Positions 1 to 64,000 of a stretch of 64,000 bases of DNA are shown here, piece after piece (positions within the stretch are counted from its first letter, which is position 1; every line of letters starts with the position of its first letter). A program made the translations under genes and the position numbers. The notes below the pieces were generated by a model. The model was not told the origin of the DNA. It saw only the letters and a program-made list of their open reading frames with translations, and ran no database searches. The stretch is taken from positions 10,461,873-10,525,872 of the forward strand of contig NC_135222.1 in NCBI RefSeq assembly GCF_052324685.1. The letters are read 5' to 3'. The DNA comes from Brachyhypopomus gauderio (Eukaryota; Chordata; Actinopteri; Gymnotiformes; Hypopomidae).

Positions 1-53
1 TCATATCAATATCGGAATTATTGTATTGACCGAAATAATAAATAAATAAATAT

Positions 54-530
54 TAGGGGTGGGCATAGATTAATTTTTTTAATCTAGATTAATCTCACTG
101 AAATCTTGAAATTAATCTATATTAAAATGGCTCATATGCGTGCTACCCAAGTAATGACTAAAAGTCAGTTTTTGAGATAGGGTTTCTTAATACAGAGGGT
201 GCATTAGACCAGGGGCTCATCTCCTGTTTCCAAAATGCATCAATGACTGCTTGAGGAAGCTGTTCTACTTTGATACTTGAAGAAAAAAACATGCTCAATA
301 AAATGTAGGCTACTCGTTTATTCAGTTAAACATGAATTTGTAAGCCAACATACTGTACATTAAAAGGGGTTGATAACATGTTATAACTAAACTATCAAGT
401 TGAAAGTCATCATAGTTTGCTTACCCATTTTGACCCAGTTCCCAACCCAACTTTAAGAATAGATTAACGGCGATAATTTTTATATCGCCCGATAAGAGTA
501 TCAAATTAACGAACGCCGTTAACGGCCCAC

Positions 531-533
<3 letters not shown>
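54..533. mobile_element. Non-autonomous hAT-like element
   Basis: The left end reads TAGGGGTGGGC and the right end reads GCCCACCACTA, which is its near-perfect inverted repeat. The interior carries blocks rich in TAATCTAGATTAATC and AACGGCG, and no coding frame. TAGGG termini with this spacing are typical of hAT-superfamily MITEs in fish. The right end abuts a TA microsatellite, so the 8-bp target duplication cannot be read. The termini are seen; the family is inferred. Confidence 0.55.

Positions 534-606
<73 letters not shown>
533..606. repeat. (TA)n microsatellite
   Basis: About 37 uninterrupted TA units follow directly on the right terminus of the hAT-like element. Reading frames across it give only Tyr-Ile repeats and are not genes. 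Confidence 0.95.
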
Positions 607-608
<2 letters not shown>

Positions 609-752
609 AGATCATGTGTTATGGAATATTTACCTGTATAGACATTACCTCCATTTTAGAAGATAACTAGCTACATGGAAATTGATTTTTAATAGCCTAG
701 TTGCTTTAATTGAAATTGTATTTTCCTCTGTTTTCCTCTGCAGAATTGGAGA

Positions 753-2975
753 ATGAGCAGGGGGCGTGGCACTAAAAAGAGGTTGCCCCCAGACAAAACT
801 GAGGCCCCTAAGTGTTATGATGAAAAGATCCTAGATGAAGTGAAGCAGCTCTTCAATAAAGAGAGAAGTTATAGTCCTCCACCTGGGGTGGAATGGAGCC
901 TACCTGACCCCAGTGTGGTACTTCGTGACTGTCCCTGGAGCCACCCACCTCTACAGGCTCTAAAGCAGTCCCTAAATGAGGTGAAGAATCAGCTCAGTGA
1001 CAAAGACCTGGCAGTGTGGCACCAGCACACCTGCTCAACCAACCGAGCAGGCACCGTTACGGCCCACCTTCGTGCCACTACCAATGCAGAGCTCTGTACT
1101 CAGGCCTGGGCCAAGTTCTACGAGATTCTGGGTACCTTCAGACTCCTACCAGAAACTGCGCTGCAGAATGGTGAATTGAACTCTGTGCATTTGTGCGAAG
1201 CCCCTGGAGCATTTATTTCAGCTCTGAATCACTACCTCCGAACCTGCAGGCCGCACTGTGACTGGAACTGGGTGGCTAATACATTAAATCCATATCACGA
1301 AGCTAACGAACGAAGCTGCACCATTGCAGATGACAGACTCATTGTACACACCCTCCCTTGGTGGTTTTTCGGCTCTGATGACACAGGCGATGTCATGCTG
1401 CAGAAGCATTTGTTGGAACTGCAGCGGTTTGTAAGCAACATGCGCAGTGTGGATTTGGTCACTGCAGATGGGAGCTTTGACTGTCAGGGAGACCCGGGTG
1501 AGCAAGAGAGCTTGGTGGCCCCATTGCAGTACTGCGAAACAGTGAGCGCTCTGCTTCTGCTCGCACCTGGCGGCTCCTTTGTCCTGAAGATGTTCACGCT
1601 GTTCGAGCACTCGTCTGTCTGTCTGCTCTACCTCCTCGTCTGCTGCTTTTGCTCAGTTTCTGTGTTCAAACCTGCCACCAGCAAGTCAGGCAACTCTGAG
1701 GTCTATGTTGTTTGTTTGGGCTACAAAGCTAAAGATGCCTTGCGGCCACTGCTCTCAAAGCTGATCCGTTACTACGGGACGGACATGGCATCCATGGCAG
1801 CGCTGTTCCCTAACAACTGTGTTCCAGACTCCTTCCTCCGGCAGCATGAAGAGATCTGCACGTTTTTCCATGCACTGCAAATTGACACCATCCAGGAGAA
1901 CCTGTTGCTCTTTTCTGGCATGAGTGGTGAGCAGCGCAGCAGGCTGGACCAACTCAGGGAACATGCCGCCCAATTTTACATACAGCGCTTCCAGGTGCAG
2001 TTCCTTCCTCGGAAGTGGTGGGTGTGCCGAGGTGGGTCAGTGGCTTCAGGGAAGCCATTTCAGAGGAAGCAGATGGGGTCCTTTAATCAGCGTAAGGAGA
2101 TGCAGTTCCAGGAATGGAGGCTGCGCCTCGGCCAGGTATCTTGCAGGGCGTGGGTCGAGGAACACTGCCAGGCAGTCGAAGGTCATGATTTTGTTCTCGA
2201 TGGCCCTTTGAATGAGAGTGATTTAGATTCATGGTTTACTCTCATGGGAGCAGCCCTGCCAAAAGTGCGTAGTTCCACTTTTTGTGAACAGGAGCTCTTG
2301 GATATCCTGAATGAAGCTCTTGAGGAGTGCACATTGGGCCTGGGGGGACAGCAACTGGCCAAAAATGCACCAGTGTGTAGCTCATGCAGTCCCCAATGTC
2401 CTACTTCTATATTAACTGAGGTCTGCAGCCTTCCAAATATTACTTCTTGTTTGGTGGTGGGGGACCTTTCATGGCAGCACTTGCCCCTCTCAGGAGAAAT
2501 GGTACAACCACAGTTCTATCCAGGGCCTTCCTACCTGGATGTGTGCATTTCCACTTTGCATGATGGAGATCCATCTTATCAGCAGGAGCTTCTGAGCAGT
2601 GTGCTCTCTGCCTTTCATGATCTTGGTGAAGGATCGGTGCTGGTGGTTCCACTGCGTTCGGCTCTGACCCGTTTCACTGGGTGCCTGGTCCTCACCTTCC
2701 ACCTCTGCTTCCAATCCATCAGTTTCCGCTGCCCATCAAGCGGACCTCCAGCCGTGCTGCTGTGTGTGGGCTTTACACCGTTCCCCCGGATGAAGACCAT
2801 CCTCCAGGAGGTGCTCGACAAAATGAGGTGTTTGGAGCAAGGGCGGCAGCTCCTGCAGTTTGCACCCATTGAGGAACTAATGAGAGGTGCACTGCCTCAC
2901 TTCCTGTCTGGCCTCAATAACACTGTGATTAGACGGCAGCTTCATTTGTTGCTGCAGACAGGTCAGGATAGATAG
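753..2975 (+). CDS. cmtr2: Cap-specific mRNA (nucleoside-2'-O-)-methyltransferase 2
   Basis: This 740-aa protein in one coding exon is recognised as CMTR2 (FTSJD1), which 2'-O-methylates the second transcribed nucleotide of capped mRNA and snRNA to give cap 2. The human protein is about 770 aa. The N-terminal Rossmann-type RrmJ/FtsJ methyltransferase domain carries the SAM-binding motif CEAPGAF at residues 148-154. Putative catalytic residues are K121 (in AWAKFYE), D239 (TADGSFDCQG) and K279 (SFVLKMFT), matching the family's K-D-K set. The C-terminal half is the degenerate second methyltransferase-like domain (motifs LHDGDPSYQ and AVLLCVGF). A 3' splice site (tttcctctgcag, ending 743) lies 9 nt before the ATG, so at least one 5' UTR exon is upstream. 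The ATG has A at -3. The frame has no internal stops. An AATAAA at 3484-3489 is a plausible polyadenylation signal. calb2 follows on the same strand, as in human 16q22. Confidence 0.96.
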   Translation: MSRGRGTKKRLPPDKTEAPKCYDEKILDEVKQLFNKERSYSPPPGVEWSLPDPSVVLRDCPWSHPPLQALKQSLNEVKNQLSDKDLAVWHQHTCSTNRAGTVTAHLRATTNAELCTQAWAKFYEILGTFRLLPETALQNGELNSVHLCEAPGAFISALNHYLRTCRPHCDWNWVANTLNPYHEANERSCTIADDRLIVHTLPWWFFGSDDTGDVMLQKHLLELQRFVSNMRSVDLVTADGSFDCQGDPGEQESLVAPLQYCETVSALLLLAPGGSFVLKMFTLFEHSSVCLLYLLVCCFCSVSVFKPATSKSGNSEVYVVCLGYKAKDALRPLLSKLIRYYGTDMASMAALFPNNCVPDSFLRQHEEICTFFHALQIDTIQENLLLFSGMSGEQRSRLDQLREHAAQFYIQRFQVQFLPRKWWVCRGGSVASGKPFQRKQMGSFNQRKEMQFQEWRLRLGQVSCRAWVEEHCQAVEGHDFVLDGPLNESDLDSWFTLMGAALPKVRSSTFCEQELLDILNEALEECTLGLGGQQLAKNAPVCSSCSPQCPTSILTEVCSLPNITSCLVVGDLSWQHLPLSGEMVQPQFYPGPSYLDVCISTLHDGDPSYQQELLSSVLSAFHDLGEGSVLVVPLRSALTRFTGCLVLTFHLCFQSISFRCPSSGPPAVLLCVGFTPFPRMKTILQEVLDKMRCLEQGRQLLQFAPIEELMRGALPHFLSGLNNTVIRRQLHLLLQTGQDR

Positions 2976-5900
2976 CACTGTGCCTCTGACCTGCTGCTTA
3001 GTCTCTCAGACTCACACTTAATATGTTGTTTGCATGGCTCATTAGAGCATAACCCAGTTATCCAATGCATTCCTAATGTATTCCACAGGTTTTGGAGTTT
3101 CTTTTCATATCGTCAATGGTGTGCCTGGTAATTAGAAAGCACCTATATGCTTACTTTTACTTGTGGATTATGAATGCTTTAGATACGTGTAGAAGTATTT
3201 TCTGTTTAACACAAGAGTATAAATTCTATATTCGTTATTACGTTTTTAGAATTATTTATATGCGATTTGTACATGTTTTACACTATTTGAAATAATGCTG
3301 TTTAAGTGACTTTTCTTTAATGGACAACTGTAGTGTTCTTATGTACACATAAAGATTTGGCTGTTGAAAAGCCTTAAGTTATCGCCCCAGTAGATGTGGT
3401 GATGTCCTGTATATACACAGGCAGTTGAAATACCAAAATACTGGTTTACATTTAATTTGTTTTCTGGCCAGGCATGCTATGGAAATAAAGAATAAGATAT
3501 GTTTACGTATTGTCAGTGTGTTACTTACATAAACATTTGTAGTTGAAGCTACCCCTCTATACTTTTATACTGTTACTGTATGGGATTTTTTTACAAATTA
3601 ATCCGTTTGTTTGTTTATCTGACAGTTGGATCTTTGATAGATATTTCTATTTCTGGAACTACTATAGAACGCTGCCCATGCAGTTGTTGAAGATGTCCAG
3701 TCTTAGCACAACCTTTGAGGTTCTGTTAATTTTCTGCACTGTATCAGAACTGCTTTATTATTAATTTTTAAAGAAGACAAAGCCACAGATTTTATGTGCT
3801 GTTTAATGTGTTGTAGTGATGTTTGAGTAATTTATGTTCCTGGTATCAGAAACACAGCAGGGGTCTGAGAGCGAGTGCTCTTTATCTGAAGTTCCATTGA
3901 CTGTGAGTGGTTTTCATGTGGAACAGGAAAAAATCGATATTGATCCAGCTGTCCACAGCATTGCATTACAGTCTGAGTTTGACTTTTTCCCTCTACCAGA
4001 GGAAGAATATTTTGTTTTTTTTTCCTATTCTGGTAGATGAGACCTGACCCCATCAAGGCCAATCACTGTCAGTGATCAATTCAGTTTTGGTTGAGTGGTC
4101 ATGTCATTCCCCTGCTCTTGTATGTGGTGTACATGAGCATGATGGTAACACATATGAGCACACACAGGTCTCGTGTGTGTGTGTGTGTGTGTGTGTGCGT
4201 GCGTGCGAGTGCATGTGCATGGATTTCTACTCTGAAGGTGTTAAATTGACTGCCCCCACATTCGCCTGTGGCACTTCACTAATCCTCATCACTCTCCATG
4301 GCCTCCCGTTAAAAGGAGTTCTCGTTCACCCGTCACACTCCCCTGATGGGATGTATTGTTACCCAAAGGCAAAATAAACTCCCACATTCACTGAGATGAG
4401 TTGTGGACTGCAATGAATGAATTGCTGAAATTGTGATGTTTCAGTGATAGAACTGTCAGTAAGAATACCACTGCTATGTTACAGTTATCACTGATTACTC
4501 TGTCAAAGACATAATGGAGAACAACTTTGTATGTAAAATGCTTTGGAAACCAAGTTGTTTGCCTGATTGTGTTTCTGTCAACCGTCACTGGATGAACAGG
4601 GAAATCCACCTCCTACAATAACTCCACTGTGCTATAATCATGTTAATCTTACATCCACTGCAAGTGATGTTACAGAATTCTACAAGATGTAGCTACCAAG
4701 AAAGTCCACCCCATCCAATCAATCTCAGGCACTCTATATAAACCTTTGTCCAAACAAACAAAGGCCTTCACACTGACCTCTTTATGACAGCAGCCTATGG
4801 TCCTGAGCGCCTTGTGCAAAATCACTGACAAACTGGCATGAACTTGCATGTTTGGTTGATCTAGTCAGACTTATACAGTCAAAGCCCAGGAGAGATTTTT
4901 CTTCAGAGCAATTATGAACTTTGGACAGTTAAGTGAGACTTTCCTTCTTCAGGAGATATGATCGCTCTTTGTTCTTCAACCTAATTTGTTGGGTATGGGG
5001 TATGTAATCAACTAACCATCCAGTTTTCTCAGTACATCCATAGTTATACATTTTAGGCTGACATATGCATTCAGATGCAATCTGCAGATCACTCCATGGG
5101 CACCCCTCACCTCAGAATTCAGCTGACCGATGGCAGCTTGTCTTGGACTGTGTAGTTCTGTCATGCCTCTAGTGGATTTTTCAAGCATGACAACAGAGTG
5201 GCTGCTTTATAGATCTTGGACGTCTGCATTGTATGTCACTGCACTGCACTGCGTTTATGACTAGCCATAATCCTTGAAAATGTAGCACTTTGCTGAATTA
5301 AAGACATGTCAGTTATATGTATTGGAGATTATCAAAAGTTGTCAGACCTTTCCTCCTGCTTGCATATGTGTGTGTATGTGCCAGGGGTTGTGGGTTTGGT
5401 TGGCTTGGGTGTGTTGCGGGTGCTGATGGATGTTTTAATCTCAGAACTGTAAAAAGCTCTGGAAGTCTCTTATTCATACTCCATACTGAACTCTGACCCA
5501 ATCCTCCACCACACTTCACTGCCTTACATGATTCCCTTTCCACAATAAAGCAGTCAGTCTTGGCATTTCATCTCAGCTCCAGTCATCATTTTTATATAAT
5601 AATTTCTCTATCACCTCCGTGTGTTTCATCCACTATATTCCCTGCTGTTCTGTCTGTCTTTCCCACACTGGGATATGCTGTTCTCAAGCTATATGTTTAG
5701 ATAGAAGAATAAGACAGCTGATTGGTTGCTGAAATAGATCATCATATAGCTAATGATAGTTGTCTGTGGTTCTGTGGTTCAGGATTATGTAGCACCACCA
5801 ACTGTTTTCAATTACCTGAATATACACTTTGCAACAGCACACATTGACACATTGTTCACAGTTACAGGACACACACAAGAGCGAATCATTCATGTGTACA

Positions 5901-6937
5901 AATTAAGCTACATCAGGGTTGCCAACTCTCACGCATTGAGCGTGAGACACACGCATTTGACCGTTTTCACACGCTCTCACGTCACACTTCCGATATCTCA
6001 CGCCGAAAATAAATATCTAGTTTATTTACCTCTGATCCATATTCAATGAGTTACTAGCTCGCTCTGGCGCCAACCACCCATAACAGCCATAACCACCCAT
6101 AACAGCCATAACACTTAATTTGTGTCCATTTTACGCTCCCCCCGTCAACAACTTACGCTCAACACCCCCCCCCGTCAACAACTAACGCTCGCCACCTCTC
6201 CTCCGGGTTCAAATCTCACGCGAAGCGATCTTCAAAAGTTGGCAACCCTGCTACACATGTAGGCAAAATGGGCACATAATCACAGCATCACACATACCTG
6301 TACCTTATCTTACAGTTTTAATAAACCAAATCCATACATAACATATGTATATGCAACAATATATTGTACTATGTAACAAATGCTATAAATCCATACATCA
6401 GCAATTATGAATTTATGTATATTTGACTTAACAGGAACACATGAGCTTTCTAAGATTTCTTTCTACTCCTGTCTTTTAAAGCAACAGACACATTTATGTG
6501 CTTTGTGCTTTGAGGAGTTTTGATGGCAGTTTCATTGTAAGTCATGAAACTGTACTTCTGGCACAGTACATGCATAGTTCGTTCATTTTATGCTCATTTA
6601 CGTAATCTGTGCATCTCGACAGTGGGACCGTGCTCGATTGTTAAGAGATAGCGCAGGATGTGTTCGAGTGCCACCTATTGGCCAACACGTGATTTGCAGC
6701 TGTTTTGGAAATAGGAAAGGCGAGCGTTCCTGATGGGTGTACTGGTGGTGGGTGGGTTGGGGTTGAGGGGGGCGGGTAGATGATGGTTATGCTGGTCGGG
6801 GGAGGGGGAGGTGGTGGAGCGGAATTAAAACTGCCGCAGTCGAACCAGTAGTAATACAAAGTGGTCTTTGATACTGTGTGTGATCTTTGAGTGTGAAAGA
6901 ACTTCTTCGGACAAAAAAAGCGGGAACAGTAAGAGTC
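2976..6937. other. cmtr2 3' UTR and cmtr2-calb2 intergenic region
   Basis: The first 500 bp are the probable cmtr2 3' UTR, with AATAAA at 3484-3489. The rest is AT-rich intergenic DNA with a short GT microsatellite near 4173-4198 and a TIR element at 5914-6250, listed separately. The last 200 bp before calb2 are G-rich with runs such as ggggttgagggggg, which would suit a calb2 proximal promoter or 5' UTR. I see no TATA box I would defend and no other gene. Short open frames here lack similarity, splice logic or codon bias. Confidence 0.6.
5914..6250. mobile_element. 337-bp TIR element, hAT-type MITE
   Basis: The element begins CAGGGTTGCCAACT and ends with its exact 14-bp reverse complement AGTTGGCAACCCTG. 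The interior is rich in CTCACG and ACGCTC, with no coding frame. The flanks GCTACAT and CTACACAT are similar but not an exact 8-bp duplication. CAGGG termini fit the Ac/hAT group. The inverted repeat is direct observation; superfamily is inference. Confidence 0.7.
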
Positions 6938-7424
6938 ATGTCGAAAAACGTTCCTCAGACTCCTCATCTACATCTTGCGGAACTCACTGCTACGCAATTC
7001 ATTGACATCTGGAATCACTTCGACAGCGACGGTGAGTAGATCGTCCCGGAAGAAGGTACACCCATCCCAATCAGACAGCACCGTCTCCGCCTCAGGTGTC
7101 CTATAATCCCCGCAGCAAGGAGCTCGATCAATAAGAAAACGGAGAAAGTTTTTTTAGACTTCGCCTTGATTGCAGTATAAAAATTATATGTCCGGAATAA
7201 GACCATAATTAAATAAGAGATAAATAAATGGAAGCTTGAGCATTGAGAAGTTGTTGTTGTTGTTGTTGTTGTTGTGGTTGGTGTTGTTGTTAGGGGTTTG
7301 AAATAGTCTCTAGACGTAGTTCATAAACAGCATAAATTGTTCAGCCATCAGTGTTCCGTAAGCAGCGCTGGGAGAAGAGATTCACAACACATGGGTGTCA
7401 GAAAAGAGTTCTGAAGTTGAATAA

Positions 7425-7514
<90 letters not shown>

Positions 7515-10500
7515 TATATATATATATATATATAGTGTTATATATATATATATATAGTGTTATATATATATATGTACATGAGAAATTAACACCTTGCTTT
7601 CCCTACTCCAAACTAGTTGACTTTTCGATGTGCGACTGTCTGAGACTGTTCATAGATTAACACAGTGTTGTATTATAGTCCATCTTATTTAAACCTCGGT
7701 TGTTTTCTCGTCGTTAAGTTCTCTGTAAAGAAACAGCGGTAAATCACGTTCTCGTTCGCGTGTAATGCACTTTTACGCAGCAACATGCCTTCTGAATAAT
7801 TCAGAGAATGTTGTAAGTGGGGCGCGGGGTTGATTGCTTATCTCTGCAAAGTTCTGAGCGCTGGAAATTACGCACCCCACGGTAGCCATTGATTGTGCGC
7901 ACCGCGCAGGAACGGAATCTTTCCTTGAATGAATTAAGTGTCAATGAGGTTCAAAGAAGGGACGTGATTGACTGCCGTACGTACTATTTAATAACCCAGT
8001 AGGATGGTGACTGACCATCACCTACACCTAGCTGTGCATTTTGTGATTTGTAATTCTAGTTATATGGTAGAACATTTCCCACTGAACCCGAGGTGAAAAG
8101 GTTAGGTATTCCATACCAGTCTTTATTCATTGTATTTCTACCTTTTTAGTTAACAGCAGTATACGGGATTTGCTTCTCCGTTCGTTTTCATCCGTCAGCG
8201 AAAGGCGGTCACACCCGAGAGCGCGCGGAGATCCTGCGGCATCCCGGTCGCTACCGTCAGTTTCAATAGCTGCTTTTTGTAGGTCCCTTGAGACGTGAGT
8301 TCAACAGATACTGTCATGGACGTAGTTTTGATTTCATAAGTGGGGGGGACACAACCTGGGGTGGCGAACTGTTGAGCGGGGGGGGGGGGGGGGGGGGGTT
8401 GAATGAAAATTGTTGAGCGCTGTGAACAAAAATTGTTGAGCGGGGGGGGGGAGCTCGGAGCTGCATGATCCTAGTGCTAGATTTGTCGCTATTTGGATGT
8501 TGTTTTTTTAACCGTTAAAAAGTGGGGGGGACATGACTTCGTCGCTACTTAAATATTTGGTTTTAACTGTAAAAACTGGGGGGGACCAAAACCGGCTTTT
8601 GAAAAAGTGGGGGGGACATGTCCCCCCCGTCCCCCCCCCAAAACTACGTCCGTGGATACTGTATATTCCTCAAAGCCCCCGGGAAAACCCAAGCTGAGTG
8701 AAAAACCAAGTTAAACCTCAGAAAATGGGAAGGTTAAAGTCACTAAACTTGCGATTCAAGCAACATCAGATCAAATTATCGGTCATATTTTAAAAGAAGT
8801 GTCTTTATCCATAACTAGAATAGAATTCTACGAGCCTACATACAGAGGTGATGCATCAACTAATAATAATGTCTCACATTTGATTATATACGATGCTTGG
8901 TATTTATTTATTTACTTTTACAAGAGAGACCAATCGAAGCGCGCTGCTCAGTTTTTTAATTGCGTGGCGATAATTCGTGAGAATGAACCGGTTTGGTTTT
9001 GTTTGGTTCCTAGGTAATGGCTATATTGAGGGGAAAGAGCTGGAGAATTTTTTCCGGGAGTTGGAAACGGCACGTAAAGGGATGAACACGGTATGTTCAA
9101 TGCATGTATAGCATTTATTACAATTTGAATAATTTGAACACACGTTCCATTATTTGGTATGATTACCATGAATTAAGTATTTTGAAATGAAATAGGCTAC
9201 AGTTCTTTTGAAGCTGTAGTTAGATTGATTTATCAAATGAACACTTTTGTTTAAGTAGATTTTATAACTATCCGAATTTGTTCTGAAATAAATTTACAAA
9301 AAAGGTAGGAAATAACACATTACTGGTCACAATTATGTCTAGTGACACGATTTGTCTTACAGTACTCTCAGTAATGCAATGATGAAAAGTTATTGATTTG
9401 TTGTTTCTGCTCTACATTGTGTTGCCTTTTAAGTTTCTTAATTTGAGTACACATTTAGCCAAGAATGCATAATTGTATTTTTGTGGAATCTGTGCTTGGC
9501 AATATCAGGACCCTGCAAATGCTGCATTCAGAGAGAAGATGCAGGAATTCATGCATAAATTTGACCACAATGCAGATGGCAGGATTGATATGGCAGAGGT
9601 AAAGCACCCATTACTAACTTCCTGATTGACTTTTTTTGTAACTGTAATGCTGGTTTGAAGACTTGAAGAGGCACTAGTAGAGAGAACCGCTAACACGAAG
9701 AGAACATCAGACACCAAACTGGAGGAATGGAGATACAACTGGCAAAAGAAGGTTAGGGAGGAAGTTCACTCGATCCATGATGGAATAAGATATGGAAGGA
9801 GTGGAAAAGGGAAGAGGGATCAGGTCGATGATGATCACACATTAGTTCCCTTTCTTCCTTTGTCACAACCTTTCTCGCCATTGTAAAGCTGGGAGCATGA
9901 CAAAACACTTGCAGGCCTTTACCGATAATATTTTAATCTCAAAGTGAGAATCAGAGCTGTTATACAGTCTAGAGATCAAAACCGAGATGGCAGCAAAAGT
10001 GGATGGTATAGTGGAACCTAACAAGGGGAGGAGGATCTGGGTAGGTGTTGCCGGGAATTCTGAGTATTAGAGTCTCTGGATCCATGCAGTATGATTGCCT
10101 ACTTGGGCGTTTATATTACCACCTCCCTGCCTGGTTCATGGGCTTAGAGCTGTTTGACTCTATGGCTGCATCTCTTTCCTGTCTTTGTTCTGTCCATCAC
10201 CTGAGTGACAAAAAGTGACATAGACATATAGCATCTGTTAAAAGCTTAGTTAACAAACATGGCAGAGATTATGAGGCATAAATTATGGGAGTTACCCACA
10301 TGCCTGACAAAGATGGACCTGACATACTTCACTGCACTTATAATAATCATTAATTACGTCTATACTGACTTTGAGTCCCTAAGACCGAAGAGGAGAAGAT
10401 CAGACATGCCCTCTCAGCTTTTTGTGCACTTTCATGCACTCTTCTTTCATCTAAACCTCAAATGCAAGGCTTGCTAAGGAAAGGCACCTCATTAAGTCTT

Positions 10501-12498
10501 TCAAGTTCTACTCTATGTGAGACTATGAGGCTAAGAACTATGACCTAAATTATCAAATAAAAGCCCCAGCAGAGACAGAGCTTGAAAACTATTATGAACT
10601 GTTTTTGTTTTTATCATGTGTCTTTTGCTTGTCAGACCATGGACCTTGAGCATGGGTTGAACTGCAGAGGTTAAGCACAGTTTAAAAATAATAGGGTGTT
10701 TGAGAGTAACATGCACAAAATGTATATAAGTTTGTATGTATATATGTATATAAATGTATATAATAATGCATAACCCTGCATTCCCATAAGTCTTGCAGCC
10801 AGGTTGGATGGAATCACCTAAAAAAAGATAAATAAATCTGATACTTAAGGTGCCAAGGGGTGTTCTTGCAAGAGACATTACCCACTATCCTGTTTTTTGT
10901 ATAGGACTAATTAACAATTAGACTGCATTAAAGATATATTTTGCATGCCCATGTAAAAACACCAGGTTTAAACTCAGAGCTGCTGATCTATGTGGACTCT
11001 ATGGTTCACGGTTTGTGAATGTTTAGTGTCTCTTCAGTGCTGGGGACTCTGCAGAGAGCACAAACGATAATTCAGGGCATGAAATTGGTCCTCTCATCCC
11101 TGTCCAGCACTTGCTGGCATGTAGGTCCTAAGCTAGTGTGGAAGGGTTTATGTGCAGACTGCATGATCTGTTTGGTCAATAGAGTGGTGCTGTCCGAGGT
11201 GCTGAAATCTCTTTCCATGCTCTTGGAGTCCAGCAGAGGGGTGATAGGTCGTACTACACCTTTACAGCATTAGAAGAGGGCTATTGGTTGTGTTACATTG
11301 CAATCAGTTGCATTTAGCATTAGTATGTATTTAGATATTGCCCTTTGTCTCGACTAAACCCTTCCCTCTCTCTCTCACTCTATCTCTCTTCCTCTCTGTC
11401 TGTCTTTCAGCTGGCCCAGATCCTGCCAACAGAAGAGAACTTTCTCTTATGTTTTAGAAAGTTTGTGGGATCTAGTGTCGAATTCATGGCGGTATACACA
11501 CATACTCTGGTTTTCTTTGCTGCAGTGTCACATTAATATTCATCTTCAATATGAAGACATACACTATATTGCCAAAAGTACTCGCTCACCCATCCAAATG
11601 ATCAAAATCAGGTGTTCCACTCATTTCCATGGACACAGGTGTGTAAAATTAAGCACCTAGGCATGCAGACTTTTTTACAAACATTTGTGAAAGAATGGGT
11701 TGCGCTCAGACCTCAGTGAATTCCAACATGGAACTGTGATAGTGCCACCTGTGCAACAAATCCCATTGTAAAACTGTCAGCTGTATTATAAGAAAACGGA
11801 AGTGCTTGGAAATGACAGCAACTCAGTAAACCAATAAGAACTGTATTTACAAACAATTATGACAGTGAACAAGTTCACAGCCATCGCAAAAGTAATGATG
11901 CTAATAATAATATGTAATTTCTTAGGCATGGAGAAAATACGACACGGACCGCAGCGGATATATTGAATCCAATGAACTAAAGGTAAATTAAGTAGACCAA
12001 TTAGGACTCATCTATGGGTTATGTAATAGGGAATAAATGAATGCACCATTTCTGATTGAGATTTTCTTACTTCAGGGATTCCTCTGTGATCTCTTGAAAA
12101 AAGCTAATAGACAGTATGATGACAAGAAACTGAATGAGTATACCCAGACTATAGTAAGTACATTTGGCACTCTGGCAGGGGAGGTTGGGAGGGCGGTATT
12201 GTTCTAATGAGCACTGCATTATTGCTACCAAATATTGCTATGATTACACTAAATATAATCTTTCCTGCACTACCCTAAAGGAAAACATTTGACTAGATTA
12301 GTGTTTCAAGTGAAATGCAATACAGCACAGAATATTCCAGTTTTCTACAGCATATGTACACATATTTTCAGTGATGCTTATTCCCAGATTGTGTAATATC
12401 TATAACCATTATCTGCACAGCTGAAGATGTTTGATCTGAATGGGGATGGAAAACTAGGACTGTCAGAGATGGCCAGGTAAGAAACTGAAGGGAGGATA

Positions 12499-12569
<71 letters not shown>

Positions 12570-13911
12570 TATAAAGGTTTTTGGTGGTGCTTCTAGGTTA
12601 CTCCCAATGCAAGAGAACTTTCTGCTCAAATTTCAGGTAAGATCAAATAACTTTCATGCTGCATCTTAGACAGATGTATTAGCATATAAACAAAGCCATA
12701 CACCACACAAAATAATATACAAACACTGAGCAGAATGTACATTTTATCCTCTGCAGTCTGGATTGATAAGGATTATTTTAATCCTTATATGGTTATAGTA
12801 ATCTCCATAGATTAATCTTGGACACAAAAAACAACTGTCTCAGCAGCCTGTCAACATTTTATCCTCTCCTAGTCCTCCCTTCCCATCACACTTTTTATCT
12901 ATATATCATACAATATTATTTTAATATTTAATAGTTTGCAATATGAAACAAACCTTGATATATATTTTACCTTGATATATAGGTAAACGTTCTAGAATTT
13001 TAATCATTCTAATGGTATATTTCTGCAGCATTTGTGCAGCAGATAAAAATAGGCTTATAAATAATAATATTTTGCTTTTTGGATGCTTTGTAGAGGAGAA
13101 GGGTACAAATGTCATTTTCACAGATTAGGCTACTTAAAATGTCACAGAATAATATAATAGTCATGATAGTCATGATTAGAGATAAATTGCTTACTCTTAG
13201 TTTCATTGGTACACATTTCAACTGTAATCTCAAGGTTTCCGTACTGTGATATGTAAAAGCAAGTATCTACTTTTATCTTCTATTATCTTTACACATCCCA
13301 TTCTCTCTCTGCTCATCCCTTACACACTTTCTCTCAGTGAATGAATGAATTAACATATTAACCTCTTGTCAATAGAGCTTTAAATTGTCTTCTGATGAAT
13401 TTGGTGAGATATTCACTTTCTATGATAAGGTGAGAAATCCTGTTCTCTGATTCTGTGAAATTACTGTGCTGTTGTATGAATTTTTCTAAGTTTTAAACAA
13501 AACTGTATTATTAGCATTTGCCATTGTTTAGCACTCAGTGCTGTGAGGCTATATTGTTGTTTCTCACCAGGATAGTAACGGTTACATTGATGAACATGAG
13601 CTGGATGCACTGCTGAGGGATCTCTACCAAAAGCACAAAATGGTGACTAACGTGGCCTGAATGAGTGGATCCAGGGGTGGGGGAGGTTCCTACCATAGAA
13701 GCCCTTCATGAGACGTACAGTGCATAAATTATGTGGAATTACTGAAAAGTGATAATACCAAGTGAAACTACTGCAGAAATAGCGGGTAGAATTATGTGAA
13801 TAGCTAACGAACTATAACTAATCATAGAAATGTGGAAGAAAACTACAAAGAAGGAGATAAGAAGCTAAGACATGTAGTCTTTTTGTTATGATCAGTGATT
13901 CTTGTTGATTC

Positions 13912-14000
<89 letters not shown>

Positions 14001-14120
14001 CAGGAGGCTGATGTACAAAGTCTGGCCAGTTCAAAGAAGAGCATCATGGCATTATCTGATGGAGGAAAGCTCTTCCGTACTGATTTGGAAATTGTGCTGT
14101 GCAAGGAGCCCTTTGTCTGA
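6938..14120 (+). CDS. calb2: Calretinin (calbindin 2), EF-hand calcium buffer
   Basis: Eleven coding exons join in frame to 271 aa, the same length as human calretinin: 6938-7031, 9014-9090, 9509-9598, 11411-11491, 11926-11982, 12076-12153, 12421-12476, 12597-12636, 13376-13429, 13571-13642, 14004-14120. All introns are GT-AG. Calretinin is a cytosolic calcium buffer and sensor of neurons. Five EF-hand loops are canonical: [48 protein letters not shown] and [12 protein letters not shown]. The sixth ([13 protein letters not shown]) is degenerate, as usual in the calbindin family. The N-terminus ([10 protein letters not shown]) and inter-hand motif [12 protein letters not shown] favour calretinin over calbindin-D28k. 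Reading through the last exon-10 donor (ATG|GTGACT) gives a short alternative tail ending VTNVA. Introns hold a TA repeat, a G-rich MITE, Tc1 debris and GT arrays. An AATAAA at 14638-14643 may end the transcript. Teleosts often have two calb2 copies; which one this is cannot be told. Confidence 0.97.
7245..7290. repeat. (GTT)n microsatellite in calb2 intron 1
   Basis: A short array of about nine GTT units, with one interruption (gtggttggt), lies in the first calb2 intron. No function is evident. Confidence 0.8.
7428..7572. repeat. Interrupted (TA)n array in calb2 intron 1
   Basis: A long TA run of about 84 bp is followed by shorter TA blocks separated by AGTG. The block-plus-AGTG pattern repeats three times, so it is a higher-order repeat of a microsatellite. 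It lies in the 2-kb first intron of calb2. Confidence 0.9.
8318..8651. mobile_element. G-rich MITE with 13-bp inverted ends
   Basis: The element starts GGACGTAGTTTTG and ends with the exact complement CAAAACTACGTCC. Inside are G runs of up to about 21 and several copies of an agtGGGGGGGACA motif. A near-perfect G7ACATGTC7 palindrome lies at about 8609-8628. No coding frame and no clear target duplication are visible. It resembles a palindromic DNA transposon derivative; superfamily is unassigned. Confidence 0.6.
11563..11840 (+). mobile_element. Tc1-like transposon 5' fragment in calb2 intron 4
   Basis: The sequence beginning ACTATATTGCCAAAAGTA and continuing through the GGTGTTCCACTCATTTCCAT and GAAAGAATGGGT blocks matches the known left end and transposase start of a fish Tc1-like element. 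The fragment breaks off within the N-terminal helix-turn-helix region and carries indels, so it is dead. It lies just upstream of exon 5. Family assignment is from recognition of the terminal sequence. Confidence 0.7.
12501..12566. repeat. (GT)n microsatellite in calb2 intron 7
   Basis: About 33 GT units fill most of the 120-bp intron between exons 12421-12476 and 12597-12636. The 3' splice site lies only 30 nt beyond the array, so repeat length directly sets intron length. Confidence 0.95.
13914..13997. repeat. (GT)n microsatellite abutting calb2 exon 11 acceptor
   Basis: About 41 TG units end six bases before the first base of the last coding exon (acceptor taaacag|GAGG at 14003/14004). 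The normal pyrimidine tract is replaced by alternating TG. Frames through the array give Val-Cys or His-Thr repeats and are not genes. Confidence 0.95.
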
Positions 14121-15486
14121 TTTCTGACCTATTCTCACTTATGCTCTCTGACCTCGGATACTTTACTCCCCTCAAGCCTTTTTATCCAATCCTGGTGTAT
14201 GTCCTTGCCCCACCACTTCCCTGTCCAATCAGGGAATCAAACATGCATAAGCTTTCTGATCTCTTAGGGCTTATCCCTCCCTGAAATGTGGCATCCTGAT
14301 ATATGTTCACATCTAGCTTGTATTTTTAATATTAGAACTGATTGTGATGGTATAGAAATGGATATGCATATATAATTTGTTTTTTGGTTATCTATGCTGT
14401 CTAAATTTGTTTTAATGAAATGCTTTTTAGTGAAACTATCCTTCTGAAGTGCAGAGGACCAATGTTAGACTGTGTTGTACTGGACTGTACTGGAGCAAGA
14501 TTACGGTTGCCACCCCCCTTGCTATTTGGTTGTGTTAAGCTCTGGGTTACTCCCTCTCTTCCTCCCCTCCACCAACCCCCCTTGGGTGAGATGATAGGCT
14601 TGGACTGTATTGCGGTTATCTCTGAGAGCATTACTTAAATAAATATTTGAGGACAAATGTTATCCTCTTATGCTTCCACTACTGCTTCATATGGCCATAC
14701 CCCCTCTCTCTATTTCTCTCAACACAATCCTCCCTCTTTTTTTCCTCTACTGTGTTTTTCCTGAAAACTGTATTATAACACCATGTGAGGTTCTGATCTT
14801 CTGAATCACCACTTTAAGTCCCCGCACTATTCTCCAAATAATAGTTTTGTGTTAACCGGCAAACTCACAACTGATAAGAAAACTCTATTTGCAGCATGTA
14901 TGGAAGCCTGTGCTGGTGGGTTACACAGAAATAAAAAAGAAGAAAAAACCTTCCCAGAATGCAGGAACCTTTGTCTTCCCAAGCACCCAGGCCTTGTGAC
15001 ACCCCCCTGCCCCAGCCTTCCCAACCCCTAGAAAGTAACTATGAGAGAGGAGAGGAGAGGAGGATCCAGTGGATGGCAAAGCACACCCACAGTAATGTCC
15101 CACACTCCTCTGACCGTATCTTCGTTCCAGCCTCTGGTGCTTAAGAAAGCACATCTTGAGCCAGAGTTTGAAGAATTGCCAAACTCTTCCCATTTATCAC
15201 ATTTATCCTTCCACATTTATTTCTCGTGTTCAGAGGCTTGTTTTACTTGTTCTGCTTGTACACGCCCTACTCCTCTGACTCAGGTGATGCCCTCATGTAT
15301 AAAATCTTTTTATGAGGCAATACCAGTGAGACTTATAGCTGTTCTAACTAGCATCTAACTTTATTACATGCAGTGTGAGAGTATTAATCAATTAAACATC
15401 AGCACATTCATCTTTGCATTATGTGTTTAAAGCAAAGCACACAAATGGACATCCAGAACCACTAAGTGGATTTAAAAGCACTTTCA

Positions 15487-15865
15487 GCAGTTAATGTTTG
15501 CCTGGTCAATCGCGTCATATGGGAACTTTATATACCTAGCTGACATGCAGATGATCCCGTCCAAAATAGCTGGCATGGCCCGGCTCAAAGATGACTGGGA
15601 TATCCCCGACCGGTCTGCCAGTTCTCTTTGAAATTAGCCAGTCGCCAGGAAGCCGAGCGTTGTCAGCATGCTCAACTCCTCGATGTTTCTCTCTCCAAAA
15701 CTGGACCCAACTCAGCACAGAGTTCCAAGAGGACAGCTCTTGGAAATCTGAAACGGCTTATAAGCCAGTCATCATCATGGGTCAAAAATCATAATGGTCA
15801 CGGAAAATGCGCTCTCGGCGAATTCGGCCATTAGCTATATCTTCCAGTAATGCCAACGCTGCCAT
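15487..15865 (-). pseudogene. Decayed PIF/Harbinger (HARBI1-like) transposase N-terminus
   Basis: Read on the minus strand from ATG at 15865, the frame gives MAALALLEDIANGRIRRER then IFRDHYDF before a stop (TGA). After a frameshift it continues with FPRAVLLELCAELGPVLE, then FQRELADRSGISQSSLSRA and MSARYIKFPYDAIDQ, with another in-frame TAA just before FQREL. These blocks match the N-terminal and helix-turn-helix part of HARBI1-type transposases found in fish. The catalytic DDE part is absent. It is a dead relic, with at least two stops and one frameshift. I did not find its terminal repeats. Confidence 0.8.
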
Positions 15866-18353
15866 CTCCCAAGAACTCCAGTGGAACATTTCATGCATGT
15901 TTATATAATCTAGGCTAAGTGGAAACACGTTGAATAATTATTTCAGTAAGGCAATTAAATTGTCTGATTGATTTACTGTTTAATTGTCTGATTAATTTAC
16001 TTTATTTTACACAATAAGGGCTTACTGCAATGTGTGCGTAAGGGATATCTTAATAGTTGTAATTTCAATGCATCACCTCTAAGTGTCGCTAAATGACGAA
16101 AACACATTAGAAACATACGTACGCCTGAAGAGAAAGTGTCGTGGGGGTACGCACTTTCTCAGCTGACCGTTTGCGTGAAACATAACGTACGTAATGTTTT
16201 TGTACGTACGCACCGTTAGTACATGATGCCCCTGGTTTAGACATTGGACCGTGCTCTTGGTTTCTCTCACAAACTGAATGTTTTATCTGATCATATAATA
16301 AGGAAGTGCATAATGGTTAATGGGTTCTTCTTTATTAAAAGACTAATTTAAGAGGAATCAATCAATTGATTAGAAGAGGTTTTTCCTGTTACATATTTAT
16401 GTATATCTGTATTAATTTATTGTACATGAGACACTTTCATAATTTTACTCAATATCATGTGGATTTAATAGTGGTCCTGACTTTCTCTACATTAAGTGAA
16501 TGGAATCTGACATTTGTATTGTATTCTACAAGCAAAACACTACAAGTATAGCAAAGTGAAATTGAAGGGAGTTGAAAGCTAACATAACACAAGTGTTTGT
16601 TTTTGGTAGTTGTACAAAGGTTTGACAGAGAATATGAATAGCAATCAAAAAATTCCAGCCAACGTCTGTCCATAATTTATGTTTTCCACTTTTCATTATA
16701 TTTTTAAAAATCACTGCATAATTTAATGCAGACACAATGCTGTTAATCTAGCTACCCGAATCTGTTCCGAACCACAGCTCTTTCATAAGACGTGTTGGGT
16801 ACTGAAACATGTGATGCAGTAATAGCAGAAAAATCTATAGAAGTGGGAAGTGGAAAAAACTAAATGGCGAGGATGAATATGCCTGTCAAGACTTCAGTTT
16901 GAAAGTCTGATGAAGCAAAAATAACAAACATCCCTATCTTACATAGCTGTTTAAAACCAACAAAACAAAAATACAGGTCAATGATGGGATAAGTTTTCTG
17001 TAAGCTAAATACAACTGCCATTATTGTACGTATCATCTTCTAAACGGCAGCATCGATCCACAGGTAGGATCGGACAGTTTGGTAACTTTTTCTTCCTGAC
17101 TGCTGTGAATCGCGATTAGAACACCAATACCCATCATGCCCCACTGGATCACATGACTGTCACACATACGGCCGCTACGTAACTACAGACTTCAGGGAGA
17201 CAAAAGAAACCCTGATAATCGAGCCGTTTAGCAGGCGTACACGGGTGTCGGCTGCTCAGTTGGTTGTCACAGTTAGAGAGAGAAGTCTCCAACAGGTCAG
17301 TAATTTGTTCTAGTGCTAATACATCATGGCACGCAGGAATTTCGGGGCCTGTTAACAAATCTTGCTACACTGCCGGATTCTGTTTTCATTAAGTTGTGAG
17401 ACGTTCTTACATACGGCCTCTGTTTAAATGTTTCAGGTCGGGTACCAAAACGAGTGTGTTATCATTTATGAATGAGCTAATGTACTTGTTGTCGATATTA
17501 CAAAATAAAAGCTGCGTCACTGGTTGTTTTAATTGTCTTCGTCTCGTAGCAATTAGACATAAAGTCCTGGCCAGTGGGGCGGGAGTTTTGCTGACTTTAC
17601 ACTTGATGCTGTCACATCACGTTTGACATTCGTAAGGACGGCGTTGTCTTGTACTCGCTGTGAACCTCCCTGTCTGGTTTGAGCCCTTTCACTCCGTGAT
17701 CACTCTCAGCCGTGTGTGTTTTTGGCATTACGCCTATTGATTAGCCGAAACGTTCAACCTAATCACGTGGTTCGAGTCCAAAATTGATGTATTGTTGCAT
17801 GGAGAAATGGTGAAACTTTAACCCTGCCGATACGTTACAGTTAAAATGGAGAAGCAATGCCTGACACACGCTGCTGTCTATAAGCAACGTTGCATTTTTC
17901 GTTTCCTCCACTTTAATTTGCAGACTATTGCACTATCGTTATGATAGGTCACCTGATATATGGTCATGAAAACATCTTTAACGGACAGATTTAGAAGAGA
18001 GAGCTGTACGTGTCACATCTGAACCCTGTTGATTCATTTTGTCTTCGTTAAACCTCTGAACAAATTGTGTCCATGTAATGTATAGAGTATATTGTATAGA
18101 TAGTACAGCATAAGTTTCCCATTAATGTTTGACTGTAAAAATGTTTGTCTTTCATAGGTCCGAATACAAGTTGACTGACGGTCTGACTGCTCTGTTCTTG
18201 ACCCACAACATTGTATGGACGTCCAGTAGACGTGTGAATGCATGTCTGTTTCTGTCTACATGGCATTCTTTTGCCTCCATGGTAAAATATCCTCTGTGTT
18301 ACCTCTGAGTGTGAAACCCATAACCTTTGACCTCAGGCCTTGCCCTCTGCTAC

Positions 18354-18365
18354 ATGTTTGGATAA
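18354..18365 (+). promoter_or_regulatory. Minimal upstream ORF before slc38a7
   Basis: ATG-TTT-GGA-TAA is a three-codon upstream open reading frame 34 nt before the slc38a7 start codon and out of frame with it. If transcripts begin upstream or splice to the acceptor at 18336, every scanning ribosome meets it first. Its effect is inferred, not shown. Confidence 0.4.
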
Positions 18366-18399
18366 GACTGTTGGTCAGTGTGTGAAAACAGTAAGAGGA

Positions 18400-18888
18400 A
18401 TGTCGCAGACGGACTTGGTCGTGAACGCAGACGAGGGTGATTGTGGTTACAGTGAAGATGCCGGTGAAAGGGCGCGGCTTTTACAGAGCCCCAGTGTGGA
18501 TTCGATTCAGCCTACGGGCCTGACACAACAGCGCAAGGGTGGGACTTCATCGTTTGGAGCGGTCTTCATAGTGGTGAATGCTGCTTTGGGGGCGGGTCTT
18601 CTGAACTTCCCCGCTGCATTTAACATGGCTGGGGGAGTAATTGCTGGAGTGGTCCTGCAGATGGTGAGATGCATGCGCAAACACATTCTGCATAAATTGG
18701 TATCACACACTGCACATTGTCACTCTAGATCTGACACAGTAGATTGATGATGCACGTGTTTATTTGCATGTTGTTGTGCTCAAAGAATTTCTTTTTTCCC
18801 CCCCACTAGAGCTTATTAATCTTCATCATCACTGGCTTGGTGATCCTAGCGTATTGCTCACAGGTGAGCAGCTGTACTACTTCCTTTG

Positions 18889-18970
<82 letters not shown>

Positions 18971-21900
18971 GTCATACAAAGCTCTTTCTGATTTTTTAGG
19001 TTAGCAATGAGAGTACGTATCAGGAAGTGATCCGTGCTGTATGTGGGAAGGTTCTGGGTGTCATATGTGAGATTGCCATTGCCGTCTACACCTTTGGCAC
19101 TTGCATAGCCTTCCTCATCATCATCGGAGATCAGCTAGACAAGTGTGAGTATCTTGCATATACAGTGATGTGCTTAAATATTATGACCTGGTAAACCAAA
19201 TAATATCTATGATCTCCTAACAATGGCCCGGGTCAAGGTCTGTGACGTATTAGATGGTTAATGAACAATTAGTTCTCGGATCTGTTCTCGTGTGTTTGAC
19301 ACAACACAAATGAACAGATGTGAAGATCTAAGAGACTTTGGCAAGGGTCAGACTGATGATGAGGGGGGAGTTTGGGTGCTCCCAGTCAACAGTGTTGAGT
19401 ACCTACTGACAGTAGTCCAAGGAGAAACTGTGAACTGATGACTGTGTTGGGCGGCAAAAGCTTGTCAGTGGGCCAAGGCAACAAATGTCCATCTTGTTCA
19501 AAATGGCCGAATGGCCTTTGTGGACAGAGGAGATTAATCAGGAGAGAAGTGTCCTCACACAGTGCATCACATCCATAGACTGCGGGTGGGTGAAGGCATT
19601 AAGTCATATGATGCCTTCTAGTGGCTGGCTGCAGTACCAGTTTGATCCCTTGTATGTAAGAAATCCCTTCATTTCATGAAATGTCCTCTAAAACTTCATT
19701 TCAAATTAATAATCTAATAATTTTTAGAGCAGTATGTCTGCCATTTATTTAAACTCCCCTCATGTTATTATTTCTCTCAATTTATTTCAGTGTTCTCTCA
19801 ATATTTTTCAATAATTTCTCAATATTGATTCTTAAGGGAGTGTAGTGGTGAAGTGATTAACAGCAATTGGCTATGTTGGTTGAACCAGTAGCTACTGTTA
19901 ATAGCTGACAGTTCGTATTGACATTTAAGATGCTTCATGTGAGGTTATCTGTTTATTTAGCTAACATTAAATGAAAGAGTCTCTTACGTTTTTGTGATGA
20001 AGAAATTAATAGTTTAATTCTCGAATACTGTCTATGGAATTTCAGCCAGTATACTCATTGTGGATGACCAGGGATCAATAATGTGTAAGAGAACATATGA
20101 TGTTTGCTCCCTGCATAAAGAGAGAGGGGTCATGCACTATCAGAGTGGTTGGTGTTTGAGCAGAGATCTCGTCCCATCCACATATAGTCTATACTGAGGT
20201 TGTACAGATTTCATTTGCTGCTCAGGTGCACACGAGATGGAAGCTCATATTTCAGCCACCTCAGTGGCTTCAAACGGTCATAATGGGAGGCAACGGAGAT
20301 GTACCATATATTCTTATATACAGCACAGATCGCACAGTGTTTGGAATGCAGTGTAGATGAAGCCTGGTCAGATGGCCTGTGCTAATTCCTGTCCACCATT
20401 GAAAGCACCTACAATGGGCAGTCAAGAGTCAGAATTGGACCTTGGAGCAAAGGAAGAAGGTCGCCTGGTCCAAGGAGTCTTGTTTTTCTTGTCCATCAGT
20501 TGGACATGTGCTCCACTTATCGAGGGAAATGAAGGATGTTGGGTGAGGACAAGCTATTTAGTAGTGTGAGGCTCAGGACAATGTTCTCCTGGGAATCCCA
20601 AGGACAGGCCATTCATGTTGATGTCAGCTTGATGCATGCCCCATGACTAAACATCGCTGTCCATAATGTAAACTCCTCCATAGCAGCAATGGTCCCCAAT
20701 GACCTTGGCCTCATTTAGAAGGATAATGCACCTTGCCACACAGCATGCATTCCTCAATCCAAACGGGTCCTTGAGCTGTTTTGGGGCCATAAGGGGGACC
20801 AAATGAATAGGCAGGATGTCCTAATATTTCAGATCAGTGACGCGTACACACGCATGTGCATTCAAACGCACGCTAACCACATGTGTTTCCTGACAGTGAT
20901 TGGTGCAGTGGCTCACGAGTCAGAGGCAGCAGTCAGCTCTCATTGGTACACGGACCGCAAGTTCACCATCACGGTCACATCAGTGCTCATTATACTCCCA
21001 CTCTCAATCCCTAAGGAGATTGGCTTTCAGAAATATGCCAGGTACAGTTTCCTCAAATCTAACATTTCCCCGATTCACCTTTTAATTTTACCCTAATTTA
21101 ACCTCTTGTTAACTTCTTCTTTAGTTGAAAAGATGTAGTATACATTTCTATAGTTGGTATGTAAGTCTTCCAACTCATCAGGGATCTTGTGTTGGCTGGA
21201 TATGTTTGTGGCTCACTGGCTCTGACCCAGCAGTGACAATAATGCATGTAAGAACTTCAGTAATGCATCACTGCCTGTACTCGTAACAGCATGAGACTCC
21301 ACTACCATAACATTACCATGTACATCATACCTACTGGGTTGGTACACTACACACAAAATATCTAGTCCACTGTGTTTTTGTGGTTTGATTTTGACGGGTG
21401 ATAAATGGGTTTAGGGGGTTGCTGACAAGTGCTGTGCAGTTGTCTGTTGTAACTAATTTGCTGTGCAGTTGTCTGTTGTAACTAATTTGCTGTGCAGTTG
21501 TCTGTTGTAACTAGTGTTTATTCATGCATGGACTGACACTAGAACTCTTTCTAGCATATACAAAGCATTGTAGGGGATTCTTTTGAATACAAGTTATTTT
21601 TTTTGACTGCTTGATCTTTAGCACGCTGAGCGTGATTGGCACCTGGTATGTGACCATCATAATCATCATCAGATACATTTGGCCAAACGAAGAGGTTTCT
21701 CCTGGATTCATTCCAACCAGGTTTGCATTGCATATCACATCGTTCCTTTTTCAGTAGCGCATTATATAATGACCCTGCAGTTGAAATTGAAGCGCTTAAT
21801 CAGGGAGTTGCAGCTGTCGTCACAGCAGTTTGGCCTGATGTAATAATATGAACATTTTCTGGTGCTTCTTCCAGCCCTGCATCCTGGACTGATGTGTTTA

Positions 21901-22181
21901 ACGCCATGCCGACAATTTGCTTTGGCTTTCAGGTGTGTTTGTGTCCCTGAGACGCAGTGTGCATGTGGGAATCATTGTAATCGATGAACCAGTGTTGTAA
22001 TGGAAAGGGGAAAAACATTCCTTTAGAATGATCTCCTTATTGCCGTCTCCTCCCCAACACAGTGTCATGTCAGCAGCGTCCCAGTGTTTAACAGCATGAA
22101 GAAGGCTGAGCTTCGGTCCTGGGGTGGTGTGGTCACATTCAGCATGCTGATCTGCCTCTTTGTTTATACAGGCACAGGTGT

Positions 22182-22230
<49 letters not shown>

Positions 22231-23368
22231 GGGGGGTATTGTAAATGTGGCCTTGAGCATAATTCGGTACGTTACGTTTGAAAACTTTTGTTTTTTATTA
22301 TCGAGGAGCAGTATCAAGTATTAACATGGGATAATGTTGCATCCAAAGTTGTAACTATAGAATTGAATCATAATTTTTTAATAAAACAATATCAAGCTTG
22401 GTCAGCCAGCAGGTTAAAATAAGAAAGGGAAGTATGTATTCTTTTTTGAGTACAATGCAGCAGTCTTGTCTTTGACACCAAATCTTAATCTCTCACGTCT
22501 TAGAAAATGAAAGACATCCTGGTTGGGTAAAGCTGCAAAAGTACCATCTTTATATGTATGTACTCCCTCCCCTTTGAGATGATTCAAGATTTGATTGGTG
22601 CTGCTTTTGTTGTAGGAGTGTGTGGTTTCCTGTCCTTCGGCTCAAATGTGAGCCAAGATGTTCTGATGTCCTACCCATCTAATGACGTGGCCGTGGCCAT
22701 CGCCAGGGCCTTCATCATCATCTGCGTGGTCACCTCGTATCCCATACTGCACTTCTGTGGAAGGTAACCAAGGAAAATGTGTGGGAGTGTGTGCTCATGT
22801 ACAAAGACTATATTGTGTAAATGGTTGAATGTACACATTCATCATGACATTTGCGTAATGGATGTAGTGTACTTTTTGTTGTATATGTAGCTGTGTGTGT
22901 GTGTGTTGGTAGGGCAGTGCTGGAGGGTCTCTGGCTGCGTTTTAAGGGGGAGGAAGTGGACACTGATGTGGTGAGGGAAAGGAGACGAAGGTTGCTACAG
23001 ACTCTCGTCTGGTTCTGCCTCACCATCCTTCTTGCCCTCTTCATCCCCGACATCGGCCGTGTCATCTCGCTCATCGGTGGCCTGGCCGCCTGTTTCATCT
23101 TTGTGTTTCCAGGTACAATCTTCTACTCATTATTAGTGAGTTGGTGTCATGTTAAGATTAACACCATTAACATTCTCAGCACTGTGTCTCCTAATCTTAG
23201 TTTTGCGAGTAATGTATTAATCAAGCTTTGAGTCTTATAATATTGTATTTGGTTTGATGTTTGCTTTCTTTTCTGTAGGGCTGTGCTTAATTCAGGCCAA
23301 GCTCTCGGAGCATGATGTTAGATCAGCCAGGTAAATACATTTTCTCTGGTTATTAATTGTAACCAACC

Positions 23369-23410
<42 letters not shown>

Positions 23411-23556
23411 TTTTAATGGTTAAATTGCTCTTATATTGTAGCTGGAAGGGACTAGTGACATATGGAGTCATCCTGGTTACAATCGGGGCCTTCATCTTTG
23501 GTCAGACCACCACTAATGCCATCTGTCAAGATATCAACCATTCCAGCAGCTTATAG
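18400..23556 (+). CDS. slc38a7: Sodium-coupled neutral amino acid transporter 7 (SNAT7)
   Basis: Eleven coding exons join in frame to 464 aa (human 462): 18400-18663, 18810-18863, 19000-19144, 20897-21041, 21622-21720, 21875-21932, 22063-22177, 22616-22763, 22913-23112, 23279-23330, 23442-23556. All introns are GT-AG. SNAT7 is a lysosomal-membrane member of the AAAP/SLC38 family that exports glutamine and asparagine from lysosomes. An acidic cytosolic N-terminus carries the conserved [12 protein letters not shown]. The first membrane helix follows ([13 protein letters not shown]), and about 11 hydrophobic segments run to a last one ending [11 protein letters not shown]. Other family signatures are [47 protein letters not shown] and [14 protein letters not shown] 18400 is the first ATG of its frame. 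Intron 3 carries Tc1 debris, intron 4 a 29-bp tandem triplet, and the exon-7 donor runs into a GT array. AATAAA at 24867-24872 is a possible polyadenylation signal. Confidence 0.97.
18894..18966. repeat. (CA)n microsatellite in slc38a7 intron 2
   Basis: About 36 CA units occupy half of the 136-bp intron 2, starting about 30 nt after the donor and ending 33 nt before exon 3. Repeat length largely sets intron length. Confidence 0.95.
19160..20800 (+). mobile_element. Decayed Tc1/mariner-like transposon in slc38a7 intron 3
   Basis: The left part (TGATCTCCTAACAATGGC onward, to about 19480) and the right part (about 20360-20760, including CCTACAATGGGCA and AAGGATAATGCACCTTGCCA) match, in order, the start and the DDE-coding end of a common fish Tc1-like element. 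Between them, about 19490-20350 does not fit the element and may be a later insertion or replacement. All frames are broken. It fills most of the 1.75-kb intron. Identification is by recognition of conserved blocks. Confidence 0.6.
21431..21513. repeat. Three tandem 29-bp units in slc38a7 intron 4
   Basis: Three head-to-tail copies of a 29-bp unit starting GCTGTGCAGTTGTCTG are nearly identical, which implies recent duplication. There are no spacers, so it is not a CRISPR-like array. Confidence 0.95.
22178..22236. repeat. (GT)n plus 23-G run at slc38a7 exon 7 donor
   Basis: The intron starts directly as GTGTGTGTTTGTGTG, so the donor of exon 7 is the first unit of the array. The array ends in about 23 consecutive G. 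Homopolymer length here is likely to be unreliable in the assembly. Confidence 0.95.
23371..23408. repeat. (GT)n microsatellite in slc38a7 intron 10
   Basis: About 19 GT units lie in the short last intron, 33 nt before the final exon. Confidence 0.9.
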
Positions 23557-26069
23557 CCAGAAGGTCCTGGTAAGGTCCCCATAGACCTTGGCAGGCAGAA
23601 ACAAAAGGTACGTCACTTGGCGCAAGGGTCCAGGTTGTGCCTGCTGCTTTTGCACTGACCACATTCTCTAAGTGATTTTAAATGTGCAATTGTATCAAGA
23701 CACTCAAAATAAGCCTACAGGGTCCTACCTCTTATGAAAGCTGGAAGCCGACAGCATGAAGCATGAATACATTTTTTGCGGGGGTTATTTTTGCACTAAT
23801 ACAAACACTGAAACATCTCAGGTTCAGTGTGCAGGGCGGTTCTCATACTCTGAGAACACATACTGATGGGAGTTAAACGGTTTGTGGGAATAGGTTTCCT
23901 TGAACAATTTTTTTTTGTATATCATGTTTTGTCTGTGTTCATAATTTTGTGCCATTGTAGATGATTTCCTTGCCAGGCTGAAGATCTCCCATTTTTAATA
24001 GTAAGCAGTATAATTTTACTTGAGTTTGATTCAGGTGAATTGAATATAAATGGAAAAGCAGTTTTTAGGGGTCTTGAATCCATAAAACATCTTAAGCAAA
24101 ATTCTCAAGAAAACCCCTATATATCATGTTGAGAAAGCACACTAAGACCTGAAGGTCCTTGTTAAGTGTTTTCTTAAACTTGTCACATACCTTCCCTTTC
24201 CTCTCAAAAATGGGTGTATGTTTGTGTCTTATAACACATCTTGTGTTCTAGTACAATAAGAAACATGTGAAGTCACTTCATCTCTAGATCACTAGAGTAC
24301 TGTGATAAGAAGAAACAAATCCATTTAAGAAGCAAGGGATCATATGTTGATGCCAGTATGAAATGAGTTTTTCCTCTGGAACGGTCAGGTTTTGGGTGTA
24401 CTTTAATTTTTTTTGGTCATGTTCATAAATTCACTGTTTACAGAGTGGCAAGAGCAATGTGGAAGCACAATTATGATTTCACCAAAGTCAAAGCTACAAT
24501 GGTTTATTATTTTGCATGACTGACATGATAGAGATAAATTAAATATTAATAAAATGTTACATAAAAAAAAACTTTGAAAATGTATGATTTTACATAAACA
24601 AGAGGATGTAAGAAAACTAGCTGCTTGAGATACTTGTTTTAAAATATAAAAAGTTGTTGCTTTGTGAAAGAATCCTGTCTAATCTGACCACTTTTAGCCA
24701 CTCCCCAGACTTTTAAATCCATGTCACTTTGTTACTGTATTAATTAACTTGATGAAGCAGTTTGAAAACTGGTCAGCAATTTCATTATTGATCAATGTTC
24801 TACTAAAAAGATGTCAAAAGTTTACAGTTCTTTGTAATCGCCAGTAATGCACTTTTGTTTGAAATCAATAAAGGGAATTAATTCAGTCCAACATATGCTA
24901 TTATACATAATTTTTACTATACACAAATACATGCCCTTGAATAAGGCAGTGGGTGGATAAGACTTATAGTGGTTTCTGCTTATAGGTGATCTGTGTCTTT
25001 GTACAGAGGAAATCACATAGTGGGACCAAATGTCCAGGGTTCACCTCTGACTTAAAGGTTGTTGTGTATCCACTGGTTATTTTATTATGACTGTCATTCA
25101 ATGAAAGCTCAGAGGCATGCACATCTGCACATAATATCCAGTTGAGTCATTAAGAGAATCTTATGATAATGAGGCTCCAGTTCACAGTTTGCTTTAGAAA
25201 GTTCAGTGATTAATAGCCAATCGGGTACAGGTAAGAGAAGTCTTACCTGTGGCAGTAACATTGGTAAAAACTGGCCCGACACTAGGCTTTAAAATCTTGT
25301 TTCCATTTGTGTAAAGGGAGTTCAAACTGATTAACTCATGTTAATCCTATGTCAAGTGCAAGTTGGTCCATGACCAAAAGGAATATCTGAACAGAAAACT
25401 GGTATTTTCTTATGCTCACAGGTTTTTGTGCCCCTTTATTTGACCACGTCACTCTGAGATTGACCCATCCCGATTACAGGGGAAACAGCAATATACAGGG
25501 GATAAAGGCATTTTCATATCAAATACACACACGGATACTTGACACTAAACAGATATAACCCATGGAAGTAAAATAAAACTTTAAATTGACTGACTTCCAA
25601 TTAAGCTGAGCCTTAGAATAGCTGTCATGCAGCAAGATTACATCACTTATATCTTCACACAATACGAACAAGAAACACCACGGTGTCTAATAGTCATAGG
25701 CTGTATCAGCAACTGCTGTGCTGATATTTTTTTTTCTCCAATTAGCCATCTCATTTTTGCATGAATTTCGCATTTTTATAGTCACATCCTGTTCCAGGGA
25801 ATGTCTGGAGTTTACTGTGAAATTACTGCCGAGCTAATGACTGCAGAAAACGTTATGCACTGCAAAACAGTAAATTCGTTAAAACAACATTCTCGATGCA
25901 CGCTCTGGAGTAGTCCTTTCCTTTCCTGAAAGTTGTTGAGGGCATCAATCCGTCCGTCCGCCGCGTCATCCTTGGTCCAAACATTTATGCCCAAGCAGGG
26001 TTGGTTTCCAGGGGAAACACTTTATAGTAACACAACAGTCCGGTAAAGTGCTTCCGGGTGAACTGAAAG
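23557..26069. other. slc38a7 3' UTR and slc38a7-mrpl21 intergenic region
   Basis: About 1.3 kb of probable slc38a7 3' UTR runs to AATAAA at 24867-24872. The rest shows no gene. In the last 30 bp before mrpl21 the motif cttccgg (26051-26057) is an ETS-type (NRF-2/GABP) site, common in promoters of nuclear genes for mitochondrial proteins. I looked for a divergent gene sharing this promoter and found none. Confidence 0.5.
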
Positions 26070-29000
26070 ATGGCGATAACTTTGAAGAACAGTCAAGTAA
26101 TTTTGCGAACATGTTTGGGACTAGGATCATGTTTGCGATTACCGGTTACAAAACAAACCCGTGAGCATGCCTTATTTTATTAAAGCTTGGCTTTGATGTC
26201 ACCTATCAATAATTATTTGATTCGGTCGCCTTAGCTGGGATAGTTAGCCAGAGGTGGGCACACTGTCATCTGAATGTTGTAGCTTGTTGGCTAACCTTGC
26301 AATTAATGTATATTATTCTTATTTCTAATGGGTAGGTTAGAACTTCATAATGCTTTGCTTTTTACCTCGTGGTCATATAGTTCAGACAGTTGTTAAAGCA
26401 GAAGACCTAGACATGTTGATTAGCTAGGTAGCCCCGTCGTCTCGGCGAGCCTCGCATTATTTTGTGTTAACATTTGAATTATTTAAATACTACAGTATTA
26501 TTTAGCTTATAACAATTTAGGATTACTTTACTTTCCACATTGTCGTTTTGTTTATATTGATATACACAATTGATATAAGTCTCTTTACTTGAACACTAGT
26601 TTTTGTCATTTTACAGGTGATTTTACAGTTAATAGATTAAACATGGTCATAGTAAACAAATACATATGAAAACTCCAGCACTAATCCCTAAACAGTCCTT
26701 GCAAGTGACTTTCAACTTCTTCGATGCATTAGTGCAGTGTTGAGGTTTTTGTCTTTATATATCTGTTTATTATGCATTTACCAAAAACAGGCAACTAAAT
26801 GAATGTGTGTTTGTAGAAGAGAACGGTGTGTCAAATTATGTGACTAAGGACCTTACAGTGGAGACAAAACAATGTGAAATTCGGTAATGAGCACAACTAA
26901 CAATTGACAATAGATGTCTCACTTTGCTTCTTTCAGGATGTGTAGTACCTTGCTTTACACAGTGTCAGAGGTCTAAGAGCATCATCTATCCTCAGAGGTA
27001 GGCATGCACCTAGACATCAGTTGTACCCCTCTGCTGCACATTTTAAGAAGAAAAATGTCTGTGACTGTTCTGAGCTCTGTAATCCACAAATAAAACTTGT
27101 CCTAACAAACCAGGACATGTCTCTATGATGATGATTTTGCTTAGGAATTGTTCATCCCAAATGTCAATTTCTGACATTAGTTTTATGCTAAATGCTAGGC
27201 TTGCAAATCCTTGGAGGGAGTGGCTTTGGATAAGTGTTTGGATGGAGGGTTTATGACTGAAGAGGGGGATGACAGATTGTCAACAACTGTTATGTTAATT
27301 CTAGCAATTATAACAGAAAATATTAAATTTATTACATTGACAATTGATGAGACATTTTACCCGTCATGGCAGAATGTGCATCTAATAAAAGCTGTCATGA
27401 AAGTATACTACGAATGGTTAAAACTAAACAATATGGTCCATATTGCTACAATAGGTTATAAATATAAAGAATATTCATACGTTCTAAAGAATGTTCATTC
27501 GACCTTATTCATTGAAGAAAGTTGTGAATGCCTAATAAAATATAGTATTATTCACTATGACCAAATGAACTGTAATATGTACATTTTCTTCTTATAATTT
27601 TCATTCTGGCAGTTACGTTCCAGAGACATCACTATCCAGACCCCCATGGCCTGAGCTACCACCGGTCGATCACGAAGAAGAGCAGAAGAAACATGAAGGC
27701 ACATTGGCACACATTTGTCACCATTTCATTGTCATGTCTGTCAACTACCAAGAATATATTTATTTGAACACACTAAAGCCTTCAATCAGATCACTCCTAA
27801 CATTAACATCAGTGATTTTCTACTTCGGTTTCAATGATGAATGTTTTTAAGTCTGACTAGTAAACAAGTTGAAGTCTGTCGTTGCCATGGTTGCCATGCT
27901 ACAGCCAAGAGTAGCTGACGTGGAAATCTGAAATTCACATTGTACTTTGACCATAATATATGGGCACTATAGCATATGACATTGGATCATAATATAGTCC
28001 TACAAATGACACCTGTTTTTGCTGACGAATAAATTGCAGTTTGGCCATATATTTATTAATCATAGAGCATCTTGAGCTGAACACTTTACATAGTATTTAT
28101 TGGTGTGGAGATGAGGCATTTTGCTGAAAACAGGCAGGAGCAGTTGTTAGTCACATGTGCTGATTACAGTCACATGAAGGACATTACCATAATGGATGAT
28201 GGAGATCTGGATCATGTTCATTTGAGCATTTGCCAACCAGCATTTCTCACCAAAAATACAATTAATTAACTCATTAAGGTCACATCAATAGGACATGCAA
28301 GGTCCATCCAATTTTAGCCATTTCCTTACAAAGTAGGCCTACAGAGGACAAAACAATTTTTTTGCATTATGCATAGGACATTATGCTTCTCATCAGTGCT
28401 CATCAGGGAAATCTATTATTTGACCACTTATGATGTTGAGTTATGTTTAGTATCAAATCTGATGCCATTCTGAATCTACCCGGTCTTGTTTATTGGTAAT
28501 GACAACAAGAAGTGATAATGGACTAGCTGGGTTCAATGAGCCTACATGGTTTTAAAGTGACAAGTCTGAGTTAACCCAAAGAACCTGGAAAATAGCACTT
28601 GAGGTGAAAGAATACTGTTGTCATGATCTTTCTCCCATACCTTCTACAGAAGTTGTCCAGAAGGTTAACAACCTTCTTGAAAATGGAGAATATGGCCGGT
28701 TGTTTGCTGTGGTCCACTTTGCCAGCCGCCAGTGGAAAGTTACCAGTGAAGATCTGATCCAAATTGAAAGCCACATTGATGCAGACTGTGGTGACAGGAT
28801 AGTACTGGAAAAGGTGCAGAGTGTTCCCCTCCTCCTAGTTGCACATTAAAGTTGTCCTGTTAGCTCTTCAGGGGTATTTGTGCCTTACAGTCTCTTTTTG
28901 TGTAGGTGTTGCTTGTTGGAGGGGAGGATTTCACACTCATCGGAAGACCTCTTCTTAGGTAAACTTTATAACCTGCCAGCATTGATTGATGAAGACAACA

Positions 29001-29898
29001 TCACTGTTTACACTGTTTTATACAGACGATTTCTCTGAGAGTTGAAAAAAAACTTTTTTTTTAAAGCTTATTTTTGAAGAAGCCAAAAATATTTTAGGAA
29101 AGTGTGTTTGCTTCTTGACTTCGTACAAATCTAAAAATTATGTTAAGGCCATTTAAAAAAGAAATAATATAAATGTGCATTGTGTATAAAATATATAAAA
29201 TCCCTCTTACACAGTGGAAATGCCCCTAATAAAGCGTTAATCTCTTTATTTTCATGTTTTCATGTTAGAAATACCAGAAAATGTGGTGTGTTGGTTTTCT
29301 GTATGCAGCAACTGTGTTCCGTCAGTTTTCACACTGTCTGCCTGTCTCTGCCGTTTTCACACCCAGCCGTGATCTGGTCCGAGTAGTGGCTACAGTCATC
29401 GAGAAGACAGACTCATGGCCTATGGTTCACATGAGGTTCTGGAAGAGACATAGGTTTCAGAAGAAGAGAAGTGAGTCAATAGGAATGTATCATACATTCT
29501 TTAAATTTTTTTATAGCTGCTCAGCCAGTCAGTATGTATTATCCATGAAAGAACTGCCTGCATTTTCTCATTGGAGCTCACAATGAGTCTCAGTTCTATG
29601 CATATTTTATAACTCTACACATAATATAAGGTAGATCTGCTGTACAGGGTTATCAGTTATTCTGATAATGTGAGGGACAATGTTCTCCATGCTCCTAGTT
29701 AAATTGTATGCAAATGTAAGAATACTAGTTATATACACTGGATGAATAGGAATTATTTATTGTTTATATAAGCCACAATAACAAATTTGCAACGAACGTA
29801 CTGCTTTTGAAATGAACATGTTGTGTTTTGCAGTAATTGTACAGCCACAGACGGTGCTTCGGATCAACAACATTGAGGTGTCGCCGAGACTAATTTGA
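26070..29898 (+). CDS. mrpl21: Large ribosomal subunit protein bL21m, mitochondrial
   Basis: Seven exons join in frame to 207 aa (human 205): 26070-26160, 26937-26997, 27613-27698, 28650-28813, 28906-28958, 29367-29470, 29834-29898. The protein is a structural component of the mitochondrial large ribosomal subunit. The N-terminus is basic and hydrophobic with no acidic residues, as expected of a mitochondrial targeting peptide. The bL21 domain starts near [19 protein letters not shown]. It continues through [24 protein letters not shown] and VEKT-type [10 protein letters not shown], with the basic tail [12 protein letters not shown], and ends [15 protein letters not shown]. Six exon joins are clear, but the exon 3 donor must be GC (GAAG|GCACAT) to hold phase and give HEEVVQKV. 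ATTAAA at 29960-29965 and AATAAA at 30003-30008 are candidate polyadenylation signals. Confidence 0.95.
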
Positions 29899-30495
29899 GC
29901 TGGCACATTTTGTAAAGGAACTGTATATGTGTCCCAAAAGGAATTTGATGCTTACTGTAATTAAAGTCTGAGCAACATCTGTCTCTGTAATGGCTATTAT
30001 TTAATAAAATATTGCTGCATTTCACATGTAATAGAAATTACTGTTAATGACAATGAATATGTTGCCATTGTGGCCATTGGCATTCATATTTATAATGTCA
30101 ATATCTTTATTTTTAATAGTTATGTGAAAAATATGGAAATTGATGGAAAATAGCAAACATTTTGCAGCTTATTATTTTAATCATTAAATTGGGTGTGATC
30201 GATGTTTATCGACCTGGTCCCAACTACCACAATTTCCATTGTATAGTGGACGTATACGAGGTTGAAGTGGTTGAGGTTTGATTTGCGCTCAAATGCGGGA
30301 GGTGGGACTGACGGCAGATTTGGGGGCGCTCTTGCTCTTGTGAGGCTGCCAGAGGTGCCGCTGCTCAAAGGTACCGTGGACATGCCAGGGCCGTTTCTAC
30401 TAATTCCTCGTGTCCATGCGTTGGTAGCCTGTTAGTTTTCGCGTTATTTTTCTCTGTTCACTGTTTTTTTTTAAATAAGTGGGTCAGAAATTGCA
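29899..30495. other. mrpl21 3' end and 5' flank of the small-GTPase gene
   Basis: This short tandem intergenic gap contains two candidate mrpl21 polyadenylation signals (29960 and 30003). The 5' UTR of the GTPase gene probably lies in its last 150 bp. No repeat or other gene is seen. Confidence 0.5.
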
Positions 30496-33372
30496 ATGAC
30501 AACTAATTTTGGCCTATCAAGAACTTTGCGAAGAACCGGGAGTTTTCCGTCTGCGAGAACAGTTAGAATTGTAATATTAGGACAAGCCGCAGTCGGCAAA
30601 ACAGGTAAACTGATAATTAAGCGCTAATTCTATACGCCTTTCTGAAAAGTAGTCCGACTGTATCAGAAAAAGGAAATTTGTGTTTGTGAGCGTGTGCGTG
30701 TTCTCGCTAAACCGTTTTTTTTTCTTAAGTCATAATCATTTAAATAATTTTTATTGAGTTAAACATTGGGCTGGTCTTAAGTAATGCATGATGAAGAATG
30801 TGCATTTTGCTCGACAGAAGAACAGGGCGTTTTCATGTGCAAAATGCCCCATCAGTCATAGTGCTAATACATAATTCATGTGTTTTTCTCAGCACTGGCT
30901 GTGCGATTTATCACCAAAAGATTTATCGGCGACTACGACCCAACTCTTGGTAGGTGATCTTATGGAACACGGAGCTGTAGTTTTAGGTTTTATATCGCTA
31001 TTTTCATCGACAGTTTTGAGATGTCTAGCTTGTTTCGTCGTTGTAGAGCTTGAAATGTAACTACTGACTTGGGGAACATGATAAAATGAGTGTCGCTCTT
31101 TAAACAGAGACCATCTACAGGCATGAAGTGACAATGGCGGGTGAAGCGGTTAACTTTGAGATATTGGATACTGCTGGTCAGGTAAGACAATTATAAGGCA
31201 TTACCTTAAAATGATGCAGTCTTTGTAACCGGCCCCTCACTCCCATATAATCTGTAGTCTTACACGAAGTTATAACAGACCCAGAATTGTGACTGTGCTA
31301 ATGAAATTTTATGCTACATCCATTTAGATTATTTTACTAGTTAATTATTTATTATATTGTGCTTTTTAATACATTTTGAGAATTAAAGGGTAGGAACACA
31401 TATGTATAATAGTATTGCTCAAATCCTCAGAATGTGTACATAATACAATTCTTGAAACGTACGAATGCAGTAGGTTATTTGAATCATTTTATTTAACCCT
31501 GATGAGATCCAGGCGTGGTCTACATTCTTGGGGTCCAGCTGGGTGTGGGGGACCCATTGCAATTTTTGTTAAAATAATCAGCAGATTCAGCCCAATTGCA
31601 AGTAAAATAAACAATACATATGTTAAATTAGTTTGCTCTCTTATTTATTTATTAGTTACTTTTTTATTAAAATGTAACACAATAAGGAAATCAATCATAA
31701 ATCATGCTGGCTGACAGGCTGGTCCTATGGCTAGCTGCTCACGGGCTGGTGCTAACGGAGCTGGCTGCTGCTCATCCTCCTTTTCATTATCAGTATCAGA
31801 CTCTGATATTTCAGAAATGTGATCCTGAAATTTCCTCTTCTGAATCATCATCAAAATCCTCTGTCTCTTCCAATATCAGCTGTAAGGCAGTCTGAACTGA
31901 GAATTGCTTTGCCATCTTTTATAGCATTTTTAGCATTTTTAGCATCATGTCCCCATGATTGGGTGAAACACACACAAACACACACATACACACACACACA
32001 CACACATACACACACATACATACACAAACATACAGGTCCAGAGAGGAGGGAGGGATAATGAGGGCTGAGAGAAAAGATGCTTCTTTCAGATCTCACCCCT
32101 TTGTCTCTATAGAGATTCTTCGTCCACTGTCTGACAATATGCAATCAACCCCTGATGTGACAACCATCAAAAGTGTTGATGGTTGCCCACCCTTGCATGC
32201 CAAACACCTCTGTCCTTTGTTTGTATATCCTTTAAAGTCATACAGACGACTATCAACTACCCAACCCAATGTTGATTGCCCACTTTGACTAGCCCAGGGC
32301 CCAGTGGACCCTGGACCCTGTATGTAATACAAATGTGAAGGGGGGGGGTACGGGGGGGGTGGTCATTGAAAATATTTTCTGACTTATGTTGCTCACGGAA
32401 AATGAGCCAAGGACCAATGAATCTCAGTTTGAAAAAAAAAAAATTGTAGAATTTTTTTAAGCTGATTTTTTCAAAATGGGTCCCACAGACCCTTGGACCA
32501 TATAAGGGTTAAACGAAACGCGTAATTTACGAAACACATTACTTGCCGTAGTTAAGCCATTTTAAGCCTATGATACATGAGCTTGTCTGGTCTCTTCTGG
32601 GATGATGACCTACTAACTGTTAATTAAAAAATTGTGACCCGTGGGATTTTGAAGATTTATTTATTTTTTTTATTTGTCTGCCGGTCAATAACTGACGTCT
32701 GTCACAATTCTCACCATATCAGTAACAGCAGTGCTACCTTGGATTAAAGTATTCATTTTGAATTCTCAATTAATTTTTTTATGACAGAAGTGTACAGACA
32801 AGTGCTTGTTTAATGATTCTGTTCTGCTCGTCTTCTACTAATAAGGAGCATAAGGGGAACTGAATTGCATCCTACGTTGTCTATAGGAGGAAGATACCCT
32901 GCTGATTGAGGAGAAAATAAAATGGGCAGATGGTTTTGTCATCGTCTACTCCGTGACGGATCGCTGCAGCTTCGATGAGGTCATGCGCCTATGTTTTTTA
33001 GTGAACCACATTCATACAGCAGGTAGCAGGAGGAACTGCCCAGAGCCTCCACCCATGATGATAGTGGCCAACAAAAAGGACCTGGAGTTTGACAGAATGG
33101 TGTCCATCCAGGATGGTGAGAGCCTGTGTCGGAGCCTAAAATTGCCTCTGCATGAAGTCTCGGTACGGGATGGGTGGGAGGAGACATCGGGGGTCTTCCA
33201 GGCACTCTATGCTGACATTGTGCAGCAGATGGACTCGTCTCCCCCTTCCTTCCGTAGACGAGCAGTCTCCAGACTGATGGAGAAGATTCCCAGAATACAC
33301 TCCAACTCGGCTCTGGGCTCAACAGGCCGCAGTTTCAGCTTCAGTTCTTTCAGAGATCTCCTTCCTGACTGA
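30496..33372 (+). CDS. RERG/RASL-type Ras-like small GTPase
   Basis: Four exons join in frame to 241 aa: 30496-30604, 30893-30949, 31108-31181, 32887-33372. The G motifs are clear: P-loop GQAAVGKT (residues 30-37), switch I with YDPTLE, DTAGQE in switch II and NKKD for guanine specificity. RFITKRFIGDYDPTLE and the IKWADGFVIVYSVTDR block resemble RERG and RASL11/12, so it is placed in that Ras subfamily, close to ras-related and estrogen-regulated growth inhibitor. The exact orthologue is not claimed. Relative to Ras, positions equivalent to Gly12 and Gly13 are both Ala, while Gln61 is kept. The C-terminus is about 40 residues longer than in RERG (basic RRRAVSRLMEKIPRIH, then a Ser/Phe-rich end) and has no CAAX box, so it is probably not prenylated. 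Intron 3 hosts a piggyBac MITE. AATAAA occurs at 33729 and 33898. Confidence 0.88.
31497..32508 (-). mobile_element. Internally deleted piggyBac element
   Basis: The 1012-bp element starts CCCTGATG and ends ATAAGGG, flanked on both sides by TTAA (31493-31496 and 32509-32512), the piggyBac target duplication. GGGGGACCCATTGC near the left end mirrors CAAAATGGGTCCCAC near the right. On the minus strand a short frame beginning MAKQFSVQTALQLILEE and running into an acidic FDDDSEEE patch matches the N-terminus of piggyBac/PGBD transposases, then stops. The catalytic core is absent. A CA array (about 31969-32034) lies inside. It sits in intron 3 of the small-GTPase gene. Confidence 0.85.
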
Positions 33373-36300
33373 GTGCTTGGAACATGTTCAATATGAACTG
33401 GGTGAAAATATTTAGAAATGGTTCATTCTACAAGGTGTCTTTGACTATGACTATTATTCACTGTTAGAGCAGAGAAGTATATTGGGCAAAACTATACTAT
33501 GGTGCATTGGGGAGCAGTTCTGTAGCAGCTCTTGCGTTTTTGCTTTTAGCTAAAGAAAGTTTGGAAGCAGAATCAGGTTATGACCTTGGACTGGAAGGAC
33601 CATAAAGGCAATATTATGATATTATGAAGATTGATTTCTCCATTAATTTTCTTTTTTTGCCTGCTGAATTATGCAGCTGTTATACAAACAGTTTACAAAA
33701 GAGCATCTCAGTGTTCAAGCAAACATGAAATAAAGGGCCTTTAGCAGCCAACACAATTTACATTTACATTTACTGGAGTGTCTGCTCCAGACATTTTAAA
33801 CAGTAATATATCTAAATGTCAGATTTTCTGAGCCAACCAAGTGCTTGTGTTGTTGGTTCTGTAAGAGTTACTTACATTGTATGTACTGGTACAAATGAAT
33901 AAAAAATATACAACTGATACACAATGCCTTTTGTTCATCTTTGTAAACATATTATAGAAGACTGAATCATTAGCTCTGATCCTTTCTGATGGGCACCAAT
34001 CTTAAGCTAGCTCAGGATTACTTTTACAAATTATGGCTAATACTAGAAGAAGCATGAAGACTCCAATTTTACTGTGTTTAGTCTATAGCATTCATTCTGC
34101 ATCTGCAACAAACTGACAAAAACACTTTGTAACAACCTGCATCACATGACAGCATTAAAGTCCAACTGACTCAATTTAATCAGCATCTAGTCAATTAGAT
34201 TCACATTCTGCCATGCAACGCTTCATGTCAACAAACTGGCTTATTAATGCAAATGAAATGAGGATTAATGATAAAGCACAGGGAACAGCCCACAGTCTAC
34301 CAGCTGAAGAGTAACAGGAGAGAGAATTAGCCAAGGCCAAGAGTTCCTCTCTACAGATTTCTCTGAAAGTCTGACTTTCCCAGAATATAATGCACTCATA
34401 ACTTGTGCTTACCACCACTGACCAATCACAAAAAGGCACAGTTAATGTTTACCAGTCCACAACTAGAAACACCACAGCACTACCAAGACATGAGAACACC
34501 CACCCCACAGTTGGGGTTAGAATCCTGCAGAGCAAATCAAAACACACTTCATCAGCCTGCAAGTTCATAACCCTGCCCCTCTATGAACAGGCATAGTATT
34601 CAGGGCATGTAATAACAGGTCATGTGATCAGTGAAGCATGATCTTAAAAGAGGTTGAGATATATTAAATATACTTAAACTCATGTTGACTGTAAGTAGTG
34701 CTGAATGTTACTGGTATCTGAAGAGCCTCTGGGTGTATCACTAACAGTCATCTGCTTCCAAGAGAATGAAATAGTTATAGATCAGGCTTTGTGTATACTC
34801 TGTAAAATGACCAAACTGTAATGGGTAAATATATAGAAGGAAAAAAAACCATCATTTTAAAAATCACAGGTAGAAAACTACAGTACATGTATGTGGTATT
34901 GTCTATTTGCCACACTTAGATTGACAATGTATATTTCAATTCAGAAAAATATGCTATAAAATGTTTGGAGAAAAACCTGTAACACGCCTGTTGACATTTT
35001 TAGCTTATTACTCACTAACCATTTTTAACATGTTCTACTAACACCCATTACACTTCACCAATTTCTCTTCTGGAGTTCTGCTGATTTCCAGTGACATATG
35101 CCTTTGTTAATGTATTCCTCTCTCATAGTCTGACACTGCCCTCAAAGCAGAGCAGCATTAAACAATACCATCTCTGGCGCCATGTCCAGCACTGTTCTGG
35201 CACGTCATACCAGATTCCTGATTTGATGCTAGCTGGCAGCTTGGCCAGGATTCAGTCTAATAATACAGCCTTGACTACTTCAGTTGTCCTCATTAGCTTG
35301 CCACGCTTCCCCCAAAACTAATAAAATACACGGGATGTTGATATAACAACAGCAACAGCCCTTCAATAGGATTTAATACAGTATGTCTTTGCTAGATTAT
35401 GAAAATCTTCTGTTGTCAATATTGTAGGTGAGTATATAAGACTTGTGTGTGCGCATCTCATTAATCAAAGAGTTCCTTCACCTTGTTGGAACTGATTTGG
35501 CTGCAGAATGACTCTGCAGAGACAGATTGCTGTGTGTCTTAGCACCAAAGCAGCATCACCACTGTGTGTATACACTGTGTATGTGTATAATTGAGTTATT
35601 TTCTTTTTTTCTTAGTGATGATGAAAGTGCTGCCTGCTAGAGGTATATATAGGAATATATTAGTAAGGGTATTCACTTGAGTAACATTGCTAGTTTTGCT
35701 GTTAACTTGCTGCTGAGTTTCTAAACTTAGGCTGTAGGGACCAAGATGGAAAATAAAATATTTCTAGACCAAACTAAATTCAGTCAACCAGCTTTGCTAC
35801 AAAAAGTGGAATTAGGCCTTTTCACTCAGTATATGTTAGGTGCAGACCAAAGTGAAAGAAATGTACCAGCTATGGGCCATCTTGACAGGTTCTGCAAATT
35901 GTGGTTCAAAATATTGATTAAACTATCTTGAGTTTACGGTCTAGGACTGACTCCCAGCCCTGCAACAAAAGGGATCAGAACTACACTTTGGCTTTGTTAG
36001 CAAAACCTTGGCTTATTTTATACTTTGGGTATTCTTTCCCATTCAAAGTTGCTGGGAATCTTTTGATGTTTCATACTTTGATGTCTGTATGTTTTGATGT
36101 CTGTCATTTATGGCACAGTTTCACAAGAGTACACCTGGCACTGCTCTTACTGGACAGGAAGGATGACATGGTTCAGCTCTTCCTGCCAGTACAAAGTAAT
36201 GCAATAGTTACCAACAGGGGCATCTGCTAGGTCACCCACACAAGAGAAAGCTGTTGGCATTGGCCTGCTTGAGTAGCAACTTAAAAATATTCAGTGATTA

Positions 36301-37697
36301 GATTTGCATGATAAAAAGCCAAGAAAAGAACACTGAGTGAAAAGGCATTAAATATATTCAACTTCTGGCTGGCCATCTGGCAACTTGGGAATAATCATTT
36401 TGTTTAGCCATAAGAATTCAGCATGAGGCCATTTCTGAAAAGAGGTGACAAATTAAACATAGCTCTTTCTGAAGAACTCATTGCCATCTTTTGCTCCAAG
36501 AGGTATATACTGTTTTCACCTATTTTGATAGGTAATAATGACCCCAAGGAAATTCTTGTTATGGTTTCTGACCTGTCCAAGTTTCAAAATGTCCGAACCA
36601 CAACACAGTCAGGACCACTGTGAACTCAGAAGTGTCAAAGAAGAACACTTTGTGAATCAAAATAGTGAAAGAAGAACCAGAAAAAGACGAGCACATGAAA
36701 CAAGTCATGTAGTTTAATTGATGAAAGCCCATCATATGGCTGGGATCCATTCATGTTCTCAGATGTTGAAACCCACTGTCACACAGCCACATTTACATCA
36801 ATTGGAAGGAAAACACAAGTTGAAGGCACATGGGGAGCTGGCATTGGCCAGGCCAGTACACAGACACAGGTTAAGGTACACGCCCTGCCATCACAAGCAG
36901 GTTCAATTCTTTGTATCCAGGGTAGCCAGGTACACAAACGGAGTGTTTGCCTCTTAAACGCTCATGACCGATTCAGTCCAGAGGATTTGGGATGAGGTTT
37001 CAGGCGACGCTGCTGCAGGCCCCTGAGAACGCATCTATTCTACATGAATGCAGCCACAAGCAAGAGAGCTCTCGCTGTCCCAAATCTCCCCTCAAGACGC
37101 AGAGCACAGGCTGTAACAGACCAAGGCACTTTTTTCAATGACTGGAAAGACTAATTAAAAAGTTTTCTAAAATTAGGCAGGGGCCGATTCCACCCTTTTT
37201 GGCTCGAGTTGCAGAAACTACAGGAAGAACAGCAGCAGGAATGGAAGGTATCGTCACAATTATTTACTGCTCGTTGTTCAAATGTGCCACAACCTGCCAT
37301 AAGATTTTGGGGTTGGGAAAAGAAAGAAAAAAAAAAAAAAAAAAAAACTAGCCATACCCTCAAACATATAATTCAATCTGTATATAGAGGCCTAATTCAA
37401 GCAGTTAAGGTTTATCCAAATGCTAAGTGCGTGGAAAATAAGGGTGATTTATATAGGAGTAAAAAAATAAAAGCATTAGGAAATGTACACTGTGTTAATA
37501 TAGATTTATATGAAGATAGATGTGAAGGGGAGCAGGGGCGAGGGAGATGCGTCAACGGGTCACATGGACCATCAGGAGTGCTTAGGGGACGCACAGCGAA
37601 AGGGTATACATGTCTCAGTATGCTTTCAGAGAGCAGAAAAACTGCTTGACCAGATGATGCTTCTGCTAACAGGCTCAACAGGATACCTTTGGCACAA
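33373..37697. other. Convergent intergenic region between the GTPase gene and ap2a1
   Basis: GTPase 3' UTR sequence with AATAAA at 33729 and 33898 lies at the left; a short acatttacattta fragment near 33760 looks like a SINE/LINE tail. At the right the ap2a1 3' UTR extends down from 37697, perhaps to the minus-strand ATTAAA at 36713-36718. A 25-odd A run lies at 37327-37347. Nothing coding is recognised between. Open frames of 60-146 codons have no family resemblance. Confidence 0.45.
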
Positions 37698-38290
37698 TCA
37701 GAACTGTTCTGAGAGCAGGTCACAGACCCTTTGAGACACAGTATCTCGACTGGTCCTCACTGTAAGTCGGTACATCTAGAGGGAAGAAAGGATAAAGAAG
37801 TAGTTGGGGGGTGTTCAGTTATACAGGAATTAATGCTCTGTAATTTGGAGGAAAGAATAATTGGAATTATTTTAACATATTCTGCTTTCACAATAAGCTT
37901 TAGAACATTAAAAGCGTGGGAGCCCCTAATGTGACATGGCTAAAACTGGACTATGATTTTATGAATATTTTAATTATTTTGAGAATGTTGTCAAATGCAA
38001 TTACATTTTGTAGCCTTTTGGAATAACTACTAGAATAGTCAATATTATGATTAAAAAGTTGACACTGCACAACCCTTCAGTGCATGAGTATATAATGTGC
38101 TGCATGAATTTATACGCCGTTTTACAGTGCAGCGTACCTGTGCTTGTGTGTTGGGCTCTAGTCTCAATAGGCAGCCGACCTGTATAGTTTTGGTGTGGAT
38201 CACACCAGCACCCACAAAGTTGGATGGATTTGGATCTACTCCATCCAGCAGTGCTGTTCCAAATCCAATGATCTGTCACCACCACCACCC

Positions 38291-38375
<85 letters not shown>

Positions 38376-41300
38376 TTCCCCCACCAAGAAAATACCATTA
38401 ACTGAACATTAACTGACTCTTGCAAGAAAATCAATAGAATGTGTTTAAAGCATGCATATGAAAAGGATCAATGACTTTTGTCCATGTGTGGACAGATCAA
38501 TTACCATTAATTAAACCTCATATTGGTTATGCATCTGCAGTTACCTTAGCTTTTGTAATCTCTGTGTCCATGGAATGCTTAGCTTTGAAGATCTTTTGCA
38601 CCTCTTGCTGGGGACTGATAGTAAATAAATGAAGATACACTTTACAAACTATCCCATGCATTACCTAAATTAGTAAAATGTGTAATAAGGAAGACATTGT
38701 GTAAATGGAAAAAGACAAAAGTAGCATAAACATTGAAAAAGCAGAAACATTCTTATTCCTGCTATATGCTACAAAATACTGAATTCAAAATGAAAACGCA
38801 AACTTACAGCAATGGTAGGGAATATCCCATTTATCTCCAGGCACGAATGAAATAAACAGTAATGAAATATTAGCACTATTACTGTTCAGTCAATCCATTA
38901 TGACTGAGATTAAATATTCTGACAAATAACCTTAAAGTAGGGGACTTAAAACATCAGGATATCTGCAGATGCACTGTATTGTAAACTAGCTTGCAACCAC
39001 TGAAATCACACTTCATATTAAATCACATGTCATATTAAATGCATTACATACCAATACATTTAAAACAAAAAACACAATCAAAAAGACAAACAGTAAAAAT
39101 CTAGTGGGCTGTGACGGCTGCTTACGCGCCAAGCTGCTTCCAGCGCTGAAAGAACTCTTGCGACGTCATCTCTGTAGGCTGGAAGAACTTGTTGAGGGTG
39201 ACAGGGAGCCTAATAGAGATATTCTGCATACTACCTCCATACCTGCAGAGTACACTTCACTTTAGATCTAGGGTTAGGGTCAATTGCTGTTAAACATATT
39301 ATCTCTCTCCCTTACCCTCCTATGACATATGCATACATAAAATATCCGTTGTGGGTCACAAGGTGTGAGCAACATTACGAAGTAGCAAACAAACACCCAC
39401 CTGAAATGAACACTCAGCACAGGTGCTTCCACAAAGTCAGACAGGCACTCAATATTGAACACCTGCTGAAGCTGGGCACCCCCGTCTACTACAGGCTCTG
39501 GAGGTTTGGTGTGAATGTTCAGCTGTGGAGGAGCCATTAAGGACACAATGGACGCAGTATTTACAAAAAAAGTGAATGGACACAGGCACAAGGAGCAAGA
39601 CCTTGGACAGTCTAATAATTAACGTGTTTGCATTGGCTGCAGTAAAGATACTGGGATAAATAAATAAATACACATATACATACACACACACACATATATG
39701 TATATATATAAAACTCTGCTCATAACACGAGCAGGTAGATAGATGGACAGCTTTACTGAAGTGACAACCTTTAATAAAGTTTTCACTAGCATCTGTGAAC
39801 CACAGATATTCTTAAACAGAGGACCGATTTCTCATAATTTAAAAACGTTTATAATTTTACTAGGGACACTTAATGGGTGGCACAGTTCTGTTAAAGAACC
39901 TTCCAAAAGGATATGAGTGTTAAGGGAATCTTGACAGACCACAGAGGCAGAGAAATTCATGAACTGTGTGGTGGTTTTGTTTCCATAGAACACGTACATG
40001 CGACCTGCAGCAAACAGGGTGAGGGTAGAGGTATTGTGTAGGTAGGGTGAGGGTAGAGGTAGGGTGGAGGTAGGGTGAGGGTAGAGGTACGGTGAGGGTA
40101 GAGGTAGTGTGGAGGTAGGGTGAGGGTAGAGGTAGGGTGGAGGTAGGGTGAGGGTAGAGGTAGGGTGGAGGTAGGGTGAGGGTACAGGTAGGGTGGAGGT
40201 AGGGTGAGGGTAGGGTGAGGGTAGAGGTAGGGTGAGGGTAGAGGTAGGGTGGAGGTAGGGTGAGGGTAGAGGTAGGGTGGAGGTAGGGTGAGGGTATAGG
40301 TAGGGTGGAGGTAGGGTGAGGGTAGAGGTAGTGTGGAGGTAGGGTGAGGGTAGAGGTAGAGTGAGGGTAGAGGTAGGTTGGAGGTAGAGTGAGGGTAGAG
40401 GTAGGGTGGAGGTAGAGGTAGTGTGGAGGTAGGGTGAGGGTAAAGGTAGGGTGAGGGTAGAGGTAGTGTGGAGGTAGGGTGAGGGTACAGGTAGGGTGGA
40501 GGTAGAGGTAGTGTGGAGGTAGGGTGAGGGTAAAGGTAGGGTGAGGGTAGAGGTAGTGTGGAGGTAGGGTGAGGTTAGAGGTAGGGTGGAGGTAGGGTGA
40601 GGGTACAGGTAGGGTGAGGGTACAGGTAGGGTGAGCGTAGAGGTAGGGTGGAGGTAGAGGTAGTGTGGAGGTAGGGTGAGGGTAGAGGTAGGGTGGAGGT
40701 AGGGTGAGGGTAGAGGTATTGTGTAGGTAGGGTGAGGGTAGAGGTAGGGTGGAGGTAGTGTGAGGGTAGAGGTAGGGTGGAGGTAGGGTGAGGGTAGAGG
40801 TATTGTGTAGGTAGGGTGAGGGTAGAGGTAGGGTGGAGGTAGGGTGAGGGTAGAGGTATTGTGTAGGTAGGGTGAGGGTACAGGTAGTGTGGAGGTAGGG
40901 TGAGGGTAGAGGTATTGTGTAGGTAGGGTGAGGGTACAGGTAGTGTGGAGGTAGGGTGAGGGTACAGGTAGTGTGGAGGTAGGGTGAGGGTAGAGGTAGG
41001 GTGGAAGTAGGGTGAGGGTAGAGGTAGGGTGGAGGTAGGGTGAGGGTAGAGGTAGGGTGGAGGTAGGGTGAGGGTAGAGGTAGGGTGGAGGTAGGGTGAG
41101 GGTAGAGGTAGGGTGAGGGTAGAGGTAGGGTGAGGGTAGAGGTAGGGTGGAGGTAGGGTGAGGGTAGAGGTAGGGTGAGGGTAGAGGTACGGTGAGGGTA
41201 GAGGTAGTGTGGAGGTAGGGTGAGGGTAGAGGTACGGTGAGGGTAGAGGTAGTGTGGAGGTAGGGTGAGGGTAGAGGTAGGGTGAGGGTAGAGGTAGGGT

Positions 41301-44259
41301 GGAGGTAGGGTGAGGGTAGAGGTAGGGTGGAGGTAGGGTGAGGGTATAGGTAGGGTGGAAGTAGGGTGAGGGTATAGGTAGGGTGGAGGTAGGGTGAGAG
41401 TACATGGGGACACAGGAGTCTGAAATCTGCTTTAAACTCAAACACATCCAGGTCAGACAGATATTGTTGAAGAACTTACCCAAGTTCTGTCTGAACTCAG
41501 ATTTTAGGCCTATCTGTAGAAGTTGGTTCTCATATAAGACTCCGTTGTTCTTACAAACAAACCTAAAGACAGACAACTACAGCAATTAGTACAATAATCT
41601 TCTGACATGTTACTTACCTTGCAAAGCTCAAATACACAAGTGTACACTTTGTCAAAGATTAAAAAAGCCCTAAAATACACACATTTAATAAAAGAAATCC
41701 AATAAACTGACAGTGTCTTTTGAAATTGCAGGATAAAACCCAGATTGATTCTGGGCTGGCAAAAATCGAAATGTTACCCTGATATACTGCCGGGCCAACA
41801 GTGCTTGGTCACCATCATCTACATTTTCTTTGTCCATTACTGTAAGAATTAGGTGAGGTCAGGACTTCAGCAGACCTTGAGAAGTTTTCTTCAATGATGG
41901 ATGTGGAAGGTGCAACAGGAAGGCTGTCTGACAATACGTCCACCAGCAGACTGGCTGCGTTGGGGGCAGCAGGGGGGCTGACTGAGTTCAGAGCTGTGGT
42001 GTGACCCAGAAGATCTGAGGAGGGGGATGTAGCAACCTGCAAGAGGGAGGAGGAGATGAGCTACGTCATATGTAAAGGCTCCATCACGGAGGACACAAAA
42101 CAAATGCCACGTCATGCTGTTTATATGCAAACAAAAACAGAGAAGCAGTTCCACACATACAAGATATCATATAATAATATATTCATATAATAAAAGCCAA
42201 ACAATGAAAATTAAACCACACCCATTTACATCTCATGCAATTGAAATGAGTGATGGTGTGATATGAAGGTGTGGTATGATGTCACATTCAAATATTTTGT
42301 AAAATTCAGGTTAACAAACAAGAAATAGGCATTAAAAATCAAATATTAAAATGAATAATATGATGCCTTAACATATATTCTGTCTATTATGAATGTCATG
42401 AGAACTGAAGTCGACGATAAAATTCTGAGAACATGTTGATGTTGAACATGTTTTTCGAAGGTACTAAAAGTACTGTCATAGGGACTGGGGCTACAGAGGG
42501 CATCATCATAACCCCACAAATGTAGTCAGACATGAAAATGTGATGGGACAGATGAGGAAGATATCAACAACACGGAATAGCATGCCAAGAGCAACAGGTT
42601 TGTAGCAGAAAAACATGTCAAAATCATGCATCCATTTGAGTGGGATGATCACGCAATATGACAATGCCAGAATGCAAATGGTTTCACAGAGCAAAAGAAG
42701 GAAACACCTCAAACTTATCCAGAGACAAACATCCAGCTCGACACACAGAAAACACAGTGAATGAGTTTCAGTAGTTCACTTTATATCAACATATTAAAGA
42801 GTTCACATCCTGAAACATTGCCACTATTGTTGTTGTGCAATATACTATTTACTGAAACTGTAAATAGAAAATATATAAATCTGAATGCTTATGGTTCATT
42901 GGTTCATTTGATCATGTTGAAGTCAGAAGCTCAGATTCTGGTCACTTGACAATTTACTGAAATATCCAGTCCAGGGGTCCCTAAACTTTGGCTTGCAGCA
43001 ATTGGTATGCACACCAGTTTTAAAGCAGCATTATGAGGAAGCTAGAAAGCAGTTTGTCATGCAACCCAATGAAACCCACGACCACGCAGGGACCTGGAGG
43101 AAGGTGGGCGCAGGCGCTGAAGTGGGAGAGCTGTAGGCCTGCGGTGACAACGGGGAGAGGGGGTGTGTGCAGAATGGAAAAGGTAGAAATGGGGCGTGGC
43201 CTGTTGGTTGGGGGAGGGGCTGCGGCCAATAGATCACAAGCCATAGAGGGAGGCGAGTGCTGAAGAACACAAGAGAGAAAAAAGCAAAGAAGGAAAATGT
43301 GAAAAGTTCAGACTTAGAAAAGGGGGGCGAGAAGCAAAGAACATGTACCGATTATCAGAGCAAAACAACAACAACAACAAAATCCCATCAATATTTAGTT
43401 AGTAAGCCTGAGATGTGAGAGCACACCTTGACATTAGTGTTGGCGGCGGGATGACCGCTGCTCCCATTGACGTTGGCGCTGCGCTCCTTGCGAATGTCGT
43501 CTATGTCAGGCACAGCTCCAGAACCCTTCTTCTTCTTCAGCTTGGCCAGGATGGAGGACTCTCTCTCAGGGAAAGGTGGCATCTCCTCCAATACTGTGGC
43601 CTTTAGGACCACAAATCATAAAACCGACACACACAATACGCGACTTAGATTTAGTACAATGTTCTAAGAATAAGAACATTGCAGCTTCAAAGCACACCGC
43701 AGAGGCTAATCCTCTTGATAAAATCCATTTGAGGTTTTTATATCATCACAGTTTCCCACATCCAACCACTAGGATCAGTTGGAAAGAACCACCAGGGTAA
43801 AGCAGGACAAACCAGTCCCCTCTTGATGGCTCCCATTGCTGAGATTCAGGCACTCTACCATAATCCAACCCAGATCCAAACCAGAGAACTGCGTGCTAAA
43901 ATAACCTATACATGTTATATGCTGAAGTATATATGCTTATACTGGCTGTGTCATTTCTAATGTCCTGCTGAGCCGTCTCTGGGGTGGCCCCCATGGTTGG
44001 GGCAGAAGAGTCCGTGTAGACGCTGTACCAGTATGTCTGTGCTAGCGATGCTGCTGAGACGCAGGTACTCCACAGCGCGCTGCTGCAGCTCCACGTCTGC
44101 GTTGCGCAGCTGGCTGTCCGCCCGCAGCACTTCCTGGATGGTGCCCTTGGCCTCCGGGAAGAGGTTGATGAACTTGACGTAAGCGGAGAGCAGCAGCGCC
44201 CGCGTGGGCACCGAACACAGGTGGAACTTGGAATGGAGCAGGTTAAACTGTATAAGCGG

Positions 44260-44354
<95 letters not shown>

Positions 44355-47300
44355 TTAACTGATTCATTTCAGCACGGTCACTTTAAATTATCTGTACTAG
44401 GAGACAAACAATAATTGGGAGAAGTGAATGAAGCTTTGAGTACAACAAACACCTTTGTAGCTTAATTCTAGATTCTGCCCACAGCAATATTGGATTGGTA
44501 GAAATGTGGACCACATGAAGAATAAATCCCATCAAACATGGCTTTCAATATTTGTGAGAAATGTGTGAATGAAGCAGCCCATTTGCTTCCAGAGCATGAG
44601 GAAAAGCAAGAATATGTCAACACTGACAAAAAGCACAGTGGACTCGGTAGGATCTCTCATTTTGCTCGCTCATTCTTGCACACAGTCTTCATACTTTTCT
44701 CAGTTTTTGTTCCAATGCACAAGTCCACTCCAGCCAAACAAATCTAACACATGCATGCGACATGAGTCATACCTGAAATGTCACATTTGTTTGGTGAAAT
44801 AATGTTTCTGTGATGTTGCATGAGGTTGCTCTAGTCTCCAAACGGGCAGCTCTCTGGCACAGCAACTACTTTGTATGTTCAGAACTACTGGAGCACAACG
44901 CTGACGTATGAACTACGTACCTAGAGCGTGGGTCTCCTGCGATAAGGTTGCCGAACTCGCCTAAAATGTAGCCTCCCACCTTCACCAGGTTTTCATGACA
45001 GGCAGGTGCCTGGAGGGCCTGAGGGAGAGAAAGGACAGATTAAACACATCCCATCAGAACTCCACATTTCCACAAGACAGCCACATTCCTCAATAGAGAG
45101 ATGAGGAATCAGGAATGAACAGAAGGGTTTTAAGCAGTGCCTTAAAAAGTGTTTACACAATTTTGCAACCATAAAATAAGCTCTTTCGTTTCATTTAGCG
45201 GACATAAATTGTTCAGTTGTTTTGCCATGAATCTCAGTAGTTTGGTAATAAATAAACAAGACTGAGGTCGATATTTGGCATCAAACTAATTGTATTTAAA
45301 TGTCATCGTAAACATTCATATTTGTATTTAACATAAAGAAACAACCCCTGAAAAGTCCTGAATATTAAAACAGGGTGCAGCCATGAAAAAGGAATCATAC
45401 CTCAAATACAGTTTTGGCAGCGTAGCCCTGAACGTCTTCTCGGTTGATGACTATCTGAATGACTCTGTACCACACCTCCTCACTCACGTGGTCTCCAGCA
45501 ATGCGGATCAGATTTAGTGTGGTGTCGACGTACCAAGTATAGTCCACTGCATATTTCTCCGCAAGTATGGCCACTTTCAAGACCTTATGGAGAAAGTGGT
45601 TGTTGGGGAGCGGGAAAGAAAAAACATTTATGGCTAATTGAAATGTTGAGGAGGCCACTTGGAGCCACTTTTTTTTTACATTAATTACTTACACAGTCAA
45701 ATAGTCATAAGTAGCAATGGCTGCACTATTACGCTAATGCAAGCATTAGTGTACAACTACGGTGTAGCCATGGTAGCCAGGTGTGTTTTGTTGCATTACC
45801 AAAATTGTCATTGCTTCACTTTCAAGCAAAGAGGTGGCCTGCTTATTAAATAATACTTTGCTCTTTAACCAACTGCTAGCAAAACTGTGCCACATGGTAG
45901 CTGTAATCACAGGCTGGGAATGCTTGTATGAAGCTGAGATGAATGATAAACATCAGAAGAGGGTTACAACACTGCTCTCCCCTGGCAAACAATTTATTTT
46001 CGTGAACAAATAATGATATGCCATCACATTTCGCTTTTCCCCCAGAGCGACTTATGGGCTAATCGTGGTACCCATGCACAATTCAAATTCTTCCTGGTAT
46101 AGCTTTGGCATTTGGCCAAAGAAGGCAACAAACTCATGCGTCATGATCGGCGTAGCATGTCACCTCCGGTACCTGGTGCTGCCCACGACATAATTTAACT
46201 TCTTGGTAGTGAAATTATAAACATACAAACACTTGGCTCTTATAGCCATTGTGAGAAAAGTTCAGTGTTTTTCCAAGTCAAATATTTATTTGTAATGAGC
46301 TCCCTAGAGTTTATCAATCACTAGATACCTGTTATTCTGTTGGCTAGCTAGCAGCAATAGTTTACTTTACAATAGATTAATTTACTCAGCTCTCCAAGTA
46401 AAGATTTATATAATGCATTCAATTTGTGGCAAAGCATGTCCAATGTAATTTTTTTGCCCACAGAACAAACACCTGATGTAGCAGGTTGCTAACAAGATTC
46501 TGCTACATTTTCTTAAACTAATGCACCTTTAAAGTGAGCCAAATATTAATATTTAGAAAATAATTAATTAAAAATGGTATAATATATAAACTTAAACTTA
46601 AATGTAGTAATGATGAACTAATACCCAATGATTATTTAGTGTTAGAGAAAAAGGTAGTGGGAAGATGATGGCGATAAACTTACGATTTCTTCTCGGATTG
46701 AGTAGTCTGCGGTTTCTAGGTAACTGAGCATCTCTGCGACTATCTGTTTGGCATTGCTGCGGTCACACATGGCGTAGAGCAAGTCGACAGCACGTTGCCG
46801 CACGCTCACGTCCCGCTCCGTCTGCAGGATGCAAACACTCCCCAAAGTCAAGGCTCGGCATGCTGGAGATGTGCCGGGTCAGAACTGACAGCTGTCTACT
46901 AAGTGCATCATTAAACTGATCCTCAGTCCGGGTTCTCAGCACCTAATTCATTGCAGATCTGTGTATCTGCCATGCTCTTCCACCAATGGGTCAACTCATG
47001 ATGGGCTCAACAGAACGGCTGCAACATGCATGTTGGAGGAGGGTGGAAAACAGCGGTTCTGAGGACTTGGAGTGAGAATGACTGGCAGGTGCACTTCAAA
47101 GGGGGATGATTACCTTAAGAGCATTGATCACAGTCTCGATGTGTGTTTTGACAGCTTCGTGGGAGAACTCAGAGCTGGCGAGTGTGCACATGCTCTCTAG
47201 GGCAAGGTAGCGGAGGTTAGTCTCTCTGTGCTGCAAGAACTGACCCAACTGATTACACGCACGTACTAACAATGTGGGCTCACTGAGGGTTGGAGAGAGG

Positions 47301-50300
47301 GAGAGAGAGAGAAAGGGGGAGAGAGGGGAGACGGGGGGGGGGGGGGGGGGGGTTTGTTTAGAATTGGATAAACACATGATACAACTTGACAACAATAGAT
47401 GTAACTTGAGTACAATTTAGTCTGAACACAGCATATCTGAACATTCGAAACCTGTCATGATGGATGATGAGACTGATGGCCTCAAACAGCACAGCATTCT
47501 TGGCATTGGAGTGTTGCACTTTCTTGGACTTGGGAGGCTCTTGAGCCTTATTCAGAATGGTTTCCAGACATTCAGTTAGACGTCCACGAATGGCTGCATC
47601 TTCTGGAAAGGTGTCAGCGATAAAAGCATAGAAAAGCAAAGGTTAATGTTTGCTTGCATCTATTTAAATGAAAAAAAAAACCCCACATAACTACAACAGT
47701 AAGAAGTGTAGCCACAGGTAAATACATTTGGCTTGTAAGATGACCTATAGGCAATCTGCATGGGAAATTATGCACATTCTTCTGACACACTGAGAGTTCA
47801 TGCATATGCAGGAGTGTTGACAGTCCAACAACCGCACTATATACCACACATACAGAAATACTGGTATTCTTACACTTCATGGTTATTACTGCCCACTGCA
47901 TGGAAATAATATAAATCTAAATACAAAAAAAAATCTACAATCATCTTAATATTGAACTGGAATCTTTTAATGCAGCATATATGGGAATGAATACATAGCC
48001 AATTTTTTTTTAAATGGTGAAGAGAAAACTACGTTTATTAGTGTTTTACCACATTTTTACCATAGTCACTTTAACACACAAACATGAACTGCAGTGGTTT
48101 ATTTTGTAACTAATAGGGGGTGAAAATATTTTTCTTGTTTCTTTATGCACAGAATCTTGTAAAAGGCTCCATGACATCTCCCAGGACAAAGAGTCTACTT
48201 AATGATTCATTTCAACACTGTAATGAAAGAGCTGTCTGCAACTCCCCTAATAAATATCCAACTCGGCAGCACAATTAAGACCCAAGACAAATGATGTGGT
48301 GGAAGAAACGTTTGAGCCCATTAACAATGTTTCATATCATATATAAAGTATGAAGAAAGGAGAAAATGATGTGTATTATATACTCATCAATCTTTGCAAT
48401 AAGTATGTGCAAAAATATGTTTAGAGTATGATACCAAGACCCATACTTTGGTCAAAAACTTAAGAGATGATACCAAAAAACTTGAGAGATACCAATAAAG
48501 GTTCATACCACATACCCAGCATACAGGCCTCCAGTGCACTCATGTACAGCAATGTGCATGTAAACTACAGCATGCCTGATAGCCATAACACACACACACA
48601 TGCAGCCCCCCCACCTGGTGGTGGATAGCACTGCAGGAGGCGAAGGAGCTTGACTGACAGCCAAGGGGCAGCAACAAAATAATAGGTGTAGTCCTGCAGG
48701 TCTGTGGATGGGGATGTAACGATCTGACACAGAGAGAAGGGACACAACAAACAATCTTTACCAAATGGTGTCTATGAGTAATTTTATATTTCTAAAGAAA
48801 CATTGGTCAGTTGCCTTATATAGGCTTTAATGGTTTCTTATGTTTCAAATAAGAAACATAAGAAACCATAGTTTTCACATAGTCCATAGCACATTTAGCT
48901 TTAATTCATAGACTTTAGCTTCTCTCAAATCTCAAGAAAGATCTCAATCTAAAGATCTCAAATCATTACTCTGCATTTATAAATCACAAATCTCTGTATT
49001 TTGTATTCACTGGGGTACCCTTCTCTTTATATCTTGTTACAGATTTCAATGTTGGGATGACCAAAGCCCAAATGGGACAATTTGGTAGGTAATTTAGCTT
49101 ACAGATTTATCTAAAGTTATCCATACTAGCAAATTAGAAGGCAGCTCCTGTACAGTGTTGGAACACTTTGACTTTCTGTAAAATGTATATTGCGCACAAC
49201 ACTGGTATGTTCATTAAATTACACAAATTTGAGTTGAGTTGGGGCAGTCAGCTGAGAGTGGGGATTTTACCCTGCTGAGTCTGGCCACAGCCAGAGAAAC
49301 GGAGGTCTTGAAGTCATCCGGGTTCTTTTGAGCCAGAGTGATTATGAGACTCGTGGCAGCAGTAACCACCCCCTGTAATAGGTACATTAATACCATTACA
49401 TACACATTTGTTTTTTGGTTAAAAAAATGCCAATATCTAAGTATGGGATTACAACAAGGAAAATATGTATTTGAACACCCTGCGACTTTGCAAGTTCTCC
49501 CACTTGGAAATCACGGAGGGTCTGAAATCTGAAACAATCAAAAATAAAAAATCCGGAAATCATAATGTATGTTTTTTAATAATTTTTTGGGTGTTACTCA
49601 CAAATAAGATGACAATTTCAGACCCCTCCATGATATTTAAGTGTGAGAACTTGCAAAGTTGCAGGGTGTTCAAATATTTATTTTCCTCACTGTACACATT
49701 TTATAATTGGCTCATCATCAGCCCTTTTTCTACCAATGAGGAATGGGTTCTGTTCCAGGTTGTGCTCCTGAGAACCAGGCATTAAGGGTGAGAAGCTGAG
49801 CTAGAACACGACTGTACCAGGTGCTGGTCGTTGAGCAGATGCACCACGCGAGAGGTCCACTCCCCCATGGGGATCAGGTCTGGAGAAGTCCTGTTGAGAC
49901 GTAGTAAACACAGGGCTGCACTCTGCTTCACACTGTCCATTGTGTCCCTGTGAAATCCACAGTGAAGATATTATCTGGATGATTCTGATGTGCATAATTA
50001 AAAAAAATCACTGGATTAAAGAGGGACTAAGAATTGTGCCACGCTGGTGCCATCCAGGGATACTGGCCAGCAAATGTATACATGTAACAGGCTCCAAAGT
50101 TTGTCTCAAGACCCTCTACCTGTTGAATGCCAATTTATTAGCCATGGCCAGGTATAACTATCCTTCTTCAGAATGAAACTGTGACTGGCTTGACTAAGTT
50201 GGTTGGGCTAGTGTTAAGACTGGGAAGTGCCATGGTTTGGTGAATCAGTGCACCTCCATTACCTCCCAATCAGTAACACAAACACAGCATAGGACACACT

Positions 50301-53300
50301 CATGTTATTAACCCCATGTAGGACCAGCTGTGTTAGGACCAACAGCCCCAGCTAAATAGCGAGGTTGTTAACATTGTTAGTGGTAACAGGCTAGGAGTTT
50401 CTTGGATACCCAACAGCATGGTATTTTGTGTAAGAATATAGCCTATCATAGATTTTTATTTTTCTCCATAATCTTCCCTTCATTCCTCTATAAAAGTCAT
50501 GAATCGATGAGCCACTTGATAAAAGTTACGAGAGCAAACCTTCTTATCATAGTTAGTCAGGCTATCTACTGTTCTTTGCTACATTAGGACAAACACAGTA
50601 AAAACTATAAAACATCTACCGATTCCAATAACTGCACCCTGCACCCATAAGGCAGCTCACATGAATTAGGTTAACACCACACACATTTACCACGTGACAC
50701 ACATTACCTGACACATTTATCATTATATCATTATCTGTTTTAGCTTATTTTTTGCTTGTCTTTTCACTTATGCTTACAAATGGTTAGGATGGAGGAGGTG
50801 GGACTGAAGGGTGGGAGTGGATCTCTGTGGTGGCCACATCTGGGGCGGAGCTGTAAAATCGATCATGGCTGCTTTAAATCAAGGCTCTTATGGCACTGCA
50901 TAGTGGACCTGCCCCCTCACTCACCCTGCCACCAAGATGCGTGGCACCTCTGCTGCGAATGCTTCGGCCATTTCCCTGCTGCCCACGTTGGCGATGCAGT
51001 GCAGGGCCAGGTTCATGAAGGTGGGGTTACGACTAGACAAGTCATTCTTTATGGCGTTGTTGATGAGCCGGATCAAGTCACTGTTACTGTTCACCAGCAC
51101 AGAGATGAACAGATAACCCTGGAAAATGCCAGAGAGATCACATCCACTGGAAAGGTACAGGATACAATTATTCAGCTCAGTGTGAGAAAAAGAACATAGT
51201 TTGGCAAGATCTGAGCAAAGAACAAAAGAACAAAACAAAGCCACACACACAGGCTGAGCCGTACATGCACACGCATGCACACACTCATCTACGTGAACCT
51301 GAATGTTTCATTTTCAGTTGCCCACAAACACAAGTGCAAACATGCACAGTACCAGTGCCAGATCACTCACAATCTGTTTCTCTGTGTATTTGTTGGAGCT
51401 GAGGAGGTTGACTGCCTCCATGTGGCCAAAGTCGATGTCATGGCCCAGCAGGAAAATGAAGAGCAGCTTACAAACATATTTCTTCTTACTGTAACCATCC
51501 AGAGCCTTGTCTCCTAAAATACACCACAGCAGGGAATGTCTACTGTTAATAGGACTGGACTATATTTATGGGCAAAATTTATATCACTATATATTAATTA
51601 ATTTCAGTCAATAAAATATATCGATATGAACAATATAAAAGCCATAGAAAACTGCCAAGAATGCCCACAATGGATGTTTGTCCTTACAAATGTCTGGAAA
51701 ATGAATGTCAAGTATATGAAGTATCCTCCTATAAAATATTTACTTTAGAAATAAAAATTTATTTGTAATCAGCCTTCATAAATGAACATGAAGCCCGACA
51801 TTGCAGTTGAATAGACAAATTCGTCGGCTTTGTCAATATTAATATCTTCAATAGCCGAACCATTTCCACACCACAGAATTAGTGTTTCCCAGGTGTCAAG
51901 TAATGAAGTACAAATACTTCATTACCTTACTTCAGTAAAGTATAGATACCCAAAATTTCTACTGAAGTAATTATTTTTCATCCGACATTTTATTTCTACT
52001 CATTACATTTTTGCACAATTATCTGTATTTTCTACTCCTTACATTTTAGAAATAGCCTCGTTACTCCCATTTTATTTTGGCTTGTTCTGAGTCTGGCTTG
52101 TCATCATTAAAAAGGAGCTCCGTTGTAGGTTTTTGAAATTTTTGTCTCGTCATCTGTGTATTTGTCATCATGGTAATAAATGTTTTGTATCGTGTACCAC
52201 TCCCTCGCTGCCCCTCCCTCACCACCGTGACTATTTGGTTTTAACAAAGTTGCATTTTACTAAAATGCATTCGTTTTAAAGGGCATGTATGTGGCTGAAA
52301 TAGTTAGCCTAGTGAATCCTTATTTTTTAACATTGACATTTTAAAATAACATTAGTCTTTATGGCTTTTAGAAAAATGTTTTTTTGGGGGGAGGTGGGGT
52401 AGTGCCCTATAGGCCATGTGACGCGGCCTACGGTTTTGTCCTTATAATGAAGTGAAAGATGGCGTTCTGAAGGAGATTAAAGACATCTCATTTTACTCTG
52501 CCACTTCAGTTATGTGGTCAAGCTCAAATATGACCCTATACATGAGCTTTACAATACATTACATTACTGCAAACTTGTGTAATTGTATTATTATGCTACT
52601 TTATTATTATTGTGGCACATTGTCTTAAAGCTCCTTTGGGGAAGCAAGAAGCAAGAAGAAGCCCAGAAGCAAGAAAAAATTCTATAAATTTAAAATGACA
52701 ATATTATCGTTTATCGCAATAATTTCTGGGACAATATATCATTCTGAAAATTTTGTTATCGTGACAGGCCTAGGTCGAGAAGAAACTAGTGACTTTGAAG
52801 ATCAGCTGGCCCACTATGAGCACCACAGCCCACAATTGTATACAGATACAATGTGTTCTGTTGAAAGCATAATCCCAAATAAACAGTGAACTGAATTAAG
52901 ATTAACTGAATTGGAAGTTAAATTGAACAAAGGTTAAACTAATAGAGAGGAGTCCAGACAGGAAGCAGAGATCCACAACTCCACAAGGAACAAGCAAGCT
53001 AGACAGCTCTTTGGTTGGTGTACTAAGAACATGGGCTTTTACTGCTAATGTGGCAGAACTGAAAACAGGGCAGTCATGGCCTGGTGGTTAGGGAACTGGT
53101 CTTGTGACAGGAGGGTCCCGGGTTTGATCCCCAGACCTGAGGCCATGACTGAGGTGCCCCTGAGCAAGGCCCTTAACCCTCAATTGTATAAAAATGAGAT
53201 AAAAATGTAAGTCGCTCTGGATAAGGGTGTCTGCCAAATGCCGTAAATATAAATGTAAATGTAAAACAGACATGGAACAGAATTACATAACACAGGGGAA

Positions 53301-56300
53301 ACGCGATCCCTCCAAAAAGCTTAATAATAACACCTAAAGGTGTCAACTGTAGACTCCAGAATACCAAACTGGACAAACAACCTATAGAAGGTTCTGTACA
53401 AGAACTGGCTGGAAAACTTTAATTTAATTAGCTTGAACAGTATAAATGTAAATTACCCAGTACCACCTTCACAATAGTGAACTATTCCATCATTTAATTT
53501 GTCAATACTCTGAAATACATTTACAGCTTTGATGGTCAGTTCAAATTCCAACACAGTACCTCTACTTACCAGCTGAAATTGTCATTTACAAGATTTTCTA
53601 GGCTAAAAACTGTTGAAAGGACTATTTATGAGAGTTAAATGTAAAGCCAAGAATATGTAAACTTGGCTATTTCTCGTAAAATGTACTTTAGAGGAGTAGT
53701 TTGCTGCGAAGCATAAAGAAATACAAAAAAAGTTATTCTTATAAAAATTACATTTTACAAAATAAATTATATTTCATAAAAATCTGTAGTACTGACAGGC
53801 ATTCTAACATTGTTTTACACCCTTCTTAGCCCCCCCACCCCCTCAAACTTACCTTTAAACTTGGAGCGAATATTGGCCAACTCTTTGTTAATTCGTTTAA
53901 TCTCTGCCTCCTTGCTTTTGCCTGAAATTAAAAGTGCAAAATATGTCTTTTATTCCATGTAATATATTGTCATGTGCTGCTTATAACAAAAAGATGATGT
54001 ATTAATCTGTTAGGCTAATTGTAGACAAAAAGCATCATATCATTCAAAAGCATGCACGTGCACACGCACACACACCAAACCCAAGCATATAGAGTACCAA
54101 CTTCCTTTTTCTCCCTTCTTTGGTAACCTTCCTCAGAGACGTTTCTTAATAGAGAATGTTACATGGTCTGAGATCATTTTTCCCCTCTCTTTGTGATAAG
54201 CTCTGACAGAGAACATCTCATACTTTCATGCATTAAATACCATACACACAAGTGTGGTATCTGAAGATTTTTCCAGGGAATTACTGTATTGTAGTGTAGC
54301 AAAATATGCACATGTAGGCCTAGTAAAAAATTGCAGTGATGTAAATAAGACATTTACATGTTCACAACATTCGGAGGATTCTGCCATTTCTCTCTGGGGA
54401 GGCCACTCAGGTCCTTATCCAGTCCCTTGTCATCTCAAGACTGGACTACTGCAACTCCCTCCTGGCTGGTCTTCCTATGCATGCCATCAAACCCCTGCAA
54501 CTGATCCAGAACGCTGCAGCTCGGCTGGTCTTCAACCTTCCCAAGTTCAGCCATGTCACTCCCTTGCTGTGCTCCCTCCACTGGCTTCCGGTAGCTGCCC
54601 GCATCAAATATAAAACCCTGGTGCTGGCCTACAAAGCAAAGAATGGTCCAGCTCCTCCTTACTTGATGGCCATGGTAAAACCCAGAAGCATACCTAGAGC
54701 CCTCCGCGCTAGGGATGGGCGATATAATATCGTTCACAAAAATACCAGTACATTTCTTTATTCGATAGGATTTCGCAACATTATGACGTAAGGACGCAGG
54801 TTGTGCGTACAGCGCGCAAAATAAACATGGCCAACAGCGGAGAGAGCAGCAGTGCTCACACTGTGAATGATTTAGTTCCTAAACGAGGAGCTACATCAGT
54901 AGTGTGGAAGTATTTCATGAACAGTTCACGTTCAAAGTTCACAATTTTAATTATGAACTAGTTAAAAGTTCAGTTCATTTTACTTTTTTTCGTGAGATAT
55001 TGAAATACTTTTTTCACGATTTGGCTGTTGCGCAATCAAGGGGCGGACACAAATGCGAAGTAGATAGTACAATCTCATTAGATTTTATTTCACATCTTAC
55101 ATCTGCAGACGACACGCGAGTGGACCGCGAATGACGTGGCATGATGAATAGAGAACTAACGCTTAATACACTAAAAGGCAGCGGAAATGACAAGGGTACA
55201 AAACTAGACCAAACAAGAGTACAACTAATTGTTACATACACTGACATGAACAAACACACGGGAAGCAAGTAACGGCCATACATGAACATGAAGTCTAACA
55301 GAATATACATGTATTGCCAGGCACGATATCACTTTAGAGAACACGGAGACCAAACATGAACTGAAAACCTAAAACACTACGAACCTGAAAATGGAACAGA
55401 CTTTAACCATACACAAACACGAAGCTAATAAAAACCACGAATCACAGATAAGGCGTGAATACCGTGCACACCCAACTAGGAAATAAAGAAACGACAATGA
55501 TCCCCGAAGGTATAGTCTGGACATAGGCTATATATACACACCAACTAGGAGATAAAGAAACGACAATGATCCCTGAAGGTATAGTCTGGACATATACACA
55601 CCAACTAGGAGATAAAGAAACGACAATGATCCCTCAAGGTATAGTCTGGACATAGGCAATACAGACACACACACTTGTAAAACTAAGACGAGCTAACACG
55701 GAACAGCTGAAACAGAGGGGCGTAACAAGAACAAGGAAAACATAAAAACGACGAGACTAAAAGGGGACGGAGCCAGACGTGACAAGTACAAGCTAGAAAT
55801 CACTATATGTTCTTATACGTGCTATGCCTACCCCGCTCTGCTGCAATTCATCATGGGTAACGTCGTGCGGAAGCCAGTATGTTATTAACTAGCCAGTATG
55901 TTAACTATTCTCATGCGGACACTACGTTGCCCACAATGCATTGCGCACACAACGTCAAAACCATTTCTGTCTGGTGATGCATGATTTAAGCGGCACCAGC
56001 GAGAATACAGGAGGGAGGAAATTTCTCTCGTTGCGTTTCAAAAGAGAAAACAGATGTCACTCAGTTTTCAATGGAAACAAATTCCAACGTTCATTTACAG
56101 TGATGTCTACCGTTCATGACACATAATGTGAACTAATTCACGTTCAAGTTATTAAAAAATGTGTTTCGTTCAGTTCAACGTTCACGAAAAAATGAGCGTG
56201 TTCAATGAACGCGTTCTTTTGAACTCGCACAACACTGTGAATAGTGAATTTACTTGAGTTTCTCTTTTAACAACTTCCGCCCTGTCCTGCCTCTCTTCTT

Positions 56301-59300
56301 CGCGCAACTCATTTGGGATGTAGATTTGACTTATTACTGCCTCTGTTATTACCTTTTGGGAAGAAAAAATATCGAGATATATATCGTATATCGCCATTCA
56401 GCTAAAAAATATCGAGATATTATTTTTGCTCCATATTGCCCAGCCTTACTCCGCGCCTCAAGTATGACTCGTCTTGAGCCTCCATCATCCAGGACACATG
56501 GGAGACAAGCATCCAGACTTTTCTCTGTTCTGGCTCCAAGGTGGTGGTATGAACTTCCCTTGAGTGTCTGAACATCGGAGTCACTTGCTGTCTTCAGACG
56601 CTGACTGACGTAATTATGCTTCGTCTATTGTGCTTTATCGTCTCTTTCCTCAGGTGTTTGTTACAGGTATTGCTTACTGTCTTTTTCTCAGATATTGTGC
56701 ATAATTGGGTTATAGGAATTGCTTACTGTCTTTTTCCTCAGGTGATGTGTATATTCAGGTATAATAATGACTTGGCATAATTGTTAGGTATTATGACTTT
56801 CGTCTAGTGGTTTTTCCAGCTTGGAGTACCTTGTGTTCAGGACTATCTATACTACCTTGGAGATTCCAAGCAACTATGTAGCACTTTTGTAAGTCACTCT
56901 GGATAAGAGCGTCTGCTAAATGCCATAAATGTAAATAAGGTTTCCAGAGAAACAGGGTGTTGTGGACTAGGGTTGGGCGATGTCTCCTTAATTGGCAGAT
57001 GACGATGTTTATAGTGAAACATCGCGATGGACGATGATATCGTTGGGGGGGGGGGGGGGGGGCTACAATTTAAAAACAATGATTATAAAATAAAAGTAGT
57101 ATAAAATAAGCTATATGGTGATAATTCTAAAAAGCGCCCCGTTTTCGGTGCGAACCGGTATACCGCCCAGCACTAAGTTAGCGCGTTTCGGGAAGTCATG
57201 CTTTCTGTTTGTTTTATATTTTTCTTGCTCTTATTATATTTTCATTCATTATTCTTTCCTTTGTTTGTTGTTCTGCTGTGATATAGTGAAATCCATGATG
57301 ATTTATTTTAAAGCTTTTTCAAAAAAAGGTAAATTCCCTAGCCATTCATAAGCTCTGTCACTTCGTTTTGTTGTTCAACTTTTAATAAACGTGTTTACAA
57401 ACACATTCATGTCTATTGTTTTTTGTAGCCTTTGCACTGCAAAATGAATGCTTTCGCTGAAGTTGAACGTCATACTTGACAATGAGCAAGTTTCCCGACG
57501 CACAATGAGCAGGCTTATTCTATTAGCGTGAATAACATGAAATGTTTAAAATTAATACAGACATGTAAAAAAAAACGAAGACAAGCTATAACCTAGATAT
57601 AAATAATATCATAATAATAATAATAGAATAATAAATAGAATAATATGCCAATTAGGCATATTTGTAGCAGTAGGGTATTTTAATTTTCATCCCTGACTCT
57701 AATTCATATAAGTTATATATAACTTATAGTCATGGTCAGTCATGGTCTGGTGGTCAGGGAACTGGTCCTGTGACCGAAGGGTCATGGGTTCAATTCCCAG
57801 GCCTGAGGATTCCCAGGCTCCCCAGGCTAGGGCTAGGACTGCCCACCGCATTATCATAAATGACAATGGACAATGATATCGTCCATTGGCACAACCCTAC
57901 TGTGGACAGAGGTTCTTAATCAGTTGTATAAGCAAAATACAAGCATTTGTTTCATTGAAGTTCCTACATATACCTAGGTTTTTCATTCCCTGGGACATTT
58001 ACATGCTACAGTATGAATTAGCATTTAACCACACCACTTAGGATGTAAAAATAGGATCTTAAATATTAGTGTCACCATTAATTTGTGTGGACTGTTGGAC
58101 TGCATTTTATAGGCCTACATTTAATCATCTCTGACACGGTCAACACAGTAGTGCTTACACAGAATTTTTTTAGTTTAAGAGTTTTATATTTATATTTTGC
58201 ATTAAACAATACATCATGCACTTAGACAACTTCCACAATGATTACCATGATTAACAATTTGTTTCAGTGACAACACCAATTAGTAGAAATTTGCCTTCTC
58301 ACAGTGCCTTGTAACAATGCTCACCAGGATACATACATTTCTGAAGCTACTTGATCAGATACATACATTACCGATGTGACATGTAGCCTATTTCCTGAAC
58401 TGCTATTGACACTTGTTCCATGCAACTCTTGTTTACAAATCTCACACAGGGTCACGTGTGATTATCAAAAGTGAATAATTTTCATTTAAGAATTATTGCA
58501 AGACTAAATACGACGCAGATGTAAATAACCAACCTAACTGTACAAAGATAAAGATGATGGGTTTTTTTCCAGTAAAAGTGGTGTTCAGATGTAATGCTTG
58601 ACATCATGTTCTGTTCATGTTTCTTGCGTAATGCGAGCATGATCATCTGACATTTACGACAGGGACAGTTAGAAATACAACCCTTAGACTATCTCAAGCT
58701 GACCACCTAGTCTAGCCACGGAACAGCATGGCTAGCGATGTGGTCTTACAGGTGCTGGTCATAAAATTTGAATATTATGAAAGGGGTGATTTATTTCAGT
58801 AATTCCATTCAAAAAGTGAAACTTGTATATTATACTCATTCATTACACACAGACTGATATTAAGTGTTTAGCTATTTTTTTAATTTGATTATTATAACTA
58901 ATGAAAACTCCAAATTCAGTAGCTATCTAGAATATTGTGGAAAAGGTTCAATACTGAAGACACCTGGTGCCACAATCTAAACAGCCAATTAGGGCTGCGA
59001 ATCTTTGGGAATCCCACGATTCGATTCAGAATCGATTCTTGAGGTCACGATTCGATTTTTTCCCTATTCTTTCAGATCCCTTCGATTCAAAAACGATTAT
59101 TTTCCGATTCAAAAACGATTCTCAATTCAAAACAAGCTGCTCTGCTGGCATGAAAGCAGAGTACATTTATAAAGATATTATAATTGTAAAAGTTTTATCA
59201 ACATATTGCAATAATGTAAACACACAAAAGTAAATCCAAGACAACATGTCTGTTTGAGGCTGACACTCAGAATACTACATTAAACTAATAAAACTGTAGC

Positions 59301-61997
59301 AACATAAATAAAATTGGTAGGCTTAGGCTAGCTGCCAGAACTGGCCACTACTCAAAAATTTTATTATACAAAAATAAACAACAAATTGCTTTGTACAAGA
59401 ATTAGGCTAGCTGCCTATTTCTGAGAACATGCCACTTCCAGAAACAAAATTACACGTTTTTCCTTAACAAATCACAAAAATTAAAAATATATGAAAGTGC
59501 TTCCAAAAATAAAAGTGCTGTTACATTAATAAAATGGGTAGGCTTACTTTAGCTGCTAGAACTTCCACGTCACAGATGAAAAATATGTATATATACCGTA
59601 TTTTCTAAAAGCCGCATATATCTATTGAACTGAATACATTTAACTGAACTAATCAGTTTCTGAACGGTGTCTGTAGCATTTCATGTGCGATAGTGTTGTG
59701 GCGAATTCCGACTCCCCTCGTTTATCCGCATAAAGATGCTACAGATTATATTGTCGATTTATGTTTCTATGCATAAATAAGAGCTAGACTTTAGCTAATT
59801 ATCCATCACAGCAAACGGCATTATCTATGTCCAAAGCCACACTGGCTCAAGAGTGTTAATTATTTTAAATAAAATACACACTGGCTATAACGAAGTTCAC
59901 CTCTGACCACGACTTCGCAGTATTACAGCAGTATTATGTCTAAATATCTAGTTAGGACAAAGCTAGAGTGCTCAATGAACTAAGTTATTTTTATTTTAAC
60001 TTTATTGTACCAGGAGTTATAATCACTGTAACTCCCGAATATCATCTGTAGCGTCTTTATGCGTGTGCAAACGATCAAGCCCATTCTAACCCGGGTCGGG
60101 TTGACGGTAAAATCTAAAATGTTTCCAAATGGTTGCTTTCAAAGACCGCGGAGACGTTTGGACTTCATACTTTTAGCGGCGCAACAACAAATACCGTACA
60201 CTACACAACCCGCTGTAGCTTTACTAGCATGCCTGCACATAATCAAAGCTGTTGCCTTGTTTTGCCTAGCACTATGGTGGCTGAGAAGGCACACACACAC
60301 ACCCAAAAAAAATTAGATGTTTTGAAAATGAGAATCGATTCTGAATCGTTCAATGTTAGAAACGCGATTCGAGCTCGAATCGATTTTTCCTGCACCCTTA
60401 CAGCCAATTAACTCAAATCACCTGCAAAGGCTTTAAAATGGTCTCTCAGTCCAAGCACACTAATAGAAAGGTGAATGGAGGAAAAGATGTGGTAGAAAAA
60501 GTGTGCAAGCAATAGGGATTACTGCACCCTGGAGAGCATTGTGAAAAAAACCATTCAAAAATGTGGGGGAGATTCACAAAGACTGGACTGCAGCTGGAAT
60601 CAGTGTTACAAGAACCCCCACATATAGACGTATGCTAGACATGGGTTTCAGCTGTCACATTCCTTGTGTCAAACCACTCTTGAACAAGGTAACAGCGTCA
60701 GAAGCATCTTGCCTGGGCTAAAGACAAAAAGAATTGGCCTGCTGCTGAGTGGTCCAAAGTTGATTAAATTAAATTTAGCATATTCTTTGGAAATCAGTAT
60801 CCCAGAGGCTGGAGGAAGAGAGGAGAGGCACAGGATGCACATTGCTTGAGGTCCAGTGTGAAGTTTCCACAGTCGGTAATGGTTTGGGGTGACAGGTCAT
60901 CTGCTGTGCTTTCTGATGTCTAAGGTCAACACAGCAGTCTTCCAGGAGGTTTTAGAGCACTTCATGCTTCCTGCTGCTGACCAACTTTATGAAGTTGGAG
61001 ATTTCATTTTCCAACATGACTTGGCACCTGCACACAGTGCCAAAGCTACAAGTACCTGGTTTAAGGACCATGGTATCCCTGTTCTTAATTGTCCAGCAAA
61101 TTCGCCTGACCATAACCCCATAGAAAATCAATGTACTGTTGTGAAGAGGAAGATTCAATACGCCAGACCCAACAATGCAGAAGAGCTTAAGGCCACTATC
61201 AGAGTAACCTGGGCTCTCATAACATCACATAACACAGACTGATCGACTCCATGCCACACTGCATTACTGCAGTAATTCAGGCAAAAGTACTGTTCATGCT
61301 CATACTTTTCAGTTGGCCAGCATTTCTAAAAATCATTTTTTGTATTGGTCTTAAGTATTCTAAATTTCTGAAATACAGAATTTTGGGTTTTCATTAGTTT
61401 TCCGTTATAATCATCAATTTAAAAGAAATACACCCTTGAAATATGTGTAAGTCACTGTGTAATGAATGAGTATAATATACAAGTTTCACTTTTTTAATGG
61501 AATTACTGAAATAAATAAACTTTTTCATGATATTCTAATTTTATGACCAGCATCTGCACTTAGCCGGCTAATGTTAACTTACATTAAGGTTCAAATCACA
61601 TCCAGCATCCAGTTAGCCACACCTATCTGATCCGCTAGCTAGCCAACTACATAACTTACTCGCACTAGTTAGTAAGCACATTTGTATTAGGGCTGTAAGA
61701 CAAATGTACTTCTCTTAGGGAATACAATAATTTGTCTAGCTAATATTTTCTCAACATTGTGCAAACAGACATAGATACACAGCTAAACGTAACAATTCAA
61801 GATAAGTTGTTAAATAATGATTTGTCTCCAGTCGCTTAAATGTATCATAAAATTAGCTAACCTAGGCTAGATAGCCAACGTTAGCTAGCTAGTTAGTTTG
61901 GAAAACAACAATTAGCCGCAAACAACTTACAGTTTCTTATGTCAGAGATAAAGACGGCAAGGCCTCGCATTCCATCGCCCTTAGAAACCGCTGGCAT
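37698..61997 (-). CDS. ap2a1: AP-2 complex subunit alpha (alpha-adaptin)
   Basis: Twenty-two coding exons join in frame to 938 aa (human AP2A2 939). Transcript order: 61997-61931, 53921-53853, 51513-51371, 51118-50925, 49947-49818, 49372-49271, 48723-48615, 47602-47452, 47282-47114, 46821-46684, 45583-45401, 45018-44921, 44260-44029, 43600-43427, 42036-41876, 41562-41480, 40004-39915, 39524-39401, 39242-39126, 38614-38545, 38272-38138, 37775-37698. Alpha-adaptin is the large AP-2 subunit that binds PI(4,5)P2, cargo and endocytic accessory proteins in clathrin endocytosis. The trunk starts [19 protein letters not shown]; the helical solenoid includes [20 protein letters not shown] and [20 protein letters not shown] Pro/Ser hinge spans exons 14-15, and the ear ends LLSEQF. 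AP2A1-like residues ([29 protein letters not shown]) favour ap2a1, though some sites match AP2A2. Introns are GT-AG except intron 17 (AT-AC). Confidence 0.93.
38294..38373. repeat. (CA)n microsatellite upstream of ap2a1 exon 21 acceptor
   Basis: About 40 CA units on + (GT on the gene's strand) end about 20 nt before the exon 21 3' splice site (ggtggtgacag|ATC at 38272). The acceptor therefore has no normal pyrimidine tract. Confidence 0.95.
39525..39914 (-). other. Putative U12-type AT-AC intron (ap2a1 intron 17)
   Basis: The intron begins ATATCCTTTT, the minor-spliceosome donor consensus, directly after AACACTC (39915). It ends CTCCAC (39525) before AGCTGAAC. A branch-point match TCCTTAAT lies at 39543-39536, its adenosines 12-13 nt from the end, as U12 introns require. 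Joining C|AG gives codon CAG and the sequence [12 protein letters not shown], aligning with human DLQPNLNLQTKP without gap. The only nearby GT donor (GAAG|GTTCTT) leaves the wrong phase. Confidence 0.9.
40017..41400. repeat. G-rich minisatellite filling ap2a1 intron 16
   Basis: About 1.38 kb of imperfect tandem repeats on + is built from two alternating modules, GAGGTAGGGTG and AGGGTAGAGGTAGGGTG, with variants such as GTAGTGTG, GTATTGTG and GTACAG. On the gene's strand it is C/T-rich (CACCCTACCTC) and free of stops in all three frames, giving a spurious Pro/Ser/Thr/Leu/Tyr frame of over 500 codons. It covers about 94% of the intron (40005-41479), ending 12 bp from the acceptor of exon 17. Closely spaced GGG runs on + could form G-quadruplexes. 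Confidence 0.97.
44262..44351. repeat. (GA)n array forming the ap2a1 exon 13 pyrimidine tract
   Basis: About 45 GA units on + read (CT)n on the gene's strand and run straight into the acceptor CTCAG|TCCG at 44260. The array is the polypyrimidine tract of intron 12. Confidence 0.95.
47279..47352. repeat. G run and GA-rich tract upstream of ap2a1 exon 9 acceptor
   Basis: On the gene's strand a run of about 18 C is followed by a C/T-rich stretch ending CCAACCCTCAG at exon 9 (47282). It serves as a long pyrimidine tract. Homopolymer length is likely uncertain. Confidence 0.85.
49450..49694. mobile_element. Fold-back MITE in ap2a1 intron 5
   Basis: The left arm (TACAACAAGGAAAATATG, then TTTGAACACCCTGCGACT) and the right arm read on the minus strand (TACAGTGAGGAAAATAAA, then TTTGAACACCCTGCAACT) are inverted copies of about 75 bp sharing GTTCTCxCACTT and GGAGGGTCTGAAAT blocks. 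TA at both outer ends fits a Tc1/mariner-type target site. The core is only about 90 bp and non-coding. The motif TATTTGAACACCCTG is widespread in fish genomes. Confidence 0.75.
51885..52100. mobile_element. hAT-type element fragment in ap2a1 intron 2
   Basis: The block CAAGTAATGAAGTACAAATA with following short inverted motifs (ACTTCAGTAAAGTA, CTACTCCTTACATTTT) is the recognisable terminal region of a non-autonomous fish hAT element. The far end was not identified. Assignment is by recognition only. Confidence 0.45.
52692..52774. mobile_element. hAT element right-terminal fragment
   Basis: The segment ends GTTATCGTGACAGGCCTA. Read on the minus strand it starts TAGGCCTGTCACGATAAC and continues with GATAAACGATAATATTGTC, typical of a hAT terminus with sub-terminal CGATA repeats. 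No matching left terminus was found nearby. Confidence 0.55.
53071..53263 (+). mobile_element. tRNA-derived SINE
   Basis: The head carries pol III promoter-like boxes: A box TGGCCTGGTGGTTAGGGA and B box GGGTTTGATCCC. The body (GAGGTGCCCCTGAGCAAGGC) and tail (GTAAGTCGCTCTGGATAAGG ... CTGCCAAATGCCGTAAAT) end in short ATGTAAAT repeats. AAAACAG occurs at both edges (about 53063 and 53265) as a probable target duplication. It lies within ap2a1 intron 1 or its edge (between exons 3 and 2), reverse to the gene. Confidence 0.85.
55175..55783 (-). mobile_element. Possible solo LTR (Gypsy-like)
   Basis: Read on the minus strand, the segment begins TGTCACGTCTGGCTCCGTCC, a typical LTR start of fish Gypsy elements. 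It runs through low-coding sequence with the three tandem units. Its 3' boundary and 5-bp target duplication were not found. It shares the opening TGTCACGTCTG with the candidate LTR at 63412. Confidence 0.35.
55465..55667. repeat. Three tandem ~60-70-bp units
   Basis: Three head-to-tail copies share CCAACTAGGA, AAAGAAACGACAATGATCCC and GGTATAGTCTGGACATA, differing by a few bases and a short spacer. They lie inside the inserted, LTR-like part of the hAT. Confidence 0.9.
56968..57899. mobile_element. hAT element carrying a SINE
   Basis: It begins TAGGGTTGGGCGATG and ends (reverse) TAGGGTTGTGCCAATGG. The flanks are TTGTGGAC and CTGTGGAC, a 7-of-8 target duplication. Sub-terminal CGATGATATCGT-like repeats occur at both ends. 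A 15-G run lies at about 57047-57061. The interior is AT-rich without a transposase frame. Confidence 0.75.
57728..57840 (+). mobile_element. Truncated tRNA-derived SINE inside the hAT
   Basis: GTCATGGTCTGGTGGTCAGG and the B-box-like GGGTTCAATTCCC match the head of the SINE at 53071. The body and tail are lost, so it is 3' truncated. Its place inside the hAT shows it inserted after the hAT or was carried along in it. Confidence 0.7.
58749..61556 (+). mobile_element. Tc1-like transposon interrupted by an hAT
   Basis: Long inverted repeats of about 120 bp (CAGGTGCTGGTCATAAAATT at the left; reversed CAGATGCTGGTCATAAAATT at the right) bracket transposase remains. After the hAT insertion the Tc1 sequence resumes at 60401. 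From about 60889 a frame encodes the transposase C-terminus: [45 protein letters not shown] and [13 protein letters not shown]. The N-terminal half is full of stops and frameshifts (around 60480-60880), and the D-to-H change beside the usual QQD block also fits decay. The left flank is TA; the right TA is lost. It is a dead element. Confidence 0.92.
58989..60400. mobile_element. hAT element nested in the Tc1
   Basis: TAGGGCTGCGAATC at the left and reversed TAAGGGTGCAGGAAAAATCG at the right form the ends. Exact 8-bp duplications CAGCCAAT occur at 58981-58988 and 60401-60408. Both ends carry dense ATCGATTC motifs, the usual sub-terminal repeats of hAT elements. No transposase is recognisable in the 1.4-kb interior, so it is non-autonomous. 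Confidence 0.92.
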
Positions 61998-63411
61998 ATT
62001 TGTTGAGGACGATATTTTATGTCCTTTTTCGAATCAAGCAAATCAAGACAAAAACTGGATTTAGGATGTTCTTCTTCTATTACATTTCCGGAAAACACGA
62101 CACGACAACGCTTTACTGACTCCAATAGGTTGTGCTTAAAATGATATCTTATTGAACGAAAAAGAAAACCCTGGACTTAAAGGAGCGATATGTCATTTTA
62201 CCATTAAAATGAAGCAAACAATATTTATGCAGCTTCTTTCTTTTTTTGTATAAACTACAGCTCGAGAAAGACGAAGAATCAAATTGCTCTGTAGTCTTCA
62301 AATTAACTAGGTTATTCTCCAAAGAGCAGGTTATGTTTAAAATGTCTCTGAAACATCCAAACCACCAGGTGTCAGTGTAATAGGTGTTTTAATAATGTGA
62401 AAAGAATCTAAAATACACATTGAAGCTTTACATTTACGGAAGCAAAAATATCAAATATTTTGTAGCATGGTGCAGAAAAAGACGCAGAGATCACCACTTT
62501 CCGCTTTAGATAACAGCTCCTTTACTGCAAGAAAAGCTTTTAGAAAGACTCACAAAAAGAAAACTGAACTAATGGGGAAAATAGTTGGAAGGTAAACATG
62601 ATAAAGATAAACATGCACATCAAAGGCTTCAACACATACTCAGTTTTACAAGAAGGACTTACTGAACATTTTCTTCATATTGAAGAAATTAATTGCACAA
62701 TCTATATGTTTTGCCAATCTGCTTAAGCCTATAATTTACAATGTTTTATTTAGCACTTTTTCATTTGAAGGGGCAGCAATCTAATGTTTAGAAACAGCTA
62801 TCCCAATACACTTTAACTTACTATTAGGTTGTGGATGCTTTAAAGTCTTTGCTTCCCTCGTAGGATCAATGTACACACAACTACACTTTAGGAATGCCAG
62901 TCCTGTAACACTGAAAACAATAGATGGGAACAATCTGAAAGATGACCAAACCAATCTTAAACTAATTTTGCTTTTGTCACCAGTCTGAATTTGTAGATCC
63001 ACCAATCAGTTCTTGGCTGATTCTTTCCTTTCATCCTTATTGTCTTTCTTTCTTCATTATCTTCACTGATGTCAGAATGTATTCAGAGTAAACCACAACT
63101 GTAAATGTCTTAAAAAGTATTAAAAAGTGATTGTGAGATCATGACAATGTAAATAAGCTACATGCTCAGTGCAGATGTTGTTTATAAGCAACGGACCATG
63201 CAGACACTTACACTATGAGATAATGGGACTTGAACAAAATGTGCCACTATTCAAAAATTGTAAAACAGAGGCATCACTATCACCTTTACCTTCCTGTGAA
63301 AAATAATATCTGCATTCCAGAATATAATAATAATACTCTCTATTTGTACAGCATCTTTCATACATACATGCGACTCGAAGTGCTTTACAGAGTTTATTGA
63401 CATAAAAAAGA

Positions 63412-63790
63412 TGTCACGTCTGCCACTAGAGCCACTCCCAATCTCTGTACCTGGGGAAGCTCGCTCTTGTTCTGGAAAACCTCGAGTACTAATTAGTTCC
63501 ACCTGTCCTTTATGTCTGTAATGCTCACACCCCTCTTCCTCCCATTAAATAGCTCTCCTGTTCACTTCCTTCTTGCGAAGTATTGCCTCTTCATGTGGAT
63601 TACTAAGCAGGTCGGTACATGAGAAATGCTCTTTTCTCTGTGCTCTCTCATGTACCGACCTGCCGTTTGTCCCCAGACTCAGCCTCCTGTCTAACCCCTG
63701 AATACTTAGTCTCTATTTATGCCTCACACTCAAGAACGCTGCTCTGGCCTCCAGCATTCATCTTTCCTATAAAACTCCTACAGCAATTAG
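63412..63790 (+). mobile_element. LTR-like segment (Gypsy-type), boundaries uncertain
   Basis: It begins TGTCACGTCTGCCACTAG and contains the block CTTGCGAAGTATTGCC often seen in fish Gypsy LTRs, after a short AT-rich stretch (CATTAAATAG) that could be a promoter element. The end and target duplication were not found. An 18-bp perfect hairpin lies inside. Confidence 0.4.
63608..63664. repeat. 18-bp perfect inverted repeat (hairpin)
   Basis: GCAGGTCGGTACATGAGA is followed 21 nt later by its exact reverse complement TCTCATGTACCGACCTGC. The stem is GC-mixed and perfect, and could fold as a stable hairpin in RNA or single-stranded DNA. Confidence 0.95.
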
Positions 63791-64000
63791 AACATAATTT
63801 CTTTCACTACCAATAAGTTTATTTAATTGCAAAAAATTGTTAGACATTCATGTTTGTTTATCACCTATGCACTCAAACAGTGAGCCAATAAATGTTTGTG
63901 TTTTAGGTTCTAAGGAAATGTAAAGTTGTGTGTCATCTGCATTTTGATAATAACTAATATCATGTTTGTTAATGTTATGGGGTAATGGAAGCATATAGAG

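Follow-up and report, generated by a model that had tools for sequence, protein, structure and literature searches.

Predicted U12-type AT-AC introns share one codon position in two alpha-adaptin genes of Brachyhypopomus gauderio

The AP-2 alpha subunit (alpha-adaptin) gene of Brachyhypopomus gauderio has GT-AG terminal dinucleotides in 20 of its 21 introns, with intron 17 as the sole exception, which raises the question of which splice sites join exons 17 and 18, and which spliceosome would use them. The gene is complete within the window, i.e. the whole 64-kb stretch of DNA analysed here, and runs on the minus strand from 61997 to 37698, with 22 coding exons encoding 938 amino acids and no internal stops. 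A PDB sequence search showed homology over the full length of the product, including the appendage (ear) domain, as chain 6owt_A aligns over residues 1–938 (1820 bits) and AP-2 alpha chains make up the top 15 of the 42 PDB matches. The assignment of exons 17 and 18 to an alpha-adaptin gene in the initial annotation is confirmed by the 22-exon model. Both Alpha_adaptinC2 (PF02883, E-value 9.2e-14) and Alpha_adaptin_C (PF02296, 2.8e-46) were detected by Pfam on the 203-residue ear stretch. With regard to subtype, ten of the 15 AP-2 alpha chains carry the name alpha-2 and none carries alpha-1, which leaves this list unable to separate the two, and 72 ear residues scored 107.3 bits against the best PDB chain, close to the 104.4 bits of the paralogue on contig C2 against the same chain; an AP2A2-like label for the gene was hence dropped.

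Several introns of this gene contain repeats or fragments of mobile elements. Intron 16 (41479–40005) consists mostly of a minisatellite (window 40022–41402), which can be read as about 48 copies of a 28-nt unit or as 30 copies of a 45-nt unit, and there are perfect dinucleotide repeats of 81 bp in intron 20 (38294–38374) and of 90 bp in intron 12 (44263–44352), the latter reaching the acceptor of exon 13. Introns 2 and 1 each contain a UnaL2 LINE 3' element (53194–53247 and 56876–56929, respectively) on the plus strand, in antisense orientation; scanning the window with Rfam at gathering scores gave these two matches and no others. A DDE_3 transposase fragment (60880–61239, plus strand) is also antisense in intron 1. 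Downstream of the adaptin gene, a plus-strand open frame of 161 aa (32887–33372) matches the Ras family (profile positions 66–160), and may belong to a small GTPase gene as one of its exons.

Intron 17 spans 39525–39914 on the minus strand (390 nt, phase 1), and the initial annotation had its coordinates and letters exactly right. Exon 17 (39915–40004) encodes ear-domain sequence up to ...QDSLNT plus the first base of a Gln codon, ending in ...AACACTC at 39915, and exon 18 (39401–39524) opens at 39524 with AGCTGAACATT, which begins with the remainder of that codon. The intron thus splits codon 765 (CAG), with exonic C followed by ATATCCTTTT at the donor and TCCTTAATGGCTCCTCCAC followed by exonic AG at the acceptor, where the terminal AC is at 39526–39525; the joined exon 17–18 protein aligns without a gap to the PDB alpha-adaptin ears among the matches listed. 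The junction had been placed at the start of the ear domain, which was incorrect: the PDB appendage constructs align from residues 693–702, putting residue 765 about 65 residues inside the domain.

The branch-point consensus of U12-type introns is TCCTTRAC, and is located near the 3' end of the intron. Introns of this class have AT-AC or GT-AG termini and are expected to show no distinct polypyrimidine tract ahead of the 3' splice site. The close fit to U12-type AT-AC signals claimed initially holds at both ends of intron 17, as the donor ATATCCTTTT (+1 to +10, 39905–39914) contains a 9/9 match to ATATCCTTT and agrees with the extended donor (A/G)TATCCTT, while the branch motif TCCTTAAT (39536–39543) matches the consensus at 7/8 positions, the mismatch being a final T for C. 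Twelve intron bases (TGGCTCCTCCAC, partly pyrimidine) separate its second A (39537) from exon 18, in line with the 12–13 nt given for the branch point in the initial annotation, which had also proposed scoring the intron with U12 position matrices. When donor and branch site were scored with a simple consensus matrix built for this analysis (0.91 per consensus base) rather than a published one, intron 17 reached 23.7 bits, compared with at most 4.0 bits for the other 20 introns of the gene. The motif ATATCCTT is quoted as a U12-type donor motif in PMC2831892.

Such motifs do occur by chance in a sequence of this length. The exact nine bases of ATATCCTTT are present twice in the 127,760 positions of both strands with about one occurrence expected from composition, and the second copy (32225, plus strand) is tied to no exon seen. 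An equal or better branch motif lies in range of 121 of the 15,810 AC or AG ends in the window, and donor-acceptor pairs 60–1000 nt apart were found twice on the minus strand and not on the plus strand; 20 random sequences from a first-order model of the minus strand averaged 0.3. From these counts, the motif pair alone is weak evidence, not being rare in 64 kb. The probability of both signals being placed at this junction by chance is approximately 1e-4 for a donor within 6 nt either side multiplied by 0.008 for the acceptor, assuming independence. We rejected a chance origin because both signals lie exactly on a junction fixed by homology and reading frame, and are found again at this codon in the paralogue; it is the placement of the predicted sites on a homology-defined junction, and not the motif pair itself, that exceeds chance.

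The paralogue was identified by searching the genome (840 contigs, 796.5 Mb) for members of the family, which gave two alpha-adaptin C-terminal matches, one being the gene in the window and the other a locus on contig C2, where the matched stretch contains one stop codon when read ignoring introns. The two genes share 43 of the 72 residues flanking the intron, and the C2 gene has an AT-AC intron (C2:41237781–41237651, minus strand) at the same codon and in the same phase, with exonic C before ATATCCTTTA and exonic AG after TCCTTGACTCACCCCAC, and with the same nine-base donor ATATCCTTT. Its branch motif TCCTTGAC matches the consensus at 8/8 positions and lies 10 nt before the intron end. In contrast, the C2 intron is only 131 nt long versus 390 nt for intron 17, and there is no other significant similarity inside: BLAST gave five matches of 7–9 bases, the best of which (E = 0.14) consists of the first nine bases. 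The predicted donor, branch motif and termini are the parts kept across the paralogues, and as these signals are common to both, they point to an intron that predates the separation of the window gene from its paralogue, a timing that we infer from the comparison.

Joins of four terminus types that could compete between exons 17 and 18 were compared. Donors were taken between a point 45 nt inside the exon 17 codons and the read-through stop, and acceptors between the first base of the open exon 18 frame and a point 40 nt inside exon 18, with a minimum intron length of 50 nt. This gave 77 in-frame, stop-free joins (24 GT-AG, 5 GC-AG, 27 AT-AC and 21 AT-AG), and only two of these preserve the length of the protein: the AT-AC join at 39914–39525, and an AT-AG join with both ends two bases downstream (39912–39523). 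The initial claim that only the AT-AC reading joins the exons in phase and without a gap stands for that join, but was slightly too strong, as the shifted AT-AG join is also gap-free.

Splicing at this AT-AG pair would replace Gln with His. The PDB ears listed have Asn at the position of predicted Gln 765 and are therefore uninformative on Gln versus His, while the residue of human AP2A1 at this position is Gln, which counts against the His-giving join. The shift also makes the two leading bases of the ATATCCTT motif exonic. On the other hand, the counterpart intron in human AP2A1 is given as AT/AG in the table of PMC2603472, although AT-AG combinations appear to be disfavoured in U12-type introns according to PMC3584512, and altogether we consider this alternative very improbable.

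An ordinary GT-AG intron using another donor is less probable still, despite the 24 GT-AG joins that are in frame and stop-free, and despite a passable GT donor (AAG/GTTCTTTA) located 15 nt into intron 17 (39899). The protein length is not kept by any of the 29 in-frame GT-AG and GC-AG joins examined, and these were ruled out. Three of the 24 GT-AG joins change the length by +6 residues, all with acceptors inside exon 18, which makes it a fair statement in the initial annotation that a predictor allowing only GT-AG would insert about six extra residues or disrupt the frame; the four GT-AG joins at the true acceptor region (CAG/CTG) change the length by −10, −9, +15 and +22 residues. The donor at 39899 is out of frame with the CAG/CTG acceptor, and its four in-frame acceptors would change the protein by +34, −4, −7 and −8 residues. 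An ordinary GT-AG intron also does not fit with the paralogue having kept the AT-AC signals and not the remainder of the intron. Removal of intron 17 as an AT-AC intron by the major spliceosome is just as hard to credit, since the U2-type AT-AC introns described in PMC2831892, which exist in e.g. sodium-channel genes, have G at +5, whereas the intron 17 donor has C at +5 and the intron contains a U12-type branch motif in range.

We conclude, with a probability of about 0.96, that intron 17 is a U12-type AT-AC intron which was already present when the two alpha-adaptin genes parted and is removed by the minor spliceosome; that it is actually spliced and depends on this machinery is what we infer from sequence. 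At least one U11 snRNA locus is present in the genome (112.9 bits with a cut-off of 39, 40 of the 40,097 first-look candidates having been scored), while the U11 search gave no match in 14 control genomes. Seven consecutive pairs, G-U included, are possible between the U11 5' end AAAAAGGG and the intron 17 donor, in a register of donor +4 to +10 with U11 nucleotides 8 to 2, and six pairs are possible with the donor of the paralogue, again including G-U. In the proposed mechanism, U11 would base-pair to the donor at UCCUUUU and U12 presumably to the branch site at UCCUUAA, after which the minor spliceosome would join C to AG and so restore the Gln codon in the ear domain.

A comparable intron has been described in human. 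The intron between exons 19 and 20 of AP2A1 was picked from a U12-intron database and classed as U12-type, and its splicing was followed by RT-PCR in patient and control cells in 2008 (PMC2603472). This human intron 19 resembles intron 17 in its place in the protein and in being U12-type, and the primers given in the same source, as interpreted here, flank the position equivalent to intron 17, lying in the codons that match TQFMN of exon 17 and LNIHTK of exon 18; it differs in being tabulated as AT/AG, versus AT-AC in intron 17, which may be a genuine difference or a slip of annotation. In PMC8280824, AT-AG introns are counted among the A-type (AT-AN) minor introns, which depend on CENATAC and have AT-AC termini and U12-type signals in common with intron 17. 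The AT-AC subtype is also common within its class, as it accounts for 22% of the U12-type introns of zebrafish (PMC7367187). A search of openly licensed papers, covering their main text, turned up none describing the intron for AP2A2, and among the papers listed by a search on adaptin and minor introns, PMC2603472 was the one that could be tied to intron 17. Since the matching human intron has already been catalogued and assayed as U12-type, intron 17 is ordinary in this respect: a correct, conserved minor intron with a human counterpart in print.

Both genes have ACAG at the 3' junction (39523–39526 in the window), where AC forms the predicted intron end and AG the start of exon 18. Use of AG instead of AC with the same donor is predicted to shift the frame and lead to a stop after 24 residues in the window gene and 28 in the paralogue. 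As AC would give full alpha-adaptin and AG a truncated ear in both genes, the choice of acceptor could tune the amount of AP-2, but we think it unlikely that the minor spliceosome uses ACAG as a tandem AC/AG acceptor. If it does, the human intron would owe its AT/AG label either to splicing at the second site or to its end having slid by two bases.

As with acceptor choice, failure to remove the intron has a predicted consequence in both genes. With intron 17 retained, the frame is predicted to run on for 27 codons to a stop at 39834, which would take away most of the ear, and retention of the paralogue intron is predicted to give a stop after four residues (HILY). A gene finder restricted to GT-AG introns would misjoin the ear domain at intron 17. 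While the general picture of minor introns is left unchanged by intron 17, a minor intron was found at the same codon in both alpha-adaptin loci identified, and the supply of AP-2 may for that reason be sensitive to defects of the minor spliceosome.
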